NCBI RefSeq assembly: GCF_011250645.1
Contig: NZ_JAANNO010000006.1
Span: 94,235 to 158,234, forward strand
Length of the DNA: 64,000 nt
From: Motilibacter aurantiacus
GTDB lineage: Bacteria; Actinomycetota; Actinomycetes; Motilibacterales; Motilibacteraceae
Direction: 5' to 3'
Shown here piece by piece: positions 1 to 64,000 of the stretch. Both the position numbers and the translations under genes were made by a program. The notes beneath the pieces were generated by a model. The model worked only from the letters and a program-made list of their open reading frames with translations. It was not told the DNA's origin and did not search any database. Every line of letters begins with the position of its first letter. Within the stretch, counting starts at the first letter, position 1.

Positions 1-83
1 CTGCCGGGGCGAGCGGAAGCGCTGTTGCATACTTCGGACCGTTTCGTCGCCGCCCCGTCGTCGTCGTGTCGGAGGTGCCTGGG

Positions 84-521
84 ATGGCCCGTGCGCAGGA
101 TCTCGCGGCCCTGCAGGAGAGCGCCCGGTTCGCCTGCACGAGGGCGCAAGCCGCCCGCGCGCGGGCGCAGGAGGCGGCGGAGCGCGCGCGGCAGGCCGCC
201 GCGGAGGCGCGGGCACGCGCCGACCTGCTGCGCGGGGCGCACGTGCGCCGGCTGCAACGCTTCGGCCTCGTCGCGCCCGTGGCACCTGACCTGGCCCTGA
301 CCTACCGGTTCCGCCTGTACGCGGAGGTGCTGGTGACGGACCTGGCGCGCGTGGGCGCGGCCCGGGCGGCGGCGGCGCGGCGCGGGCTGGACACGGCCGT
401 GCGCGTCGAGGCCAACGAGGACTTCGTCGCGCGGCGGCTGGAGGTCGAGGTCGAGAGCACCGAGCCCCGCGAGCTGACCGCTTTCTTCGGCTACCTGTGC
501 GAGGTCGACCGCATGCTCTGA
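84..521 (+). CDS. Hypothetical protein with basic/Ala-rich N-terminal helix
   Basis: I do not recognise this family. The ATG at 84 is chosen because a GGAGG lies 8 nt upstream; a GTG at 66 is in frame but has no ribosome site. The protein is about 145 aa. Residues 1-65 are Ala/Arg/Glu-rich and should form a long helix or coiled coil (alternating ARAQ and AERAR patterns). The C-terminal half is a more ordinary alpha/beta sequence with 'YRFRLYAEVLVTD' and 'RLEVEVES', which resembles a small ACT-like or ferredoxin-like fold by pattern only. It is convergent with aroE, whose stop lies 4 nt away. No signal peptide or membrane segment is visible. Function unknown. Confidence 0.55.
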   Translation: MARAQDLAALQESARFACTRAQAARARAQEAAERARQAAAEARARADLLRGAHVRRLQRFGLVAPVAPDLALTYRFRLYAEVLVTDLARVGAARAAAARRGLDTAVRVEANEDFVARRLEVEVESTEPRELTAFFGYLCEVDRML

Positions 522-525
522 GGCC

Positions 526-1386
526 CTAGCCGCGGGCGGCCAGCGCCGCCGCACCGGCGGCGCGCATGGGCGCCACGAGGTCGGCGGCGGCGACCCGCGC
601 GCCGGTCATCGCGACGGCCTGCAGCGTCGCCTGGTGCACGAGCAGGTCGAGCCCTCCGGCGACCGCGCCGCCGCAGCGCCGCCAGGCCGCCGCGAGCGCG
701 GTGGGCCAGGGGGCGTACACCACGTCGAGGAGCACGCCGGCCACCTGTGCCGGCAGCGCCGCGGCGACGTCGTCGGTCGCTCCCGCGGGGGTCGTCGCCA
801 CGACGACGTCCGCGCCGGCGAGCAGGCCGGCCACCCGGGCCGGCTCGTCCCACGGCTCGACGGCGAGCGCCACCCCGACCCGCTCCCCCACCTCGCGCAG
901 CGGGCCCGCGGCGGCCGGGCGGCGTACGACCACGCGGGCCTTCGACGCGCCCAGCAGCGCGAGCGAGGCGACCGCCGAGGCGGCCGTCGCCCCGCCGCCG
1001 ACCACGACCGGATTCCGCGCCGACACGACGCCGCGCTCTCGCAGTGCCGCCGCCAGCCCCGGGACGTCGGTGTTGTCGCCGAGGCGGCGGCCGTCGCGCA
1101 GCACGAGGGTGTTCGCGGCGCCGGTCGCGCGCACGGTGCCGGACACCTCGTCCAGCAGCGGGAGCACGGCCCGCTTGAGCGGCATCGTCAGCGACAGCCC
1201 TGCCCACGCCGCGTCGAGCCGCTCCACGAACCCGGGCAGCGCCGCCTCGTCCACCTCGTGGGCGTCGTAGGACCAGCCCTCGAGCCCGAGCGCGGCGTAC
1301 GCCGCCCGGTGCAGCACCGGGGAGAGCGAGTGCTCGATCGGGAAGCCGAGCACAGCCGCCCGGCGCCGCCCCGCGGGAGCGACCAT
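526..1386 (-). CDS. aroE: Shikimate dehydrogenase
   Basis: This gene encodes the NADPH-dependent reduction of 3-dehydroshikimate to shikimate in chorismate synthesis. The protein is 286 aa, normal for the family. The N-terminal substrate domain has 'GFPIEHSLSP' (shikimate-binding S-x-S), 'TMPLK' with the catalytic lysine, and 'NTD' in 'GDNTDVPG' with the catalytic aspartate. A Rossmann NADP domain follows ('VVVGGGATAASAV'), and the family glutamine appears in 'LLVHQATLQ' near the C-terminus. The ATG shares one base with the TGA of mltG (TGATG), so the two are translationally coupled. The order ruvX-mltG-aroE is the standard actinobacterial arrangement, with other aro genes usually next, outside this window. 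Confidence 0.95.
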   Translation of the reverse strand: MVAPAGRRRAAVLGFPIEHSLSPVLHRAAYAALGLEGWSYDAHEVDEAALPGFVERLDAAWAGLSLTMPLKRAVLPLLDEVSGTVRATGAANTLVLRDGRRLGDNTDVPGLAAALRERGVVSARNPVVVGGGATAASAVASLALLGASKARVVVRRPAAAGPLREVGERVGVALAVEPWDEPARVAGLLAGADVVVATTPAGATDDVAAALPAQVAGVLLDVVYAPWPTALAAAWRRCGGAVAGGLDLLVHQATLQAVAMTGARVAAADLVAPMRAAGAAALAARG

Positions 1387-2453
1387 CAGTAGTCGATGTC
1401 GTACTTGATCCGGTCCGCGACGAAGTCGTCGTAGTTGTCGTAGAACCGGGTCTCGCCGGTCTCCAGGCTGATGGTGAGGAACCAGCGCCAGTCGCCGGGG
1501 GTCGGGTTGACCGCCGCCTCGAGCGTCGCCATGCCGGGGTTGCTGATCGGCGTCGGCGGCAGGCCTTGGTACTTGCGGGTGTTGTAGGGGCTGTCGACGG
1601 CCAGCCGCTCGGTGGTCAGCGCCTCGCCGTCGTTGTAGAAGTAGTGCAGCGTCGAGTCGAAGCCGAGCGACTCCCTCGCCTCGAGCCGGTTGTAGACCAC
1701 GCGGGAGGCCTTGCCGTAGTCGGCCTCGTTGTTGACCTCCTTCTCCAGCATGCTGGCGATCTTCACGAGGTCGTAGACGTCGAGGCGGGCGTCCGCGGTG
1801 TCGAGCTCCTCCACGGCGCTCTCGTAGCGGTTGACCATTTGCTGCAGGACCGACAGCGCGGTCGCGTCCGGGGCCACCGTGTAGGTCGCGGGGAAGAGCA
1901 GGCCCTCGGGGTTGCCCTCCGCGTAGTCCGGCAGCTTGAGCTTGGGGCTCTTGAGCGCGGCGTTGAACTGCTTGCGCGGGATGCCCGTGCCCTTGACGAG
2001 CAGCGGCAGAATCTCGGTCACCCGCAGGCCCTCCGGGATCGTGACCTTCTTCTCGGCCCGGGAGGACGGGTCGAGCATCAGCGTCAGCGCCTCGGCCGCG
2101 GCCATCTCCTTGCGCAGGTTGTAGAACCCGGGCTGGATGCCCTTGGACTCCTCGTTCGCCGTCGCCGCGTCGACGAAGGCGCCGACGGTCTTGATGACGC
2201 CCTCGGCCTTCAGCGTCCGGCCGATGGCGGACGACGTGTCGCCCTTGCGCACCTCCACCAGCACGGTGTCGGTCCCGGTGCCGGTGTAGTCCTCGGAGGT
2301 GCTGCCCGCCAGGTCGACGCCGTCGACCAGCGCCCGCACGCCCAGGAAGCCCGCTCCCAGCAGGCCGAGGACGACGACGAGCGAGACGATGACGGCGATC
2401 GCGCTGCTGCGGCTCTCCCGGCGTCGGCGCCCGGCCGCTCTCGTTCCGCTCAT
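1386..2453 (-). CDS. mltG: Endolytic murein transglycosylase MltG
   Basis: MltG cleaves nascent peptidoglycan strands at the membrane and so helps end glycan polymerisation. The protein is 355 aa with a basic cytoplasmic N-terminus, one membrane helix at about residues 17-42, a LysM-like region near 65-115, and a YceG/MltG catalytic domain after that. The catalytic glutamate is E237 in 'IASMLEKEV'; 'FPATYTV' and the C-terminal 'PPTPISNPG' are typical family motifs. It overlaps ruvX upstream by ATGA and aroE downstream by TGATG, forming a tight alaS-ruvX-mltG-aroE run. Family membership is secure; activity is inferred. Confidence 0.93.
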   Translation of the reverse strand: MSGTRAAGRRRRESRSSAIAVIVSLVVVLGLLGAGFLGVRALVDGVDLAGSTSEDYTGTGTDTVLVEVRKGDTSSAIGRTLKAEGVIKTVGAFVDAATANEESKGIQPGFYNLRKEMAAAEALTLMLDPSSRAEKKVTIPEGLRVTEILPLLVKGTGIPRKQFNAALKSPKLKLPDYAEGNPEGLLFPATYTVAPDATALSVLQQMVNRYESAVEELDTADARLDVYDLVKIASMLEKEVNNEADYGKASRVVYNRLEARESLGFDSTLHYFYNDGEALTTERLAVDSPYNTRKYQGLPPTPISNPGMATLEAAVNPTPGDWRWFLTISLETGETRFYDNYDDFVADRIKYDIDY

Positions 2454-3016
2454 TCCTCCACCTGGTGCTTGGGGTCCTCGGTTCCGAACGCGCCGGTCGC
2501 GTCCCTGGTTCCGGGGCGCGCACGCCCCGGCACCGCCTCACCGGGAGGCTGCCCGGTGGAGCGCTCCAGGTCCAGCGCGCTCTGCAGGACGATCGCGGCC
2601 GCTGCCTGATCGACCACTGTACGGCCGCGCCGGGCGTCCACCCCCGCGGATCGCAGGTCGCGCGTCGCGGCCACCGTGGAGAGCCGTTCGTCCACGAGGC
2701 GCACGGGGCAGTCCAGGCGCCGGGCCAGCCGCCTGGCGAACGACCGGGCGGCCTCCGCTGCCGGCCCCTCCGCCCCGGACAGCGATCGCGGCAGGCCGAC
2801 GACGACCTCGACCACGGCGTACTCGTCGACGAGCGCGCGGATGCGCTCGATGTCCGTGCCGGACCGGGCGGACGCGCGCGGCACCGTCTCGACCGGGACC
2901 GCCACGCCCGCCCGCGGGTCGCTCACCGCCACGCCGACCCGGACGCTGCCGACGTCGACGCCCAACCGGGCACCGGCGCGCACGCCGGGGCCGGGCAGGA
3001 AGGCCTCGGGCTCCAT
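2450..3016 (-). CDS. ruvX: Putative pre-16S rRNA nuclease / Holliday junction resolvase-like RuvX
   Basis: A YqgF/RuvX protein of 188 aa with an RNase H-like fold. 'GVDVGSVRVGVAVSD' carries the first catalytic aspartate, 'VVVGLPRSLSG' the second strand, and 'LVDERLSTVAA' the Glu; 'VVDQAAAAIVLQ' carries the last Asp. In E. coli the family matures the 5' end of 16S rRNA; a Holliday-junction role was proposed earlier. The C-terminal 40 residues are polar, Pro/Gly/Arg-rich and probably disordered. The TGA overlaps the ATG of mltG, and alaS ends 10 nt upstream. Confidence 0.92.
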   Translation of the reverse strand: MEPEAFLPGPGVRAGARLGVDVGSVRVGVAVSDPRAGVAVPVETVPRASARSGTDIERIRALVDEYAVVEVVVGLPRSLSGAEGPAAEAARSFARRLARRLDCPVRLVDERLSTVAATRDLRSAGVDARRGRTVVDQAAAAIVLQSALDLERSTGQPPGEAVPGRARPGTRDATGAFGTEDPKHQVEE

Positions 3017-3026
3017 CGGTCGGCGC

Positions 3027-5705
3027 TCAGCCGGTGACCGTCGACCCTACCGTGTGCTCGATCTGGCGCAGCGCCTCGTCGATCTTCGCCGGGTCGGTGC
3101 CGCCGCCCTGGGCGACGTCGTCCTTGCCACCGCCGCCGCCGCCGAGCACCTGGGCCGCCACCCGGACCAGGGCACCGGCCTTGAGCCGCCACTCCCGGCC
3201 CGCCTGGTTGACCGCGACGACGACCACGGGGCGCTCCCCCGCCTGGGCCGCCACGGCCACGACCGCGGGCCGGTCGGCCGGGATGCGGCCGCGGACGTCG
3301 AGGGCGAGCCGGCGCAGGTCGTCGGCGCTCGTGGCGTCGGGGGCGTGGTGCGTCACGACCGCGACGCCGAACACGTCGGCCGGGTTGGCGGCTAGCCCGC
3401 CGGCGGCCGCGAGGACCTGCGCGGAGCGGACCTGCTGCAGCTCCTTCTCCACCTCGCGCAGCCGCTCGACGATGCCGCCGATCCGCTCCGGAAGCTCCTC
3501 CGGCCGCGCCTTGAGCACGTCCGAGAGCTGGTTGACGAGCAGGTGCTCGCGGGCCAGGAAGCGGTAGGCGTCGGTGCCGACGAGCGCCTCGACGCGCCGC
3601 GTGCCCGCGCCGATGGAGGACTCGCCGAGCAGGGTGATCAGGCCGAGCTGGCCCGAGCGCTGGGCGTGGGTGCCCCCGCACAGCTCGCGCGCCCAGTCGC
3701 CGACGGACACGACGCGCACCTCGTCGCCGTACTTCTCCCCGAACAGCGCCATGGCCCCGGAGGAGACGGCCTCGGCCTGCGTCATGACCTCCGCGTGGAC
3801 CGGCAGGTCCTGGGCGAGCAGCTCGTTCACCTTCTGCTCGACGTCGAGCAGGACGGTCTGCGGCACGGCACCGGCGGCGTGGAAGTCGAACCGGAAGCGC
3901 CCCGGCGCGTTCTCCGAGCCGGCCTGGGTGGCCGTCTCGCCCAGCGCCTCGCGGAAGGCCTTGTGGACCATGTGCGTGGCGGTGTGCGCACGCGAGATCG
4001 CCCGGCGACGCTCGATGTCGACCACGGCCTGCGCCCCGAGGTCGAGCACGGCCTCGCCGGCCATGACCTTCCCGCGGTGCACGATCACGCCCGGCACCGG
4101 CTGCTGGACGTCGTAGACCTCGATCTGCGCGCCATTGGCCAGCTGCAGGTAACCGGCGTCGGCGAGCTGGCCGCCGCCCTCGGCATAGAACGGCGTGCGG
4201 TCGAGCACGACCTCGACCACGTCCCCCTCGGCGGCGACGGCGACCGAGGTGCCGTCGCGGAGCAGCCCGCGGACGGTGCCCTCGCCCACCACCTCGTCGT
4301 AGCCGGTGAAGGTGACGGCCGCGCCCATCGCGTCGGCTACCCCGCGGTACGCCGACACGTCCGCGTGGCCGGTCTTCTTCGCCCGCGCGTCGGCCTTCGC
4401 CCGGTCGCGCTGCTCCTGCATCAGGCGCCGGAAGCCGTCGGCGTCGACCGAGAGGCCCTGCTCCTCGGCCATCTCCAGCGTCAGGTCGATGGGGAAGCCG
4501 TAGGTGTCGTGCAGCCGGAACGCCTCCTCGCCGGAGAGGCTGCGCGCGCCCGCGGTCTTGGCCTGACCGGCGGCCAGGTCGAACAGCTGGGTGCCCGAGC
4601 GGAGCGTCGAGAGGAAGCTCGCCTCCTCGGCGACCGCGGTCTTGGTGATGCGGTCGCGCTGCTGCTCGAGCTGGGGGTACTGCGGGGCCATCGCCCGGAT
4701 GGACGCGTCCACCAGCTCGGGCATCGTCGCGTCCGGGGCGCCGAGCAGCCGCATGTTGCGGATCGTGCGCCGCATCATCCGGCGCAGGACGTAGCCGCGG
4801 CCCTCGTTCGAGGGCGCCACGCCGTCACCGATCAGCATCACCGCCGTTCGCGCGTGGTCGGCGACGACGCGCAGCGAGATGTCGCTGCGGCTCTCGGCGC
4901 CGTACGTCTTGCCCGCCAGCCCGGCCGCGCGGTCGAGCACCTGCCGGGTCGTGTCGATCTCGTAAAGGTTGTCGACGCCCTGCAGCAGGGTGGCCATGCG
5001 CTCGAGGCCGAGTCCCGTGTCGACGTTCTTCGCCGGCAGCTCGCCCGCGACGTCGAAGTCGACCTTGCTGCGGACGGCGCTGAGCTCGTACTGCATGAAG
5101 ACGAGGTTCCAGACCTCGAGGTAGCGCTCCTCGTCGGCCTCCGGCCCACCCTCCGCGCCGTGCTCCGGCCCCCGGTCGAAGTAGATCTCCGAGCAGGGGC
5201 CGCCGGGGCCGGGGACCCCCATGTGCCAGTAGTTGTCCTTGGGCCCGCGGCGCTGGATGCGGTCGCGCGAGACGCCCACCTCGTTGGCCCACAGGTCGGC
5301 CGACTCGTCGTCCTCGTGCAGGACGGTCACCCACAGCCGGTCCTCGGGGAAGCCGAACCCGCCGTCGGCCTGCGAGCGCGTGAGCAGCTCCCAGGCGAGC
5401 GGGATGGCCTTCTCCTTGAAGTAGTCGCCGAACGAGAAGTTCCCGCACATCTGGAAGAAGGAGGCGTGGCGCGTGGTCTTGCCGACCTCCTCGATGTCGA
5501 GGGTGCGCACGCACTTCTGGATGCTCGTCGCGCGCGGCGACGGCGGCGTCTGCTCGCCGAGGAAGAACGGCTTGAACGGCACCATGCCCGCGTTGACGAG
5601 CAGCAGCGTGGGGTCGTCCGCGATCAGCGATGCGGACGGGACCACGCGGTGGCCGCGCTCCTCGAAGAACGACAGCCAGCGACGGGCGATCTCGGCGGAC
5701 TCCAT
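3027..5705 (-). CDS. alaS: Alanine--tRNA ligase
   Basis: AlaRS of 892 aa, full length. The class II aminoacylation domain occupies the N-terminal third ('[15 protein letters not shown]', '[20 protein letters not shown]', and '[13 protein letters not shown]' as motif 3). The editing domain carries the zinc-binding pair 'HTATHMVH' and 'CGGTH', which removes mischarged Ser and Gly. A C-terminal DHHA1 domain with a Gly-rich tract 'GGGGGGKDD' ends the protein. It lies between two small membrane-associated proteins and ruvX-mltG-aroE, the usual actinobacterial order. The ribosome site before the ATG is weak, so translation may partly depend on read-through from upstream genes. Confidence 0.97.
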
Positions 5706-5707
5706 GA

Positions 5708-5983
5708 TCAGTGACGCGTCCTTCCGGAATCGCCGGTTCGGTTGTCGGGGGCCTCGCCGTCGGGGATGCCGAGCGCGTCGCGGAGCTCGGCCTCGCGGTC
5801 GGACATCGCGGCCCGTACGTCCTGGCCGAAGTCGCGGATGCCCGCCCCGAGCTCGCGCATCGCGTCGGCGAGGGTCTGCGCCATGCTCTGCGGGGTGAGC
5901 GCCTGCGCGGCGCGGGTGAGCCGGCGCACGATCAGCGCGCCGAGCGCGGCGCCGAGGCCGAGCCAGAACAGCCGGCGGATCAC
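5708..5983 (-). CDS. DUF6167-like small membrane-associated protein
   Basis: A 91-aa protein. The GTG at 5983 is preferred because it sits 1 nt after the TGA of the upstream DUF948 gene, and the protein then begins directly with the hydrophobic helix '[15 protein letters not shown]'. A longer reading starting at 6019 would overlap that gene. After the helix comes an amphipathic stretch ('[27 protein letters not shown]') and a polar tail. Position between a DUF948 protein and alaS is the usual place of the uncharacterised DUF6167 family in actinobacteria. Function unknown; a membrane-anchored helical partner of the DUF948 protein is an inference. Confidence 0.75.
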
Positions 5984-5984
5984 G

Positions 5985-6383
5985 TCAGCCCCTTCCGCGG
6001 GTCGGGCGGCCCTGCGCACGGCGGGTCCCGGTCGGCCGGCGGCGCTCGGAGAGCGCCTCGCGGACGCCGTAGCTGAACGACGACGCCTTCAACATGGGGC
6101 GGCCGAGCGTCGACACCAGAAGCGCGGTGAACGCCGACACGTTGCCGGACATCTCCTGCACGTTGCCGGTGATGCCGTCGAGCTTGACGAGGTTGCCGTT
6201 GGTCGTCGTCACCGTCGTCGTCACCTCCCGCACGAGCGGGACGGTCTCGTCGGTCAGGCCGCGGACGGTGCCGCGGGCCTCGTCGATCAGGCGGCCCAGC
6301 TTGACGAGCGGGACCGCGACGACACCGACGAGCAGCACGAAAGCGAACGCCGCCACCAGGCCGGCGATCTCCCCAGGGGACAT
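5985..6383 (-). CDS. DUF948 domain-containing membrane protein
   Basis: A 132-aa protein with a strongly hydrophobic N-terminal helix (residues 3-28, 'IAGLVAAFAFVLLVGVVAVPLV') and a long helical region with repeated T-V/N patterns ('VREVTTTVTTTNGNLVKLDGI'), typical of DUF948, a family often compared to chemoreceptor-like coiled coils. The C-terminal 25 residues are basic and low in complexity. A TAGGGT box ends 7 nt before the ATG, so the mRNA is probably leaderless. It leads a run DUF948-DUF6167-alaS. The function is not known. Confidence 0.85.
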   Translation of the reverse strand: MSPGEIAGLVAAFAFVLLVGVVAVPLVKLGRLIDEARGTVRGLTDETVPLVREVTTTVTTTNGNLVKLDGITGNVQEMSGNVSAFTALLVSTLGRPMLKASSFSYGVREALSERRRPTGTRRAQGRPTRGRG

Positions 6384-6390
6384 GGCGGGA

Positions 6391-6396
6391 ACCCTA
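6391..6396 (-). promoter_or_regulatory. -10 box of leaderless promoter for the DUF948 gene
   Basis: Read on the minus strand the hexamer is TAGGGT, followed by 7 nt (TCCCGCC) and the ATG. This matches the TANNNT consensus and the spacing expected when transcription starts on the A of the start codon. No Shine-Dalgarno lies in between. Confidence 0.6.
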
Positions 6397-7794
6397 CCCC
6401 GTGGCCTCCGGTCCCTCCGCCGCCTCGGGGGGCGGCGGCGGGGCGGGGGCGACGGCCGCCTCGGGAGCGGGCAGGCCGCGCACCGCCCGCCGGAGGCGGT
6501 CCACCCGGTCGCCGATCATCCGCTCGGCGCCGTGGCCCGTCGGGGCGTAGTAGTCACGGCCCACCACGGCGTCCGGGGCGTACTGCTGGGCGACGACCCC
6601 GTGGGGGTAGTCGTGGGCGTAGCGGTAGCCCGCCCCGTGCTCGAGCCGCTTCGCGCCCGCGTAGTGGGCGTCGCGCAGATGGGCCGGCACCGGCCCGGCC
6701 AGCCCGCGGCGCACGTCCGCGATGGCCGCGTCCACCGCCAGGTAGACCGCGTTCGACTTCGGCGCGAGGGCGAGGGCGACGACGGCCTGGGCAAGGATGA
6801 TGCGGGCTTCGGGCATCCCGATGAGGGCGACCGCCTGGGCGGCGGCGACCGCGGTCTGCAGGGCCGTCGGGTCCGCCATGCCGATGTCCTCGCTGGCCGA
6901 GATCATCAGCCGGCGGGCGATGAAGCGCGGGTCCTCCCCCGCCTCCACCATGCGGGCGAGGTAGTGCAGGGCCGCGTCGACGTCGGACCCCCGGACCGAC
7001 TTGATGAACGCGCTGGCGACGTCGTAGTGCTGGTCGCCGGTCTTGTCGTAGCGGACCGCCGCGCGGTCCACCGCGCGCTCGAGGGTCTCCACGTCGATCG
7101 CCGCGGCGCCCGCCTCCTGTGCCGCCCCCGCCGCGGACTCCAGGGCCGTCAGGGCACGTCGGGCGTCCCCGCCGGCGATGCGCAGCAGGTGCTCCTCCGC
7201 GGCCTCCTCCAGGCGTACGGCACCGCCGAGGCCGCGCGCGTCGGTCAGCGCGCGCCGCACGAGCACCCGGACGTCCTCGTCCGTGAGCGGTGACAGCGTC
7301 AGCAGCAGGGACCGTGACAGCAGGGGCGAGACGACCGAGAAGTAGGGGTTCTCCGTGGTGGCCGCGACGAGGACGACCCAGCGGTTCTCCACCGACGGCA
7401 GCAGGGCGTCCTGCTGCGTGCGGGAGAAGCGGTGCACCTCGTCGACGAACAGCACGGTCTCCTGGCCCGACGAGCCGAGCCGCCGGCGCGCGTCCTCGAC
7501 GACGGCGCGCACCTCCTTCACCCCGGCCATCACCGCGGACAGCTCGACGAAGTGGCGGCCGCCTGCCGCCGAGACCAGGTGCGCCAGGGTGGTCTTGCCG
7601 GTGCCGGGCGGCCCCCACAGCACGACCGAGGCCGGCGCCTGACCGCCCTCGGCCAGCCGGCGGAGCGGGGCGCCCGGGCCGAGCAGCGAGGCCTGCCCCA
7701 CCACCTCGTCGAGGGACCGCGGCCGCATGCGCACCGCCAGCGGCGCGTTGCCGCGCGCGACGTCCTCGCCCGCGGAGCTGAACAGGTCGGTCAC
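6394..7794 (-). CDS. rarA: Replication-associated recombination protein A (RarA/MgsA AAA+ ATPase)
   Basis: RarA acts at stalled replication forks. The protein is 466 aa from the GTG at 7794. The AAA+ module has Walker A 'GPPGTGKTT', Walker B '[10 protein letters not shown]', sensor 1 'AATTEN' and a sensor-2 arginine in '[12 protein letters not shown]'. The C-terminal MgsA region '[23 protein letters not shown]' and '[16 protein letters not shown]' is diagnostic and separates it from RuvB and DnaX. The last 25 residues are Ala/Pro-rich. The start codon follows a TAGCCT box by exactly 7 nt, suggesting a leaderless transcript. Longer upstream readings in this frame have no better start. Confidence 0.94.
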
Positions 7795-7801
7795 GCGCTC
7801 G

Positions 7802-7807
7802 AGGCTA
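7802..7807 (-). promoter_or_regulatory. -10 box of leaderless promoter for rarA
   Basis: TAGCCT on the minus strand, then 7 nt (CGAGCGC) and the GTG of rarA. It fits TANNNT and the leaderless spacing seen before several other genes in this window. Confidence 0.55.
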
Positions 7808-7835
7808 AGGCCAGGCCGGGCCCCCGGGGAGCCGG

Positions 7836-9491
7836 CTACACCCGCTGGCCGACGAGCCCGTCGAGGACGGCGGCCACGCAGCCGGGCCGCCCGAGCAGGT
7901 ACCCCTGCCCCCAGGCGACCTCCAGCTCGCCCAGCGCCTTCAGCTCGCCCTTCGTCTCGACCCCCTCGGCGACGACGGTCGCCCCGATGTCCGCGCTGAA
8001 GCGCAGCAGGGAGGCCACCAGTGACCGGCGTACCGGGTCGGCGTCGATCCCGGCGATGAGGCTGCTGTCGAGCTTGACCACGTCGGGGCGCAGCCGGACC
8101 ACGTGGCGGAAGCTGGCGAAGCCGGCGCCGGCGTCGTCGACCGCCACGCGGACTCCCGCCTCCCGCAGCGGCTCGAGCGCGCCCACGAGCAGGTCGTACT
8201 CCTCGACCGCGGCGTGCTCGGTCAGCTCGAGCACGATGCGCCGCATACGGGCCGGGCCGGCCCGGAACAGCTCCCCGGACAGCTCCCGGCTCGCGGCGGT
8301 GGTCGGGGAGACGTTCACGGACAGCCACAGCCCGGCCGGCAGCCGGTCGAGCAGGCCCAGCGCCCGGCGTACGGAGAGCACCTCGAGCTCGACCCCGACC
8401 CCGGCCTCCCCGGCGGCGGCGAACACCCCGGCCGGCGCGAGCGGGGCTCCTGCCGGCCCGGCGGAGAACCGGGCGAGCGCCTCCAGCCCCACCGGCTTGC
8501 CGCCGGCGAGGCACACCACCGGCTGGACGGCCACCTCCAGATGCCCGTCGGTCAGCAGGTCGAGCACCTCGCGACGCGATACCTGCGAGCCGGCCACGGC
8601 CTCCGCCGGCGGGCCGGCGAGCCGGTGCCCGTCCTCGGCCCGCCGCGGCACGCCCTTCTCCAGGGCGATGACCAGCCGGGCGACGCCGGTCAGCAGGCCC
8701 GCCAGCAGCAGGACGGCGGCCAGCGCCTGCAGGGCCAGGGCGGCCCACCAGCCGGGGCCGAAGACGTCCGGCGAGAGCGCGCGCAGCAGCAGGACCGCCG
8801 TGAGGAGCGCCAGGTGGCCGAGCGGCCAGGCGAGCGTGAAGTCGGGCCGCGGGCCCGCGGCCCGGCGCAGGCCGACGAGCGCGGCCAGTGCGAGCAGGGC
8901 CAGCGCGCCGTGCGCGACCGAGGCGTACGCCGTGGCGTCGCCCGCGGGCCCGGCCAGGGCGACGCCGGGGGCCCCCTCGACACAGAGGTACGCGCCGCCG
9001 AGCACCAGCCCCGTGCCGACCGACAGGCAGGCCCTGGGCGTCGGATACGGGCGGTGGGCGGCCAGCAGTGCGCAGGAGACGAGCGCGGCCGCCGTGACGA
9101 GGGCGTTGGTGCCGGCCGTGTCCGCCCAGTGCTCGGCGGCCGTGCGCAGCGCCGCGTCGCCCGCCGCCGGGCCGGGCGAGTCACCTGGGCGCGGGCCCGC
9201 CGGCATGAGCACCGAGCGCAACGCCATCAGCGCCCCGGCCGTGAGGTAGCCGGTGAGCAGCCAGGGGCTACGGCCGTTGCCGGGCAGCCGGACCGCCAGC
9301 AGCCCGCCGCTGACCAGCAGGGCGAGCGCCGTCAAGCCGAGAAGTGCAATGCTCGTTGCACTTCTGCGCGGCCCGTCGACGTGGGCGGCGAGAGCGGTGG
9401 AGGTCAGCGCCGCGGCAGCGAGGACGACCGCCGCCGTCCGAAGGAGACGGCCGACGGGGACGCGCCAGCCCGGCCTCGCCCGCCCACCCAC
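7836..9491 (-). CDS. Membrane-bound EAL-domain protein (c-di-GMP phosphodiesterase candidate)
   Basis: About 551 aa. Residues 1-285 hold some seven or eight hydrophobic segments rich in Ala/Leu, an unclassified integral-membrane sensor. An EAL domain follows without any GGDEF domain. Its key residues are present: 'GLEAL' (EAL signature), 'LSVNVSP' (Asn), 'LELTEH' (Glu), '[10 protein letters not shown]' (DD pair, variant of DDFGTG), 'VVKLD' (Lys), 'VVAEGVET' (Glu) and '[10 protein letters not shown]' (Gln), so c-di-GMP hydrolysis is plausible. The GTG at 9491 has a GAAGGG 7 nt upstream, but the exact start is uncertain. A perfect AT-richer palindrome lies inside codons 43-51. Confidence 0.85.
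9340..9365. repeat. Perfect 10-bp inverted repeat inside the EAL gene
   Basis: The arms AGAAGTGCAA and TTGCACTTCT are exact reverse complements around a 6-nt spacer (TGCTCG). The block is clearly less G+C-rich than its surroundings. It lies in the part encoding the second membrane segment of the EAL protein. It looks like a dimeric repressor site, but could be chance coding sequence. Confidence 0.5.
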
Positions 9492-9655
9492 GCCGCCGCC
9501 CTTCGTCCGGCGCCCTCCCCCGAGGAGCCCAGCTGGAGCCCGCCAAACCGTGCACCGCAGAAGGTACCGCTCCGTGCGTGCTCAGCCACATAGCGCAGGC
9601 GCGCGAATTTCGACCCCGGCGGATCGCGGCTGATGTCCAGGTATCGCCAGGATCG

Positions 9656-11164
9656 TCACCGCCAGTCGGCGGTGTCCGCTCGCGCACCAGGGATCGGCGG
9701 CGGCGGGCCCCAGTGCGCCACCACCACGCTCGCGTCGTCCTGCAGCAGCCCCTGCTGGTGGTGGAGGACCGAGGCCATGAGCCGGCGCACGGTCTCCGGG
9801 GGCGGCTGGCGGGCGGCGGCCCCGCGCTCGAGCAGGTCCACCAGGCGCGGCAGGCCGAAGAACTCGCCCGCCGCGTCCCGGGCCTCCGTCACCCCGTCGG
9901 TGTAGAGCACCACGCAGTCGTCCGGCTCGAGCGACGCCTGGCCGATGTCCATCGCGCCGGTGCCGAGGCCGAAGGGCACCCGGCGCCCGTCCGCGAGCCC
10001 GGGCACGACCCGCGCATCCCGCAGCAGGAGGGGGGCGGGGTGGCCCGCGACCAGGTAGCGCAGGGCCCCGGACGTGAGGTCGAGCTCGGCGATCACCCCG
10101 GTCGCGAAGGCCTCCGGGAAGTGCTGGGCGATCGTCTCGTCGAGCGCCGCGGCCTGCCCGAACAGCCCCGCCCCGGACCGCCGCGCGGCGCGGTACGCCG
10201 CGAGCGCGGTCGCGGCGATGAGCCCGGCGCCCAGGGCGTGGCCCATCGCGTCGAACACCGCGAGGTGGACCCGGTCGCCGCTCAGGGCGTAGTCGAAGAC
10301 GTCGCCGCCGACCGCGTCGGCCGGCTCCAGCCGGCCGCTGATCGTGAACGTCTCGCTGCCGCCGGTCAACGGTGGCAGCAGCGACCACAGCAGCTCGGTG
10401 GAGGCGTTGCGCGGCCGGCCCCGCCGGGCCCGGTCGACCGTGTCCCCCGACCGGTCCGCGCTCGCGACGAGGTGGGCGGCCAGCGAGGCGACCCACTCGC
10501 ACTGCTCGCGGAGCAAGGGGTCGGTCAGCTCGCTGGCGGTGCTCACGGCCACGTCGAGCGCGCCGATCCGCTCCACCCCGTCCAGGAGCGGCACCCACAG
10601 CCGGGGCTGCGCGTCGTGGAAGGCCGCCTGAGTCTCGGTGAGCTGGAACGCCCGCCCGGCCAGGGTCCCCTCGAGGCCGATCGGCGGCCGCTCCGGATGC
10701 CTGCTGCTGGGCAGCGCGACGAGCCGCTCCTCGGCGTAGTCGACGACGTAGACGGTGGCCTCGATCCCGGGCCCGAGGGCCGCGACCGCGGCGGCGACCG
10801 CGTCGTCGACCCCGCCGGACAGGGCCCGCGGGGTCTCCTGGAGGAGGCGAACCAGCGCGAGCAGCGGCCCCGCAGGGGGCAGCGGGTCCCGCAGCTGCCG
10901 GCTGTAGGGCACCCGCAGGCGCCCGGCGACCTCGTCGAGCAGCTCGTTGGCCGACTGGGCGAGCATGTCGCGGTCGGCCGGCGGCAGCTCCACCAGGCCC
11001 TGCAGGTAGCCCTCCAGCTCGAGCATCCCCGCGACGCCGCCGGTCGCGAAGTAGCGCAGCCACAGCTGCTCCGGGGTCACCGCGCCTCGCCGGAGCACGG
11101 CCTGCAGCGCCCGCCGGTGGCCCTCGACGCCGGGCTCGTGCCGCCCGGCCGGCCGGTCGCTCAC
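9656..11164 (-). CDS. GAF-PP2C (RsbU/SpoIIE-type) protein phosphatase
   Basis: A 502-aa regulator from the GTG at 11164, which overlaps the TGA of the GAF-ANTAR gene (GTGA). An N-terminal all-helical segment (residues 1-90) resembles the RsbU-type phosphatase N-terminus, followed by a GAF-like region ('ATVYVVDYAEERLVALP' to 'VPLLDGVERIGALDVAV'). The SpoIIE/PP2C catalytic domain has 'DAVGGDVFDY', 'VFDAMGHALGAG' (D-x-x-G-H), 'LYTDGVTEARD' and 'QDDASVVVA', the metal-binding aspartates. Such proteins dephosphorylate anti-sigma antagonists. No anti-sigma factor or antagonist gene is next to it, so its target is unknown. Confidence 0.88.
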   Translation of the reverse strand: MSDRPAGRHEPGVEGHRRALQAVLRRGAVTPEQLWLRYFATGGVAGMLELEGYLQGLVELPPADRDMLAQSANELLDEVAGRLRVPYSRQLRDPLPPAGPLLALVRLLQETPRALSGGVDDAVAAAVAALGPGIEATVYVVDYAEERLVALPSSRHPERPPIGLEGTLAGRAFQLTETQAAFHDAQPRLWVPLLDGVERIGALDVAVSTASELTDPLLREQCEWVASLAAHLVASADRSGDTVDRARRGRPRNASTELLWSLLPPLTGGSETFTISGRLEPADAVGGDVFDYALSGDRVHLAVFDAMGHALGAGLIAATALAAYRAARRSGAGLFGQAAALDETIAQHFPEAFATGVIAELDLTSGALRYLVAGHPAPLLLRDARVVPGLADGRRVPFGLGTGAMDIGQASLEPDDCVVLYTDGVTEARDAAGEFFGLPRLVDLLERGAAARQPPPETVRRLMASVLHHQQGLLQDDASVVVAHWGPPPPIPGARADTADWR

Positions 11165-11883
11165 CGGCGGCGCCGCGAGTAGGACTCCACCAGCCCCCGG
11201 GCGACGTCGTGCACCTTGCGGTTCTCCCGCTGCGACGTGGCGGCGAGCATCGCGAACGCCGTGTCCTCGTCGACGCGCCGGGTGGCGATGAGGATGCCCT
11301 TCGCCTGCCCGATGAGGTCCCGGCTGCGCAGCGCCTCCCGCAGTTGCCCGGAGAGGCGCTGCGCCGAGTCGTACGCCTGCACGTTGGCGACGAGGATCGC
11401 GGCCTGGGCGGAGAAGAGCACGAGCATGCTCTCGGTGCGCGCATCGAAGGCGTGCGGCTCGCGGCCGTACACCTTGAGCGCGCCGAGGCAGCGGTCGCCG
11501 GCCACCAGGGGCGCGCTGAGGGACGACCGCAGGCCGAGCCGGGTGGCGGCGGACGCCCAGCCCGGCCAGCGCTGCTCGGCCCCGGTGTCGTCCACCCGCA
11601 CCAGTGCCCGGCTGGCCGCCGCGGCGAGGCACGGGCCCTCGTCGAGGTCGTACTGGAGGGCGTCGGACTGCTCGACCACGTCGTCGGTCGCCGCCGAGGT
11701 CGCCGGGTGCCCGCCCGGGCCGACGAGCGTGAGCCCGCTCCCCGTCGCGGCCGGGATCGCCTCCACCGCCAGGGACGTCACCAGCCGCAGCGCCGTGGCG
11801 ACGGTCTCCTCGGTCAGTAGCAGGCCCGCCATGCGAGCGAAGACGCCCAGCATCTCCTCGGAGAGGGGCGAAGAGTCTGTCAC
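11161..11883 (-). CDS. GAF and ANTAR domain transcription antitermination regulator
   Basis: 240 aa. An N-terminal GAF domain spans about residues 20-165 ('GPCLAAAASRALVRVDD', 'SSLSAPLVAGDRCLGALKVY'). A C-terminal ANTAR domain follows ('DLIGQAKGILIATRRVDEDT' and 'AATSQRENRKVHDVA'), with the three-helix pattern of RNA-binding antiterminators. ANTAR proteins dimerise on paired hexaloop hairpins and prevent termination. GTG start. It is translationally coupled to the PP2C phosphatase. The 130 bp upstream hold the promoter, but I see no clear -10 box there. Confidence 0.9.
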   Translation of the reverse strand: MTDSSPLSEEMLGVFARMAGLLLTEETVATALRLVTSLAVEAIPAATGSGLTLVGPGGHPATSAATDDVVEQSDALQYDLDEGPCLAAAASRALVRVDDTGAEQRWPGWASAATRLGLRSSLSAPLVAGDRCLGALKVYGREPHAFDARTESMLVLFSAQAAILVANVQAYDSAQRLSGQLREALRSRDLIGQAKGILIATRRVDEDTAFAMLAATSQRENRKVHDVARGLVESYSRRRR

Positions 11884-12015
11884 CGTCGGTCCAGTCCGCC
11901 CGAGGCCGGGCAGGTAGCGAGATCAGTGCTGAGTCCGCCGTTCCCGGCGGTCCGGCCACTGGCTCGACCGATGGTGCTGCGCGAACCTTAGCTCACCCGG
12001 AGCCGCGAGCCGGCC

Positions 12016-13746
12016 TCACTCCTTCGGCTCGGGCACCGCGTCGACCCCCGCCTCCTTGCGCTGCGCCGGCGTGATCGGCGTCGGCGCGCCGGTCAGCGGG
12101 TCGTAGCCCGCGCCCGTCTTCGGGAACGCGATCACCTCGCGCAGCGACTCGACGCCGGCGAGCAGCATGCAGATGCGGTCCCAGCCGAAGGCGATGCCGC
12201 CGTGCGGCGGCGGGCCGAACTTGAACGCGTCGAGCAGGAAGCCGAACTTGTCGGCCGCCTCCTCCTCGGAGATGCCCAGCAGGGTGAAGACCCGGCGCTG
12301 GACGTCCCCGCGGTGGATACGGATCGACCCGCCGCCGATCTCGTTGCCGTTGCAGACCATGTCGTACGCGTAGGCGAGCGCCTCCCCCGGCGCCTCCTCC
12401 AGCCGGTCGAGCCACTCGGCCTTCGGGGAGGTGAAGGGGTGGTGCAGCGAGGTCCACGTGCCCTCGTCGGTCAGCTCGAACATCGGTGCGTCGACGATCC
12501 AGAGGAACGACCAGGCCGACTCGTCGATCTGGCCGGTGCGCTTGCCGATCTCCAGCCGGGTGGCGCCGAGCAGCGCGAGGGCGCCGTTGCGCTCCCCCGC
12601 GGCGAAGAACGCGCAGTCGCCGGGCTCTGCACCGACGGCCTCGCGCAGGCCGGCGCGCTCCTGCTCGGAGAGGTTCTTCGCGACCGGGCCGCCGAGCTCG
12701 CCGTCCTGCCCGAAGGTGACGTACGCCAGGCCACGCGCGCCGCGCTGCTTGGCCCACTCCTGCCACGCGTCGAACGTCTTGCGCGGCTGGGACGCTCCGC
12801 CGGGCATGACGACCGCGCCCACGTGGGCGGCCTGGAAGACGCGGAAAGGCGTGTCCTTGAAGTAGTCGGTGAGGTCGACCAGCTCGTTGCCGAAGCGCAG
12901 GTCGGGCTTGTCCGACCCGTAGCGGGTCATCGCCTCGGCGTAGGTCATGCGCGGGACCTCGCCGATGTCGTGGCCGAGCACGCCCTTCCAGAGCGCGCGC
13001 ACGACGGCCTCGCCGAGCTCGATGACGTCGTCCTGCTCGACGAAGCTCATCTCGATGTCGAGCTGGGTGAACTCCGGCTGCCGGTCCGCGCGGAAGTCCT
13101 CGTCCCGGTAGCAGCGCGCGATCTGGTAGTACCGCTCGAGCCCGCCGACCATGAGCAGCTGCTTGAACAGCTGCGGAGACTGGGGAAGGGCGTACCAGGA
13201 ACCCGGCTGCAGGCGTACGGGGACCAGGAAGTCTCGGGCGCCCTCGGGCGTGGATCGGGTCAGCGTCGGGGTCTCCACCTCGACGAAGCTGCGCTCGGCC
13301 AGCACGTTGCGCGCGATCCGGCTGACCTCGCTGCGCATCCGGATCGCCTTGGCCGGCCCCTCACGGCGCAGGTCCAGGTAGCGGTAGCGGAGGCGGGCCT
13401 CCTCGTTGACGTCCTGCTGGTCCAGCTGGAACGGCAGCGGCGCGGCCTCGCTCAGCACCTCGACCCCGGACGCGACGACCTCGACGGCACCGGTCGGGAT
13501 CTCGGTGTTCTCGTTGCCCTCGGGCCGGGTGCGCACCTCGCCGGTGACCTTGACGCAGTACTCCGCGCGCAGGTCGTGCGCGACGTCCGACTCGCGGACC
13601 ACGACCTGCACGATGCCGGACGCGTCGCGCAGGTCGAGGAAGGCCACCCCGCCGTGGTCGCGCCGGCGCGCGACCCAACCGGCGAGCACCACGCCCTGGC
13701 CGGCGTGCTCGGCTCGCAGCGTTCCTGCTTCTGTCGTGCGGATCAC
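12016..13746 (-). CDS. aspS: Aspartate--tRNA(Asp/Asn) ligase
   Basis: AspRS, 576 aa, the bacterial type. An N-terminal OB-fold anticodon domain (residues 1-105) opens with '[23 protein letters not shown]'. The class II core has '[20 protein letters not shown]' with motif 2 '[19 protein letters not shown]', a GAD insertion domain in the middle, and motif 3 '[16 protein letters not shown]' near the C-terminus. It starts with GTG overlapping the TGA of hisS (GTGA), so hisS-aspS is one transcription unit, as is common in actinobacteria. Whether it also charges tRNA-Asn depends on gatCAB genes not visible here. Confidence 0.97.
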
Positions 13747-15041
13747 TGGGGCTCTCCCTGCGGGACGTGTGCTGCTGCGACGGTTCGGGTCAGGTGGTCT
13801 GTGAGGTCGTCGAGGGCGACGGCGCGCTGCTCGCCGGAGCGCAGGTCCTTGACCTGCGCCGTCCCGGCCTTGAGGTCACGCTCGCCGAGGACGACGGCGT
13901 ACGCGGCGCCGCTGCGGTCCGCGCCCTTCATGGCGCCCTTCATGCCGCGGTCGCCGTACGCCAGGTCGACCCGGACGCCGCGCCCGCGCAGGGCGCCGGC
14001 CACGGTGACCAGCCGGGCCTTGGCGGCGGGGCCGAGCGGCACGAGGTAGACGTCGCACCGGGACTCGTCGGCCGGGGCGAGGCCCTCGACCCGGCAGGCC
14101 AGCAGCGCGCGGTCCACCCCGAGCCCGAAGCCGATGCCGGACAGTGCCTGCCCGCCGAGCGACTCCATGAGGCCGTCGTAGCGTCCGCCGCCGCCGATGC
14201 CCGACTGGGCGCCGAGGCCGGGGTGCACGAACTCGAAGGTGGTGCGCGTGTAGTAGTCGAGCCCGCGCACCATCCGCGGGTTGATGTCGTACGCCACGCC
14301 CAGCGCGTCGAGGTGGACGCGGACTTCGCTGAAGTGCGCTGCGTCCTCGGCGCACAGGTTGTCGAGCATCAACGGGGCGTCGGCGAGCTGGCGGCGCACG
14401 CCCTCGCGCTTGTCGTCGAGGACGCGCAGCGGGTTGAGCGCGGCGCGGGCGCGCGTCGCCTCGTCGAGGTCGAGGCCGGCGAGGAACGCCTGGAGCCGCT
14501 CGCGGTAGGCGGGCCGGCACTGCGCGCAGCCGAGCGAGGTCAGCTCGAGCCGGTAGCCCGTGAGGCCCAGGGACCGGAAGCCCTCGTCGGCGATCGCGAC
14601 GACCTCGGCGTCCAGGGCCGGGTCGTCGGTGCCGATCGCCTCGACCCCGACCTGGGAGAACTGGCGGTAGCGGCCCGCCTGCGGGCGCTCGGCCCGGAAG
14701 AACTGCCCCGCGTACCACAGCTTGACCGGCAGCTGGCCGCGGTCGAGCCCGTGCTCGATCACGGCCCGCATCACCCCGGCCGTGCCCTCGGGGCGGAGCG
14801 TGATCGACCGGCCGCCGCGGTCCTCGAAGGTGTACATCTCCTTGCTGACCACGTCGGTCGACTCGCCCACGCCGCGCACGAACAGCCCGGTGTCCTCGAA
14901 CACCGGGAGCTCGACGTAGCCGTAGCCGGCCCGGCGCGCCGGGGCGCAGAGCGCCTCACGCACCGCCAGCCAGGCGTTCGAGTCGGGCGGGACGTACTCC
15001 GCGACCCCCTTCGGGGCCTGGAACGTCGGGGAGCCGGGCAT
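13743..15041 (-). CDS. hisS: Histidine--tRNA ligase
   Basis: HisRS, 432 aa. Class II motif 2 is '[13 protein letters not shown]', the histidine loops are '[14 protein letters not shown]' (HisA motif) and the Gly-rich '[15 protein letters not shown]' (motif 3). A C-terminal anticodon-binding alpha/beta domain follows ('[17 protein letters not shown]'). The ATG lies one base after the TGA of the upstream hydrolase gene, so transcription probably runs hydrolase-hisS-aspS. Confidence 0.97.
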
Positions 15042-15042
15042 G

Positions 15043-15717
15043 TCAGCGCACTTCCGAGAGGTCGAGCAGGAACGGGTTCGACGCGCGCTCGGCGCCGATG
15101 GTGGTCTCGGGCCCGTGGCCGGGGAGCACTCGGGTCTCGTCGGGCAGCGGGAGGACCTTGGTCCGCAGGCTGTGCCGCATGTCCCTCGCGCTCCCCCTCG
15201 CCAGGTCGGTGCGCCCGATCGAGCCGGCGAACAGCACGTCGCCGGACAGGCAGGTGGGGCGCCCGCCGTCGTCGGTCATGAAGAGGACGGAGCCGGGAGT
15301 GTGGCCCGGTGCCGCGTCCACGCGCAGGGTCAGGCCCGCGAGCTCGAGCTGGGCGCCGTCCGGCAACGGGCGTACGTCGTCCGGCTCGGCCCACTCCAGC
15401 CCCGCGGCGGCGAACGCCTCACGGGCGCCCGGGCCGACGGCCGCGAGGGGGTCGGCGAGCAGGAAGCCGTCGTCGGGGTGCAGATAGGCCGGCACGCCGC
15501 GCGCCTGGCAGACCGGCACGACGGAGAAGACGTGGTCGACGTGCCCGTGGGTGAGCAGCACCGCGGCCGGGCGCAGCCGGTGGCGCGCGAGCAGCTCGTC
15601 GAGGCCGGGGACGATGCCCACCCCGGGGTCGACGACGACGCACTCCTGCCCCGCGCCCGGCGCCAGGACCCAGCAGTTGGTGCCGAACGCCGCGGCAGGA
15701 AGTGCGGCGATCAGCAC
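15043..15717 (-). CDS. Metallo-beta-lactamase-fold hydrolase (glyoxalase II-like)
   Basis: 224 aa. The zinc signature HxHxDH is 'THGHVDH'; further ligands are His in 'APGHTPGS', Asp in 'CLSGDVLF' and His in 'VLPGHGP'. This is the layout of glyoxalase II-like thioester hydrolases, but no specific substrate can be read. GTG start with GGAGG six bases upstream. First gene of the hydrolase-hisS-aspS unit and divergent from the cyclophilin gene; the hydrolase-hisS pairing is common in actinobacteria. Confidence 0.9.
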
Positions 15718-15897
15718 GGGTGTCCTCCGCTTCTGGCGACGCTGGCTCCGGCGCCGCTGTCACGTCCTCGGGGCGGCCACGGCAGCCCCGCTCGGGAACG
15801 GCCGCAGCGAGGTCGGTCCCGGACGGCGGGCGCGCCGAGACTACCTCGCAATGACACCGGGTGCGGGGACGGCCGGTGCGGGAGGGGCGGGGCTGCC

Positions 15898-15903
15898 TAG
15901 ACT
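15898..15903 (+). promoter_or_regulatory. -10 box for the cyclophilin gene
   Basis: TAGACT, a good TANNNT match, in the 237-bp divergent region. It implies a leader of roughly 45 nt that carries a GAGGAGG ribosome site before the TTG start. Confidence 0.5.
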
Positions 15904-15954
15904 GTGCCCGTCATCCGTCAGGTGTAACGCCGTGAGGCGCGAGGAGGGCCGGCC

Positions 15955-16785
15955 TTGGCCGCCAGCAACAAGAGGGAGCGTCAGCTGGCGCGCGAGCGCT
16001 ACGTCCGCCAGCAGGCCCGTCGAGCCGAGGCACGCAAGCGTCGCCGCCAGCGGACCCAGGTGCTCGCCGCGGTCGCCGCTGTGGTGGCGGTGATCGCCGG
16101 CGTCGCGGTGATCTCGCTCCTCGTCAACAACGACGACGACACGCTCGACGCCCCCGCCGCCGCCCCGGAGTCGACCGCGTCCGTGGAGTCCACGCCCGCC
16201 GCCCCCGTGGTCGACGGGTGCACGGCCTCGTCCGCGACCGGCCGGCTGAACGCGCCCCAGTTCGACGAGGAGCCGGCGCTCACGGTGGACAAGGCGAGCT
16301 ACACCGCCACCCTCGACACCAACTGTGGCCCGATCGAGCTCACCCTCGACGGCGCGAAGGCGCCGCACACGGTCAACTCCTTCGCGTTCCTCGCCGAGGA
16401 GAAGTTCTTCGACGGCACGCCCTGCCACCGGCTCACCACGAGCGGGCTCTACGTGCTGCAGTGCGGTGACCCGACGGGCACCGGCACCGGCGGCCCGGGC
16501 TACCAGTTCGAGGACGAGAACCTCCCCGAGGAGGGCGCCGCGAACTACCCCGCCGGCACCGTCGCGATGGCGAACAGCGGCGCGGGCACCAACGGCAGCC
16601 AGTTCTTCCTCGTCTACGAGGACACCCAGCTCCCGCCGAACTACTCGATCTTCGGCAAGATCACCAAGGGGCTCGACATCCTGAAGAAGGTCGCAGCCGC
16701 CGGTGTCGCCGATGGTGGCGGGGACGGCGCGCCCAGCCAGCCCGTGACCCTGGACACCGTCACCGTCGCGAAGGCAAGGGGCTGA
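15955..16785 (+). CDS. Membrane-anchored cyclophilin-type peptidyl-prolyl isomerase
   Basis: 276 aa from a TTG start; GAGGAGG lies about 7 nt upstream and no nearby ATG or GTG competes. The first 34 residues are very basic (RQQARRAEARKRRRQRT), then comes a membrane helix (about 36-58), an acidic/Ala-Pro linker, and a cyclophilin domain from about residue 105. Core motifs are 'APHTVNSFAFLAEEKFFDGT', 'CHRLT' with the catalytic arginine, 'GYQFEDENLP', and 'AMANSGAGTNGSQFFLVY'. The domain would lie outside the membrane and help fold exported proteins. It is followed 5 nt later by the DUF349 gene. Confidence 0.93.
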   Translation: MAASNKRERQLARERYVRQQARRAEARKRRRQRTQVLAAVAAVVAVIAGVAVISLLVNNDDDTLDAPAAAPESTASVESTPAAPVVDGCTASSATGRLNAPQFDEEPALTVDKASYTATLDTNCGPIELTLDGAKAPHTVNSFAFLAEEKFFDGTPCHRLTTSGLYVLQCGDPTGTGTGGPGYQFEDENLPEEGAANYPAGTVAMANSGAGTNGSQFFLVYEDTQLPPNYSIFGKITKGLDILKKVAAAGVADGGGDGAPSQPVTLDTVTVAKARG

Positions 16786-16790
16786 CTCCC

Positions 16791-18020
16791 ATGACAACCA
16801 GCGACTTCGGCAGGGTCGCCGAGGACGGCACCGTCTACGTCCGCGTCGGCGAGGTGGAGCGCCCGGTCGGGTCCTACCCGGGCGCGACGCCGGACGAGGC
16901 CCTCGCCTACTTCGCCCGCAAGTACGACGCGCTCGCCGCGGAGGTGGCCCTCCTCGAGCAGCGCGTCCGCAAGGCCGAGCTGGCGCCCAAGGACGCCGGG
17001 TCCTCGATCGATCGGCTGCGCATCGCCATCGCGACCGCCAACGCCGTCGGCGACCTCGACGCGCTCAGCGCCCGGCTCGACACGCTGTCCTCGCTCGCTG
17101 AGCAGCGCCGCGTCGAGTCCGACGCCGCCCGGGCCAAGGCTCGTGAGGAGGCGCGCACGGTCAAGGAGCGCATCGTCTCCGAGGCCGAGTCGCTCGCCGA
17201 TGCCACCGCCTGGAAGGCGACGGGCGAGCGGTTCCGCACGCTGCTCGACGAGTGGAAGGCCGCGCCCCGGCTCGACCGCAAGGCCGACGACGAGCTGTGG
17301 AAGCGTTTCAGCGCCGCCCGGTCGACCTTCGACCGCAACCGCCGGCAGCACTTCGCCGCGCTGGACGCCGAGCGGGCGGAGGCGAAGACGCGCAAGGAGC
17401 TCCTGGTCAAGCAGGCCGAGGAGCTCTCCGGCTCCACCGAGTGGGGCCCGACCGCCGGCCGCTACCGCGACCTCATGTCCCAGTGGAAGGCCGCCGGCCG
17501 AGCCGGCAGGGACGACGAGGAGGCGCTGTGGACGCGCTTCCGGGCCGCGCAGGACGCCTTCTTCAGCGCCCGCAACGCGGTCATGTCCGAGCGCGACTCC
17601 GACCAGCGGGCCAACCTCGAGGCCAAGGAGGCCATCGCGGCCGAGGCCGAGCAGCTGCTCCCGATCACCGACCACCGCGCGGCGCGCCGCGCGTTGCGGG
17701 CGATCTCGGAGAAGTGGGAGGCGGTCGGCCACGTCCCGCGCGGCGACCGGGACCGCGTCGAGGGCCGGCTGCGCCGCGTCGAGGACGCCGTCCGCGCTGC
17801 CGAGGAGGACGAGTGGCGCCGGACAAACCCCGAGGCCCGCGCCCGGGCCGAGGCCACGGTCGCACAGCTGCGGGCCTCCATCGAGCAGCTCGCGGCGCAG
17901 GCCGAGAAGGCCCGCGCCGCCGGCAAGGAGAAGCAGGCCACGGACGCCGAGTCGGCGCTCGAGGCCCGGCGCTCCTGGCTGGAGGAGGCCGAGCGGGCGC
18001 TGGCGGAGTTCTCCCGCTGA
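16791..18020 (+). CDS. DUF349 domain-containing coiled-coil protein
   Basis: 409 aa, very rich in Ala, Glu, Arg and Lys. The N-terminal 60 residues form a small beta region ('DGTVYVRVGEVERPVGSYPG'). The rest is helical with three DUF349 repeats of the F-x3-W-K-A...R...LW-x-RF-x-A type, at roughly 145-190, 215-265 and 290-335 ('LLDEWKAAPRLDRK', 'LMSQWKAAGRAGRD', 'ISEKWEAVGHVPRG'). The last 60 residues are a coiled coil. The gene usually follows a cyclophilin and precedes relA on the other strand in actinobacteria. Function not established. Confidence 0.9.
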   Translation: MTTSDFGRVAEDGTVYVRVGEVERPVGSYPGATPDEALAYFARKYDALAAEVALLEQRVRKAELAPKDAGSSIDRLRIAIATANAVGDLDALSARLDTLSSLAEQRRVESDAARAKAREEARTVKERIVSEAESLADATAWKATGERFRTLLDEWKAAPRLDRKADDELWKRFSAARSTFDRNRRQHFAALDAERAEAKTRKELLVKQAEELSGSTEWGPTAGRYRDLMSQWKAAGRAGRDDEEALWTRFRAAQDAFFSARNAVMSERDSDQRANLEAKEAIAAEAEQLLPITDHRAARRALRAISEKWEAVGHVPRGDRDRVEGRLRRVEDAVRAAEEDEWRRTNPEARARAEATVAQLRASIEQLAAQAEKARAAGKEKQATDAESALEARRSWLEEAERALAEFSR

Positions 18021-18037
18021 CCCGCCTCTCCTCCCCA

Positions 18038-18071
18038 CGCTGATCAAGCACTTCTGGCGAGTTGTCCACAG
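18038..18071. repeat. Left 34-bp inverted repeat of the DUF559 cassette
   Basis: It opens with CGCTGATCA and ends with GTCCACAG. Compared with the reverse complement of 18884-18917 it matches at 30 of 34 positions, with differences at repeat positions 10, 15, 17 and 26. The two copies point towards each other around the DUF559 gene, like terminal inverted repeats. Confidence 0.85.
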
Positions 18072-18091
18072 CTGACAGCGCACGCCGTTCC

Positions 18092-18129
18092 GAGGGGCAT
18101 GAGGCCACGACCGTGGCCTCATGCCCCTC
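18092..18129. repeat. 38-bp palindrome spanning the start codon of the DUF559 gene
   Basis: The left arm 18092-18109 (GAGGGGCATGAGGCCACG) is the exact reverse complement of the right arm 18112-18129, with only 2 nt between them. The ATG at 18121 and the first three codons of the gene are the right arm. In RNA this would be a very stable hairpin that hides the start codon; in DNA it is a near-perfect cruciform or protein-binding palindrome. Confidence 0.85.
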
Positions 18130-19095
18130 CTGCTGGACGGGCCTTTCACCCGGCGATCGGCCATTGCCGACGGGCTCTCCCCCGGTGACATCCGTGGGCT
18201 GACCTCGGGTGGGGCCGTCCGCCGCCTGCTCGACGGCGTACGTCGCGGCGAGGGTGCCCGCCTCCTTGCGCTGCGCTGCGCTGCGCCGCAGCCGCGCCAG
18301 GACCTGGCCCCCCACGACCTGACGGTCCTCGACGACGTGCCGGTGACCTCAGCGCGTCGCACAGGGGCAGACCTGGCCCGTCGGCTTGCGCGGGCGGACG
18401 CGCTCTGCGCGCTCGACGGGCTGGCGCACCGGGGCGTACTCGATCTCGGCAAGGCCCGCGACGAGCAGCTGCGGTGGGCCGAGCATCCTTTCGTCGCACA
18501 GGCTCGCGAAGTGGTCGCGCTCGCAGACCCGCGCAGCGAGTCCTGGGGCGAGACGAGGTGCCGGCTCCGGCTGCACGACGCCGGCTTTCCCGCGCCCGAC
18601 CTGCAGATCGAGGTACGCGTCGCGGGTCGCGTCTTCCGGCGTGACATGGGGTGGGAGGCGCGGCGGAAGGCGCTGGAGCACGACGGGGAGGCCCACCACA
18701 CCTCGGCTGCTGATCGGGCCTGCGACGCCGGCAGACGTGCGCTGTTGCGCCGGGGATGGGACGTCAGCATCGTGACGAAGGAGCACGTGCTCGGCCGCCG
18801 CCAGGGCTTCGAGCACGTCGTCGCCGAGCTGCTCGGCGTGCCGCCTGCGCGTGGGCCGGCCAGCGCGCGTGGCGCTGATGAGCCTGTGGACGACTCGCCA
18901 AAGGTGCATGATCAGCGGAGGAGCGGTCGCGCGCTCAGCGGGAGGAGGAGTGCGCGCTCAGCGCGAAGTGCGGGTGCTGCGGTCGTCGCCGTCATCCCCA
19001 CAAAGGCGCTCTCGAGAGCGCCACGCGCTGATCAGGCGGGGGTCGGTGAGGGCGTCGAGCCGGCGCTCGGGTTGGTGAGGCGGTTGACGTCGTAG
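18121..19095 (+). CDS. AbiEi-like / DUF559 (Vsr-like nuclease fold) protein
   Basis: 324 aa if read to the first stop. Residues 1-40 resemble the N-terminal winged-helix part of AbiEi-type antitoxins ('[20 protein letters not shown]'). The middle (41-130) looks shortened relative to relatives but keeps '[17 protein letters not shown]'. Residues 138-240 match DUF559, a Vsr/PD-(D/E)xK-like fold: '[19 protein letters not shown]', '[21 protein letters not shown]' and '[15 protein letters not shown]'. After about residue 245 the sequence is low complexity because it reads through the right inverted repeat and then overlaps the 3' end of relA by 64 bp. The start codon lies in a perfect palindrome. 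Probably a mobile defence-type or nuclease gene; activity is not shown. Confidence 0.7.
18884..18917. repeat. Right 34-bp inverted repeat of the DUF559 cassette
   Basis: Inverted copy of 18038-18071 (30/34 identity), reading CTGTGGAC inward and ending TGATCAGCG outward. The open reading frame of the DUF559 gene runs straight through it ('[12 protein letters not shown]'), so the repeat is partly coding. Confidence 0.85.
19005..19022 (-). terminator. Palindrome, probable relA terminator
   Basis: GGCGCTCTCGAGAGCGCC is a perfect 18-bp palindrome 9 bp beyond the relA stop codon. On the minus strand it is followed by TTTG. It also lies inside the tail of the convergent DUF559 reading frame. Confidence 0.6.
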
Positions 19096-21518
19096 ACGCC
19101 TTCGATGCCGCGGACCGCCTTGAGCACGTGGCCGAGGTGGGTCGTGTCGCCCATCTCGAAGGTGAAGCGGGAGACGGCGACGCGGTCGCGGGTGGTGGTG
19201 ACCGAGGCCGACAGGATGTTGACGTGCTGGTCGGACAGGACCCGCGTGATGTCGGAGAGGAGCCGGCTGCGGTCGAGCGCCTCGACCTGGATCTGGACGA
19301 GGAAGACGCTCTGCGACGTGGGCGCCCACTCGACGCCCACCATGCGCTCGGGCGAGAGGGACTGGCTGGCCACGTTGATGCAGTCGGCGCGGTGGACCGA
19401 GACGCCGTTGCCACGCGTCACGAAACCGACGATGGGGTCGCCCGGGACCGGGGTGCAGCAGCGGGCGAGCTTGACCCACACGTCCGGCGCGCCGCTCACG
19501 ACCACGCCGGGGTCGCCGGCCGGGCGGGCGCGGCCGCGGGCGACGTGCGGGGCCGTGGGGACGGTGGCCTCGGCCATGTCCTCCTCGGCGGCCTCCTCGC
19601 CGCCGAGGGACTGCACGAGCTTGGCCACCACCGACTGCGCGCTGACGTGGTTCTCGCCGATCGCGGCGTACAGAGCGGAGATGTCGGGGTAGCGCATCTC
19701 GTTCGCTAGCGCGGTCAGCGCCTCGCTCGACAGCAGCCGCTGCAGCGGGAGCCCCTGCTTGCGCAGCGTCCGTGCGAGCGCCTCCTTGCCCTGTTCGATC
19801 GCCTCCTCGCGACGCTCCCGGGAGAACCAGTGCTTGATCTTGTTGCGCGCACGGGGTGACGCGACGAAGGTGAGCCAGTCGCGCGACGGCCCGGCGTTGG
19901 CCGCCTTGGAGGTGAAGATCTCGACCGTGTCGCCGTTCTCGAGCTTGGACTCGAGCGGGACGAGGCGCTGGTTGACCCGCGCGCCGACGGTCCGGTGGCC
20001 CACCTCGGTGTGCACGGCGTACGCAAAGTCGACCGGCGTCGAGCCCGTCGGCAGGGCCACGACCTCGCCCTTCGGCGTGAAGACGTAGACCTGGCCGCTG
20101 GACAGGTCGAAGCGCAGCGAGTCGAGGAACTCGCCCGGGTCCTCGGTCTCCTTCTGCCACTCGAGCAGCTGGCGCAGCCAGCTCATGTCGCTGGTGGAAC
20201 CGCCGTCGTCGGCGCGGGCGGTGCCCGGCGTGGTGGCGTCCTCCTTGTACTTCCAGTGGGCGGCCACGCCGTACTCCGCGCGGCGGTGCATCGCGTGGGT
20301 GCGGATCTGCAGCTCGACGGGCTTGCCCTCGGGCCCGATCACCGTCGTGTGCAGCGACTGGTACATGTTGAACTTGGGCATCGCGATGTAGTCCTTGAAA
20401 CGCCCGGGAACGGGGTTCCAGCGCGCGTGCACGGTGCCCAGCGCGGCGTAGCAGTCGCGGACGGTGTCGACCAGGATGCGGACGCCGACGAGGTCGTAGA
20501 TGTCGGCGAAGTCGCGGCCGCGCACGATCATCTTCTGGTAGACGGAGTAGTAGTGCTTCGGCCGCCCGGTGACCGTGCACTTGATCTTCGCGGCCGTCAT
20601 GTCCTGCCCGACCGCGTCGATGACCCCGGCGATGTACTCGTCCCGGCTGGGCGCGCGGTCGCGGACGAGGTTGACGATCTCCTCGTAGAGGCTCGGGTAG
20701 AGCGTGGCGAACGAGAGGTCCTCGAGCTCCCACTTGACCTTGTTCATGCCGAGGCGGTGGGCCAGCGGGGCGTAGATCTCCAGCGTCTCCCGGGCCTTGC
20801 GCTCGGCCTTCTCCGCCGGGATGTAGCGCCAGGTCCTTGCGTTGTGCAGCCGGTCGGCCAGCTTGATGACGAGCACCCTGATGTCGCGCGACATCGCGAC
20901 GACCATCTTGCGCACGGTCTCGGCCTGGGCCGCGTCGCCGTACTTGACCTTGTCGAGCTTGGTGACGCCGTCGACCAGCCCGGCCACCTCGTCGCCGAAG
21001 TCGGCGCGCAGCTGCTCGAGCGTGTAGTCGGTGTCCTCGACCGTGTCGTGCAGCAGCGCGGCGCACAGGGTCGGGGGGTTCATGCCGAAGCTGGCGAGGA
21101 TCGTCGCCACGGCGAGCGGGTGGGTGATGTACGGGTCGCCGCTCTTGCGCCGCTGCCCCCGGTGACACCGCTCGGCCACCGCGTACGCGCGCTCGAGGTC
21201 GCGCAGGTCCGCCTTGGGCTGCGTCTCCCGGATCAGCCGGAACAGCGGCTCGAGGACCGGGTTGGTCCCGCTGCGCTGGGCGCCCAGGCGGGCGAGCCGC
21301 TTGCGGACGCGGGCGGTGGCGGGAGCCTCCGGGCGCGGGGGCGCCGGCGCGGGCTCGGCGGCGGCTCGCCCGAGCCGGCCGAGGCGCGCGCCGTCAGCGG
21401 CGTCGGAGGCCGGAGGCGCCGTCGGGGCGGCTCCGGCGGGCGCGGACGCGCCGTTGCCCGCCGTGCCGGTGGTGGCGCGGCCGGCCTCGACCGCTGCACC
21501 GGCCCGGTCTTCGCCCAC
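19032..21518 (-). CDS. relA: Bifunctional (p)ppGpp synthetase/hydrolase Rel
   Basis: Rel makes and degrades (p)ppGpp in the stringent response. 828 aa from GTG; residues 1-85 are a low-complexity Ala/Pro extension, so a start further in is possible. The HD hydrolase domain carries '[13 protein letters not shown]' (HD at 157-158). The synthetase domain has '[14 protein letters not shown]' and the 'GRFKDYIA' loop: RFKD (373-376) is the RxKD signature of bifunctional Rel rather than the ExDD of RelA-only enzymes. TGS and zinc-finger-like ('[17 protein letters not shown]') regions follow, then a C-terminal ACT domain ('[21 protein letters not shown]'). A TAGACT box and GAGGGGG ribosome site lie upstream. 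Confidence 0.97.
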
Positions 21519-21547
21519 GCGCTACCCCCTCGTCGCCCTGAGGTTCC

Positions 21548-21553
21548 AGTCTA
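21548..21553 (-). promoter_or_regulatory. -10 box of the relA promoter
   Basis: TAGACT on the minus strand, 29 nt before the GTG of relA. Unlike its neighbours this promoter leaves room for a short leader containing GAGGGGG as ribosome site. Confidence 0.55.
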
Positions 21554-21594
21554 TGCGCGGCGGCCCGCCCGGCGAGCCGTGCCGCCCGAGCCGG

Positions 21595-22164
21595 TCAGGT
21601 TGAGATCAGGGCCTCGACCGGACGGCCGCCCAGCGCGGCCCGGCCGCCGAGTGCCGCGATCTCGAGCAGGACCGCGATGCCGGCGACCTCGGCACCCGAG
21701 CGCTCCAGCAGGCCGAGGGTGGCGGCGAGGGTGCCGCCGGTGGCCAGGACGTCGTCCACGACGAGCACGCGGGCGCCCGGGGCGAGCGCTCCCTCGCGGA
21801 CCTCGAGCACCGCCTCGCCGTACTCGAGGGAGTACGCCGCGGACAGGGTGGGTGCCGGCAGCTTGCCCGCCTTGCGGACGGGCACGAAGCCGGCGCCCGC
21901 GCGGTACGCCACCGGCGCCGCGAGCATGAAGCCGCGGGCCTCGATGCCGACCACCGCGTCGACCCCGTGAGCGAGGTCGGCCAGCGCGTCGACGGTCGCG
22001 GCGAAGGCGCCGGCGTCGGCCAGCAGCGGGGTGATGTCCTTGAAGAGCACGCCCGGCTTCGGGTAGTCGGGCACGTCCCGGACGAACGGCTCGATCCGCT
22101 CGCGCAGGGGCGGCGACCCCGCCGTCGTTCCGGTGCCGACGGGGCCGCCGAGGTCCGAGCTCAT
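21595..22164 (-). CDS. apt: Adenine phosphoribosyltransferase
   Basis: Apt salvages adenine to AMP with PRPP. 189 aa, typical length. 'RDVPDYPKPGVLFKDITPLL' is the family N-terminal motif, 'GIEARGFMLAAPVAYRAGAGFVPVRK' the middle motif, and 'VLVVDDVLATGGTL' the PRPP-binding loop. Located between secF and relA as in most actinobacteria. The ATG follows TAGAGT by 7 nt and lacks a ribosome site, so the mRNA is probably leaderless with its own promoter. Confidence 0.96.
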   Translation of the reverse strand: MSSDLGGPVGTGTTAGSPPLRERIEPFVRDVPDYPKPGVLFKDITPLLADAGAFAATVDALADLAHGVDAVVGIEARGFMLAAPVAYRAGAGFVPVRKAGKLPAPTLSAAYSLEYGEAVLEVREGALAPGARVLVVDDVLATGGTLAATLGLLERSGAEVAGIAVLLEIAALGGRAALGGRPVEALIST

Positions 22165-22171
22165 TGCCCAG

Positions 22172-22177
22172 ACTCTA
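22172..22177 (-). promoter_or_regulatory. -10 box of leaderless promoter for apt
   Basis: TAGAGT on the minus strand, then CTGGGCA (7 nt) and the ATG of apt. It lies in the 21 bp between secF and apt. Confidence 0.65.
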
Positions 22178-22185
22178 CCGAGGGG

Positions 22186-23433
22186 CTACCTGCGCTTGCC
22201 GCGCGTGCCGCCGGGCCGGGAGCCGCCGCCCCGGCGGGGCTGGGGCCGCTGCCCTGCCGCCCCGCTGGGCCGGGGGCGCGAGGACGGCGTGGACGGGGAC
22301 GACGTGGGGGGCACGGCGTCGCCGCCGGCCGGGTCACCGGCGGGGTCCCCGACCCCGTCGTCGTCCGGTCCCACCGTCGCGATCGCCGTCGCCCCACCCG
22401 TGGCGACCGGGGCCTGCCAGGTGCCACCGGCGCCCGTGGGCCGCGCCGTGCCCGCCCGCCGCGGGGCCGAGCCGGACCGGCGCATCTCCACGCGCTTGGT
22501 GAGCGCCTTCATCGCCGGCTCGCGCTCCTTGAGGTCGGCCAGCAGCGGGGTGGCGATGAAGATCGAGGAGTACGTGCTGGCCGCGATGCCGACGAAGAGC
22601 ACCAGGGAGAGGTCCTTCAGCGTGCCGGCGCCGAGCAGGAACGCACCGACGAAGAGGATCGCGCCGATCGGCAGCAGGGCGAGCAGCGAGGTGTTGATCG
22701 ACCGGACGAGGGTCTGGTTGACCGAGAGGTTGGCCGCCTCGCTGTAGGTCATGCGGCTGCTGCCCTGCAGGCCCGCGGAGTTCTCCCGCAGCGAGTCGAA
22801 GACGACGACGGTGTCGTACAACGAGTAGCCGAGGATCGTCAGCAGGCCGATCACGGTCGACGGCGTCACGTCGAACCCGACGAGGGCGTAGACCCCGACC
22901 GTGATGACGATGTCGTGCAGCAGCGCGACGAACGCGGCGATCGCCATCTTGAACTCGAACACGATGGCGATGAAGATCGCCACGAGGACGAGGAAGACGA
23001 CGAGGCCCCATGCCGCGCGCTCGGTGATCGCGCCACCCCACGAGGGGCCGACCACCTGCACGTTCACGTCGCCGGCGGCGACGCCGCACTCCTCGGCCAG
23101 GGCGTTCGTGATGTCGGTGTCCTGGCCCTGCGCGAGGTCACCGGTCTGCACGCGCAGCGTGTTGTCGTTGAGCTTCTGGACGATGGTCTCGCCCTCGACG
23201 GCTTCCTCCACCACGCCGCGCGCGCTCTCGATGGAGCAGTTCGCGTCGGGCACGCGGAACTCCGCGCCGCCCTTGAACTCGATGCCGAAGTTCAGCCCCC
23301 GGATGAACAGCGCGAGCAGCGTGATGACGAGGATCGCGGCCGAGACGGCGTACCAGGTGCGCTTGCGGCCGACGAAGTCGTACGCCACCTCACCGGTGTA
23401 GAGCCGGTGTCCGAGGGATCCGAGGCGGGACAT
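22186..23433 (-). CDS. secF: Protein translocase subunit SecF
   Basis: SecF works with SecD to pull exported proteins off the SecYEG channel using the proton gradient. 415 aa with six membrane helices: one near residues 29-47 followed by an extracytoplasmic domain ('LNFGIEFKGGAEFRV'), then five in residues 135-310 ('STVIGLLTILGYSLYDTVVVFD', 'NQTLVRSINTSLLALLPIGAI'). The last 100 residues are a Pro/Gly/Arg/Asp-rich cytoplasmic tail longer than usual. The start is 3 bp after the secD stop, so the genes form one operon. Confidence 0.95.
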   Translation of the reverse strand: MSRLGSLGHRLYTGEVAYDFVGRKRTWYAVSAAILVITLLALFIRGLNFGIEFKGGAEFRVPDANCSIESARGVVEEAVEGETIVQKLNDNTLRVQTGDLAQGQDTDITNALAEECGVAAGDVNVQVVGPSWGGAITERAAWGLVVFLVLVAIFIAIVFEFKMAIAAFVALLHDIVITVGVYALVGFDVTPSTVIGLLTILGYSLYDTVVVFDSLRENSAGLQGSSRMTYSEAANLSVNQTLVRSINTSLLALLPIGAILFVGAFLLGAGTLKDLSLVLFVGIAASTYSSIFIATPLLADLKEREPAMKALTKRVEMRRSGSAPRRAGTARPTGAGGTWQAPVATGGATAIATVGPDDDGVGDPAGDPAGGDAVPPTSSPSTPSSRPRPSGAAGQRPQPRRGGGSRPGGTRGKRR

Positions 23434-23436
23434 CGC

Positions 23437-25155
23437 TCAGGCCTCCTTGGCCGTGCGGACGCGGGTGGCCGTGGCGACCGGGGCGGCCGCCGGCGAGATG
23501 TGACGGCCGACGCTCTCGGGGTTGAGCCCCGAGAGCCGGTGGCCGTTGCCGAAGAACTTGGTGCGTACGAGCAGCGAGACCAGCGGCTTGGTGAAGAGGA
23601 ACACCACCACGAGGTCGATAAGCGTCGACAGGCCGAGGGTGAAGGCGAAGTTCTGCACGCGGCCGATCGCCAGGAAGTAGAGCGTGGCCGAACAGAGGAT
23701 CGTGACGCCGTCGGCGACCAGGATCGTGCGTCGGGCGCGCTTCCACGCGTGCTCCACGGACGTCCGGATGGTGCGTCCCTCCCGGATCTCGTCCCTCAGC
23801 CGTTCGAAGAACACGACGAACGAGTCGGCGGTGATGCCGATCGAGACGATGACGCCGACGACGCCGGCGAGGATGAGGGTGAAACCGATGAGGCTGCCGA
23901 GCAGGACGATGGCGCCCCAGGTCAGCAGGCCGGCGATCACCAGGCTGGCGACGCTGACCAGGCCGAGGCCGCGGTAGAAGAGCAGCGAGTAGACCAGGAC
24001 CAGGACCAGGCCGATCGCGCCGGCCAGGATGCCCTTGTCGAGCTGGTCCTCACCGACGGTGGCCGAGATCGTGTTGATCTCGCCCTGCTCGAACGCCAGC
24101 GGCAGCGCGCCGTAGCGGAGCACGTTGGCCAGGTCGCGCGCCTCGGTCTCGCTGAAGTCACCGGTGATCTGGGCGTTCCCGTCGGTGATGGCGCTCTGGA
24201 CGGTCGGGGCCGAGATCACGGCGTTGTCGAGCACGATCGCGAACGCGTTCTCCGGAGCGGCCTTGGCGACCAGACTCTGGGTGGCGTCGGAGAACTGCCT
24301 GGTGCCCTCGCCGTCGAAGTCGAGCTGGACGAGCCAGTCGTTGGCCGTGTTGGGCGTGAGCCCGGCGGTGGCGTCGTCGACGTTCTCGCCCTGCACGAGG
24401 ACCGCGCCGAGCAGGTACTTCGCAGCGCCGTCGCGGTCGCAGGCCACCACGGTGGCGTCGGCCGGGAACTCGGTGCCGCCGCCGCGGTTCTCCGCCGCGG
24501 TGCAGTCCTTGTCCTGGAACTCCTGCTGGACCTCGGCGGGAACGGCGGCTGCGGGGTCCGGAACGGTGGGGGCCTCGGTCGGCAGCGGCTCCGTCGCGGG
24601 CGCGGTCGCCGTGGCGGCCGGCGTCGGCTCCGCGGCGCGCAGCGCGTCCGGCACGACGCGCCCGTTGGAGGAGGCGGTCGGGGCGGGTCGGGCCGCCGGG
24701 GCGCTCGACTCGGCGGCCGGCGCGCTGGCCTCGCCCGAGGGCGTCGGCGTGGGCTCGACGATGGGGGCGGCACCGGTCACCGCGAGGACCGGGCGGAACG
24801 TCAGCTTCGCGGTGCTCGCGATCAGCCGGACGGTCTCGGCGCCGGTGGCCCCCGGGACGGAGACGACGATGTTGTCGCCCTGCGTCTGGATCTCGGACTC
24901 GGTGACGCCGCGCGCGTCGACGCGCTGGCGGATGATGTCGACCGCCTGGTCGAGCTGCTCGCCGGTCGGCGCCGCGCCGTTCTCCGTGCGCGGCAGGAGC
25001 ACGACGCTGGTGCCGCCCTGCAGGTCGAGCCCCAGCCGGGGCGTGTAGTCGCCCTTGATGAAGATTCCGCCGAAGATCGCGACGAGAATCACCAGGAGCA
25101 CCAGCAAGGTGCGTCCCGGCCGGGAGGCCGTCGCCGGGCCCTTCTTCGTAGCCAC
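23437..25155 (-). CDS. secD: Protein translocase subunit SecD
   Basis: 572 aa. A first membrane helix (about 17-37) is followed by 'RLGLDLQGGTSVVL' and the P1 region. Then comes an extended Pro/Ala/Thr/Ser-rich linker from about residue 125 to 190 ('PTPTPSGEASAPAA' onward), which interrupts the periplasmic domain. The second half has 'QITGDFSETEARDLANVLRYGALPL' and five membrane helices with 'GVIVSIGITADSFVVFFERLRDEI'. GTG start with AGGAGA upstream. Member of the yajC-secD-secF operon. Confidence 0.95.
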   Translation of the reverse strand: MATKKGPATASRPGRTLLVLLVILVAIFGGIFIKGDYTPRLGLDLQGGTSVVLLPRTENGAAPTGEQLDQAVDIIRQRVDARGVTESEIQTQGDNIVVSVPGATGAETVRLIASTAKLTFRPVLAVTGAAPIVEPTPTPSGEASAPAAESSAPAARPAPTASSNGRVVPDALRAAEPTPAATATAPATEPLPTEAPTVPDPAAAVPAEVQQEFQDKDCTAAENRGGGTEFPADATVVACDRDGAAKYLLGAVLVQGENVDDATAGLTPNTANDWLVQLDFDGEGTRQFSDATQSLVAKAAPENAFAIVLDNAVISAPTVQSAITDGNAQITGDFSETEARDLANVLRYGALPLAFEQGEINTISATVGEDQLDKGILAGAIGLVLVLVYSLLFYRGLGLVSVASLVIAGLLTWGAIVLLGSLIGFTLILAGVVGVIVSIGITADSFVVFFERLRDEIREGRTIRTSVEHAWKRARRTILVADGVTILCSATLYFLAIGRVQNFAFTLGLSTLIDLVVVFLFTKPLVSLLVRTKFFGNGHRLSGLNPESVGRHISPAAAPVATATRVRTAKEA

Positions 25156-25241
25156 TGCTGTCGTGTCTCCTGTGCGTGCTTCGGACGGAGGAAGTCGGGG
25201 AAAGTCGCTGCTGACCGAGCGTCAGCCGTCGCGGCTGACGG

Positions 25242-25583
25242 TCAGCCGGCCGGGCTGTCGGGAGGGGGGGCGCCCGTGTCGGGCTTCCGGAAGGACACCG
25301 AGCCGCCCGTGCCCGGCGCCTCGTCCGGGGGCAGGACCTGCCCGACGGCTCCGCGCGCCCAGCGGCTGGTGACCCCGGGGGACGTCTCCAGCACGACCGC
25401 GTCGTCGTCGACCGCGACCACGGTCGCGTAGAGGCCGGCCGTGGTCACCACGCGCGCCCCGGGCGACAGCTCGGCCTGCAGCTGCGCGAGGCGCCGCTGA
25501 CGAGCCTGTGCGGGCCGGATCAGCAGCAGCCAGAACACCAGGCCGATCAGTACGAACGGCAAGAGATTCGCGAGGGATCGCAC
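25242..25583 (-). CDS. yajC: Preprotein translocase subunit YajC
   Basis: 113 aa. The GTG at 25583 is chosen because GGAGG lies 6 nt upstream; a longer reading to 25649 has no such site. One membrane helix ('LLPFVLIGLVFWLLLIRP') is followed by the conserved 'LSPGARVVTTAGLYATVVAVDDDAVVLE' small beta domain, then a Pro-rich tail. Associates with SecDF. First gene of yajC-secD-secF. Confidence 0.92.
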   Translation of the reverse strand: MRSLANLLPFVLIGLVFWLLLIRPAQARQRRLAQLQAELSPGARVVTTAGLYATVVAVDDDAVVLETSPGVTSRWARGAVGQVLPPDEAPGTGGSVSFRKPDTGAPPPDSPAG

Positions 25584-25674
25584 CAACGTCCTCCCAGTCG
25601 GCTTCCCGGTGGCGCCGGGTCTCCGGCAGGGCTGGGCGGCTCCGGACAAACACCCGGTCGGCAGCCAACGCGGA

Positions 25675-25705
25675 AGTCTAGTGCGGTGCCGCCCGGACTT
25701 GACAA
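25675..25705 (-). promoter_or_regulatory. Promoter for yajC-secD-secF
   Basis: On the minus strand TTGTCA (25700-25705) is followed after 19 bp by TAGACT (25675-25680). This lies about 90 bp before the yajC start, in the gap after ruvB. Confidence 0.5.
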
Positions 25706-25795
25706 CGAAGACGCAACGAAAGCCGGGGAATCCGCGGCGGACGCGAAGGGCGTCTCTCGTCGGCCGAGCACCGGCCCGAACGGCAGCGCCCCGGC

Positions 25796-26851
25796 TCAGT
25801 CGCCATCGTCGAGCGGCAGCGTCATGGCCCCCGTCGCGGGGTGCGTGCGGGGCGGTGCGAGCCCCAGGTGCGACCAGGCGGCCGGCGTGGCGATGCGCCC
25901 GCGCGGTGTACGTGCCAGCAGCCCGGCTCGCACGAGGAAGGGCTCCGCGACGACCTCCACGGTCTCCGGCTCCTCCCCCACCGCGACCGCGAGCGTCGAC
26001 AGCCCCACCGGCCCGCCGCCGAAGAGCCTGACCAGGGCGGTGAGGACCGCGCGGTCGAGCCGGTCGAGCCCGAGGGCGTCCACCTCGTAGATCTCCAGCG
26101 CCGCGGCGGCGACCGGCCCGGTCACCACGCCCTTGGCCCGCACCTCGGCGAAGTCACGCACCCGGCGCAGCAGCCGGTTGGCGATGCGCGGGGTGCCGCG
26201 CGAGCGGAGCGCGACCTCGCGGCCGCCGTCCTTGCGCAGGTCGATGCCGAGCAGCCGGGCCGACCGGGAGAGCACCAGCTCGAGCTCCGCCGGCTCGTAC
26301 AGGTCCATGTGGGCGGTGAAGCCGAAGCGGTCGCGCAGCGGCGCGGGCAGCAGGCCGGCCCGCGTGGTCGCGCCGATGAGCGTGAAGTGCGGCAGGTCCA
26401 GCGGGATCGCCGTCGCTCCGGGGCCCTTGCCGACGACCACGTCGACGCGGAAGTCCTCCATCGCCATGTAGAGCATCTCCTCGGCCGGGCGCGCCATCCG
26501 GTGCACCTCGTCGAGGAAGAGGACCTCGCCCTCGGCCAGGCTGGACAGCACGGCCGCCAGGTCGCCGGCGTGGGTGATGGCCGGCCCGCTGGAGATGCGC
26601 AGCGGGGCCTCCATCTCGGCGGCGACGATCATGGCCAGCGTCGTCTTGCCCAGCCCGGGCCCTCCCGAGAGCAGGATGTGGTCGGCCGGGCGGCTGCGTG
26701 CCTTCGCCGCGTCGAGCACCAGCCCGAGCTGCTCGCGCACCCGCTCCTGGCCGATGAACTCGTCGAGCGACTTGGGCCGCAGCGCCAGCTCGGCTGCCCG
26801 CTCCTCCTCGTCGGCCGCGCCACCGACGAGCCGCAGGGGGTCGCTGGTCAT
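25796..26851 (-). CDS. ruvB: Holliday junction branch migration helicase RuvB
   Basis: 351 aa AAA+ helicase. '[19 protein letters not shown]' is the N-terminal signature, Walker A is '[11 protein letters not shown]', Walker B '[10 protein letters not shown]', and sensor 1 '[11 protein letters not shown]'. The winged-helix DNA-binding domain at the C-terminus carries '[21 protein letters not shown]' and '[15 protein letters not shown]'. ATG start; overlaps ruvA by 4 bp (ATGA). With RuvA it drives branch migration of Holliday junctions. Confidence 0.97.
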
Positions 26852-27471
26852 GCGCGGCTGAGCCCGCGCAGCGCCGAGCGCAGCAGGGCCGCGACGTCAG
26901 GGGCGTGCCCTGCCTCCAGCGCGGCCTGGGCCTCGGGCGCCACGGCGTCGACCGCAGCCTCGGCCTCCCGGGCCGGCCACCCCAGGCCGGTCAGCGCCTC
27001 CGCGAGCTGGAGACGCCACCCCTCCTGGGCGGGGATGCGGGCCGCCGGGGCGGCGGAGGCGCCGCCGACGGGAGCGCCGAGCTTGTCGCGCAGCTCGAGC
27101 ACGAGCCGCTGGGCGCCCTTCTTGCCGATGCCGGGCACCTTGGTGAGGGTGGTGAGGTCCTCGGCCGCGACGGCACGACGGACCTCGTCGGGCGCGAGCA
27201 CCGCGAGGATCGCCTGCGCGAGGCGGGGGCCCACGCCGCTCACGGTCTGGACCGTCTCGAAGACCGATCGCTCGTCGTCGTCGGCGAAGCCGTAGAGCGT
27301 GAGCTCGTCCTCGCGGACCACGAGGTGCGTCGAGAGCCGGGCCGGCTCGCCCGGGCGCAGCGAGGCCAGGGTGCCGGGCGTGCAGCGCAGCGCCAGCCCG
27401 ACCCCCCCGACCTCGACGACGGCGGTGTCCGGCCCGAGCGCGGCGACCCTGCCGGAGACGAAGGCGATCAC
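26848..27471 (-). CDS. ruvA: Holliday junction branch migration protein RuvA
   Basis: 207 aa from the GTG at 27471 (GTGA overlap with the ruvC stop). Domain I OB-fold '[24 protein letters not shown]', then two helix-hairpin-helix motifs in '[17 protein letters not shown]' and '[17 protein letters not shown]', and a C-terminal domain III that binds RuvB ('[20 protein letters not shown]'). Standard ruvCAB order. Confidence 0.96.
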
Positions 27472-28073
27472 CGGCGTACCCCCGCCGCGCCGCGTGCGGC
27501 AGCGGCCTTCGCAGCGGCGGCGAGCTGGGCCTGCGCCCGGGTCTGGCCACCCGCGGGGGCGGCGGGCACGGCCAGCCCGCTCAGCCGAGCCTGGGCCGAG
27601 CCGCGCCACAGGTGGCAGACGGCGAGGGCGAGCGCGTCGCTCGCGTCGGCCGGCCGAGGCGCCTCGTCGAGCCGGAGCACCCGCATGACCATCGATGCGA
27701 CCTGGGCCTTGTCCGCCCGACCGGATCCGGTGATGGCGGCCTTGACCTCGCTCGGGGTGTGCAGCGCCACGGGCAGCCCGCGGTGGGCGGCGGCGGCGAT
27801 GGCGATCGCGCTCGCCTGCGCGGTCCCCATGACCGTGCGGACGTTGTTCTGGCTGAACACCCGCTCGACCGCCACGGCGTCGGGCCGCTCGGCGTCCAGC
27901 CACTCCTCGAGCCCGCGCTGCAGCGCGACCAGCCGCGGGCCGATGTCGGCGTCCGGCGGGGTTCGCACGACCCCCACGGCCACCAGCCGCGGCGACCGGC
28001 CCGGCACGCCCTCGACCACCCCGATGCCGCACCGGGTCAGGCCCGGGTCGACTCCGAGCACCCGCAAGGTCAC
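27468..28073 (-). CDS. ruvC: Crossover junction endodeoxyribonuclease RuvC
   Basis: About 201 aa. The GTG at 28073 is preferred over the GTG at 28082 because GAGGG is 9 nt upstream of the former but abuts the latter. Catalytic acidic residues appear in '[12 protein letters not shown]' (first Asp), '[10 protein letters not shown]' (Glu) and '[12 protein letters not shown]' (Asp pair). The last 35 residues are Ala/Arg/Gln-rich and non-conserved. RuvC cuts Holliday junctions that RuvAB moves; it heads the ruvCAB operon. Confidence 0.95.
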
Positions 28074-28128
28074 CTGGCGCACCCCTCGGCTCCGGCGCGC
28101 TCCGTCCGAACACGCGTTCGAGAAGACG

Positions 28129-28417
28129 CTACCGGGCGCCCGAGGCCGGGCCGCGCAGCGGGCGGGCCCGGCGTGTCACCGCGCCCGCTGCGGGGTGAAC
28201 ACGGTCCACCGAGCCGACCTCGAACACCGCGCGCCCGTCCTCGACCCCGACGTGCTCCGCGCCGGGGCGGCTGGCGGCGTACTCCCAGCCGGCCACGAGC
28301 GGGAGCTCGCGCGGCGGCGGTCGCCGACGTCGGAGCTGCGACGAGCGCGGTGACGGTCAGCGCGCCGGCCGCGGCGAGCCGCAGCAGGCGGGAGGTGGAG
28401 CGGGACGGTCGGCGCAC
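28129..28417 (-). pseudogene. Probable frameshifted remnant of a small secreted protein
   Basis: In one minus-strand frame a GTG at 28417 opens a textbook signal peptide (Arg-rich start, 'LLRLAAAGALTVTALVAAPTSA', then Ala residues). Downstream that frame becomes Arg/Gly/Pro-rich and unprotein-like. The neighbouring frame instead gives plausible mature sequence ('ELPLVAGWEYAAS', 'HVGVEDGRAVFEVGSVDRV') ending at a TAG at 28129. A single-base change near 28325 would join them. GGGGG precedes the GTG. It fills most of the 507-bp gap between ruvC and the yebC-like gene; the rest of the gap shows nothing I can name. Confidence 0.45.
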
Positions 28418-28580
28418 GGAGCAGCCCCCTGTCGCCTCGCTCGGCGCCTCGTCGCCCCGGCCCTTCGGACGCTAGGAGTGTCCGAGCGTCCGGGAAATGT
28501 CCGGAAGCGGCCACCGGCGACAAGCAGGAAGCACCGGCTACCCCGAGGGGCGACCGGTGCTCCGCGAACGCGGGAGGGCG

Positions 28581-29333
28581 TCAGCCCACCGCCTCCATGA
28601 CCTCGTCGGAGACGTCGTAGTTGGCGTAGACGTCCTGGACGTCGTCGCTGTCCTCGAGCGCGTCGATCAGCTTGAAGACCTTGCGGGCGGTCTCCTCGTC
28701 GAGCTCGACCTTGACCGAGGGGAGGAACGTGGGGTCGGCCGAGTCGTAGTCGATGCCCGCGTCCTGCAGCGCGGTGCGGACCGCGACCAGGTCGGTCGCT
28801 TCGCACACGACCTCGAACTGCTCCCCGTCGTCGGTGACCTCCTCCGCGCCGGCGTCGAGGACCGCGCCGAGCACGTCGTCCTCGGTCAGGCCGTCGGTCT
28901 TGGGCACGACGATGAGGCCCTTGCGGTTGAACATGTACGACACCGAGCCCGGGTCGGCCATCGAGCCGCCGTTGCGGGTGAAGGCGATGCGGACGTCGGC
29001 CGCCGCGCGGTTGCGGTTGTCGGTGAGGCACTCGACCAGGACGGCGACACCGCCGGCGGCGTACCCCTCGTACATGATCGTGGAGTAGTCGGCCCCGCCG
29101 GCCTCCGCGCCCGAGCCGCGCTTGACGGCGCGGTCGATGTTGTCGTTCGGGACCGAGGACTTCTTCGCCTTCTGGATGGCGTCGTAGAGCGTGGGGTTGC
29201 CGGCCGGGTCACCGCCCCCGGTGCGGGCGGCCACCTCGATGTTCTTGATCATCTTCGCGAAGAGCTTGCCGCGCTTCGCGTCGATGACGGCCTTCTTGTG
29301 CTTGGTAGTCGCCCACTTGGAGTGGCCGCTCAT
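28581..29333 (-). CDS. YebC/PmpR-family DNA-binding or translation-factor protein
   Basis: 250 aa, full length. '[20 protein letters not shown]' at the N-terminus and '[21 protein letters not shown]' are diagnostic of the TACO1/YebC family; '[20 protein letters not shown]' and '[15 protein letters not shown]' follow. Members have been described as transcription regulators and more recently as translation factors at proline stretches; the sequence does not decide which. Usual position between pdxT and ruvC. Confidence 0.93.
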
Positions 29334-29343
29334 AGCGCGGAGG

Positions 29344-29946
29344 TCACCGGCCCTTCACCAGCTCGACGAACAGCGCGTGGACGCGCAGGTCACCCGTCAG
29401 CTCCGGGTGGAATGAGGTGGCCAGCAGGTGCCCCTGCCGGACCGCGACGATCCTACCGTCGGCGGGCCCGCCCTTGACGCGCGCGAGCTGCTCGACACGG
29501 CCCCCGGTCTGCTCGACCCAGGGCGCCCGGATGAAGACGGCGTGGAACGGGTCGCCCGGCACGCCGTCGACCTCGACGTCGGCCTCGAAGGAGTCGACCT
29601 GGCGGCCGAAGGCGTTGCGGCGCACGGTGACGTCGAGCCCGCCGATCGTCTCCTGCCCGGGCACGCCGTCCACGATCCGGTCCGCGAGCAGGATCATCCC
29701 GGCGCAGGAGCCGTATGCCGGCATCCCGGCGGCGACCCGCTCGCGGAGCGGGTCGAGCACCTCGAACGTGCGGGCCAGCTTGCTGATCGTGGTGGACTCA
29801 CCACCCGGCAGGACGATGGCGTCGACGCTGTCGACCTCGCTGGGCCGGCGGACCGGGACGGCCCGCGCACCGGCCGCCTCCAGCGCGGACAGGTGCTCCC
29901 GGACGTCCCCCTGCAGCGCGAGGACGCCGATCTGCGGCTGCGGCAC
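29344..29946 (-). CDS. pdxT: Pyridoxal 5'-phosphate synthase glutaminase subunit PdxT
   Basis: 200 aa. PdxT releases ammonia from glutamine and passes it to PdxS. '[21 protein letters not shown]' opens the protein; '[14 protein letters not shown]' is the oxyanion region, '[10 protein letters not shown]' holds the nucleophile Cys, and 'SFHPELTGD' supplies the His and Glu of the triad. GTG start. Separated from pdxS by 258 bp with a strong hairpin instead of being directly coupled. Confidence 0.96.
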
Positions 29947-30148
29947 GATCCCCGCCTTGCGTGGTCGACGACGGTCCTGATGCCTCCGATGCTACCGGCG
30001 GGCATCGCAGCCGGCCCGGAACGCCCGGTTCGCCCCCCGGCCGTGGCGGCACGAGGCGGTGGCGCACGACGTGGCTTCCGGCGCGAGCCGGAGGCCCGTT
30101 CGACGCCGACGTCGCGCACGGCCGCCGAGCCCGCCCCCGCTCGACAGG

Positions 30149-30186
30149 TCGCGCCTCCTACCCGCTGCAACGGGTAGGAGGCGCGA
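30149..30186 (-). terminator. Strong hairpin between pdxS and pdxT
   Basis: Two perfect 16-bp arms (30149-30164 and 30171-30186) around the 6-nt loop CTGCAA. The hairpin is 18 bp past the pdxS stop. There is no T-run after it on the minus strand, so it may be an intrinsic terminator of the T-less actinobacterial kind or an mRNA-stabilising or attenuating element before pdxT. Confidence 0.65.
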
Positions 30187-30204
30187 CGGTGCGATCGTCG
30201 GCGA

Positions 30205-31128
30205 CTACCAGCCGCGGTCGGAGTAGCGCTGGTCGGCCGGCAGCTCGGAGATGTTGATCCCGACCATCGGCTCGCCCAGGCCGCGCGAGACCTTCGCGAT
30301 GACGTCGGGGTCGTCGTAGAACGTCGTGGCCTTCACGATGGCCTCGGCGCGCTTGGCCGGGTCGCCGGACTTGAAGATGCCCGAGCCGACGAAGACGCCC
30401 TCCGCGCCGAGCTGCATCATCATCGCGGCGTCGGCCGGGGTGGCGATGCCGCCCGCGGTGAAGAGCACGACCGGCAGCTTGCCGAGCTTGGCCACCTCGG
30501 CGACCAGGTCGTACGGCGCGCGCAGCTCCTTGGCCGCGACGAAGAGCTCGGTCTCGTCCAGCGTCCCGAGCCGGCGGATGTCCGACCGGATCTGCCGCAT
30601 GTGACGGGTCGCCTCGACGACGTTGCCGGTGCCCGCCTCGCCCTTGGAGCGGATCATGGCCGCGCCCTCGGCGATGCGGCGCAGCGCCTCGCCCAGGTCG
30701 GTGGCGCCGCAGACGAAGGGGACGGTGAACGCCCACTTGTCGATGTGGTGCGCCTCGTCGGCCGGGGTGAGGACCTCGGACTCGTCGACGTAGTCCACGC
30801 CGAGCGACTGCAGGACCTGCGCCTCGACGAAGTGGCCGATGCGGGCCTTGGCCATGACGGGGATCGACACCGCGTCGACGATGCCCTCGACCATGTCGGG
30901 GTCGCTCATGCGCGCGATGCCGCCCTGCTTGCGGATGTCCGCGGGCACCCGCTCGAGCGCCATGACCGCGACGGCACCGGCGTCCTCGGCGATCTTGGCC
31001 TGCTCCGGCGTGACGACGTCCATGATCACGCCGCCCTTGAGCATCTCGGCCATGCCGCGCTTGACGCGGGCCGTGCCGGTGCTGCCGGACGAAGACTCGT
31101 TCTCGAGAGGGGCGGAAGGGACGCTCAA
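30205..31128 (-). CDS. pdxS: Pyridoxal 5'-phosphate synthase lyase subunit PdxS
   Basis: 307 aa. PdxS condenses ribose 5-phosphate, glyceraldehyde 3-phosphate and ammonia to PLP. The TTG at 31128 gives a normal-length protein and has GAGG 5 nt upstream; readings further up have no site. '[18 protein letters not shown]', '[20 protein letters not shown]', '[13 protein letters not shown]' with the active-site Lys, and '[18 protein letters not shown]' are all family hallmarks. The first 24 residues are Ser-rich and variable. Confidence 0.96.
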
Positions 31129-31222
31129 CGGGACCTCGCTGGTCGGGGACTGCTGCCCCTCCAGGGTAGGCGTTCTCAGGACCTGTCCGACCGGGCCGAT
31201 CCGCGACGAATGGCCCACTCGC

Positions 31223-32224
31223 TCAGCGCAGGCGCACGGGGCGGTCCTTGTCCACCAGCAGCACCCACACCTGCCCCGCGGCGAGCCGGGCGGTCTGCCC
31301 GCCCACCGTCCAGCGCGTGCCCGTCGTGGCGCCCGAGCGCGACCACTGCGCCTTCCAGGCCTTCCCGTTGCGCAGGAGCAGCCCCTCGCCGGTGCCGACG
31401 GTGTGCGCGTACGGCGTGACCGAGCCGTTCTTGTCCTTGTAGACCGAGTCGGTCTCGTCGACGTACTGCACGAGCACGGTCGTGGCCGCGAGCCGCTTGC
31501 CGGACGTCGAGACCGCCGGGGTGCCGTCGGTGGACGCGAGCCAGCGCTTGGCCGTGGCCGACCAGGTGAAGCCCGAGCTCGCGGCGCGCCATGAGGCGGT
31601 CACGCTCGCGGCCTTCGTGCCGCCCGCGGGGGCCTTGCCGAAGCGGAACCCGATGTCCTGCACGGTCGTGGCGCCCTCGGCGGCGGCGAGCAGCTTCTCC
31701 GCGTCAGCGAAGAGGTTGTACGGCGCCGGGCGGCTGCTGCGCCGGTGGTACAGGGACGGGTCGTCGTCGGCGGACACGAGCGCGAGGGAGGCGCTGCGCA
31801 GCGTAGGGAGGAACTTCGACTGCGCCCCGGAGTACGCGAACGCTGGCTTGCCGTACTGCGCGAAGAGCTCGACGTCGCTGATGCGGGCACTGCGGACCGG
31901 GCCGACGGACTCGGGCAGCCGGGTGGAGAACACCGCCGCGAGTCGCGTGAGGCCCCCCTCGACCGGCTCGACGTAGACGACGTCCGCGTCCTCGAGCCCG
32001 GCCTGCGGGCGGGCGGCCGCCGTGTTGTCGATCTTCACCACGAGCGTCGGGCCGTCCGCCGCGGCCCGGCCGGACAGCGCGGACACGCGCTTGGCCGCGG
32101 CGGCCGACGCCTTCTCCGGGGCGGACGCCCCGCCGATCTCGAGCGGCAGCCCCGAGCAGGCGGCGAGGGCGGCGGCCACCGTGGTGGCGAGCAGGCCGCG
32201 GCGCAGGAGCGTGGCAGTAGTCAT
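31223..32224 (-). CDS. DUF3048 domain lipoprotein
   Basis: 333 aa. N-terminal lipoprotein signal '[15 protein letters not shown]' with a lipobox Cys at about 22. The DUF3048 (YerB-like) region has '[24 protein letters not shown]', '[27 protein letters not shown]' and '[11 protein letters not shown]'-type motifs; a C-terminal DUF3048_C region follows ('[25 protein letters not shown]'). Anchored outside the membrane. The function of the family is unknown. Confidence 0.9.
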
Positions 32225-32272
32225 CGAGCAGGGTCTCGGCAGGCGGCGCGGGCGGCTGAAGCGGGCGAAGGC

Positions 32273-33124
32273 TCAGAGCCCGGAGAGGATCAGCAGCGCC
32301 AGCGCCGTCGCCGCGGTGACGTCCGCCAGGAAGGCGTAGCCCAGGGTCCCCGGCAGGTCGGAGGCGCGGTGGTAGTGCGGGTTGCGGAAGTTCGCGGTGT
32401 CGGTGACCTGCACCGCCGGGAGCCCCGCCTCCCAGAACGCCACGTGGTCGCTGCGGGCGAAGTCGCGGGCCATCGGCACCCGCCGGGCCGCGGCGCCGAC
32501 GACGGGCAGGTCGGTCGGCGCCCGCAGCAGCACGGGGGCGTGCGGGCCCGCGAGCTCGGCGAGGCAGGACGCCAGGCACCGCGCCGCCTCGCGGCTGCGC
32601 TGCTGATGGACGAGGGCGAGGAAGTCGCCCGGCATGCCGCGCGCGCGCAGCTTGGCCACCTGGCCGCGGTAGAGCGCGCCCACGCCGGCCGGCAGGCGCT
32701 GCGAGCCGGGCGCCGGCGACACGTAACCGAGCATCTCGAGGACGTACGCCGCTCGGACCGGGCGCTCCCGGCGCAGCCGGGCGACGAGCGCGCGGGCGCC
32801 GTGGAAGCCGAGCTCCTCGTGGTCGACGGCGGCCAGCACGACGGAGAGCTGCAGCCGCTCGGGCCCCAGCAGCCGGGCCAGCTCGACCAGGGCCGCCAGC
32901 CCGCTGCCGTTGTCGTCCGCTCCCCCGCTGCCGGGGACCGTGTCGGCGTGCGCGACGACGACGAGCGCGTCCGGCAGCGCGCCCTCCTTCACCGCCACCA
33001 CGTTGACGCCGGGCAGCTCGTCGACCTGCTCGGGCCGGCCGCCGTCGAGCGCCCAGTCCCGGGCCCCGCGCACGCCGAAGCGCTGCCGCCGCGCCGCCCA
33101 CCCTGCGGCGGTCAGCTCCTCCAT
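32273..33124 (-). CDS. M28-family zinc aminopeptidase (N-terminus probably longer)
   Basis: From the first ATG the protein is 283 aa. M28 zinc ligands appear in 'VVVAHADTVPGSGGADDNGSG' (His, Asp), 'VDHEELGFHGA' (Glu-Glu), an Asp equivalent near 'RSDHVAFWEAGLPAV', and a late His in 'NPHYHRASDLP'. The C-terminal hydrophobic stretch 'TAATALALLILSGL' may anchor it. Coding-like sequence ('RLRPLDRAAAQRARTLRAAV', 'LVERLPAPRVRRLDPATRDR') continues 59 codons upstream in frame to an ATC at 33301, with no ATG, GTG or TTG. This N-terminal helix is expected for the family, so the true start is probably non-canonical. Confidence 0.85.
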   Translation of the reverse strand: MEELTAAGWAARRQRFGVRGARDWALDGGRPEQVDELPGVNVVAVKEGALPDALVVVAHADTVPGSGGADDNGSGLAALVELARLLGPERLQLSVVLAAVDHEELGFHGARALVARLRRERPVRAAYVLEMLGYVSPAPGSQRLPAGVGALYRGQVAKLRARGMPGDFLALVHQQRSREAARCLASCLAELAGPHAPVLLRAPTDLPVVGAAARRVPMARDFARSDHVAFWEAGLPAVQVTDTANFRNPHYHRASDLPGTLGYAFLADVTAATALALLILSGL

Positions 33125-33307
33125 CAGCAGCGAGTCCGCCCGGTCGCGCGTGGCCGGGTCGAGGCGGCGTACGCGAGGAGCGGGCAGGCGCTCGACGAGG
33201 CCGCGCAGCCGGCCCTCGTCGACCGCGGCCCGCAGCGTCCGGGCACGCTGGGCCGCCGCCCGGTCGAGCGGGCGAAGTCGTGGCTCAGCTGCTCCGAAGA
33301 TGTTTCG

Positions 33308-33313
33308 ACCCTA
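33308..33313 (-). promoter_or_regulatory. -10 box before a possible ATC start of the M28 peptidase
   Basis: TAGGGT on the minus strand followed by CGAAAC (6 nt) and ATC at 33301, in frame with the peptidase. The same layout as leaderless genes in this window, but with ATC in place of ATG or GTG. Confidence 0.45.
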
Positions 33314-33386
33314 GTGGCCGCGCTGAACCGCTCGCCCTGTCGAGCGGCTCCTGCATGCTGGGACGGGCCGACGGAAGGGCGAGCAG

Positions 33387-33755
33387 ATGGCGACCAGGAC
33401 CGCTGTACGCGAAGCCCGCCGCAGCGCGGCGCTGGCCCTCGCCGGAGCCGCCGTGTTCGACCTCTCGTTCCTGCTCGGCGTCGTGCTGCCCTACAGGGGC
33501 CACGACTACTGGAGCGGGGCGCCGATGGTGCCGCTGGTCACGGACCTGACGTTCGTGCTGGTGTTCGCCTCGGTCTTCGCGCTGCCGCTCGTCTGCGCCG
33601 GGATCGTCGTGCGCGCCGCCGTCGGGGCGGCCGGGCGCGGGGTCGACGCCGTGGCCCGCCGGCTGTACGCCGCGGCGGTCGCCCTGGCCCTCACGGGCAT
33701 CGCGCTCTACGTCTCGCCGCTCGGGCGCGCGGCGATCGCGTACCTGCTCGACTGA
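33387..33755 (+). CDS. Small three-helix membrane protein
   Basis: 122 aa. Hydrophobic segments at about 13-35 ('ALALAGAAVFDLSFLLGVVLP'), 51-78 ('LTFVLVFASVFALPLVCAGIVV') and 93-112. GAAGGG lies upstream of the ATG. It stands alone on the plus strand between two minus-strand groups. I do not recognise the family, and no functional motif is visible. Confidence 0.65.
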   Translation: MATRTAVREARRSAALALAGAAVFDLSFLLGVVLPYRGHDYWSGAPMVPLVTDLTFVLVFASVFALPLVCAGIVVRAAVGAAGRGVDAVARRLYAAAVALALTGIALYVSPLGRAAIAYLLD

Positions 33756-33758
33756 GCA

Positions 33759-34301
33759 TCAGCCGGCGAGCGCGGGCGGCGGGTCGTCGTCCATCTCGAA
33801 CGTCACCGGCAGGGCCGCGTGCCCGGCCAGCCGCAGCCAGCGCACGACGCGCTTGCCCCGAACGACCCCGGTCGCGCGGACCGCCTCGTTGTGGAAGCGG
33901 CGGGCGAGCTGCACCCGCATGGTGGCGGCGGCCAGGTCCCGGACCGCTTCGGAGCCCCCCGGCTCCTCCCGCAGCGCCTCGACCGCGTCCGCGCCGAGGG
34001 CGGCCCGCAGCGACCGGGACAGGTCGGACTCGGCGAGCTCGCGGCTCTCGTCGGTGGCCACCGAGGCCGAGTGGGCCGCGTCGGCGAGGATCACGCTCGA
34101 CGCGGGGTCGAGCAGCCCGGAGGCCGCCAGCTCCAGGGTGGCGGTCGCGCGCCGGACGAGCTGGGCGTCGAGGGCAGCCCGCGCGCCCTCCACCCGGGCG
34201 TGCAGCCGGTCCAGGCGGGTGGCGGTCCAGGAGAGGTACCAGCCGAGCAGCACCAGCAGCGCGAGGACGAGCAGCCCGGTGGCGAGGGCGTCCGGGATCA
34301 C
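33759..34301 (-). CDS. Hypothetical membrane-anchored protein after pimA
   Basis: 180 aa from the GTG at 34301, which overlaps the pimA stop (GTGA). A single N-terminal helix ('ATGLLVLALLVLLGWYLSW') is followed by a helical region ('RLDRLHARVEGARAALDAQLVRRA') that resembles the start of LemA-type proteins, then 'RDLAAATMRVQLARRFHNEAV' and a short beta end 'ALPVTFEMDDDPP'. Membership in a LemA-like family is an inference from this pattern. The gene occupies this position after pimA in many actinobacteria. Confidence 0.75.
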   Translation of the reverse strand: MIPDALATGLLVLALLVLLGWYLSWTATRLDRLHARVEGARAALDAQLVRRATATLELAASGLLDPASSVILADAAHSASVATDESRELAESDLSRSLRAALGADAVEALREEPGGSEAVRDLAAATMRVQLARRFHNEAVRATGVVRGKRVVRWLRLAGHAALPVTFEMDDDPPPALAG

Positions 34302-35464
34302 TCCCGGCCCCACAGCCCGAGCCGGCCCGTACGCCCGGGCGGGAGCGGCGCCACGCTGCCCGCGCCGGCGGTCACGGTCTCGTAGACGGCGAGAACCTGG
34401 GCGGCGACCACCGGCCAGTCGAAGCGGCGCACGACCGTCGAGGCCGTCGCCCGGAGCCGGTCCGCCCGGGCCGGGCCCGACAGCAGCCCCACGACCGCGT
34501 CGGCGAGCGCGGCGGCGTCGCCGACCGGCACGAGCTCGCCGGCGGCACCGCCGTCGAGCACGGTGCGGAAGGCGTCGAGGTCGCTGGCCACGACAACGGC
34601 GCCGGCGGCCATGGCCTCCGCGAGCACGATGCCGAAGCTCTCGCCCCCGGTGTTGGGCGCGACGTAGAGGTCGGCGGTCGCGAGCATCCGCGCCTTGTCC
34701 TCGTCGCTGACCTGCCCGAGGAACTCCACGCAGGGGCGCGCGGCCGCGGGCAGCGCCGCCCGCGCCTCCTCGACGTCCCCCCGCCCGGCGACGAGCAGGC
34801 GCACGTCGGGGTGGCGCGCCAGGATGCGCGGGAACGCCGCGAGCAGGGTCGCCAGGCCCTTGCGCGGCTCGTCCAGCCGCCCGAGGAAGGCGAGCGTGCC
34901 CCCGGAGCCACGCCACTCGGGCCTTGGCGTGGCGGAGGCGAAGCGGTCGACGTAGACGCCGTTCGGGATCACGACCGCGTCCCCGCCGATGTGCTCGACG
35001 ACGGTGCGGCGCGCCTGCTCGCTGACCGCGATGCGGGCCGAGAGCTTCTCCAGCGCAGGGTAGAGGACCGGGTAGAACGCGGTGTAGGCGCGCGAGCGCA
35101 GCGACGCGGTGTGGAAGGTCCCCACCATCGGCCCGGAGGCCGCCCAGCAGGCCAGCAGCGACAGGCTCGGCGAGGCCGGCTCGTGGATGTGGACGAGGTC
35201 GAACTCCCCGACCGCCAGCCACCGGCGCACCCGCGCCGCGGAGAGCGGCCCGAAGCTCAGCCGGGCGACCGACCCGTTGTAGGGCACCGGCACGGCGCGG
35301 CCGGCGGGGACGACGTACGGCGGCAGCGGCATGTCCTCGTCCGCCGGCGCGAGCACGGACACCTCGTGGCCGAGCGCGATCAGCTGCTCGGCGAGGTCGC
35401 GGACGTGGAACTGCACACCGCCGGGCACGTCCCAGGCGTACGGGCAGACCAGCCCGACCCGCAC
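34298..35464 (-). CDS. pimA: Phosphatidyl-myo-inositol alpha-mannosyltransferase
   Basis: 388 aa GT-B glycosyltransferase (GT4). It adds the first mannose from GDP-mannose to phosphatidylinositol on the inner face of the membrane. 'CPYAWDVPGGVQFHVRDLAEQL' is the N-terminal acceptor-side motif; the C-terminal donor domain has 'FLGRLDEPRKGLATLL', 'VLVAGRGDVEEA'-like sequence, and 'GGESFGIVLAEAMAAGAVVV' with the E-x7-E motif. GTG start one base after the acyltransferase stop. Part of pgsA-acyltransferase-pimA, the PIM operon order known from mycobacteria. Confidence 0.95.
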   Translation of the reverse strand: MRVGLVCPYAWDVPGGVQFHVRDLAEQLIALGHEVSVLAPADEDMPLPPYVVPAGRAVPVPYNGSVARLSFGPLSAARVRRWLAVGEFDLVHIHEPASPSLSLLACWAASGPMVGTFHTASLRSRAYTAFYPVLYPALEKLSARIAVSEQARRTVVEHIGGDAVVIPNGVYVDRFASATPRPEWRGSGGTLAFLGRLDEPRKGLATLLAAFPRILARHPDVRLLVAGRGDVEEARAALPAAARPCVEFLGQVSDEDKARMLATADLYVAPNTGGESFGIVLAEAMAAGAVVVASDLDAFRTVLDGGAAGELVPVGDAAALADAVVGLLSGPARADRLRATASTVVRRFDWPVVAAQVLAVYETVTAGAGSVAPLPPGRTGRLGLWGRE

Positions 35465-35465
35465 G

Positions 35466-36401
35466 TCAGGCCCCCGTCGCGGGAGCGGAGGGCGACGGCA
35501 CCCGGCCGGGGTCGAGGTCGGCGACGAACACCCGCTGCAGCATGTGCCAGTCCTGGGGTGCCGCTGCGATCGCGCCGCCGAACGCGTCCGCCACCTGCTG
35601 GCACATGACGGCCACCCGCTCGCGCGTGGTGCCCGACGACGGAGGGCGGACCTGCGGGTGGAACGTCAGGACGATGCCGCGCTCGTCGTAGGCGACGGTG
35701 ACGGGGTGCAGCGGCGCCCCGGTCTGCAGCGCGAGGACCGCCGGCCCCGGGGCGAGCCGGGCACGCTCGCCGAGCAGGTCGACCTCCACACCGCTGGCGG
35801 TGAGGTCGCGGTCGGTGAGCAGGCAGACGATGCGGTTCTCCCGCAGCCAGTCGCGCAGCTGCGGGAGCAGGGACGTGCCGCCGGTGAGCGGCAGCACCGA
35901 GATCCCGAGCCGCCCACGGTGCGCGACGAACCGGTCGTACAGCTCCTCCGGGCGCAGCCGCTCCGCGACGCTGAGCACGGGCGCGTGGACGGCCGCGGCC
36001 CACGCGCCCGCGTGGTCCCAGTTGCCCATGTGCGGCAGCGCGCCCACGAAGCCCCTGCCCGCGGCCAGCGCCTCGGCCACGTGGTGCCCGTTCACCACCC
36101 TCGTGGTGCCGACCACCCGCTCGCGGGGCCAGTCGGACATGCGGAACGTGTCGCACCAGTAGCGCAGGTAGGAGCGCATGCCCTCGCGGACCAGCACGTC
36201 GAGCTCGGCGGGGCCGGCGTCCGGCACGGCCCGGCGCAGGTTGGCCTCGAGCCGGCGCACCCCGCGGCCGCGGCGACGGGCCGCGACGTCGGCGAGCCGG
36301 GCGAACAGGGCGTACGCCGCCGGCTCGGGCAGCCGCCGGACGAGCGACCAGCCCGCGGAGTAGCCCGCCAGGGCGGCACGCTGGCCCAGCCGCTCCCGCA
36401 C
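35466..36401 (-). CDS. Phosphatidylinositol mannoside acyltransferase
   Basis: About 311 aa from the GTG at 36401. It belongs to the lipid A biosynthesis (LpxL/HtrB-like) acyltransferase family that acylates PIM mannose (PatA type). The catalytic HX4D motif is 'PHMGNWDHAG'. Other signatures are 'RYWCDTFRMSDWPRERV' and 'LREENRIVCLLTDRDL'-type sequence ('LRENRIVCLLTDRDL'). The start is ambiguous: four 15-bp repeats just upstream each supply another in-frame GTG, so alternative starts at 15-bp steps extend the protein by 5, 10 or 15 residues. Confidence 0.9.
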   Translation of the reverse strand: MRERLGQRAALAGYSAGWSLVRRLPEPAAYALFARLADVAARRRGRGVRRLEANLRRAVPDAGPAELDVLVREGMRSYLRYWCDTFRMSDWPRERVVGTTRVVNGHHVAEALAAGRGFVGALPHMGNWDHAGAWAAAVHAPVLSVAERLRPEELYDRFVAHRGRLGISVLPLTGGTSLLPQLRDWLRENRIVCLLTDRDLTASGVEVDLLGERARLAPGPAVLALQTGAPLHPVTVAYDERGIVLTFHPQVRPPSSGTTRERVAVMCQQVADAFGGAIAAAPQDWHMLQRVFVADLDPGRVPSPSAPATGA

Positions 36402-36455
36402 GCGCCGCCGCCCCACGCGTCGCTGCCCCACGCGCCGCCGCCCCACGCGCCGCTG
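36396..36455. repeat. Four 15-bp tandem repeats at the acyltransferase start
   Basis: Units 36396-36410, 36411-36425, 36426-36440 and 36441-36455 share the core CCACGCG and a CCGCTG or CCGCCG end. On the minus strand each unit contains GTGGGG in frame, that is, a start codon plus a G-rich stretch that can act as ribosome site for the next unit. The repeat also overlaps the gap after pgsA. Confidence 0.8.
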
Positions 36456-36457
36456 CC

Positions 36458-37111
36458 TCAGGCGCCCGGGCGCGATGACGTGTCGGCAGCGGCCGTCGCG
36501 GCGTCGGTGCGCGCCATCGCCTGCCGGCGCACGAGCAGGGCCCGCTGCACGACCGTCACGGTCGCGCCCACCGCGACGAGCCACAGCGCAACGGTGTGGA
36601 TGTACGGCACGCCGAGGCCGTCGAGGCCGGTGGCCACCAGGATCGTCACCAGCCGGTCCGAGCGCTCCATGACGCCGACGTCCGCTCGCATCCCCAGCCC
36701 CTCGGCCCGGGCCTTGACGTAGGACACCAGCGAGCCGGCCACCAGGCCGTAGAGCGCGAGGCCGGCCAGCAGCGGGTCGTCGCCGTCCCCGAACCACCAG
36801 AGCAGGATCCCGACGAAGATCGCGGCGTCCCCCACGCGGTCGGTCGAGGAGTCGAGCCAGGCGCCCCAGGCCGAGGACCGGTTGGACAGCCGCGCCATCG
36901 TGCCGTCGATCATGTCGCTGAACACGAACCACGTGATGAAGAAACTGCCCCAGAAGAACTCGCCCCGCGGGAAGAACACGAGGGCGCCCACGCACACGCC
37001 GAGCGTGCCGAGCAGCGTGATGACGTCAGGGCTCACGCCGGCCCGCAGCAGGCCGCGCGCGATCGGGGTCATGACACGCGAGAAGAAGGCGCGCGCGTAC
37101 CGATTGAGCAT
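36458..37111 (-). CDS. pgsA: Phosphatidylinositol phosphate synthase (CDP-alcohol phosphatidyltransferase)
   Basis: 217 aa from the ATG at 37111, the same length as mycobacterial PgsA1; AGGA precedes it. A GTG at 37135 would add eight residues. The CDP-alcohol motif D-x2-D-G-x2-A-R-x8-G-x3-D-x3-D is 'DMIDGTMARLSN' with 'GAWLDSSTDR'. Six membrane helices. It joins CDP-diacylglycerol to inositol phosphate, the first step towards phosphatidylinositol and PIMs. It leads the PIM operon on the minus strand. Confidence 0.94.
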   Translation of the reverse strand: MLNRYARAFFSRVMTPIARGLLRAGVSPDVITLLGTLGVCVGALVFFPRGEFFWGSFFITWFVFSDMIDGTMARLSNRSSAWGAWLDSSTDRVGDAAIFVGILLWWFGDGDDPLLAGLALYGLVAGSLVSYVKARAEGLGMRADVGVMERSDRLVTILVATGLDGLGVPYIHTVALWLVAVGATVTVVQRALLVRRQAMARTDAATAAADTSSRPGA

Positions 37112-37347
37112 CCTCGTCCTGTCGCCGGCGGCCACCGCGCCGGGCAGGTCGTCCAGTGGGTGCGCGGTGGTGCTGACATCGTAGTGAGGACGGCGGGCGT
37201 GCCCGACCGTCCGCGGCGACGCGGCCCTCGGGCCCTTGCGGGGGCCCGACGACCGGAGCAGGCTTCCAGCCAGCCGGGCCGTCCGAGCCGGCCACCCGGA
37301 GCCGGCCGGTGACCCGACCTGTTGACGACGTACGAAGGAGGGGCCTC

Positions 37348-39504
37348 GTGGGATCTGCAGCGAGCCAGTCAGGAGCCGCCGGCGGCGGTGCGGCGCCGGT
37401 CGCCGAGCGCCCCGAGCAGGTGCGCAACGTCGTCCTCGTCGGGCACTCGGGCGCGGGCAAGACCACGCTGGTCGAGGCCGTCCTCGTCGCGGCCGGGACG
37501 ATCCCGCGCCCCGGCCGGGTCGAGGACGGCAGCACCGTGACCGACTTCGACGAGGCCGAGGCCCGCCAGCAGCGCACGGTCTCGCTCGCGCTCGCCCCGC
37601 TCCTGCACGACGGCATCAAGGTCAACCTGCTCGACGCCCCCGGCTACGCCGACTTCGTGGGGGACCTGCGCGCCGGGCTGCGCGCCGCCGACGCCGCCCT
37701 CTTCGTGGTCTCGGCCGTGGACGGCGTCGACGCGGCGACGTCCCTGCTGTGGGAGGAGTGCGCGGCGGTCGGCATGCCCCGCGCGGTGGTCGTCACCAAG
37801 CTGGACAAGGAGCGCGCGGACTTCGACGAGTCCGTCGCCGTCTGCCAGCGCGTGTTCGGCGACGGCGTGCTCCCGGCGTACGTCCCCCTGCTCGCCGACG
37901 ACGGCAGCGTGGCCGGGCTGTACGCCCTGCTCTCCCAGCGGATCGCGGACTACTCCTCGGGCAGCCGGGAGGAGCACCCGGCCGAGCCCGAGCACATCGA
38001 GGGCACCGCCGACGCGCGCGCCGCGCTGCTCGAGGGCATCATCGCCGAGTCCGAGGACGAGACGCTGATGGACCGTTACCTCGGCGGCGAGGAGCTCGAC
38101 GTCAAGACGCTCGTCGAGGACCTGGAGAAGGCGGTCGCCCGCGGCAGCTTCTACCCGGTGCTGCCCGTGTCGGCGCTCGACGGGGTGGGCATGGTCGAGC
38201 TGCTGGAGCTGATGACCCAGGCGTTCCCCTCCCCGCTCGAGCACCCGCTGCCGGCCGTCACCACCCCGGGTGGCGACCCGCAGCCTCCCCTCACCTGCTC
38301 CCCCGACGGCCCGCTGGTCGCCGAGGTGGTCAAGACCACGACCGACCCGTACGTCGGGCGGCTGAGCCTCGTCCGCGTCTTCTCCGGCACGCTGCGCCCC
38401 GACCTCCCGGTCCACGTCTCGGGGCACGCCGCGTCGTTCTTCGGCGAGACCGCCGGCCACCCCGACCACGACGTGGACGAGCGCATCGGCGCGCTGTCCT
38501 CGCCGCTGGGCAAGGCCCAGCGCCCGGTCCAGGCCTGCATCGCCGGTGACATCTGCGCCGTGGCCAAGCTCACCCGGGCCGAGACCGGCGACACGCTGTC
38601 GGCCAAGGAGCAGCCGCTGCTCGTGGAGCCGTGGACGATGCCCGAGCCGCTGCTCCCGGTGGCGATCCGGGCGCGGTCCCGCAGCGACGAGGACAAGCTC
38701 GGCGTCGCGCTCGGCCGCCTCGTCGCCGAGGACCCGACGCTGCGGCTCGTCCAGGACGCCGAGACCGGCCAGCTCGTCCTCTGGTGCATGGGCGAGGCGC
38801 ACGTCGACGTGGTGCTCTCGCGGCTGCAGGGGCGCTACGGCGTCGGGGTGGAGACCGAGCCGCTGCGGGTGTCCCTGCGCGAGACGTTCGCCGGGCCGGC
38901 CAAGGGCCACGGCCGGCACGTGAAGCAGTCCGGCGGGCACGGCCAGTTCGCCATCTGCGACGTCGAGGTCGAGCCGCTTCCGACCGGCGCGGGGTTCGAG
39001 TTCGTCGACAAGGTCGTGGGCGGTGCCGTCCCGCGCCAGTTCATCGCCTCCGTGGAGAAGGGCGTGCGCGCCCAGATGGCCAAGGGCGTCGCCGCGGGCT
39101 ACCCCGTCGTGGACATCCGCGTCACCCTCGTCGACGGCAAGGCGCACTCGGTCGACTCCTCGGACATGGCGTTCCAGATGGCCGGGGGGCTCGCGCTGCG
39201 GGACGCCGCCTCCGGCGCCGCGGTGTCGCTGCTCGAGCCCGTCGACGAGCTGCTCGTCATGGTGTCCGACGAGTACGTGGGCGCGGTCATGAGCGACCTG
39301 TCGGGCCGGCGCGGCAAGGTCCTGGGGACCGAGCCGGCGCCCGGCGGGCGGACGCTCGTGCGTGCCGAGGTCCCCGAGCCGGAGATCACCCGGTACGCGA
39401 TCGAGCTGCGCTCGCTGTCGCACGGCAGCGGGACGTTCACCCGCTCGTACGCCCGGCACGAGCCGATGCCGAGCCATCTCGCGGCGAAGGTGCTGGGCTC
39501 GTGA
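37348..39504 (+). CDS. Elongation factor G-like protein (EF-G2)
   Basis: 718 aa from the GTG at 37348, which has GAAGGAGGGG upstream. GTPase motifs are G1 'GHSGAGKTTLVEA', G3 'LLDAPGYADF' and G4 'VVVTKLDKER'. EF-G domains II-V follow ('LRDAASGAAVSLLEPVDELLVMVSDEYVGAVMSDL' region is domain IV/V, cited here by key parts). It diverges from canonical EF-G (DAPG instead of DTPG; different switch I), as in the actinobacterial EF-G2 subfamily found as a second copy. Role in translation is not known. Its last 68 bp overlap the convergent GH15-like gene. Confidence 0.9.
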   Translation: MGSAASQSGAAGGGAAPVAERPEQVRNVVLVGHSGAGKTTLVEAVLVAAGTIPRPGRVEDGSTVTDFDEAEARQQRTVSLALAPLLHDGIKVNLLDAPGYADFVGDLRAGLRAADAALFVVSAVDGVDAATSLLWEECAAVGMPRAVVVTKLDKERADFDESVAVCQRVFGDGVLPAYVPLLADDGSVAGLYALLSQRIADYSSGSREEHPAEPEHIEGTADARAALLEGIIAESEDETLMDRYLGGEELDVKTLVEDLEKAVARGSFYPVLPVSALDGVGMVELLELMTQAFPSPLEHPLPAVTTPGGDPQPPLTCSPDGPLVAEVVKTTTDPYVGRLSLVRVFSGTLRPDLPVHVSGHAASFFGETAGHPDHDVDERIGALSSPLGKAQRPVQACIAGDICAVAKLTRAETGDTLSAKEQPLLVEPWTMPEPLLPVAIRARSRSDEDKLGVALGRLVAEDPTLRLVQDAETGQLVLWCMGEAHVDVVLSRLQGRYGVGVETEPLRVSLRETFAGPAKGHGRHVKQSGGHGQFAICDVEVEPLPTGAGFEFVDKVVGGAVPRQFIASVEKGVRAQMAKGVAAGYPVVDIRVTLVDGKAHSVDSSDMAFQMAGGLALRDAASGAAVSLLEPVDELLVMVSDEYVGAVMSDLSGRRGKVLGTEPAPGGRTLVRAEVPEPEITRYAIELRSLSHGSGTFTRSYARHEPMPSHLAAKVLGS

Positions 39505-40903
39505 GCGCCTGGCCGGGCGCGGGCAGCGGCCGCTCCAGCGCCGTCAGCGCGAGCAGGGCCGACGCCGCCGTCCAGCCGAGGGGGGCGACCGACGCCGGCG
39601 ACCCATAGGCGTCGACCTTCTCCGGCAGCGCGCCCAGGGACGTGCGGTGGGCGGCGAGCCATCCGAGCAGGCGGCGCGCGTCCGCCGGCCGGCCCGTCGT
39701 CGCGTACGCCAGGGCGAAGGCGGCGGTCTCCGGCGTCCAGGCGGTGCTGGGGTTGGTGAACTCCTCGCCGGGGCGGACGCCCCCGCTGGGGGTGCGCAGG
39801 GCCTGCTCGGCACGGTCGAGGCTCGTGGGGCCGAGCAGGGCGCCGTCGCCGAAGGGCGGCGCGAGCCAGGCGACGGCCGAGTCGACTCCTCCCTCGCCGC
39901 CGGCGTACCGCGTCGGCCGGTCGCCGCTCCAGCCCGCGGCGAGCGCCGCCTGCAGCCGGCCGGCCGCCTCGGTGGCGAGGGCCGCGGTGGCGGGGTCGCC
40001 GCCGTGCCGGGCGAGGTCGGCCGCCGCCCGCATGCCGGCGAGCAGCGGGGCCACCGCGCCGAGCGTCGGGCCGTCGACCGACACCTCCCAGTAGTCCGGC
40101 ATGGCCGGCGGCAGCCCGTCCGGGCCGAGGCGGGCCGCGAGCGCCGACACGGCGCGGGCGACGGCGGGCGCGAGCTCGGTGCGCAGCCGGGCGGCCGCCG
40201 CGGGCCCTGCCGCCCGGCGTACCTCCTCCACGACCGTCCAGACCGCCCAGGGCACCCAGCCGTTGGCGTCGAGCTGGTCGGGCCGCTCGTCCGGCGGCCC
40301 GGAGCCGTCGGGCCGGGTGCGCGCCGCCCAGGTGCCGTCGGGGCGCTGCTGCCCGGCTATCCAGCGCAGCACCGACGCCGCCTCGGGGACGTGCCCGGTG
40401 ACGGCGAAGGCGGCAGCGACGAAGGCGGCGTCGCGCGGCCAGACGTACGCCCAGATGCCCTCCGGCGCGGCGAGGGAGGCCCCGTCCGGCCGGGTCAGCA
40501 GCCGCAGGTCCAGCAGCGCCCGTTCCGCCATGTCGCGCAGCGGCGCGGTGTCGCCGGGCACCGTGCCCTCGGCCAGCCAGCTGCGGGACGCCTGGACGAG
40601 GCGGGCGGCCCGGTCCTCGTCGCGGCGCTCGTCCCCGAGGTCGAGCGGGGCGGGGACCGCCGGCGCAGGGTCCGCCGGCCCGGTGAGCAGGACGCCGTCG
40701 GCGAGGCGCAGGACGCTGCTGCCGGGGACGTAGGCGGCACCGGGGCGCTCGGCGTGCAGCACCCGCACCGAGCCGGGCGTGCCGACCAGCCCGTGGCTGC
40801 GCAGCGCGACCGGCGGGGGGTCCCCGGGCGCGGCGGCGGTGACGCCGGCGGCGAGTGCGGAGGCGACGAGGACGACGGCCACTGCCCGCCACGCTGCCCG
40901 CAC
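39437..40903 (-). CDS. Secreted GH15-like (six-hairpin) glycosidase-type protein
   Basis: 488 aa from the GTG at 40903 with AGGAGG exactly 6 nt upstream. N-terminal signal peptide ('AVAVVLVASALAAGVTAAAPG'). The alpha/alpha-barrel region has 'GIWAYVWPRDAAFVAAAFAVTG', a typical GH15 W-x-R-D substrate-binding motif, 'QQRPDGTWAAR', 'DANGWVPWAVWTVVEE' and 'EEFTNPSTAWTPETAAFALAY'. Glucoamylase or trehalase activity is possible, but the catalytic acids cannot be assigned safely. It is divergent from the small-protein/HTTM operon and overlaps the EF-G2 gene at the 3' end. Confidence 0.8.
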   Translation of the reverse strand: MRAAWRAVAVVLVASALAAGVTAAAPGDPPPVALRSHGLVGTPGSVRVLHAERPGAAYVPGSSVLRLADGVLLTGPADPAPAVPAPLDLGDERRDEDRAARLVQASRSWLAEGTVPGDTAPLRDMAERALLDLRLLTRPDGASLAAPEGIWAYVWPRDAAFVAAAFAVTGHVPEAASVLRWIAGQQRPDGTWAARTRPDGSGPPDERPDQLDANGWVPWAVWTVVEEVRRAAGPAAAARLRTELAPAVARAVSALAARLGPDGLPPAMPDYWEVSVDGPTLGAVAPLLAGMRAAADLARHGGDPATAALATEAAGRLQAALAAGWSGDRPTRYAGGEGGVDSAVAWLAPPFGDGALLGPTSLDRAEQALRTPSGGVRPGEEFTNPSTAWTPETAAFALAYATTGRPADARRLLGWLAAHRTSLGALPEKVDAYGSPASVAPLGWTAASALLALTALERPLPAPGQALTSPAPSPRDGSASARAGRTSG

Positions 40904-40976
40904 CGATCGCCTCCTGATGACCGGCACTCTACGTGCGCGCCGGTTAGTCTCCCCGGGTGCCGGGGGTGGGAGGTCC

Positions 40977-41423
40977 GTGATCGACAGCGCGCTGGCGCGC
41001 GGCGCCGTCGCCTGGCGGGTAGCCGTCACGGTCGTGGCCGGCGCCCTGCTGACCGCCGGCACGCTCTGGGGCCAGGACGACGCCTGGCCCTTCGGGCCGT
41101 TCCGGATGTACTCGACCAGCACCGACCCCTCGGGGGTGGTCACCGTGCTCACCCTCGAGCGGCAGGCCCACGACGGCCGCTGGGCCGAGACCCCGCTCAC
41201 CGCGGAGAACGTCGGGATGAACCGGGCCGAGGCCGAGGGGCAGCAGCCCCGCCTCGTGGCCGACCCGGCGTTGCTGGCCCGGTTCGCCGAGGCGCACGAG
41301 CGCCTGCACCCGGAGGACGCGCCCTGGCCGGCCGTGCGCCTCGTCCGGGTCGCCACCGTGCTCGAGGACCGGCGCCCGACCGGCGAGGTCCGCCGGGAGG
41401 TGCTCGCCACGTGGCGACGCTGA
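40977..41423 (+). CDS. Small WPF-motif protein, copy 1
   Basis: 148 aa from the GTG at 40977 with GGGAGG upstream. One N-terminal hydrophobic helix ('AVTVVAGALLTAGTLWG'), then a non-cytoplasmic-looking domain with 'DDAWPFGPFRMYSTSTDPSG' and 'PLTAENVGMNRAEAEGQ', ending with 'RLVRVATVLEDRR'. It is clearly homologous to the gene at 42334. Its last 13 bp overlap the HTTM gene. No known function; its pairing with an HTTM protein suggests it is a partner or substrate. Confidence 0.75.
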   Translation: MIDSALARGAVAWRVAVTVVAGALLTAGTLWGQDDAWPFGPFRMYSTSTDPSGVVTVLTLERQAHDGRWAETPLTAENVGMNRAEAEGQQPRLVADPALLARFAEAHERLHPEDAPWPAVRLVRVATVLEDRRPTGEVRREVLATWRR

Positions 41424-42337
41424 CGCCTCAGCAGACGCGCGCGGCCCGGCGGACGTGGGGCGACCGGGCGCGCAACTGGCTGCTGCCGGCCGTCGCGCTG
41501 GAGCGCGTGGCGGTCCTCCGCGTCCTCGTCTACCTCTTCGTCCCGCTGGACGTGCTGCTGCTGCACACGATCGGCGACACCCGCAGCGCGGCCAACGCCG
41601 AGCTCTACTCCCCGCTGCTGATCGGCCGGCTGCTGCACCTGCCGGTGCCCAACGAGACGCTCGTGCTCGTCTGCAAGTGGGGCTCCGCGCTGCTCGCGCT
41701 GGCCGCGCTGAGCGGCCGCGCGCCCCGGGTGCTCGGCGTCGGCGTGCTGCTGCTGTGGGCCGAGTACCAGGTCGTCGCCTTCTCCTACGGCAAGGTCGAC
41801 CACGACCGGTTCGCCTTCCTCGTCGCCCTCGCGGTGCTGCCGACGGTGGGCCGGGCACGGCTGCGCGGCTGCGGCTCCTCCGAGGCGGCCGGGTGGGCGC
41901 TGCGCTCGGTGCAGCTCGCGGTCGTCGCCACCTACTTCTACGCGGCCTGGGCGAAGGTCCGGTTCGGCGGCTGGGAGTGGGTCAACTCGGCGACGCTAGC
42001 CCGGGCCGTGGACCGGCGCGGGACGGTGCTGTCGGAATGGATGCTCGACGTCCCCTGGACGCTGCACGTCGGGCAGTGGGTGATCGTCGCCTTCGAGCTG
42101 CTCGCCCCGGTGGTGCTGTTCGTGAACGAGCGCTGGCGGCTGCGGATCGTCGCGTTCTTCCTCGCCTTTCACCTGGCGACGTACGCCGGCACCACCATCT
42201 TCTTCTGGCCGCACACGCTCTGCCTGGCCGCTTTCCTCCCCCTCGAGCGGCTCGCCCCGCGGCTGGCGGTCGCCGCCGAGCGTGCCCGCGAGCGGCTCGG
42301 GCTGCCCGGGACACGGTCCCCGGCCCGCACGTCGTGA
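41411..42337 (+). CDS. HTTM (vitamin K carboxylase-like) membrane protein, copy 1
   Basis: 308 aa. At least six hydrophobic segments. The sequence fits the HTTM domain (horizontally transferred transmembrane domain, related to the membrane part of vitamin K-dependent gamma-carboxylase): 'YSPLLIGRLLHLPVP', 'FSYGKVDHDRFAFLVALAVL', 'VQLAVVATYFYAAWAKVRFG' and 'LAFHLATYAGTTIFFWPHTL'. The GTG at 41411 overlaps the previous gene by 13 bp. The homologous domain in this window is at 42807. Enzymatic activity is unproven. Confidence 0.82.
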   Translation: MATLTPQQTRAARRTWGDRARNWLLPAVALERVAVLRVLVYLFVPLDVLLLHTIGDTRSAANAELYSPLLIGRLLHLPVPNETLVLVCKWGSALLALAALSGRAPRVLGVGVLLLWAEYQVVAFSYGKVDHDRFAFLVALAVLPTVGRARLRGCGSSEAAGWALRSVQLAVVATYFYAAWAKVRFGGWEWVNSATLARAVDRRGTVLSEWMLDVPWTLHVGQWVIVAFELLAPVVLFVNERWRLRIVAFFLAFHLATYAGTTIFFWPHTLCLAAFLPLERLAPRLAVAAERARERLGLPGTRSPARTS

Positions 42338-42810
42338 CCGGCCCCGCGCGGCCGGGCCCACGCGGCGCCGACCTCCCGCTCACCCGCCGCGCCGTGCTCT
42401 GGCGCGGCGGCGCGCTCGCCGTGGTCACCGCCGGTGCGGCCTGGGGCAGCCTGCGCGGGGTCGACGACCACTGGCCCTTCGCGCCCATGTCGCAGTTCGC
42501 CTTCCGCACCGACCCGGACGGGGAGGTGCGCGCCGCCTTCGTGACCGCGGTGACCGACGCCGGCGACGCGGTCGACGTCCCGCTCACCAACGACTCGGTC
42601 GGGATGAACCGGGCGGAGGTCGAGGGCCAGCTGGAGAGCTTCCGCGAGCGGCCCGAGCGGCTGCGCGCGCTCGCCGAGGCGTGGGCCGCGCTGCACCCGG
42701 GACGTCCCCGGCTGGTCCGCGTGGAGCTGCACGAGCGCGTGACCCGGATGGAGGGCGGGCGGCTGCTCGACCCGGTCGAGGTGCCGGTAGCCGCTTGGCA
42801 GGGCCGGTGA
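42334..42810 (+). CDS. Small WPF-motif protein, copy 2
   Basis: 158 aa from the GTG at 42334, coupled to the HTTM gene before it by GTGA. N-terminal Arg-rich segment and hydrophobic helix ('LAVVTAGAAWGSLRG'), followed by 'DDHWPFAPMSQFAFRTDPDG', 'PLTNDSVGMNRAEVEGQ' and 'RPRLVRVELHERVTRME'. It shares the DD-x-WPF-x-P, TDP-x-G and VGMNRAE-x-EGQ motifs with the protein at 40977, so the two arose by duplication. Confidence 0.75.
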   Translation: MTGPARPGPRGADLPLTRRAVLWRGGALAVVTAGAAWGSLRGVDDHWPFAPMSQFAFRTDPDGEVRAAFVTAVTDAGDAVDVPLTNDSVGMNRAEVEGQLESFRERPERLRALAEAWAALHPGRPRLVRVELHERVTRMEGGRLLDPVEVPVAAWQGR

Positions 42811-43709
42811 GCGTGACCGTCGCCCCACCCGGGCGTGCCGCGCGCTGGCTGGCCCCGGCCGTACCGCTCGCCCGGGCCGCGGTGCTGCGCCGGGTGCTCG
42901 CCGTCTTCGTCCTGCTCGACATGGCGTTCCTCACCGCCGACGTCCTGCCGCACGCGAAGGGGCCGGCCGAGCTCTACCAGCCGCTGCTGCTGCGCCGGGT
43001 GCTGGGCCTGCCCGCGCCCGGCCCGGAGTACGTCCGGGCGCTGGCGGCCGTGGTGGTCGTGGCCGCGCTCGTCGTCGCCGCCGGCCGGCTGCCCCGGCTG
43101 GCCGGCGCCGTCCTGGCCGTCGGGTTCCTCGACTGGGTCTCGATCGCCTTCTCCTACGGCAAGATCGACCACGACCACTTCGCACTGGTCGTCGCGCTCT
43201 TCGCCCTCCCGACCGTCGGGCCGGCGGGCCTGCGTGACCTGCGCACGAGCGCAGCCGCAGGCTTCGCGCTCCGTGCGGTGCAGGTCGCCTGCGTGGCGAC
43301 GTACTTCCTGTCGGCGGTCGCGAAGATGCGCTTCGGCGGTGCCGGCTGGGCGACGGGGGCGACGTTCTCCTGGGCCATGTCGCGGCGGGGCACGCAGCTG
43401 GGCGACGTGCTCGCCGAGGCGCCGGCCCTGCTGCGCACCGCGCAGTGGGGCGTCCTCGTCATGGAAGCGCTGACCCCTGCACTCCTCGTCGTGCGAGCGC
43501 GCTGGCAGGCGATCGGCGCCCTCACGCTGGCGGCGTTCCACCTGGGGACCTGGGCGACGACCCGCATCCACTTCCTGCCGCTCGTGGTGTGCCTCGCGGC
43601 CTTCCTTCCCCTCGAGCGGCTGGTGCCGGCGCGCCCGTTGCTCGCCCGGCTCGGCTCAGGGCTCGCCCGGCCAGGCGGCCGCGAGCAGGCGGCGGGTCTC
43701 CGCCAGTAG
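42807..43709 (+). CDS. HTTM membrane protein, copy 2
   Basis: 300 aa from the GTG at 42807 (GTGA overlap with the preceding small protein). Motifs align with copy 1: 'YQPLLLRRVLGLPAPG', 'FSYGKIDHDHFALVVALFAL', 'VQVACVATYFLSAVAKMRFG' and 'AAFHLGTWATTRIHFLPLVV'. Membrane-embedded. Its last 54 bp overlap the convergent HIT-protein gene. Completes a four-gene operon small-HTTM-small-HTTM. Confidence 0.82.
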   Translation: MSVTVAPPGRAARWLAPAVPLARAAVLRRVLAVFVLLDMAFLTADVLPHAKGPAELYQPLLLRRVLGLPAPGPEYVRALAAVVVVAALVVAAGRLPRLAGAVLAVGFLDWVSIAFSYGKIDHDHFALVVALFALPTVGPAGLRDLRTSAAAGFALRAVQVACVATYFLSAVAKMRFGGAGWATGATFSWAMSRRGTQLGDVLAEAPALLRTAQWGVLVMEALTPALLVVRARWQAIGALTLAAFHLGTWATTRIHFLPLVVCLAAFLPLERLVPARPLLARLGSGLARPGGREQAAGLRQ

Positions 43710-44213
43710 CTGGGGCAGGACACGGGTGCGGGCCACGACCGGCATGAAGTTGGTGTCGCCACCCCACCGCGGCACGACGTGCTGGTGCAGGTGGGCGGCG
43801 ATGCCGGCTCCCGCGATGCCGCCCTGGTTCATCCCGATGTTGAAGCCCTGGGCCCCGCTGACCAGCCGCACCGTGCGCATCGCCGCCTGGGTGAAGGCCG
43901 CGAGCTCGGTCGTCTCCGCCACGTCGATGTCGGTGTAGTCGGGCACGTGGCGGTACGGGACCGCGAGCAGGTGGCCGGCGTTGTACGGGTAGAGGTTGAG
44001 GACGGCGTAGACCAGCTCGCCCCGGGCGACGATCAGCCCCTCCTCGTCGCTCAACGAGGGGATGTGGCAGAACGGGCAGGACTGCCCGCCCTCGTCGGAC
44101 GGCTTGTTCTCCCCGCGGATGTAGGCCATGCGGTGCGGGGTCCAGAGCCGCCCGAGCGCGTCGGGCTCCCCCGCTCCCTGCTGCTCGACGAGCTCGGGCG
44201 GCTCCAGCGTCAT
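43656..44213 (-). CDS. HIT-family hydrolase
   Basis: 185 aa. The histidine triad is 'AHLHQHVVPRW'; 'CPFCHIPS' forms a zinc site with a later His. 'NLYPYNAGHLLAVPYRHV' is the usual nucleotide-side motif. These proteins split nucleotide phosphoesters or phosphoramidates; substrate not defined. It directly follows thrS (15 bp) on the minus strand. In mycobacteria thrS-HIT-pgsA-acyltransferase-pimA is continuous; here pgsA is 6.5 kb away. Confidence 0.92.
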   Translation of the reverse strand: MTLEPPELVEQQGAGEPDALGRLWTPHRMAYIRGENKPSDEGGQSCPFCHIPSLSDEEGLIVARGELVYAVLNLYPYNAGHLLAVPYRHVPDYTDIDVAETTELAAFTQAAMRTVRLVSGAQGFNIGMNQGGIAGAGIAAHLHQHVVPRWGGDTNFMPVVARTRVLPQLLAETRRLLAAAWPGEP

Positions 44214-44228
44214 CTGCGGTCCCTGGCC

Positions 44229-46208
44229 TCAGACCTGTACGCGGCGCTCGACCGCGTCGAGCACCTCGGCCACGGCGTCGGCGACCGGGACGCCGTTCTT
44301 CTGCTCGCCGTTGCGGTAGCGGAAGGAGACCGCGCCCTTGGCGGCGTCCTCGTCGCCGGCGAGCAGCATGAAGGGGACCTTCTGCTTCTGCGCGTTGCGG
44401 ATCTTCTTCTGCATCCGGTCGTCGGAGGTGTCGACCTCGACCCGGACCCCCTTCGCCCGCAGCTGGGCCGCCACGTCCTGCAGGTAGGGGATGTGCGCGT
44501 CCGTGATCGGGATACCGACGACCTGCACGGGGGCGAGCCAGGGAGGAAATGCCCCCGCGTAGTGCTCGAGCAGGACGGCGAAGAAGCGCTCGATCGAGCC
44601 GAAGAGCGCGCGGTGGATCATCACCGGCCGCTGCCGGGTGCCGTCCGCGGCCTGGTACTCCAGCTCGAACCGCTCGGGCAGGTTGAAGTCGAGCTGGATC
44701 GTCGACATCTGCCAGGTTCGGCCGATGGCGTCCTTGGCCTGCACGGAGATCTTCGGGCCGTAGAACGCCGCGCCGGCCGGGTCGAGGACGAGCTCGAGCC
44801 CCTGCTTCTCCGCCGCCTGGCGGAGGGTCTCGGTCGCCTCCTCCCAGGCCTCGTCGGTGCCGACGGACTTTTCCGGGTCGCGGGTCGACAGCTCCAGGTA
44901 GAAGTCGTCCAGCCCGTAGTCGCGCAGCAGGTTCAGCACGAAGGTCAGCAGCTTGTCCAGCTGCTCGGCCATCTGCTCGCGGGTGCAGTAGATGTGGGCG
45001 TCGTCCTGGGTGAACCCGCGGGCGCGGGTCAGGCCCTGCACCACCCCGGACTTCTCGTAGCGGTAGACCGTGCCGAACTCGAACAACGGCAGCGGGAGCT
45101 CACGGTAGGACCGCCCACGTGCCCGGAAGATCAGGTTGTGCATCGGGCAGTTCATGGGCTTCATGTAGTAGCGCTGGCCCTCGTCCAGCTCCATGGGCGG
45201 GTACATGCCCTCGGCGTACCAGTCCAGGTGGCCCGAGACCTCGAACAGCTTGCCCTTGGTCAGGTGCGGGGTGTTGACGAACTCGTAGCCCGCCTCCTCG
45301 TGGCGACGCCGCGAGTAGTCCTCCATGACCTTGCGGATCACGCCGCCCTTGGGGTGGAAGACGGCGAGACCGGAGCCGATCTCGTCGGGGAAGCTGAAGA
45401 GGTCGAGCTCGGCGCCGAGGCGGCGGTGGTCGCGCTTCTCGGCCTCGGCCAGGAAGGTGAGGTAGTCCTTCTGCGCGTCCTTGGACTCCCAGGCGGTGCC
45501 GTAGACCCGTTGCAGCTGCGGGTTCTTCTCGCTGCCGCGCCAGTAGGCGGCGGCCGTGCGCATGAGCTTGAACGCCGGGATCGCACGGGTGGTCGGCACG
45601 TGGGGGCCGCGGCAGAGGTCGCGCCAGGCCAGGCTGCCGTCCCGGCGCAGGTTGTCGTAGATCGTCAGCTCGCCGCCGCCGACCTCGACCGACTCCTCCC
45701 CACCGGAGCTCTCGGAGCTCCCGCCCTTGAGCCCGATCAGCTCGAGCTTGTACGGCTCGTCGGCCAGCTCGGCGCGCGCCTGCTCGTCGGTGACGACGCG
45801 GCGGGAGAAGGCCTGGCCCTCCTTGATGATCGCCTGCATCTTCTTGTCGAGGGCGGTGAGGTCCTCGGGAGTGAACGGCGTGTCCACGTCGAAGTCGTAG
45901 TAGAAGCCGTTCTCGACGGGCGGCCCGATGCCGAGCTTGGCCTCCGGGTGCAGCTCCTGCACCGCCTGCGCCAGCACGTGCGCCGCCGAATGGCGGACGA
46001 CGGCCCGGCCGTCGGGCTCGTCGTTGCGCACCGGCTCGACCACGTCGCCGTCGGCCACCACGTGGCTGAGGTCGCGGAGCACCCCGTTGACCCGGGCGAC
46101 GACGACCGCCCGGTCGCCCCCGACGAGGTCCGCGGCCGTCGTGCCCTGCGGGACCTCGCGCTCCGCCCGCTCGGCAGGGGTCGCGACGGTGATGCGCAGG
46201 TCGGGCAC
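44229..46208 (-). CDS. thrS: Threonine--tRNA ligase
   Basis: 659 aa. N-terminal TGS domain (residues 1-60), then the editing domain with '[19 protein letters not shown]' (H-x3-H), the class II core with '[12 protein letters not shown]' (zinc Cys), '[21 protein letters not shown]' (motif 2) and '[19 protein letters not shown]' (motif 3), and a C-terminal anticodon domain. GTG start with AAGGAGG and 6-nt spacing. Confidence 0.97.
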
Positions 46209-46281
46209 GGCTGGCCTCCTTGTCGGGCTGCCGGCGTCCGGGCGGGCCGGTACGCCGGCAACGGCGGGTCGAGCGCCGACC

Positions 46282-48666
46282 CTACCGTCGGCCCCCGCCC
46301 GGCCGCCCGCGCGTTCCGGCGGCGGCTCCCGGTCCCGGCGCGCTCAGCCTCGCCTCGATGGCCGTCGCCGGCTCCGGGGCCCCGAGCAGGAAGCCCTGCC
46401 CGCGCGTGCACCCCAGCCGCACCAGCGCCGAGAGCTGCTCGGCGCGCTCGACGCCCTCGGCGAGCACGGTCAGCCCGAGCGCGTCGGCCATGGCGAGGAT
46501 CGCGGCCACGATCCGGGCGTCCGAGCCGGCGCCGTGCAGGCCGTCGATGAAGGCCCGGTCGATCTTGAGCAGGTCGACGGGGAGTGCCTTCAGCGCGCCA
46601 AGGCTGGAGTAGCCGGTCCCGAAGTCGTCGACCGCGATCCGGACCCCCAGCCCACGCAGCTCGTGCAGGCGCGCCCGCGCGCGCGGGGCCGTCACGGCGG
46701 TCTCGGTGACCTCCAGCCCGAGGCAGTGGCCGGGCAGGGCGTGCCGGTCGAGCAGGTCGGCCACGCCCGGCACGAACCGCGCGTCGTTGAGCTGCAGCGG
46801 CGACACGTTGACCCACACGGTCAGCCCGTCCACCGCCGCGGCCCGCTCCCGCCAGCGGGCGAGGTCGGCCATCGCCGTGGCGAGCACCTGGCGCCCGAGC
46901 CCGCCGATCAGGCCGGCCTCCTCCGCCAGCGGGACGAAGACGTCCGGGGCCACGGGCCCGCCGCCCGGCCGTGCCCACCGGCAGAGCGCCTCCAGCCCGA
47001 GCAGCTCGCCGGTGAGCAGGTCCACCTCCGGCTGGTACGCGACCGAGGTCTCCCCCTCCAGGATCGCGTGGCGCAGCGCGAGCACCAGGTCCGAGCGGGA
47101 CGCCGCCCGCGCCCGCAGCGAGGCGTCGCAGACCCGCGTTTGCGCGCGGCCGGCCAGCTTCGCCTCGTGCATGGCGAGGTCGGCGTCACGGAGCAGGTCG
47201 TCCACGGCCGACCCGCTGACGCTGGAGCAGGCCGCGCCCACGCTCGCCGACAGCCGCAGGTCGTGGCCTCCGACCTGCAGCGGGACGGTGAACGCGCCGC
47301 CGGCCCGCTCGGCCAGCGCGTCGACCCCGGCCCGCGGCACGTCGGCTGCGAACACGGTGAAGGCGTCGCCGGCGAACCGGGCGATGAGGTCCTCGGGCCG
47401 GAGCCGCTCGCGCAGCGCGGAGGCGGCGCGCCGCAGGTAGGCGTCCCCCGCAGCATGGCCGAGGGTGTCGTTCACCAGCTTGAACTGGTCGACGTCGCAG
47501 AAGAGGAGGACGTGGTCCGTGCCCGCCGCGGGCGGTGCGGCGAGCAGCTCCTCGGCCCGGCGCAGGAAGGTCGACCGGTTGAGCAGGCCGGTGACCTCGT
47601 CCCTCGTCGCGAGCCGGGTGAGCTCGGCCTGCACCCGCGAGCGCTCGATCACCAGCCGGGTGAGCCCCGCGAAGCTGCGCAGCGTGGCCCACTCGTAGGC
47701 GCTCGGGGCGCCGGGCTCGTCCCGGTAGAGCGCGAGCGTCCCGAGCGGCTCGCCGTCCGGGGCCAGGACCGGCAGCGATGCGCAGGCTTGGATGCCGAGC
47801 TCCCGGGTGAGGCGCAGGAAGGGCGCCCACACCGGGTCGGTCAGGTCGACCGCGACGACGGGCTCCCGGCGGTACGCGGCGGACCCGCACGGCCCCTGTC
47901 CCTCTGCCACGGCGAGCCCGTCGACCGCCATGCGGAACTCCTCGGTCAGGCTCGGCCCGGCGGCGTCGGACAGCGTCCGCGTGGCCGGGTCGAGGACGAG
48001 CACAGAGCAGCGCAGGCCGGGGCCGAGCAGGGACTCGACCTCCGCGGCGAGCAGCTCGAGCACCGAGCGCATCGGCCGCCCCGCCGCGAGGGCGGCGAGC
48101 ACGCGCAGTTGGGCAGCGCGCTCGGCCTGCCCGCGGGCGACGGCGAGCAGCGCGCTCGCCTGCCGGGCGGCGTCGACGAGTGCCGCCGGGGACACGAGGT
48201 GGGACGGCTCGTGCGGGAGCCGGCTGCGCACCGAGACGGTGCCGACGCACTGCCCCTCGCTCGCGAGCACAGGAGCGCCTGCGTAGAAGCGGAAAGCGTG
48301 CGGCCCCTCGGCGGACGCCCGGAACGAGACGTCGGAGGCGCAGTCGGGGACGACCAGCGGCTCCTCGAACGCCACGACGTGGGCGCAGGGGACCTCGACG
48401 TCCGGGCGTCGCTCGTCCACCGGGATGCCCGTCCCGCTCCTGCCGACGCGGTGCTGCAGCCCGGGCGTCAGCAGCGTGACCAGGCCCGTCTCGGCCCCGC
48501 TGAGGCGGGCGACGGTGCGCGCGAGCGCGTCGAGGGCAGGACCGAGCGGGTAGAGGTCGGACCGGGCGCCGAGCACCGCCGACAGCCTCGAGGGCGAGGC
48601 GATCGCCTGCTCGACCGTCCGCTCGAGCGACTGGGCCGCCGACGGCCCGCTCCCCCTACGCACCAT
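46282..48666 (-). CDS. GAF-GGDEF-EAL cyclic-di-GMP protein
   Basis: 794 aa, soluble. Two N-terminal GAF-like regions (about 60-190 and 205-350; '[20 protein letters not shown]' in the second), then a GGDEF-type domain, then EAL. The cyclase signature is degenerate: '[10 protein letters not shown]' has AGDAF instead of GG(D/E)EF, so cyclase activity is doubtful. The EAL domain keeps 'GLEALCRW', '[10 protein letters not shown]', 'EVTETAV', '[13 protein letters not shown]', 'LLKIDRAFI', 'VLAEGVE' and 'RGQGFLLG'. Most likely a phosphodiesterase with a regulatory GGDEF module. ATG at 48666; no partner genes. Confidence 0.88.
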
Positions 48667-48780
48667 TCCGAGCGGCCCCCACCGGATTCGGCTCCCCGCT
48701 GCAGACGGAAGCGTAGCCAGGGCAGATCGGCCGCGCGACCCGACAGGGGGAGAACAGCGCGGGCCCGTGCGGGCGAATCG

Positions 48781-49116
48781 TCAGTGCGCGGCTTCGTACG
48801 CCTCGATGAGCGCCTTGCTGACACGGCCGCGGGCACTGACCTCGTAGCCCTGCTCCTGCGCCCACTGGCGGATGAGCTTGGGGTCGCTCCCCTCGCCTGC
48901 GGGCCGCGTTGCCCCCCGCCGGCGCGGGCTGCGGCTCGCGGGCAGGCGACGCCCGTGCAGTGCATGCCCCTCGAGCAGCGTGCGCAGCTCCTCGGCGTGC
49001 TCCTCACTGAGGTCGATCTCGTACATCACACCGTCGAGGCCGAAGGTGACCGTCTCGGCCGCCGCGCTCTTTCCGTCGAGATCGTCGATCAGCTCGGTAA
49101 CCACACGCTGCGCCAT
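48781..49116 (-). CDS. lsr2: Lsr2-family nucleoid-associated protein
   Basis: 111 aa. N-terminal dimerisation domain ('MAQRVVTELIDDLDGKSAAA', 'TVTFGLDGVMYEIDLSEEHA') and C-terminal DNA-binding domain 'LIRQWAQEQGYEVSARGRVS' with the AT-hook-like RGR. Lsr2 coats and silences AT-rich, often foreign, DNA in actinobacteria. ATG at 49116, with GGAGGAG about 12 nt upstream. The sequence on either side is unusually mixed in composition for this window. Confidence 0.93.
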   Translation of the reverse strand: MAQRVVTELIDDLDGKSAAAETVTFGLDGVMYEIDLSEEHAEELRTLLEGHALHGRRLPASRSPRRRGATRPAGEGSDPKLIRQWAQEQGYEVSARGRVSKALIEAYEAAH

Positions 49117-49301
49117 GTGTCTCCGACTCCTCCTCCACGACAAAGGCCCGGGGAAGTCAATCATGATCTGGCGCGGGAGAACGCGCGGCACGCGCATCGA
49201 TAACCCGCTCAGGTCAGAGAGAGCAATTCCCCGGACAATGTCGACGGGGCCTGGAGTCCGGCCGCAGATGGCGGGACCTGTCCACCGGGCCACGGAGGCC
49301 G

Positions 49302-49376
49302 TGGTGGGCGATACTGGGTTCGAACCAGTGACCTCTTCGGTGTGAACGAAGCGCTCTCCCACTGAGCTAATCGCCC
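49302..49376 (-). tRNA. tRNA-Val (anticodon CAC)
   Basis: Read on the minus strand it starts GGGCGATTAGCTCAGT and folds into a cloverleaf; the anticodon loop is TTCACAC flanked by CTTCG and CGAAG, and the T-arm is CACTGGTTCGAACCCAGTA. CCA is encoded. It is about 93% identical to tRNA-Val(GAC) at 52773 on the other strand. Confidence 0.95.
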
Positions 49377-49421
49377 GCGCCCCAGCGTCCCGACCGAGGC
49401 CGGCGCCGAAGTGCTGATGGG

Positions 49422-49427
49422 AGTCTA
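49422..49427 (-). promoter_or_regulatory. -10 box of the tRNA-Val(CAC) promoter
   Basis: TAGACT on the minus strand, about 45 bp before the tRNA. Its TAG also serves as the stop codon of the membrane protein gene at 49425-49862. Confidence 0.5.
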
Positions 49428-49862
49428 GCGGACCAGCGGGACCCAGTCCGGCACCCACCCCGGGGCGCCGACGATCCGCAGGGTGACCACCACGACCGCG
49501 CAGACGAACACGAAGCAGGCCAGGCCGATCAGCCCGCGGACCCAGATGGGCTGGCGGCCGAGCCAGTCGGTCCACTTGTCGAGCAGGTCCTTGCCGAGCT
49601 CGAGGAGCCGCTCGGCCCAGGTGAACTCGGTGGCGAGGACGCCCACCCCGAGAAAGACGATGAGCCAGCCGGGGCCGGGCAGCGGGACGAGAGCCAGGCC
49701 CAGCACGACGATGAGGCCACCGAGGGCGCCGATGATCGTGCGCCACACCATGCGCCGGGTGCGGCTCGTCGCGATGCGGCGGTCGCGCCAGGCGTGGTAG
49801 CGCTCCAGCCGGGTCGCGCCGCCCTGGTCGACCCCGGCCGGTCCCTGCTGCGCGCTCGTCAC
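49425..49862 (-). CDS. TIGR02611 / PGPGW-type membrane protein
   Basis: 145 aa. Three hydrophobic stretches, two of them around the diagnostic 'VPLPGPGWLIVFLGVGVLATEF'. N-terminal 40 residues are polar and basic. GTG start with AGGGGG upstream. The family is widespread in actinobacteria and has no known function. Confidence 0.88.
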   Translation of the reverse strand: MTSAQQGPAGVDQGGATRLERYHAWRDRRIATSRTRRMVWRTIIGALGGLIVVLGLALVPLPGPGWLIVFLGVGVLATEFTWAERLLELGKDLLDKWTDWLGRQPIWVRGLIGLACFVFVCAVVVVTLRIVGAPGWVPDWVPLVR

Positions 49863-50063
49863 GTCGCCCCCTGTCCGGATTCTCCGCTTTGGAGTACTGT
49901 CGCCCCCGCCGACGGGACGGCGCGCTCGTGCCGCCCCGCGCGGCCGCGTTCGCGATCAACGCGGCTCCGCTGTGAGCCTACGGCGTTTTGGGGCTGACCG
50001 GCCCGGGCAACTCTGCGTTCGAGCACGACAACGCGTTGCCCTCCGAGCCGAAGGAACTCGACC

Positions 50064-50483
50064 ATGGACCGTCGCCCCGCCGCCACGGTGTCCTGCGAGC
50101 TCGACGTGCGCCTGGTCGTTCCCGGCGAAGCGTCCGTCCCCGTCCCCGTGGTGCTCCGCTACGACTCCGCCGACCCGTACGCCGTCCAGGCCACGTTCCG
50201 CACCGGCGGGCAGGGCGTGGACTGGGTCTTCGCCCGCGAGCTCATCGCCGCCGGGGTGAACCGCCCGGTCGGGCAGGGCGACGTCCGGGTGTGGCCCGGC
50301 ACCGACCCTGACGACGAGGTCGTCTACCTCGCGCTCTCCTCCCCCGACGGCAAGGCGCTGCTCGAGGCTCCCGCGGGCGTGCTGCGCGACTTCGTCGCGC
50401 GCACCGCCCTGGTCGTCCCCCCCGGCGAGGAGAACCGCTACCTCGACCTCGACTCGACCCTGGCCGCGCTCCTCGCGACCTGA
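50064..50483 (+). CDS. SsgA-like sporulation/cell-division regulator
   Basis: 139 aa, typical of SsgA-like proteins (SALPs) of morphologically complex actinomycetes. Motifs: 'VSCELDVRLVVPGEASVPVPVVLRY'-type N-terminus, 'DPYAVQATFRTGGQGVDWVFARELI', and 'DVRVWPGTD'. Family members control septum site choice and spore-wall synthesis. ATG with AAGGA upstream. Alone between the membrane protein and pabC. Confidence 0.9.
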   Translation: MDRRPAATVSCELDVRLVVPGEASVPVPVVLRYDSADPYAVQATFRTGGQGVDWVFARELIAAGVNRPVGQGDVRVWPGTDPDDEVVYLALSSPDGKALLEAPAGVLRDFVARTALVVPPGEENRYLDLDSTLAALLAT

Positions 50484-50517
50484 GCGTCCGCCGGGACCAC
50501 GACGCGCCACCCCTGCC

Positions 50518-51357
50518 TCACGGGTCGGGGCTGGCCACGAGCAGGGCGGCCAGCGCGGAGGCCGCTTCCCTCGTGCGCCGGGTCGGCGCCATCAGCAGCC
50601 GGTCGTCGATGCGCGCGACCGAGGTCACGTGCCGCAGCGACGAGGTGAGGAACGCCTCCTCGACGTCGGCCAGGGCGGCGTACGGGAACGTCTCCTCCAC
50701 GGCCCCGGTGGTCTCCAGCACCAGTGCCCGGGTGATGCCCGGCAGGCAGCCGCTCGACAGCGGCGGCGTCACCAGCCGCCCGCCGAGCACCACGAAGACG
50801 TTCGCCGCTGCCCCCTCGCACAGCTCTCCCCGGGTGTTCGCGACCAGCGTCTCGTCGGCCCCACGGCGCCGGGCCTCGGCGAGCAGCCACGCGCTCTCGG
50901 CGTACGACACCGACTTCACCGCGGCGAGGGGGGAGCGCTCGTTGCGGACGAAGGGCGACGTGACGACGGCCGCGTGCGCCGGCAGCTCGGCGAGCGCCGC
51001 GACGGCGAGCACGAGAGTGGCCGGCCCGGTGCCCCGTCCCGGCCCCAGCGGCCCTGGCCCCGCGGTGACGGTCACCCGCAGCCGCTGCCGAGGTGCGCGG
51101 GGAGCGGCCGCCAGCAGCTGACCGACGCCCGTGCGGACGGCGTCGGCGGCAGGTGGGCGGATGCCCAGCCGCAGCGCGGAGGCCGCGAGGCGGTCCAGGT
51201 GCCGCGTGAGCGCGAGCGGTGTGCCCGCGTCCACGCGCACGGTCTCGAAGACTCCGTCGCCGATCGTGAGCCCGCTGTCGAGGGCGCTGACGCGCGCCTC
51301 GCGTCCCGGCAGGACCTGGCCGTCCTGCCAGACGGTCACCTCGTCCACGTCGCTCAC
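50518..51357 (-). CDS. pabC: Aminotransferase class IV, probable aminodeoxychorismate lyase
   Basis: 279 aa PLP enzyme. 'ALDSGLTIGDGVFETVRVDAG' is the N-terminal signature, 'AAVKSVSYAESAW' has the PLP-binding Lys, and 'ANTRGELCEGAAANVFVV' and 'SGCLPGITRALVLE' follow. It starts with GTG overlapping the pabB stop (GTGA), which supports the role of turning aminodeoxychorismate into p-aminobenzoate for folate. A branched-chain or D-amino-acid aminotransferase role is the alternative. Confidence 0.85.
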   Translation of the reverse strand: MSDVDEVTVWQDGQVLPGREARVSALDSGLTIGDGVFETVRVDAGTPLALTRHLDRLAASALRLGIRPPAADAVRTGVGQLLAAAPRAPRQRLRVTVTAGPGPLGPGRGTGPATLVLAVAALAELPAHAAVVTSPFVRNERSPLAAVKSVSYAESAWLLAEARRRGADETLVANTRGELCEGAAANVFVVLGGRLVTPPLSSGCLPGITRALVLETTGAVEETFPYAALADVEEAFLTSSLRHVTSVARIDDRLLMAPTRRTREAASALAALLVASPDP

Positions 51358-52358
51358 TCCCGCCCGCTCGCGGATGCGAGCCCGAGCAGTCGCTCGGCCT
51401 TGAGCTCCGTCTCGTCCCACTCGCGCTCCGGGTCCGACCCCCAGGTGACGCCGGCGCCGGTGCCGAACCGCAGCGCACCGTCCTGCAGCCAGAAGGTGCG
51501 GATACCGACGGCCAGCACGGCCTGCCCCCGGTCCGCGTCCACCCAGCCGATCCCTCCGCAGTAGGGCCCGCGCGGCACCGGCTCGAGCTGCTCGATGGCG
51601 GCCAGCGCGGTGTGCTTGGGGGCACCGCTGACCGATCCGGGCGGGGAGAGCGCCCCGAGCAGGCCGGCCCACGTCGTCCCGGGCCGCAGCGTCCCCGCCA
51701 CGGTGGAGACCAGATGGACGAGACCGGGGTGCGCCTCCACCCGGCACAGCGACGGCACGACCACGCTGCCCGGCCGGCAGACCCGGCCGAGGTCGTTGCG
51801 GACCAGGTCGACGATCATCACGTTCTCGGCCGTGTCCTTGGCGGTGAGCCCCTGGGGCGTGCGGGCCGTGCCCTTGATCGGCATCGAGGCCACGGCGTCG
51901 CCCTCGCGGGACAGGAAGAGCTCGGGGCTGGCCGTGACCAGCTGCGCGACGCCGGGGACGTCGACGACCCCGAGGTAGGGAGCGGGGTTGCCCGCCACGA
52001 GCACGTGGCCGAGGGCGAGCACGTCGGCGTCCGGGGCTTCGGCCTCCAGCACCCGGCAGACGTTGACCTGGTAGACCTCGCCGCGCCCGATCCGCGCCCG
52101 CACGTCCCGCACTGCCGCGACGAAGCCGGCCTTGTCGAGCGAGGACCGCCAGGCTCCGCGCGCCGGGCCGGCCCAGGGCGGCGCCGCCGGCAGCGGAGCG
52201 GCCACCACCCGCGCGAACCGGGCCGCCCGGAACGTGCCCTCGAAGCCCTGCACCACGGCCCACCAGCCTCCGCGGTCGAGGTCGGCGGGGTCGTCGGTGA
52301 TCGCCTCGAGGCCGGTGGCCAGCCGGCCGCCGAGCCAGGCCGAGGGGGGTCGCCGCAC
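51354..52358 (-). CDS. pabB: Aminodeoxychorismate synthase component I
   Basis: 334 aa chorismate-binding enzyme. 'SMPIKGTARTP' with PIKGT marks PabB rather than anthranilate synthase (PIAGT). 'DTAENVMIVDLVRNDLGRVC', 'VSTVAGTLRPG', 'PPGSVSGAPKHTALAAIEQLE' and 'GYCGGIGWVD'-like sequence follow. N-terminus is shorter than E. coli PabB. No amidotransferase PabA gene is next to it. The GTG start lies 6 nt after TAGCGT, so it is probably leaderless. Confidence 0.92.
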   Translation of the reverse strand: MRRPPSAWLGGRLATGLEAITDDPADLDRGGWWAVVQGFEGTFRAARFARVVAAPLPAAPPWAGPARGAWRSSLDKAGFVAAVRDVRARIGRGEVYQVNVCRVLEAEAPDADVLALGHVLVAGNPAPYLGVVDVPGVAQLVTASPELFLSREGDAVASMPIKGTARTPQGLTAKDTAENVMIVDLVRNDLGRVCRPGSVVVPSLCRVEAHPGLVHLVSTVAGTLRPGTTWAGLLGALSPPGSVSGAPKHTALAAIEQLEPVPRGPYCGGIGWVDADRGQAVLAVGIRTFWLQDGALRFGTGAGVTWGSDPEREWDETELKAERLLGLASASGRE

Positions 52359-52364
52359 GCCGCG

Positions 52365-52370
52365 ACGCTA
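52365..52370 (-). promoter_or_regulatory. -10 box of leaderless promoter for pabB
   Basis: TAGCGT on the minus strand followed by CGCGGC and the GTG of pabB. Confidence 0.5.
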
Positions 52371-52509
52371 GCGGGCCACGGACGGGCGGGCCGCCCGCCA
52401 CCCACGACGACCCCGCCGATCGGCCACCCGGTGGCCACGTCGAGTCCACCGCTCGGACAGGACGGGGACACGACAGGGAGGGGCGGTGCCAGCTCCTCCT
52501 GGCGTGGGG

Positions 52510-52515
52510 TACAGT
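52510..52515 (+). promoter_or_regulatory. -10 box of the tRNA cluster promoter
   Basis: TACAGT, 45 bp before tRNA-Gly, in a 200-bp gene-free gap. No convincing -35 box. Confidence 0.45.
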
Positions 52516-52560
52516 TCTTCTCGTCGCCGGGGAGAGCGGAAGCACTCACCGGAATGACAC

Positions 52561-52633
52561 GCGGACGTGGCTCAGTTGGTAGAGCATCACCTTGCCAAGG
52601 TGAGGGTCGCGGGTTCGAATCCCGTCGTCCGCT
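52561..52633 (+). tRNA. tRNA-Gly (anticodon GCC)
   Basis: Acceptor GCGGACG/CGTCCGC, discriminator T. Anticodon loop TTGCCAA between TCACC and GGTGA; T-arm GCGGGTTCGAATCCCGT. CCA is not encoded. First of a Gly-Cys-Val cluster. Confidence 0.95.
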
Positions 52634-52665
52634 CGGAGAGGTCGGGAGTGCCCGGGCCTCACCTC

Positions 52666-52736
52666 GGTGGAGTGGCCGAGAGGCGAGGCAACGGCCTGCA
52701 AAGCCGTCTACACGGGTTCAAATCCCGTCTCCACCT
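52666..52736 (+). tRNA. tRNA-Cys (anticodon GCA)
   Basis: Acceptor GGTGGAG/CTCCACC, discriminator T. Anticodon loop CTGCAAA between ACGGC and GCCGT; T-arm ACGGGTTCAAATCCCGT. No encoded CCA. Confidence 0.95.
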
Positions 52737-52772
52737 CGCATTTTGCCGCGACGGCGTCGTCGGCAAAACCTT

Positions 52773-52847
52773 GGGCGATTAGCTCAGTGGGAGAGCGCTT
52801 CCTTGACACGGAAGAGGTCACTGGTTCAATCCCAGTATCGCCCACCA
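52773..52847 (+). tRNA. tRNA-Val (anticodon GAC)
   Basis: Acceptor GGGCGAT/ATCGCCC, anticodon loop TTGACAC between CTTCC and GGAAG, T-arm CACTGGTTCAATCCCAGTA, encoded CCA. Differs from tRNA-Val(CAC) at 49302-49376 at about five positions, three in the anticodon arm. Confidence 0.95.
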
Positions 52848-52858
52848 CCCCGAGGGAG

Positions 52859-52882
52859 AGCCGCACGCGATCGCGTGCGGCT
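52859..52882 (+). terminator. Terminator after the tRNA cluster
   Basis: A perfect 24-bp palindrome (AGCCGCACGCGA and its reverse complement), followed by TTCTGCATTCTTCC. It is the only hairpin between the tRNA cluster and the convergent stress-protein gene. Confidence 0.7.
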
Positions 52883-52942
52883 TTCTGCATTCTTCCTGCG
52901 ACGTCTGCGCTGCGTCTCTGCAGCAGCGTTCGAGGGACGGGC

Positions 52943-53455
52943 TCATCCTTTCGCGCGGTGCGAGTCACAGGGGACGACCACCACCGGCCGTGCGGCGTGG
53001 GCGCTGACGTAGCGGCTGACCGAGCCCATGACCGCGGCCGCGAATCCCCCGCTCCCCCGTCGGCCGACCACGATGAGGTCGGCGTCCCCGGACTCGTCCA
53101 GGATCGCCTGGGCGGCGTGGCCCTGCCGGATGCGGACCTCCAGCGGCAGGTCCGAGAAGCCCGCCTCGGCCAGCGCGTGGGTGATCTGCTTCGTGACCTC
53201 CCGCCCGGCCGTCGCCGACACGTCGGGGTCGGGCTCGGGGACGAACCCCAGCGCCAGGCCCGAGACGGCCGGCACGTCCCAGGCGTACACCGCCCGTAGC
53301 CCGGCGCCACTGCGCCGGGCTGCGTCCGCGGCCCACAGCAGCGCGTCCCGCGAGGAGTCCGACCCGTCGGTCCCGACCACGATCGTGGACCGCGCCGCCT
53401 GCCCCGCCGTCGTGTGCCCCGCCGTCGTCCGCCCCGTCGTCGTCCGCTCGGTCAT
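52943..53455 (-). CDS. Universal stress protein
   Basis: 170 aa UspA-fold protein. 'STIVVGTDGSDSSRDAL' opens the fold and 'DLIVVGRRGSGGFAAAVMGSVSRYV' is the ATP-binding G-x2-G-x9-G-S motif, so it should bind ATP. The first 20 residues are a Thr/Gly/Ala/Arg repeat ('TTGRTTAGHTTAG') encoded by three 15-bp repeats. ATG at 53455. Confidence 0.9.
   Translation of the reverse strand: MTERTTTGRTTAGHTTAGQAARSTIVVGTDGSDSSRDALLWAADAARRSGAGLRAVYAWDVPAVSGLALGFVPEPDPDVSATAGREVTKQITHALAEAGFSDLPLEVRIRQGHAAQAILDESGDADLIVVGRRGSGGFAAAVMGSVSRYVSAHAARPVVVVPCDSHRAKG
53402..53446. repeat. Three 15-bp tandem repeats in the stress-protein N-terminus
   Basis: Units 53402-53416, 53417-53431 and 53432-53446 share GCCCCG(C/T)CGTCGT and differ at one to three bases. 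They encode the low-complexity Thr/Ala/Gly start of the protein and do not touch the USP fold. Confidence 0.75.
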
Positions 53456-53622
53456 GGACGAGGTCTACCCCGCCGCACGGCGGCTCTCCCGCCCCCACGC
53501 CGGCTCTCCTGCCCGACCGGGAAAGCCATCGCTGCATCGGTCCGCGACGACCGCAGACCCGCTCGACCGCGCACCCCGCCGGCCCGCGGGAGACCGAGTG
53601 GTCGACCTGCCCGGCGTTGCGC

Positions 53623-53940
53623 TCAGTCGCCCGCGCGGGCCACTGCGCGCGCCGCGGCCTGTGGGACGGAGGCCGTGCCGCGCGCGACGGGGACGGCCGC
53701 AGCGGCCTTGCTGACGGCCACGACAGGAACGCCGAGAAGCGCGGCCGCCGCCAGCTCGAAGCGGCGCACGTCGGCGTACGTCGCCCCCGGCCCCAGCTGC
53801 ACGCTGAGCTCGGCGTCCTTCTCCGGGGCCGCAGCGTGCACGGTGTCCACCGGCTCGACATCGAAGAGGTGGTGGGCCCGGGCCAGGGCGGCCAGCTCCG
53901 ATAGGTGCGACGTGAGGAGGTCCTCGCCCACGTTGGTCAC
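53623..53940 (-). CDS. Hypothetical protein with a degenerate MNT-like nucleotidyltransferase pattern
   Basis: 105 aa from GTG. The stretch 'LSVQLGPGATYADVRRFELA' followed by 'ALLGVPVVAVS' resembles the second half of minimal (MNT-type) nucleotidyltransferases ('L-x-V-x-L-x-PGAT...D...E...LLG-x-PV-x-V'). The catalytic GS...DxD part is gone: the expected places read 'LFDVEP' and 'EKDAELSV'. If related, it is inactive. The GTG lies 7 nt after TAGGCT, and an inverted repeat overlaps the -35 region. No HEPN partner gene is near. Confidence 0.5.
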   Translation of the reverse strand: MTNVGEDLLTSHLSELAALARAHHLFDVEPVDTVHAAAPEKDAELSVQLGPGATYADVRRFELAAAALLGVPVVAVSKAAAAVPVARGTASVPQAAARAVARAGD

Positions 53941-53947
53941 GAACCGC

Positions 53948-53974
53948 AGCCTATTGGAAACGCAGAGTTTCCAA
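53948..53974 (-). promoter_or_regulatory. Leaderless -10 box plus operator-like inverted repeat
   Basis: On the minus strand TAGGCT (53948-53953) lies 7 nt before the GTG at 53940. Next to it on the upstream side is the inverted repeat TTGGAAAC-GCAGA-GTTTCCAA (53954-53974), AT-richer than its surroundings and placed where a repressor would block polymerase. Confidence 0.55.
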
Positions 53975-53994
53975 CAGGCGCTTGCGGACGCCGG

Positions 53995-54195
53995 TCAGTT
54001 GGTTGCGGCCTCCACGAACAGCCACACGGCGTACGCCATGACGGCGGCGAGGAAGACCAGGCTGCTCACCACGAGCACCGCCCGGGCGAGCAGGTCCCAG
54101 GCGTCCTCCGAGCTGCCGTGGCGGAGCGCGGAGTACGCCTCGTCGTGGGAGGCGGGGCGGGCGGTCGGGCCGTCGGGGGCCGGGGACGCGGACAT
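53995..54195 (-). CDS. Small single-helix membrane protein
   Basis: 66 aa, with a polar N-terminal half ('SASPAPDGPTARPASHDEAY') and one membrane helix near the C-terminus ('AVLVVSSLVFLAAVMAYAVWLFVEA'). ATG at 54195. I see no family signature. It lies between the MNT-like gene and rsgA on the same strand. Confidence 0.6.
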   Translation of the reverse strand: MSASPAPDGPTARPASHDEAYSALRHGSSEDAWDLLARAVLVVSSLVFLAAVMAYAVWLFVEAATN

Positions 54196-54284
54196 GGGCT
54201 GATTGTGCCCGGCCCCTGCCGTCGCGCGCCGACCGCCCTCCCCTGTCCTTCGGGTGTTTCCGTGTCAGGTGCCCCGCTGCCCGG

Positions 54285-55424
54285 CTAGGGCCGGGAGCGC
54301 CCGCTGCGCCGCAGCTCCTTGTGGATCGCCTTCCAGCGGTCGCGCTCCTGTGCCCGCGCGCGTGCGTCCTGCCGCGTCGCCACCCACCGGGCCTCGCGCT
54401 CGAGCTTGCGCCAGCTGGCCAGGCGGCGCTCGGGCAGCTCGCCGGACTCGACGGCCGCCAGCACGGCGCAGCCCGGCTCCGCGCCGTGCGCGCAGTCGGC
54501 GAAGCGGCAGTGCGCCGCCAGTGCGGTCACGTCGGCGAACGCCTGCTCGAGCGCATCCTCGCCGGCGACCACTCCGATGCCGCGCAGCCCCGGCGTGTCG
54601 ATGAGCGCTCCCCCTCCGGCGAGCAGGACCAGCTCCCGCGAGACGGTCGTGTGCCGGCCCTTCCCGTCGGCCCGCGTGCCCCCGGTCGGGGCCAGCTCGG
54701 CTCCGGACAGCGCGTTGACGAGGCTGGACTTGCCGGCGCCGGACGGCCCGAGCAGCGCCACCGTGGCGCCGGCCGCGGCGTACGCCCGGACCAGGTCGAC
54801 CCCCTCACCCGTCCGCGAGCTGACGGGAATCACATCGACCCCGGGTGCTGCGGCCCCCAGCTCCTCCCGGAGGGCGTCGGCGTCCGGGGCCAGGTCGGCC
54901 TTGGTCAGCACCAGGACCGGCTGCGCGCCGCTCTCCCAGGCGAGGGTCAGCAGCCGCTCCACCCGGCCCGGGTGCGGCTCGGGCACGAGAGGCTCCACGA
55001 CCAGCGCCACGTCGACGTTGGCCGCCAGCACCTGGCCGGCCGAGGTGCCCGGCGCCGAGCCGAGGCGGACGAAGGCCGTGCGGCGTGCGAGCAGCGCCAC
55101 CAGGCGCGGCGGGTCCTCGTGGCGCGAGACGACCGCCCAGTCCCCGACGCAGGGCAGCGTGGTGGGGTCGGCTCGGCCGGCCTCGAGCACGGCGGCGGCG
55201 TGCTCGACGCGGAGCGGGCCCTGCGCGGTCAGGGTCTCGGAGGCGCCACGGTCGACCCGCACGACCCGCGCGGGGGCCAACGCGGCTGTCTCCGATGCGG
55301 CGAGCAGGGCGACGGCGGAGTCGTACGCGGCGGCGGTGGTGGCGTCCCAGCCGAGGGAGCGCAGCAGCCCGGGCTCGGCGTACAGCGAGGTGGAGGTGGA
55401 CGGACGAGAGGTCGAGAACTGCAC
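54285..55424 (-). CDS. rsgA: Ribosome small-subunit-dependent GTPase RsgA
   Basis: 379 aa, circularly permuted GTPase: G4 'LVLTKADLAP' precedes G1 'GPSGAGKSSLVNAL' and G3 'IDTPGLRG'. N-terminal OB-fold ('VGDWAVVSRHEDPPRLVALL'). C-terminal zinc motif 'CRFADCAHGAEPGC'. RsgA helps late 30S maturation. The GTG at 55424 is the likeliest start; no strong ribosome site precedes it. Confidence 0.93.
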   Translation of the reverse strand: MQFSTSRPSTSTSLYAEPGLLRSLGWDATTAAAYDSAVALLAASETAALAPARVVRVDRGASETLTAQGPLRVEHAAAVLEAGRADPTTLPCVGDWAVVSRHEDPPRLVALLARRTAFVRLGSAPGTSAGQVLAANVDVALVVEPLVPEPHPGRVERLLTLAWESGAQPVLVLTKADLAPDADALREELGAAAPGVDVIPVSSRTGEGVDLVRAYAAAGATVALLGPSGAGKSSLVNALSGAELAPTGGTRADGKGRHTTVSRELVLLAGGGALIDTPGLRGIGVVAGEDALEQAFADVTALAAHCRFADCAHGAEPGCAVLAAVESGELPERRLASWRKLEREARWVATRQDARARAQERDRWKAIHKELRRSGRSRP

Positions 55425-55477
55425 GTCAGGGGTTCCTGTCGAGGAGGGGCGCCCCTGCGGCGCGGCGTGGCGCGGCG

Positions 55478-55597
55478 CTAGCGGGGCGCCGGGTCGTCGG
55501 AGGTCGGAAGTGCCGAGGGCGATCGGCCGACGAGGGCGCGGGAACGGGGCGTCCCGCGGCCGGGGCCGGCAGCGGGCACGACGAAGACGTCGTCCAC
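55478..55597 (-). CDS. Possible 39-residue peptide gene with strong ribosome site
   Basis: GTG at 55597 preceded by GGAGG with 8-nt spacing (the whole GGAAGGAGGCGG block). The frame runs to a TAG at 55478. The peptide is Pro/Ala/Ser/Arg-rich with a 'DDVFVVPAAG' start. It lies in the 230-bp gap before rsgA on the same strand, so it could be a leader peptide or a small protein. Only the site and frame support it. Confidence 0.35.
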   Translation of the reverse strand: MDDVFVVPAAGPGRGTPRSRALVGRSPSALPTSDDPAPR

Positions 55598-55656
55598 CGG
55601 GACCGCCTCCTTCCGTCCGACAGGTGCGGCCGCGCGTCGCGGCCACGGAGGGGACG

Positions 55657-56619
55657 TTAGCGGTCGCCCGGGACCGGTGTCAGCGGGTTTTCCTCGGGGT
55701 GCGCGACGGGGCGGCGCCGGCCCTCAGCGGTCTCCCGCAGGGGCCAGACCTCGTCCCAGGCGGCGTTGAGCGCGGCCCCGATGAGCACCGAGATGGCCAG
55801 GAAGTACAGCCAGACGAGGACGACGATGGGCGCCGTCAGCGGGCCGTAGATGGACGTGCCGCCCACGCTCTCGCGGATCACCCAGCGCAGCACGAAGCTG
55901 AGCACCACCCACAACGCCACGGCGAGCGCGGCCCCGGGCAGGTCGCGCCGGAAGGGCGTCCGGACCGGGACCGCGATGTGGTAGAGCGACGCGACCAGCA
56001 GCACGGACACGAGCAGCACGATCGGCCAGTACATCCGTTGCAGCAGCTCGTAGCCCTCCGGCAGCGTCCGGCCCACGAGCCCCGGGCCGGCGACGACCAG
56101 CGGGAGGACGGCCGTGCCGAGCACCAGGGCCAGCACGTAGAGCGTGAAGGACAGCGCCCGGGTGCGGACGATCCCGCGGTGGCCGGACAGGCCGTACATG
56201 ATCGTGACGGTGTCGACGTAGACGTTGAGCGCCCGTGAGCCCGACCAGAGGGCGAGGACGAAGCCGATCGAGATGATGTCCGGCCGGGCTCCGCGCAGCA
56301 CGTCGTCCAGCATCGGCGTGATGACCTCGTCGACGGTCTGCTGAGTGAGCGCGTCGCTGGCGGTCGTCGTGATCGAGCGCTGGACGTCATCCACGGTCTC
56401 GCTGCCCAGCCAGGAGTCGACGTAGCCGAGCGCGCCGACCAGCCCGAGCACGAGCGGCGGCAGGCTGAGCAGCGCGAAGAACCCCGCCTCCGCGGCCAGC
56501 CCGGTGACCCGGTAGCGGAAGCACGAGGCGATCGTCGCGCGCACCAGCCGCCACAGCAGGGCCAGCCCGGACGAGCTGCGGACACGCCCGGCCGTACGCC
56601 CGGCAGCCCCGATGCTCAC
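55657..56619 (-). CDS. YihY/BrkB-family membrane protein
   Basis: 320 aa with six membrane segments: 'AGFFALLSLPPLVLGLVGALG', 'ISIGFVLALWSGSRALNVYVD', 'LSFTLYVLALVLGTAVLPLVV', 'VLLVSVLLVASLYHIAV', 'ALAVALWVVLSFVLRWVI' and 'TAPIVVLVWLYFLAISVLIGAALN'. This is the YihY/BrkB family, once mis-named RNase BN. GTG start; TACGGT lies 6 nt upstream. Confidence 0.9.
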   Translation of the reverse strand: MSIGAAGRTAGRVRSSSGLALLWRLVRATIASCFRYRVTGLAAEAGFFALLSLPPLVLGLVGALGYVDSWLGSETVDDVQRSITTTASDALTQQTVDEVITPMLDDVLRGARPDIISIGFVLALWSGSRALNVYVDTVTIMYGLSGHRGIVRTRALSFTLYVLALVLGTAVLPLVVAGPGLVGRTLPEGYELLQRMYWPIVLLVSVLLVASLYHIAVPVRTPFRRDLPGAALAVALWVVLSFVLRWVIRESVGGTSIYGPLTAPIVVLVWLYFLAISVLIGAALNAAWDEVWPLRETAEGRRRPVAHPEENPLTPVPGDR

Positions 56620-56625
56620 CCCCTC

Positions 56626-56631
56626 ACCGTA
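56626..56631 (-). promoter_or_regulatory. -10 box of leaderless promoter for the YihY gene
   Basis: TACGGT on the minus strand followed by GAGGGG and the GTG. The G-rich spacer could be read as a ribosome site, but it is too close to the codon for that. Confidence 0.45.
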
Positions 56632-56781
56632 GTTGCCGCGCTGCGCGGGGTGCCGATCCGACGTCCCGCGCGCGTCGACCGCGGGGACCGGAGGCTCAGG
56701 CTGTCAAGCCCTCAGCCGCCCACGTCTCAGCATCCGGACGACGTTTGCTCACGGCCGTTCGTCAGGGGACCCTAGGGGACC

Positions 56782-56859
56782 ATGACCTCCGTGCGCCTCG
56801 TGGCGCGGCTCCACGTCGACCACGGTCACGTGTCGAGCGCGGTCTGTCGCAGCTGCTGA
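56782..56859 (+). CDS. Cysteine-ending leader peptide of the sulfite/sulfate reduction genes
   Basis: A 25-residue ORF beginning ATG-ACC and ending '...VCRSC' then TGA, 110 nt before sulfite reductase. Short leader peptides ending in Cys/Arg upstream of sulfur genes are known in actinobacteria and are thought to sense cysteine by ribosome stalling or attenuation. Two AGGGGACC repeats (56764-56771 and 56774-56781) lie directly before the ATG. The 350-bp gap 56620-56969 holds this ORF, its promoter and the YihY promoter; nothing else is visible. Confidence 0.65.
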   Translation: MTSVRLVARLHVDHGHVSSAVCRSC

Positions 56860-56969
56860 CCTCCGCCGTCGCCGTACGTCGTTCCCGGTCGTACGCGCCC
56901 GGCGGCCGCGGGCTCCTTCCCGGTCCTGCGCGTACGTGCTCCACCCGTCCCAAGAAGTAAGGATCGCGC

Positions 56970-58631
56970 TTGCCTCCCGCGCCGCGGCGGAAGAAGGGTG
57001 AGGGCCAGTGGGCCCTCGGGTACTTCACGCCCCTCAACCCCAATGAGCAGTTCAAGAAGGACGACGACGGGCTCAACGTCCGCCAGCGCGTCCTCGGCGT
57101 CTACTCCCAGCGCGGGTTCGACGCGATCGACCCGCAGGACCTGCGCGGCCGGCTGCGCTGGTGGGGCCTGTACACCCAGCGCCGCCCCGGGATCCCCGGC
57201 GGGCAGACCGCGGTGCTGGAGCCGCACGAGCTCGACGACGAGTACTTCATGCTCCGCGTCCGCGTCGACGGGGGGCAGCTCAGCCTCGCCCAGCTGCGGG
57301 CGATCGCCGACGTCTCGACCGCGTACGGCCGCGACACGGCCGACGTGACGGACCGACAGAACATCCAGATGCACTGGATCCGGATCGAGGACGTCCCCGC
57401 GATCTGGGAGCGGCTCGAAGCGGTCGGGCTGACGACCGAGGAGGCCTGCGGCGACACCCCGCGCGTCATCCTCGGGTCCCCCGTGGCCGGGGTCGCCTCC
57501 GACGAGATCCTCGACGGCACGCCCGCGGTCGACGCGATCAAGAGCCGCTACGTCGGGGACAAGGCGTTCTCGAACCTCCCCCGCAAGTTCAAGACGGCCA
57601 TCAGCGGCTCGCCCCGGCAGGACGTCGCGCACGAGGTCAACGACATCTCCTTCGTGGGCGTGGTCCACCCCGAGCACGGGCCCGGGTTCGACGTCTGGGT
57701 CGGCGGCGGGCTGTCGACCAACCCGCGCATCGCCGAGCGGCTGGGCGCCTGGGTGCCGATCGAGGAGGTCCCGGAGGTCTGGGCCGGCGTCGTCTCGATC
57801 TTCCGCGACTACGGCTACCGCCGGCTGCGCAACCGGGCCCGGCTCAAGTTCCTCATGGCCGACTGGGGCGCCGAGAAGTTCCGCCAGGTCCTCGAGGACG
57901 AGTACCTCGGGCGCAAGCTGGTCGACGGGCCCGCGCCGGCCCCCCCGCCCCCGCACCAGCGCGACCACATCGGCGTGCACCAGCAGCGCGACGGCAACTA
58001 CTACGTCGGGGCGGCCCCGCGCACCGGCCGCGTCAGCGGGCCCATCCTGTCCAGGATCGCCGACCTGGCCGAGTCCGTGGGCAGCGACCGGGTGCGCCTG
58101 ACCCCGCAGCAGCACCTGCTCGTGCTCGACGTGCCGCTCGAGCAGGTCGAGCCGACGGTCGCCGCGCTCGAGGCCCTCGACCTGCAGGCCCGGCCCAGCG
58201 TCTTCCGCCGCGGGACGATGGCCTGCACGGGCCTCGAGTACTGCAAGCTCGCGATCGTGGAGACCAAGGGGCGCGCGAGCCTGCTCATGGACGAGCTGGA
58301 GCGCCGGCTGCCCACCTTCGACCAGCCGCTCTCGGTCCACCTCAACGGCTGCCCGAACTCCTGCGCCCGTATCCAGACGGCCGACATCGGGCTCAAGGGA
58401 ATGGTGGTCCAGGGGCCGGACGGCGAGCACGAGGACGGCTTCCAGGTGCACCTCGGCGGCGGCCTCGGCGTGCACGCGGGGTTCGGGCGCAAGCTGCGCG
58501 GGCTCAAGGTGTCGGCCGCCGAGCTGCCGGACTACATCGAGCGCGTCGCGCGTCGCTTCGACGAGCAGCGTGAGGACGACGAGGCGTTCGCCGCGTGGGT
58601 GGCGAGGGCCGAGGAGGCAGACCTGCGATGA
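56970..58631 (+). CDS. Ferredoxin-type sulfite reductase (SirA/NirA family)
   Basis: 553 aa from the TTG at 56970 with AAGGA 6 nt upstream. It reduces sulfite to sulfide by six electrons at a coupled siroheme and [4Fe-4S] cluster. The cluster ligands are C419 and C425 ('CTGLEYC') and C461 and C465 ('NGCPNSC'). Tyr68 in 'GLYTQR' and Cys160 in 'EACGDTPR' occupy the places of the Tyr-Cys crosslink of mycobacterial NirA. 'DVTDRQNIQMHWIRIED' and 'RRLRNRARLKFLMADWG' are typical. Followed by the zinc-ribbon gene (ATGA overlap) and APS reductase. Confidence 0.94.
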   Translation: MPPAPRRKKGEGQWALGYFTPLNPNEQFKKDDDGLNVRQRVLGVYSQRGFDAIDPQDLRGRLRWWGLYTQRRPGIPGGQTAVLEPHELDDEYFMLRVRVDGGQLSLAQLRAIADVSTAYGRDTADVTDRQNIQMHWIRIEDVPAIWERLEAVGLTTEEACGDTPRVILGSPVAGVASDEILDGTPAVDAIKSRYVGDKAFSNLPRKFKTAISGSPRQDVAHEVNDISFVGVVHPEHGPGFDVWVGGGLSTNPRIAERLGAWVPIEEVPEVWAGVVSIFRDYGYRRLRNRARLKFLMADWGAEKFRQVLEDEYLGRKLVDGPAPAPPPPHQRDHIGVHQQRDGNYYVGAAPRTGRVSGPILSRIADLAESVGSDRVRLTPQQHLLVLDVPLEQVEPTVAALEALDLQARPSVFRRGTMACTGLEYCKLAIVETKGRASLLMDELERRLPTFDQPLSVHLNGCPNSCARIQTADIGLKGMVVQGPDGEHEDGFQVHLGGGLGVHAGFGRKLRGLKVSAAELPDYIERVARRFDEQREDDEAFAAWVARAEEADLR

Positions 58632-58825
58632 GCGAGCGCGCCGTCCCGTTCCACTGCCCGTACTGCGGGGAGGAGGACCTGCGCCCGAGTGAAGCGTCAC
58701 ACGCGGCGTGGGCATGCGGGGCGTGCCTGCGGGTGTTCACCGTGAAGCTGGTCGGCCTGGCCGTGGGCGGAAGCACCGCGTCCGGCGCCGGCGCGGGCAC
58801 CGCCGGAGGAGGCACGAGCGCATGA
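58628..58825 (+). CDS. Small zinc-ribbon protein between sulfite reductase and APS reductase
   Basis: 65 aa. Two Cys pairs 'CPYCGEED' and 'CGACLRVF' form a likely zinc ribbon; the tail is Gly/Ser/Ala-rich. The start overlaps the previous gene (ATGA) and its stop overlaps cysH (ATGA), so it is made together with both. Similar unnamed proteins sit at this place in other actinobacteria. Role unknown; a metal- or cluster-related helper is an inference. Confidence 0.75.
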   Translation: MSERAVPFHCPYCGEEDLRPSEASHAAWACGACLRVFTVKLVGLAVGGSTASGAGAGTAGGGTSA

Positions 58826-59547
58826 CCTTGACCACCGAGCCGCTGATGGGGGCCGGCTCCCCGGACGAGCTGCGCGAGCTCGCGCTGCAGGCCGGTCGCG
58901 ACCTCGAGGACGCGACCGCCGAGGAGGTCCTGGCCTGGGCCGGGCAGACGTTCGGGGACCGGTTCGCGATCACCGGGTCCATGGGCGGCGACACGGTCCT
59001 GTCCCACCTGGCCGGCCAGGTCGTGCCGGGGATCACGGTGCTCTTCCTCGACACCGGCTACCACTTCGCCGAGACCATCGGCACCCGCGACGCGGTGCAG
59101 GCGACGTACCCCGTCCGGGTGCGCACCGTCCTGCCGCTGCTGACCATCAGGCAGCAGGACGAGGTCTACGGCGAGCGGCTCTTCGAGCGCGACCCCGACC
59201 TCTGCTGCGCCATGCGCAAGGTCGACCCGCTGAACCGCGTGCTCGCCGAGTACGACGCGTGGGGCAGCGGAGTGCGCCGGGACGAGGGCCCCTCCCGCGC
59301 GGGCACGCCCGTGGTGGGCTGGGACGCCAAGCGCGAGAAGGTCAAGATCAACCCGCTCGCGCGCTGGACCCAGGAGCAGGTCGACGCCTACGCCCAGCAG
59401 CACGGCGTTCTGCTCAACCCCCTGGTGTGGGACGACTACCCGTCCGTGGGGTGCGAGCCGTGCACCCGGCGGGTCGCGCCGGGCGAGGACGCCCGGGCCG
59501 GCCGCTGGGCCGGCATGTCGAAGACGGAGTGCGGCATCCACGTGTGA
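58822..59547 (+). CDS. cysH: Adenylyl-sulfate (APS) reductase
   Basis: 241 aa. It reduces APS to sulfite. 'ITGSMGGDTVL' is the PP-loop region, 'VLFLDTGYHFAET' the family motif. Four cluster cysteines C128, C129, C211 and C214 ('LCCAMRK', 'GCEPC') mark a [4Fe-4S] APS-type enzyme rather than the PAPS type, and C237 in 'KTECGIHV' is the catalytic Cys. ATG coupled by ATGA to the zinc-ribbon gene. Last gene before a terminator. Confidence 0.94.
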   Translation: MTLTTEPLMGAGSPDELRELALQAGRDLEDATAEEVLAWAGQTFGDRFAITGSMGGDTVLSHLAGQVVPGITVLFLDTGYHFAETIGTRDAVQATYPVRVRTVLPLLTIRQQDEVYGERLFERDPDLCCAMRKVDPLNRVLAEYDAWGSGVRRDEGPSRAGTPVVGWDAKREKVKINPLARWTQEQVDAYAQQHGVLLNPLVWDDYPSVGCEPCTRRVAPGEDARAGRWAGMSKTECGIHV

Positions 59548-59612
59548 GAGGGGCGGAGGGCTTCCGGCCCTTCGTCGGGTGATTCGTCCGGTCTTCCCCG
59601 GAAGAATCTCGT

Positions 59613-59644
59613 GCCGGTCCTCGCGTCGGCTCGCGAGGACCGGC
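59613..59644 (+). terminator. Terminator after cysH
   Basis: Two perfect 13-bp arms (59613-59625 and 59632-59644) around TCGGCT, followed by CTTGTT. It separates the reductase operon from the transporter operon. Confidence 0.75.
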
Positions 59645-59704
59645 CTTGTTCGGCTAGATTGCCTACCAAACTTGTAGGCGTGACCAGAGCATGAGGAGGA
59701 GTCG

Positions 59705-59767
59705 GTGGCAGTACGCGCACGGGCGCTCCCCGTCGCCGCGCCTCGGGTCGAGAGGCGATGTCGCTAG
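59705..59767 (+). CDS. Short leader ORF before the ABC transporter operon
   Basis: GTG at 59705 with GAGGAGGAGTCG immediately upstream (ideal spacing). It encodes 20 residues, Arg/Ala-rich, with one Cys as the penultimate residue, and stops at 59767. A nested hairpin follows. By analogy with the Cys-ending leader at 56782 it may control the sulfonate transporter. Only one Cys codon is present, so the case is weaker. Confidence 0.5.
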   Translation: MAVRARALPVAAPRVERRCR

Positions 59768-59818
59768 GCGCGTACCGCGACGCGCCCGGCACATGCCGGG
59801 CGCTCCCGTACGGCGCCT
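59766..59818 (+). promoter_or_regulatory. Nested hairpin after the leader ORF
   Basis: An inner perfect stem GCGCCCGGCA/TGCCGGGCGC (59782-59803) is enclosed by AGGCGC-GTAC (59766-59775) pairing with GTAC-GGCGCCT (59808-59818, one bulged G). The structure begins on the stop codon of the leader ORF, the place where a stalled ribosome would change folding. The 311-bp gap 59548-59858 holds the cysH terminator, the leader ORF and this hairpin. Confidence 0.5.
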
Positions 59819-59858
59819 CGCCCGCCTGCTCCCAGCCGCCTCCCCCGAAGGACCTCCC

Positions 59859-60983
59859 GTGACCCGATCGCTCCCCCGCACCTCCCGCTGGCGACGCTCC
59901 CTGGCGCCGCTGCTGGCCCTTCCGCTGCTGACCGCCCTCGGGGCCTGCGCCAGCGCCGACGACAACAGCGACGCCGACGCCGCGCCGGCCGCGCCCGCCG
60001 CGTCCCAGGTCGCCGAGACCGGGGGCACCGCCGACGAGCTGCGGCTGGGCTACTTCGCCAACGTGACGCACGCGACGCCGCTCGTCGGCCTCGCCGAGGG
60101 CATCTACGCCGAGGCGCTCGGTGATACGAAGATCACGACCTCGGTCTTCAACGCCGGCCCGGCCGCCATCGAGGCGATGACGGGCGGCTCCATCGACGCC
60201 GCGTACCTCGGGCCGAACCCCGCCATCAACGGCTTCGTCAAGAGCAACGGCTCGCTGCTGCGCATCGTCGGCGGCGCCACGTCCGGCGGCGCCGCGCTCG
60301 TGGTGAAGCCGGAGATCAACTCGGCGGCAGACCTCGAGGGCAAGAAGATCGCGACCCCGCAGCTCGGCGGGACGCAGGACGTCGCACTGCGAGCCTGGCT
60401 GGCGGAGAACGGGCTCGAGGTGCCGGTGACCGGCAAGGGCGACGTCTCGATCGTGAACACGGAGAACGCGACCACCCTGCAGCAGTTCCAGGACGGCAAC
60501 CTCGACGGCGCCTGGCTGCCCGAGCCGTGGTCCTCGCGGCTCGTCCAGGAAGCCGGCGCGAAGGTCCTCGTCGACGAGAAGACCCTCTGGCCCGAGGGCC
60601 GCTTCGTCACCACCCACCTCGTGGTGTCGCAGGAGTTCCTCTCCGAGTACCCCGCTACGGTGAAGGCGCTGCTCGAGGGCCAGGTGGAGACGACCACCTG
60701 GATCGCCGCCAACCCGGACCAGGCGAAGGCCGACATCAACGCCCAGATCGAGGAGGAGACCGGCAAGGCGATCGCCGAGCCGATCCTCGAGAGCGCCTTC
60801 TCCAACATCGAGGTCACCGACGACCCGGTGGCCTCCTCCTTGAAGCAGGCCGCGGAGAACGCAGTGGCGGCCGGGCTGCTCGACGAGCCCGACCTCACCG
60901 GGATCTACGACCTGTCCCTGCTCAACCAGGTGCTCCAGGAGCAGGGCCAGCCCGCGGTCGACGACGCCGGCCTCGGCGTCTGA
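59859..60983 (+). CDS. ssuA: Sulfonate-type ABC transporter substrate-binding lipoprotein
   Basis: 374 aa from the GTG at 59859, with AAGGA upstream. Lipoprotein signal 'PLLTALGACAS' puts the lipidated Cys near residue 31. The mature part is the SsuA/NMT1 family fold ('ELRLGYFANVTHATPLVGLAEGIYAEAL', 'GSIDAAYLGPNPAINGFVKSNG', 'LEGKKIATPQLGGTQDVALRAWL'; cited by key parts). Proximity to sulfur genes points to sulfonates or taurine; nitrate cannot be excluded from the family alone. Confidence 0.85.
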   Translation: MTRSLPRTSRWRRSLAPLLALPLLTALGACASADDNSDADAAPAAPAASQVAETGGTADELRLGYFANVTHATPLVGLAEGIYAEALGDTKITTSVFNAGPAAIEAMTGGSIDAAYLGPNPAINGFVKSNGSLLRIVGGATSGGAALVVKPEINSAADLEGKKIATPQLGGTQDVALRAWLAENGLEVPVTGKGDVSIVNTENATTLQQFQDGNLDGAWLPEPWSSRLVQEAGAKVLVDEKTLWPEGRFVTTHLVVSQEFLSEYPATVKALLEGQVETTTWIAANPDQAKADINAQIEEETGKAIAEPILESAFSNIEVTDDPVASSLKQAAENAVAAGLLDEPDLTGIYDLSLLNQVLQEQGQPAVDDAGLGV

Positions 60984-61048
60984 CGTTCGAGCGCGCACCA
61001 TCCGCGGCGGCCCGGACCGCCTGAGGACCACCCGAGAGGTAGCGAGAG

Positions 61049-61888
61049 ATGTCCCTGCTCGACACGGCCGGCCCGTCGGCCGGCGCCGGCGGAGCCCCCG
61101 CGCCGGTCGTCTCGGTGAAAGCCGTGCGCAAGGCGTTCGGGCGGGGCGAGGGCGCCGTGTTCGCCCTCGACCGCGTCTCGCTGGACGTGGCCCCGGGCGA
61201 GTTCGTGGCCCTGCTCGGTGCCTCGGGCTGCGGCAAGTCCACCCTGCTCTCCCTGATCGCGGGGCTGGACGACCCGACGGCCGGCACCGTGTCCGTCCAG
61301 GGCGAGGGGGCCGCGCTCATGCCGCAGGAGGGTGGCCTCTTCCCCTGGCTCACCGCTGGCCGCAACGTCGAGCTCGCGCTGCGGCTGCGCGGCGTCCCCC
61401 GCTCCGAGCGGCGCACCGAGGCCGAGCGCCTGCTCAGCCTGGTCCGGCTCGACGGCGCCTACGGCAAGCGGCCGCACGAGCTGTCCGGCGGCATGCGCCA
61501 GCGCGTCGCGCTGGCGCGTGCCCTCGCCCAGAAGCGACCGGTCCTGCTCATGGACGAGCCGTTCTCCGCGCTCGACGCGATCACCCGCGATGCGCTGCAC
61601 GGGGAGCTCGTCCGGGTGTGGGAGGAGACCGGCGTCGCCATCGTCTTCGTCACGCACAACGTGCGCGAGGCCGTACGTCTCGGCCAGCGGGTGGTCCTGC
61701 TGTCCTCGCGCCCCGGCCGGGTCATCCGCGAGTGGCAGGTCGACATCCCGCAGCCGCGGCGCATCGAGGCACCCGACGTCTCGGCGCTCGCCGGTGAGAT
61801 CACCGAGCGGCTGAGTGTCGAGATCCGTCGTCACGCCACCGGCGCCGCCCCGAGCCCGGAGGAGGGCAGCATCGATGTCCGTCAGTGA
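61049..61888 (+). CDS. ssuB: Sulfonate-type ABC transporter ATP-binding protein
   Basis: 279 aa. Walker A 'GASGCGKSTLL', Q-loop 'LMPQEGGLFPWL', signature 'LSGGMRQRVALARAL', Walker B 'PVLLMDEPFSALD', and switch His in 'IVFVTHNVREA'. The C-terminus 'RRIEAPDVSALAGEI' is typical of the NitT/TauT group. Overlaps ssuC by 14 bp. Confidence 0.9.
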   Translation: MSLLDTAGPSAGAGGAPAPVVSVKAVRKAFGRGEGAVFALDRVSLDVAPGEFVALLGASGCGKSTLLSLIAGLDDPTAGTVSVQGEGAALMPQEGGLFPWLTAGRNVELALRLRGVPRSERRTEAERLLSLVRLDGAYGKRPHELSGGMRQRVALARALAQKRPVLLMDEPFSALDAITRDALHGELVRVWEETGVAIVFVTHNVREAVRLGQRVVLLSSRPGRVIREWQVDIPQPRRIEAPDVSALAGEITERLSVEIRRHATGAAPSPEEGSIDVRQ

Positions 61889-62771
61889 TGCGGTGAAGCG
61901 TCAGGCCGGGGCGGGGGACGACGCCCAGCTCGAGGCCGGCCTCGACGCGCTGGCGCTCGAGGCCCCCTCGGGAACTCCGCGGTGGCGCAAGTGGGTGACG
62001 GCCGCCGTCCCGCCGCTCGTGGTCCTCGCGGGGCTGTTCGCGCTCTGGAACGTCCTGGTCCTCGCGCTCAACCCGTCGATCACCAAGTTCCCGGGACCGG
62101 CGGACGTCGGTGCGGCCATCTCGGACCAGTGGTCCAAGGGCGTGGTCGTCGAGGCGTTCCAGGGCAGCCTGCAGCGCGGGATCCTCGGCTTCGCCCTGTC
62201 GGTGCTCGTGGGCACGGCCATCGGCGTCGTCGTCGCGCAGGTCACGTTCCTGCGCGCCGGCTTCGGCCCGATCCTGTCCGGCCTGCAGGTGCTGCCGTCG
62301 GTGGCGTGGGTCCCGGTGGCGATCATCTGGTTCGGCCTGACCGAGAAGGCGATGTTCGCCGTCATCCTGCTCGGCGCGGTGCCCTCGATCGCCAACGGGC
62401 TCCTGTCCGGCGTCGACCAGGTCCCTCCGCTGCTGCTGCGGGTCGGGCACGTGCTGGGTGCCCGCGGCTTCCGCGCGATCTGGCACATCGTGCTGCCTGC
62501 GGCGCTGCCCGGCTACGTCGCCGGCCTCAAGCAGGGCTGGGCCTTCTCCTGGAGGTCGCTGATGGCGGCCGAGCTGATCGTCCGCAGCAACGACATCGCC
62601 CGCGGGCTGGGCGGCTACCTCGACGACGGCCGACAGCTGCAGGACATGCCGATGGTCTTCTCCGGCGTCTTCTTCATCCTGCTGGTCGGCATCGTCATCG
62701 AGCTCGCCTTCTTCACGCCGCTCGAGCGGGCCGTGCTCAAGCGCCGTGGGCTGCTGACCGACCGCAACTAG
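61875..62771 (+). CDS. ssuC: Sulfonate-type ABC transporter permease
   Basis: 298 aa from the ATG at 61875. Membrane helices from about residue 40; the EAA loop is 'GARGFRAIWHIVLPAALPGYVAGLKQGWAFSW' (cited by its EAA-like region). 'LQVLPSVAWVPVAIIWFGL' is conserved in the NitT/TauT family. The first 35 residues are polar. Forms the import complex with the two preceding proteins. Confidence 0.9.
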   Translation: MSVSDAVKRQAGAGDDAQLEAGLDALALEAPSGTPRWRKWVTAAVPPLVVLAGLFALWNVLVLALNPSITKFPGPADVGAAISDQWSKGVVVEAFQGSLQRGILGFALSVLVGTAIGVVVAQVTFLRAGFGPILSGLQVLPSVAWVPVAIIWFGLTEKAMFAVILLGAVPSIANGLLSGVDQVPPLLLRVGHVLGARGFRAIWHIVLPAALPGYVAGLKQGWAFSWRSLMAAELIVRSNDIARGLGGYLDDGRQLQDMPMVFSGVFFILLVGIVIELAFFTPLERAVLKRRGLLTDRN

Positions 62772-62804
62772 CGCGACCACCGAGCCACGCTCCGCACCGC
62801 CCGA

Positions 62805-62841
62805 CACCGCCTTGCTCCCCCGACCGGGGAGCAAGGCGGTG
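62805..62841 (+). terminator. Terminator after the transporter operon
   Basis: Two perfect 16-bp arms (62805-62820 and 62826-62841) around CGACC. It begins 34 bp after the ssuC stop. No T-run follows. Confidence 0.7.
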
Positions 62842-62906
62842 CGCGTAGGAGCGGGGCGCGTGCCGCAGCCGGGCGACGCCTGCCGGACCGCCGCTCGCTG
62901 ACCTGC

Positions 62907-62912
62907 GACAAT
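62907..62912 (+). promoter_or_regulatory. -10-like box before the siroheme synthase gene
   Basis: GACAAT, 7 nt before the ATC at 62920. The first base is off consensus (TANNNT), but the spacing is that of a leaderless gene. Confidence 0.35.
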
Positions 62913-62919
62913 CCCCGCC

Positions 62920-64000
62920 ATCGACACCGCATCCGGATACCCGCTGCTGCTCGGCCTGGCCGGGCGCCAGGCCCTCGTGGTCGGCGCCGGCCCGGTCGGC
63001 CTCCGGCGTGCGCGCGGGCTGCTCGAGGCGGGGGCGCTGGTGACGGTCGTCGCCCCGGACGCCATCGGCGACCTGCGCACCCTCGCCGACTCCGGCGCCC
63101 TGACCTGGCACCGGCGGGGGTACTCGCCCGCCGACCTCGAGGATGTGTGGCTCGTCCACACCGCGACCGGCGTGCCGGCGGTCGACGCCGCGGTGGCGGC
63201 CGATGCCGAGGCGGCCCGGGTCTGGTGCGTGCGCGCGGACGACGCCGCCGCCTCCGCGGCCTGGACCCCGGCCGTCACCCGCCGCGACGACGTGCTGATC
63301 GCGGTGTCGGCGGGCCGTGACCCGCTCCGCGCGCGGGCCCTGCGCAACGCCGTGGCCCGCTCGCTCGACGAGGGTGCCCTCCCGTTGCGCAGGCAGCGCC
63401 GCCCCGCGTCCGGGGTCGGCTCGGTCGCCCTCGTCGGCGGCGGGCCCGGTGACCCCGGCCTGCTCACGACGCGAGGGCGCCGGCTGCTCGCCGAGGCCGA
63501 CGTCGTCGTCACCGACCGGCTGGGCCCGACCGCGCTGCTCGAGGAGCTCGACGATGACGTCGTGGTCGTCGACGTGGGCAAGCAGCCCGGCCACCACCCG
63601 GTGCCGCAGCGCGAGATCGGCGAGCTGCTCGTCGAGCACGCGCTGGCCGGCAGGCGAGTGGTCCGGCTCAAAGGGGGCGACCCGTACGTCTTCGGCCGCG
63701 GCCCCGAGGAGGTCGCGGCGTGCCGCGCGGCGGGCGTCCCGGTCGAGGTGGTGCCCGGTGTCACGAGCGCGATCGCCGCGCCCTCCACCGCCGGCATGCC
63801 GGTCACCTCGCGCGGGGTGGCCCGCTCGTTCACCGTCGCCACCGGGCACGACGTCGTCGAGCCCGACACGCTGGAGGCGTACGCCCGGCTGCTGGCGCGC
63901 GGCTCGACCCTCGTCCTGCTCATGGGCGTGACCCACCTCGCCGACGCCGCGAAGGGCCTGCAGGCGGCCGGGGCGCCTGCCGGCCTGCCGGTCGGCATCG
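62920..64000 (+). CDS. Siroheme synthase-like protein: precorrin-2 dehydrogenase + uroporphyrinogen-III C-methyltransferase (partial)
   Basis: Runs off the right edge; about 360 residues visible. N-terminal NAD-binding dehydrogenase/ferrochelatase-like domain ('ALVVGAGPVGLRRARGLLEAGALVT' with GAGPVG). From about residue 165 the SUMT domain: 'VALVGGGPGDPGLLTTRG', 'VVVTDRLGPTALLEE', 'VVRLKGGDPYVFGRGPEEV' and 'VVPGVTSAIAAPSTAGMPVT'. It makes siroheme for the sulfite reductase upstream. A stop codon at 62899-62901 leaves no ATG, GTG or TTG near the N-terminus; the first codon that fits is ATC at 62920. Confidence 0.9.
   Translation, partial: MDTASGYPLLLGLAGRQALVVGAGPVGLRRARGLLEAGALVTVVAPDAIGDLRTLADSGALTWHRRGYSPADLEDVWLVHTATGVPAVDAAVAADAEAARVWCVRADDAAASAAWTPAVTRRDDVLIAVSAGRDPLRARALRNAVARSLDEGALPLRRQRRPASGVGSVALVGGGPGDPGLLTTRGRRLLAEADVVVTDRLGPTALLEELDDDVVVVDVGKQPGHHPVPQREIGELLVEHALAGRRVVRLKGGDPYVFGRGPEEVAACRAAGVPVEVVPGVTSAIAAPSTAGMPVTSRGVARSFTVATGHDVVEPDTLEAYARLLARGSTLVLLMGVTHLADAAKGLQAAGAPAGLPVGI

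Follow-up and report, generated by a model that had tools for sequence, protein, structure and literature searches.

HTTM proteins are common in the phylum (they occur in 43 of 246 sampled genomes) and are mostly unexplained. Nameless small proteins are encoded beside many bacterial HTTM proteins, and the question of what these are for is raised twice over by a single operon of Motilibacter aurantiacus, in which two such gene pairs lie end to end. This operon was analysed within its window, that is, the whole stretch of 64,000 nucleotides under study. The pairs, in which we call the small protein A and the HTTM protein B, suggest a purpose for the small partners, and the reading that we consider probable is that each A/B pair is a membrane enzyme that resembles the vitamin K-dependent gamma-glutamyl carboxylase (GGCX) but has been split into two chains.

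Two gene pairs in one operon

The order small-HTTM-small-HTTM proposed by the initial annotation was borne out by the gene calls. A1 (40977-41423, 148 aa, identified by its translation), B1 (41411-42337, 308 aa), A2 (42334-42810, 158 aa) and B2 (42807-43709, 300 aa), all on the + strand and all with GTG starts, fill positions 40977-43709 with successive overlaps of 13, 4 and 4 bases, and the motifs that had been quoted as common to both small proteins and to both HTTM proteins are all present. The motif WPFGPFRMYS of A1 (residues 37-46) lies at 41085-41114 on the + strand; A2, a small partner of a second type, carries WPFAPMSQFAF. The two small proteins are 41% identical over 123 columns (E 3e-21) and the two HTTM proteins 46% identical over 287 columns (E 2e-68). 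With 29.9 bits, B1 is above the cut-off of Pfam HTTM (PF05090; 27.7 bits), and B2, an HTTM protein of the second type, is below it (20.8 bits, E 3e-4); neither A1 nor A2 had a match in Pfam or NCBIfam at E values of up to 1. Homologues of A and B are present in other genera, and the four open reading frames are therefore real genes. The operon stops at B2, the end of which overlaps a convergent HIT-domain gene outside the A/B system (43656-44213, - strand; Pfam HIT). The gene at 39437-40900 bears a resemblance to sugar hydrolases.

A tandem duplication of the two-gene unit had also been proposed. Two homologous pairs do stand side by side, but the duplication is not recent: B1 shares 56% identity with the corresponding protein of another genome (G085) but, in that alignment, only 44% with B2, and a recent tandem duplication was rejected on the finding that each pair has counterparts in other families that are closer to it than its neighbour pair. 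The two A/B pairs are old paralogues, each of which has been inherited as a unit. Every HTTM protein is inherited together with the small protein paired with it, and A2 and B2 both fall in a type-2 clade. In all 78 testable named loci, the gene immediately upstream of B is A, in keeping with the earlier suggestion that each HTTM protein works with a small partner of its own; HTTM homologues standing without that partner were found at none of these 78 family loci.

An A profile run across 396 genomes matched 24 places in 18 genomes, 16 of them strongly (E 9e-36 or better) and 8 weakly, and these genome-set counts are not independent of those for the named loci, as L082, L087, L089, L096, L100, L102, L104, L107, L117 and L120 are common to both. 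Two of the weak matches lie beside an HTTM gene (G113 and a broken copy in G032); the other six (G346, G103, G007, G185, G140 and G054; E 7e-5 to 0.009) may be chance. The row for the G113b partner, whose start was set 6 codons into the open frame, had no family match. Left out were L101 and L113 (HTTM at the contig start), G048 (a weak A match with two stops and no HTTM match) and G157 (an HTTM fragment at a contig end), and L128 was left out of alignment A8 and L094, L103 and L120 out of A7 (odd starts, broken gene). Candidate general partners among the neighbouring genes were rejected: thioredoxin occurs at 24 of 81 loci (adjacent at 23), all in Micromonosporaceae, and DCC at 16 of 81, 15 of these in Micromonosporaceae, with no DCC family member found in this genome. 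The nearby pgsA and thrS genes seem to mark a long-standing chromosomal position rather than a functional link.

The HTTM protein and the GGCX membrane core

The kinship of HTTM with the membrane part of the gamma-carboxylase, which the initial annotation had stated, is supported by both profile and structure comparisons. Against bacterial VKGC, the B family profile gave a probability of 97.2 and E 3.7e-11 (hhalign), and the bacterial VKGC profile matches human GGCX at 6e-81. For the predicted B1 model (pLDDT 92.8), a structural second look (VIA, on Foldseek's list) returned GGCX entries in all of the first 16 rows, at Z 10.7-16.4 and with 193-269 residues aligned within about GGCX 41-333, and the next row had Z 8.3. 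Foldseek by itself produced no match at E <= 0.001 for either the A or the B model, and searches of PDB sequences, with B1 as well as with the initial A and B alignments, yielded nothing of use. As modelled, the HTTM proteins of this family share the GGCX membrane-core fold, and the equivalents of the catalytic base K218 and of H160 are conserved: H131, K182, W190 and F253 of B1 align with H160, K218, W223 and F286 of GGCX (hhalign and hmmsearch, via VKGC). The GGCX histidine H160 supports Glu carboxylation (PMC12589487).

Across the 86 members, H131, K182 and W190 are each kept in all 86 and F253 in 85, where H131, like R/H133, was partly selected for in the named loci, these having been chosen by patterns that yielded 82 relatives, of which 80 were retained, and that include the YGKVxH motif, one pattern ending in histidine and another starting D[RH]; K182 is absent from the selection patterns. 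In the set obtained by plain protein search, H131 and K182 are kept in 15 of 15. Pfam HTTM matches 57 of the 86 B members at E <= 0.001 and is the only family that Pfam gives in them at that threshold; the PF22777 lumenal domain was not found in the B chain. The system thus resembles GGCX/VKGC (PF05090 plus PF22777) in the membrane-core fold of B and in the K218 and H160 equivalents, and differs from it in having two genes instead of one, with the domain gene upstream, in the far smaller size of A compared with the GGCX lumenal region, in the lack of a detectable VKOR in the genome, and at GGCX K217, which is not kept in B (A181 in B1). GGCX N159 corresponds to D130, and Y395 is without evident equivalent in the A/B family.

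The small partner and the proposed split enzyme

A1 is predicted (pLDDT 89.8) to consist of a single N-terminal membrane helix followed by a beta-beta-alpha-beta-beta domain that bears the motif DDAWPFGPFRMYS. The best VIA rows for this model place it on GGCX residues 401-490 at Z 3.7, a weak match that ties with unrelated chains such as PD-1; GGCX entries make up 12 of the 50 rows listed, among which no solved structure is named SdpA or DUF5819, an absence that is uninformative. A bridge family of four sequences with the motif PFGWQMYS was linked by hhalign to the VKGC lumenal domain at E 1.8e-5 and to A at E 1.3e-4, with reversed controls at 0.19-0.49, and the addition of two fused members to this family weakened the values to E 0.0036 and 0.018. 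Compared directly by hhalign, the A family and the VKGC lumenal alignment gave a probability of 1.8 and, in another run, an E of 0.35 that equalled the reversed control. The 86 A members had no match to PF22777 at E up to 10, and against Pfam at the same limit they touched 18 families, each in one to three members only. The view of A as a detached lumenal domain is supported rather than established by these comparisons, and A is most likely the missing extracytoplasmic domain of GGCX, carried on an anchor helix of its own. From the bridge alignment, with GGCX numbering read off the VKGC match to human GGCX, and the pocket roles given in PMC12589487, we infer that F42-R43-M44-Y45 of A1 may be the equivalent of W399-D400-M401-M402 of GGCX.

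In the proposed split enzyme, B would be the membrane core, in which a lysine (B1 K182) would remove the proton from a reduced quinone (probably menaquinol) while a histidine (B1 H131) would help to hold the substrate. A would provide the lumenal/periplasmic domain on a separate anchor helix, and its [FW]-x-M-[YF] motif would take the place of the GGCX linker M401-M402, closing the quinone pocket and separating this pocket from the substrate site. The two proteins would form a fixed heterodimer at the outer membrane face, and the two paralogous pairs would be two such enzymes with re-tuned pockets. Quinone use and A-B contact are both implied by this arrangement, and the modification of a protein would be its presumed outcome. 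Changes shared between the chains are consistent with such a contact. In type-2 pairs, FRM of A becomes MSQ together with changes in B at R133 (to H or Q), 264 (to H) and 268 (to L or T), and these co-switched residues fall where the A and B pieces should meet, near the proposed quinone pocket. The top covarying A-B pair is A35/B73. Among the 200 strongest A-B covarying pairs, A columns 34-48 hold 51 when the type-2 rows are included and 34, versus 21.4 expected, without the 9 type-2 rows, so that much of the signal is one old switch.

Other HTTM partners and other readings

Partners of other HTTM genes were judged by eye for genes matched by PF05090 at E <= 0.001 in the 246 genomes, with a model that itself misses both A/B pairs of G085. 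Forty-nine genes were found, and the removal of three (one at a contig edge, two fragments) left 46 testable, of which 13 have a similarly placed domain fused to them and 30 a helix-anchored gene upstream, SdpA-SdpB included. A common motif follows the helix in 26 of the 30 upstream partners versus 0.39 expected from shuffling, the motif expression having been devised after the test sequences, which are related, had been viewed. The small-plus-HTTM layout extends beyond this family, the known SdpA-SdpB pair being one example.

One alternative, which we regard as unlikely, is that the pair oxidises or epoxidises quinone, or acts on some other lipid, and leaves proteins unmodified, with A only shielding the pocket. 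It draws on the genome context: no substrate-like gene recurs beside the A/B pairs, the common neighbours of which vary by clade (thrS/pgsA/EF-G, amtB, thioredoxin), and VKOR (PF07884) had 0 matches in this genome, which is 98.8% complete. The Leptospira homologue is not known to have carboxylase activity, which also counts in favour of this alternative. The alternative fits less well with the retention in B of the histidine whose GGCX equivalent supports the carboxylation of Glu (PMC12589487) and with the placement of A, which, on the weak structural match, would sit in place of the GGCX substrate-binding lobe. Alternatively, A could be a substrate or chaperone of B, outside the active site, a reading close to the proposal in the initial annotation to test the small protein for modified Glu. 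Conserved Glu residues in A (E85, kept in 81 of the 86 members, and E87, kept in 79) and the strict one-to-one pairing would both suit a dedicated substrate; however, the best structural rows for A, although weak, are those of the GGCX domain, fused domains are similarly placed in 13 of the 46 survey genes, and the A motif changes in step with positions of B close to the pocket proposed for the quinone. On this evidence A is most likely the extracytoplasmic half of the enzyme, carried on a separate chain, and a substrate or chaperone role is very improbable.

Much as for the quinone or lipid alternative, we give little credence to the idea that A and B, like SdpA and SdpB, act jointly in the maturation of a secreted antimicrobial or signalling peptide and do not perform VKGC-type chemistry. 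The processing of SdpC to SDP in B. subtilis needs SdpA and SdpB (PMC6818787), and the gene order and layout match a genuine SdpA (TIGR04034, PF17418)-SdpB (TIGR04033) pair of the SDP toxin system at survey locus L146, in which a small helix-anchored protein with an aromatic motif after the helix (QGWAFFTK) is encoded directly upstream of the HTTM protein. The A proteins are nevertheless without a model or profile match to SdpA: the SdpA and SdpB models gave no match with the four window proteins up to E 1, Pfam SdpA matched 0 of the 86 A members, and hhalign of the A family against the L146 SdpA sequence returned nothing (E 0.81). Moreover, the L146 SdpB has GGD where VKGC and the B family have histidine, and within the A/B operon, which ends at B2 against the convergent HIT gene, neither an SdpC-like gene nor an immunity gene was observed.

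Beyond the split GGCX-like enzyme that we prefer for this locus, it is conceivable, and we offer this as a rather doubtful extension, that the majority of HTTM proteins in actinobacteria, and perhaps in bacteria generally, are each one half of a GGCX-like enzyme that is split and driven by quinone. The upstream WPF family, DUF5819 and SdpA would then all supply the pocket-closing domain, SDP maturation and blood-clotting carboxylation would run on one membrane machine, and the operon described here would hold two re-tooled enzymes with different substrates. If the small partners of HTTM proteins are indeed the detached domain of a GGCX-like enzyme, a set of unnamed small-protein families would gain a structural role, SdpAB could be given a definite model that includes a predicted base and a quinone pocket, the question of how vitamin K-dependent carboxylation arose could be addressed in easily grown organisms, and structural biologists would do better to co-express A and B than to express HTTM by itself. 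DUF5819 (PF19136) and similar small actinobacterial proteins encoded upstream of HTTM genes resemble A in layout and in a motif of the W-x-[LMV]-F-[AS]-P type, but have no profile link to A, and their HTTM partners have GD, not H. With DUF5819, L130 scores 110 bits, and L131 and L133 fall below the cut-off. An HTTM protein is also named in a linaridin cluster (PMC9927463).

Paired genes in the operon and across genomes

Four forward-strand genes overlap consecutively by 13, 4 and 4 bases: A1 (40977-41423, small protein of the first pair), B1 (41411-42337, its HTTM membrane protein), A2 (42334-42810, small protein of the second pair) and B2 (42807-43709, its HTTM protein). The motifs quoted for both protein types in the initial annotation are all present in the sequence. 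By BLASTP, A1 and A2 share 41% identity and B1 and B2 46%. B1 exceeds the Pfam HTTM cut-off (27.7 bits), B2 lies below it (20.8 bits), and the A proteins have no family assignment in Pfam or NCBIfam. The nearest named relative, Motilibacter deserti, has the identical four-gene order. Upstream lie an elongation factor G (EF-G)-like gene (37309-39504, +) and, divergent from A1, a gene at 39437-40900 (-) to which Pfam assigns no family at E <= 0.001 and whose product may resemble glucoamylase-type sugar hydrolases.

Across 246 evenly sampled genomes of the phylum, 12 yielded A and 15 yielded B, and 16 of the 17 A matches adjoin a B match by coordinates; the lone one (genome G048, E 2.4e-4) has two internal stops and no B neighbour. 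Four genomes gave a B match without an A match. In three of them the B match (E 1e-10 to 7e-4) is a different HTTM gene with its own small partner, and in the remaining one it is a fragment at a contig end. One genome (G032) carries a second, broken B copy adjoined by a broken A (locus L200, contig 92, 20354-21076), with pieces in different frames through decay or assembly error; the same applies to a broken HTTM gene at locus L120 (5983-6821). A pattern-based scan with the B alignment over 84,980 species, one genome each, gave 82 relatives, of which 80 named loci were kept, all actinobacterial as judged by reading their titles. A lies directly upstream of B in 78 of the 80, and the HTTM gene of the other two starts at a contig edge; the pairing proposed in the initial annotation holds in 78/78 testable loci, contrary to its refuting case of HTTM homologues that lack the small partner in most genomes. 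The A-B gap, with starts chosen mechanically, is negative in 69/81 pairs, most commonly -4. Tandem pairs are uncommon (3/78 loci, L042 of M. deserti, L077 and L096, the window apart).

The HTTM protein, the small protein and GGCX

The AlphaFold2 model of B1 (mean pLDDT 92.8) was compared by a structural second look (VIA) at Foldseek's list, in which the top 16 rows are all entries of gamma-glutamyl carboxylase (GGCX; Z 10.7-16.4), aligned over 193-269 residues within about GGCX 41-333, and the following rows drop to Z 8.3 and then 4.8. Foldseek alone also ranks GGCX first, with an E of only 2.5e-3. The B profile matches bacterial vitamin K-dependent gamma-carboxylase proteins (VKGC) with probability 97.2 and E 3.7e-11, and the VKGC profile matches human GGCX at 6e-81. 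Two alignments chained via VKGC equate GGCX H160, K218, W223 and F286 with B1 H131, K182, W190 and F253. In a GGCX structure paper (PMC12589487), K218 is the base deprotonating vitamin K hydroquinone, H160 supports Glu carboxylation, and W223 and F286 are quinone-pocket residues. All 86 B sequences have H131, K182 and W190; F253 is present in 85 of them, and the remaining one has a gap there. Because most of these sequences were retrieved with patterns around H131, the independent check is the plain protein search set, where H131 and K182 occur in 15/15. GGCX K217 (A181 in B1) and N159 (mostly D130) are not conserved.

B1 ends with the GGCX core and has nothing beyond. The A1 model (pLDDT 89.8) comprises a helix (5-31), strands (53-63, 69-72), helices between 76 and 110, and strands (119-130, 133-147). 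Foldseek returned no match for it; its best second-look rows are GGCX 401-490, with 12 GGCX entries among the best 50, at a weak Z of 3.7 that is level with unrelated chains. Direct comparison of the A profile with the VKGC lumenal domain (PF22777) gave no link. A bridging family of small proteins with an FGWQ[MF][YF]S-type motif (genomes G103, G124, G253 and G264) gave a four-sequence profile whose alignment with the lumenal domain has E 1.8e-5 and that with the A family E 1.3e-4, reversed controls giving 0.19-0.49. Forward comparisons numbered 45 in one round and 14 in a second, and both links became weaker (0.018 and 0.0036) once two fused members were included. Via the bridging alignments, A1 F42-R43-M44-Y45 aligns to GGCX W399-D400-M401-M402, of which M401 and M402 contribute to the wall separating the quinone pocket from the Glu pocket (PMC12589487). 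This correspondence leads us to propose that A would complete the pocket.

Covariation and descent of the two pairs

Identities of A and B across 86 pairs correlate with r = 0.915, which shared descent alone may also yield; placement in the two trees is stronger evidence. Among the tree nodes listed, window pair 2 and eight other pairs form one clade in both (support A 97, B 98), and pair 1 clusters with 15 others, mostly from Intrasporangiaceae (A 89, B 97). Among the nine genomes with two whole pairs, no mixed neighbours were seen, in which a small gene of one type would adjoin the HTTM gene of the second type (L096_2 is unresolved in the B tree). Phycicoccus Root101, Pedococcus 5OH_020 and genome G085 carry the two types at different sites. 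Among 81 loci, thrS is found no more than six genes from the pair in 12, pgsA in 9 and an EF-G-like gene in 8. These neighbours flank both types in the window and M. deserti, type 2 alone in Intrasporangiaceae, and other pairs elsewhere. The simplest reading would be an old duplication at this address, retained in tandem in M. aurantiacus and dispersed or lost elsewhere.

In type-2 pairs, A positions F/W42-R43-M44 become M-S-Q (9/9), B R133 (77/77 in the others) becomes H or Q, B 264 becomes H (9/9) and B 268, mostly H in the others (73/77), becomes L or T. By the GGCX alignment, B 264 lies between F294 and F299, on the opposite side of the same quinone/Glu wall. These changes fit two tuned pockets, which is suggestive and not proof because they represent a single evolutionary switch. 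The top A-B covariation is A35/B73, with D paired with R in 63 rows; A35 is H in 11 rows, and B73 is E or K in nine of these.

Other HTTM proteins and possible function

A family search of the same 246 genomes found 49 distinct HTTM genes outside the A-B family, of which 46 were judged by eye from printed ORFs, leaving out one at a contig edge and two fragments. An extra extracytoplasmic domain is present in the same chain in 13 (G225 least certain), a helix-anchored small gene lies directly upstream in 30, and three have neither (G076, G152b, G075). For the VKGC lumenal domain itself, the check was made with Pfam at locus L122 and with a genome search for G103 and G124. Two partnerless genes, at L182 (G152) and L203 (G076), lie downstream of an ABC transporter-like gene and may be a one-piece exception. 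Elsewhere, a DCC1-type thiol-disulphide oxidoreductase domain (PF04134) is fused to an HTTM protein (L142, 1465-2766) or, by eye, apparently encoded just downstream (L131, 2464-2865).

We regard a two-subunit GGCX-like enzyme as the best reading of A-B, and a reasonably probable one. The alternative is peptide maturation resembling that by SdpA and SdpB, both of which are needed to make the SDP toxin from SdpC (PMC6818787), should SdpAB be a true cousin. In 26/30 small proteins (0.39 expected by shuffling) and 75/86 A sequences (0.8 expected), the helix is succeeded by an aromatic-x-[LMVF]-[FY]-[AST] motif, scored on the sequences from which it was derived. NCBIfam scans of 7 of the 30 upstream small proteins and Pfam scans of 9 identified one true SdpA with adjoining SdpB and one protein above the DUF5819 cut-off; SdpA and DUF5819 share layout and motif with A, but no profile link. 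The lysine is retained in 37/38 non-VKGC genes of the 46, and 15/38 have a histidine either at the VKGC position or adjacent to it; this histidine is absent from the SdpB mentioned above and from HTTM proteins adjoining FAPNP-type small proteins. The A-B family belongs on the VKGC side of this divide. For the two-subunit enzyme, the retained histidine would favour handling of an acidic side chain. Pfam found no VKOR or DCC family member in the M. aurantiacus genome, and no substrate-like gene was seen among the neighbours of the pair. HTTM, VKGC and SdpAB are already known; among the matches listed from open-licence full texts, none described the A family or a split VKGC, and an earlier description is possible.

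DCC1-type (PF04134) genes are found no more than two genes from the pair in 16/81 loci (at gene +1 in L065, L071 and others), 15 of them Micromonosporaceae. A thioredoxin-like gene is near the pair in 24/81 loci (L059-L118), all Micromonosporaceae, and adjacent in 23, mostly at gene -1 or +1; both clusters were named by eye. Genome G113 holds a distant A-B pair (L162/L032) whose small protein carries DSFPLSTCPMYS, and about 380 bases downstream a small protein whose start looks twin-arginine-like by eye is a possible substrate candidate.
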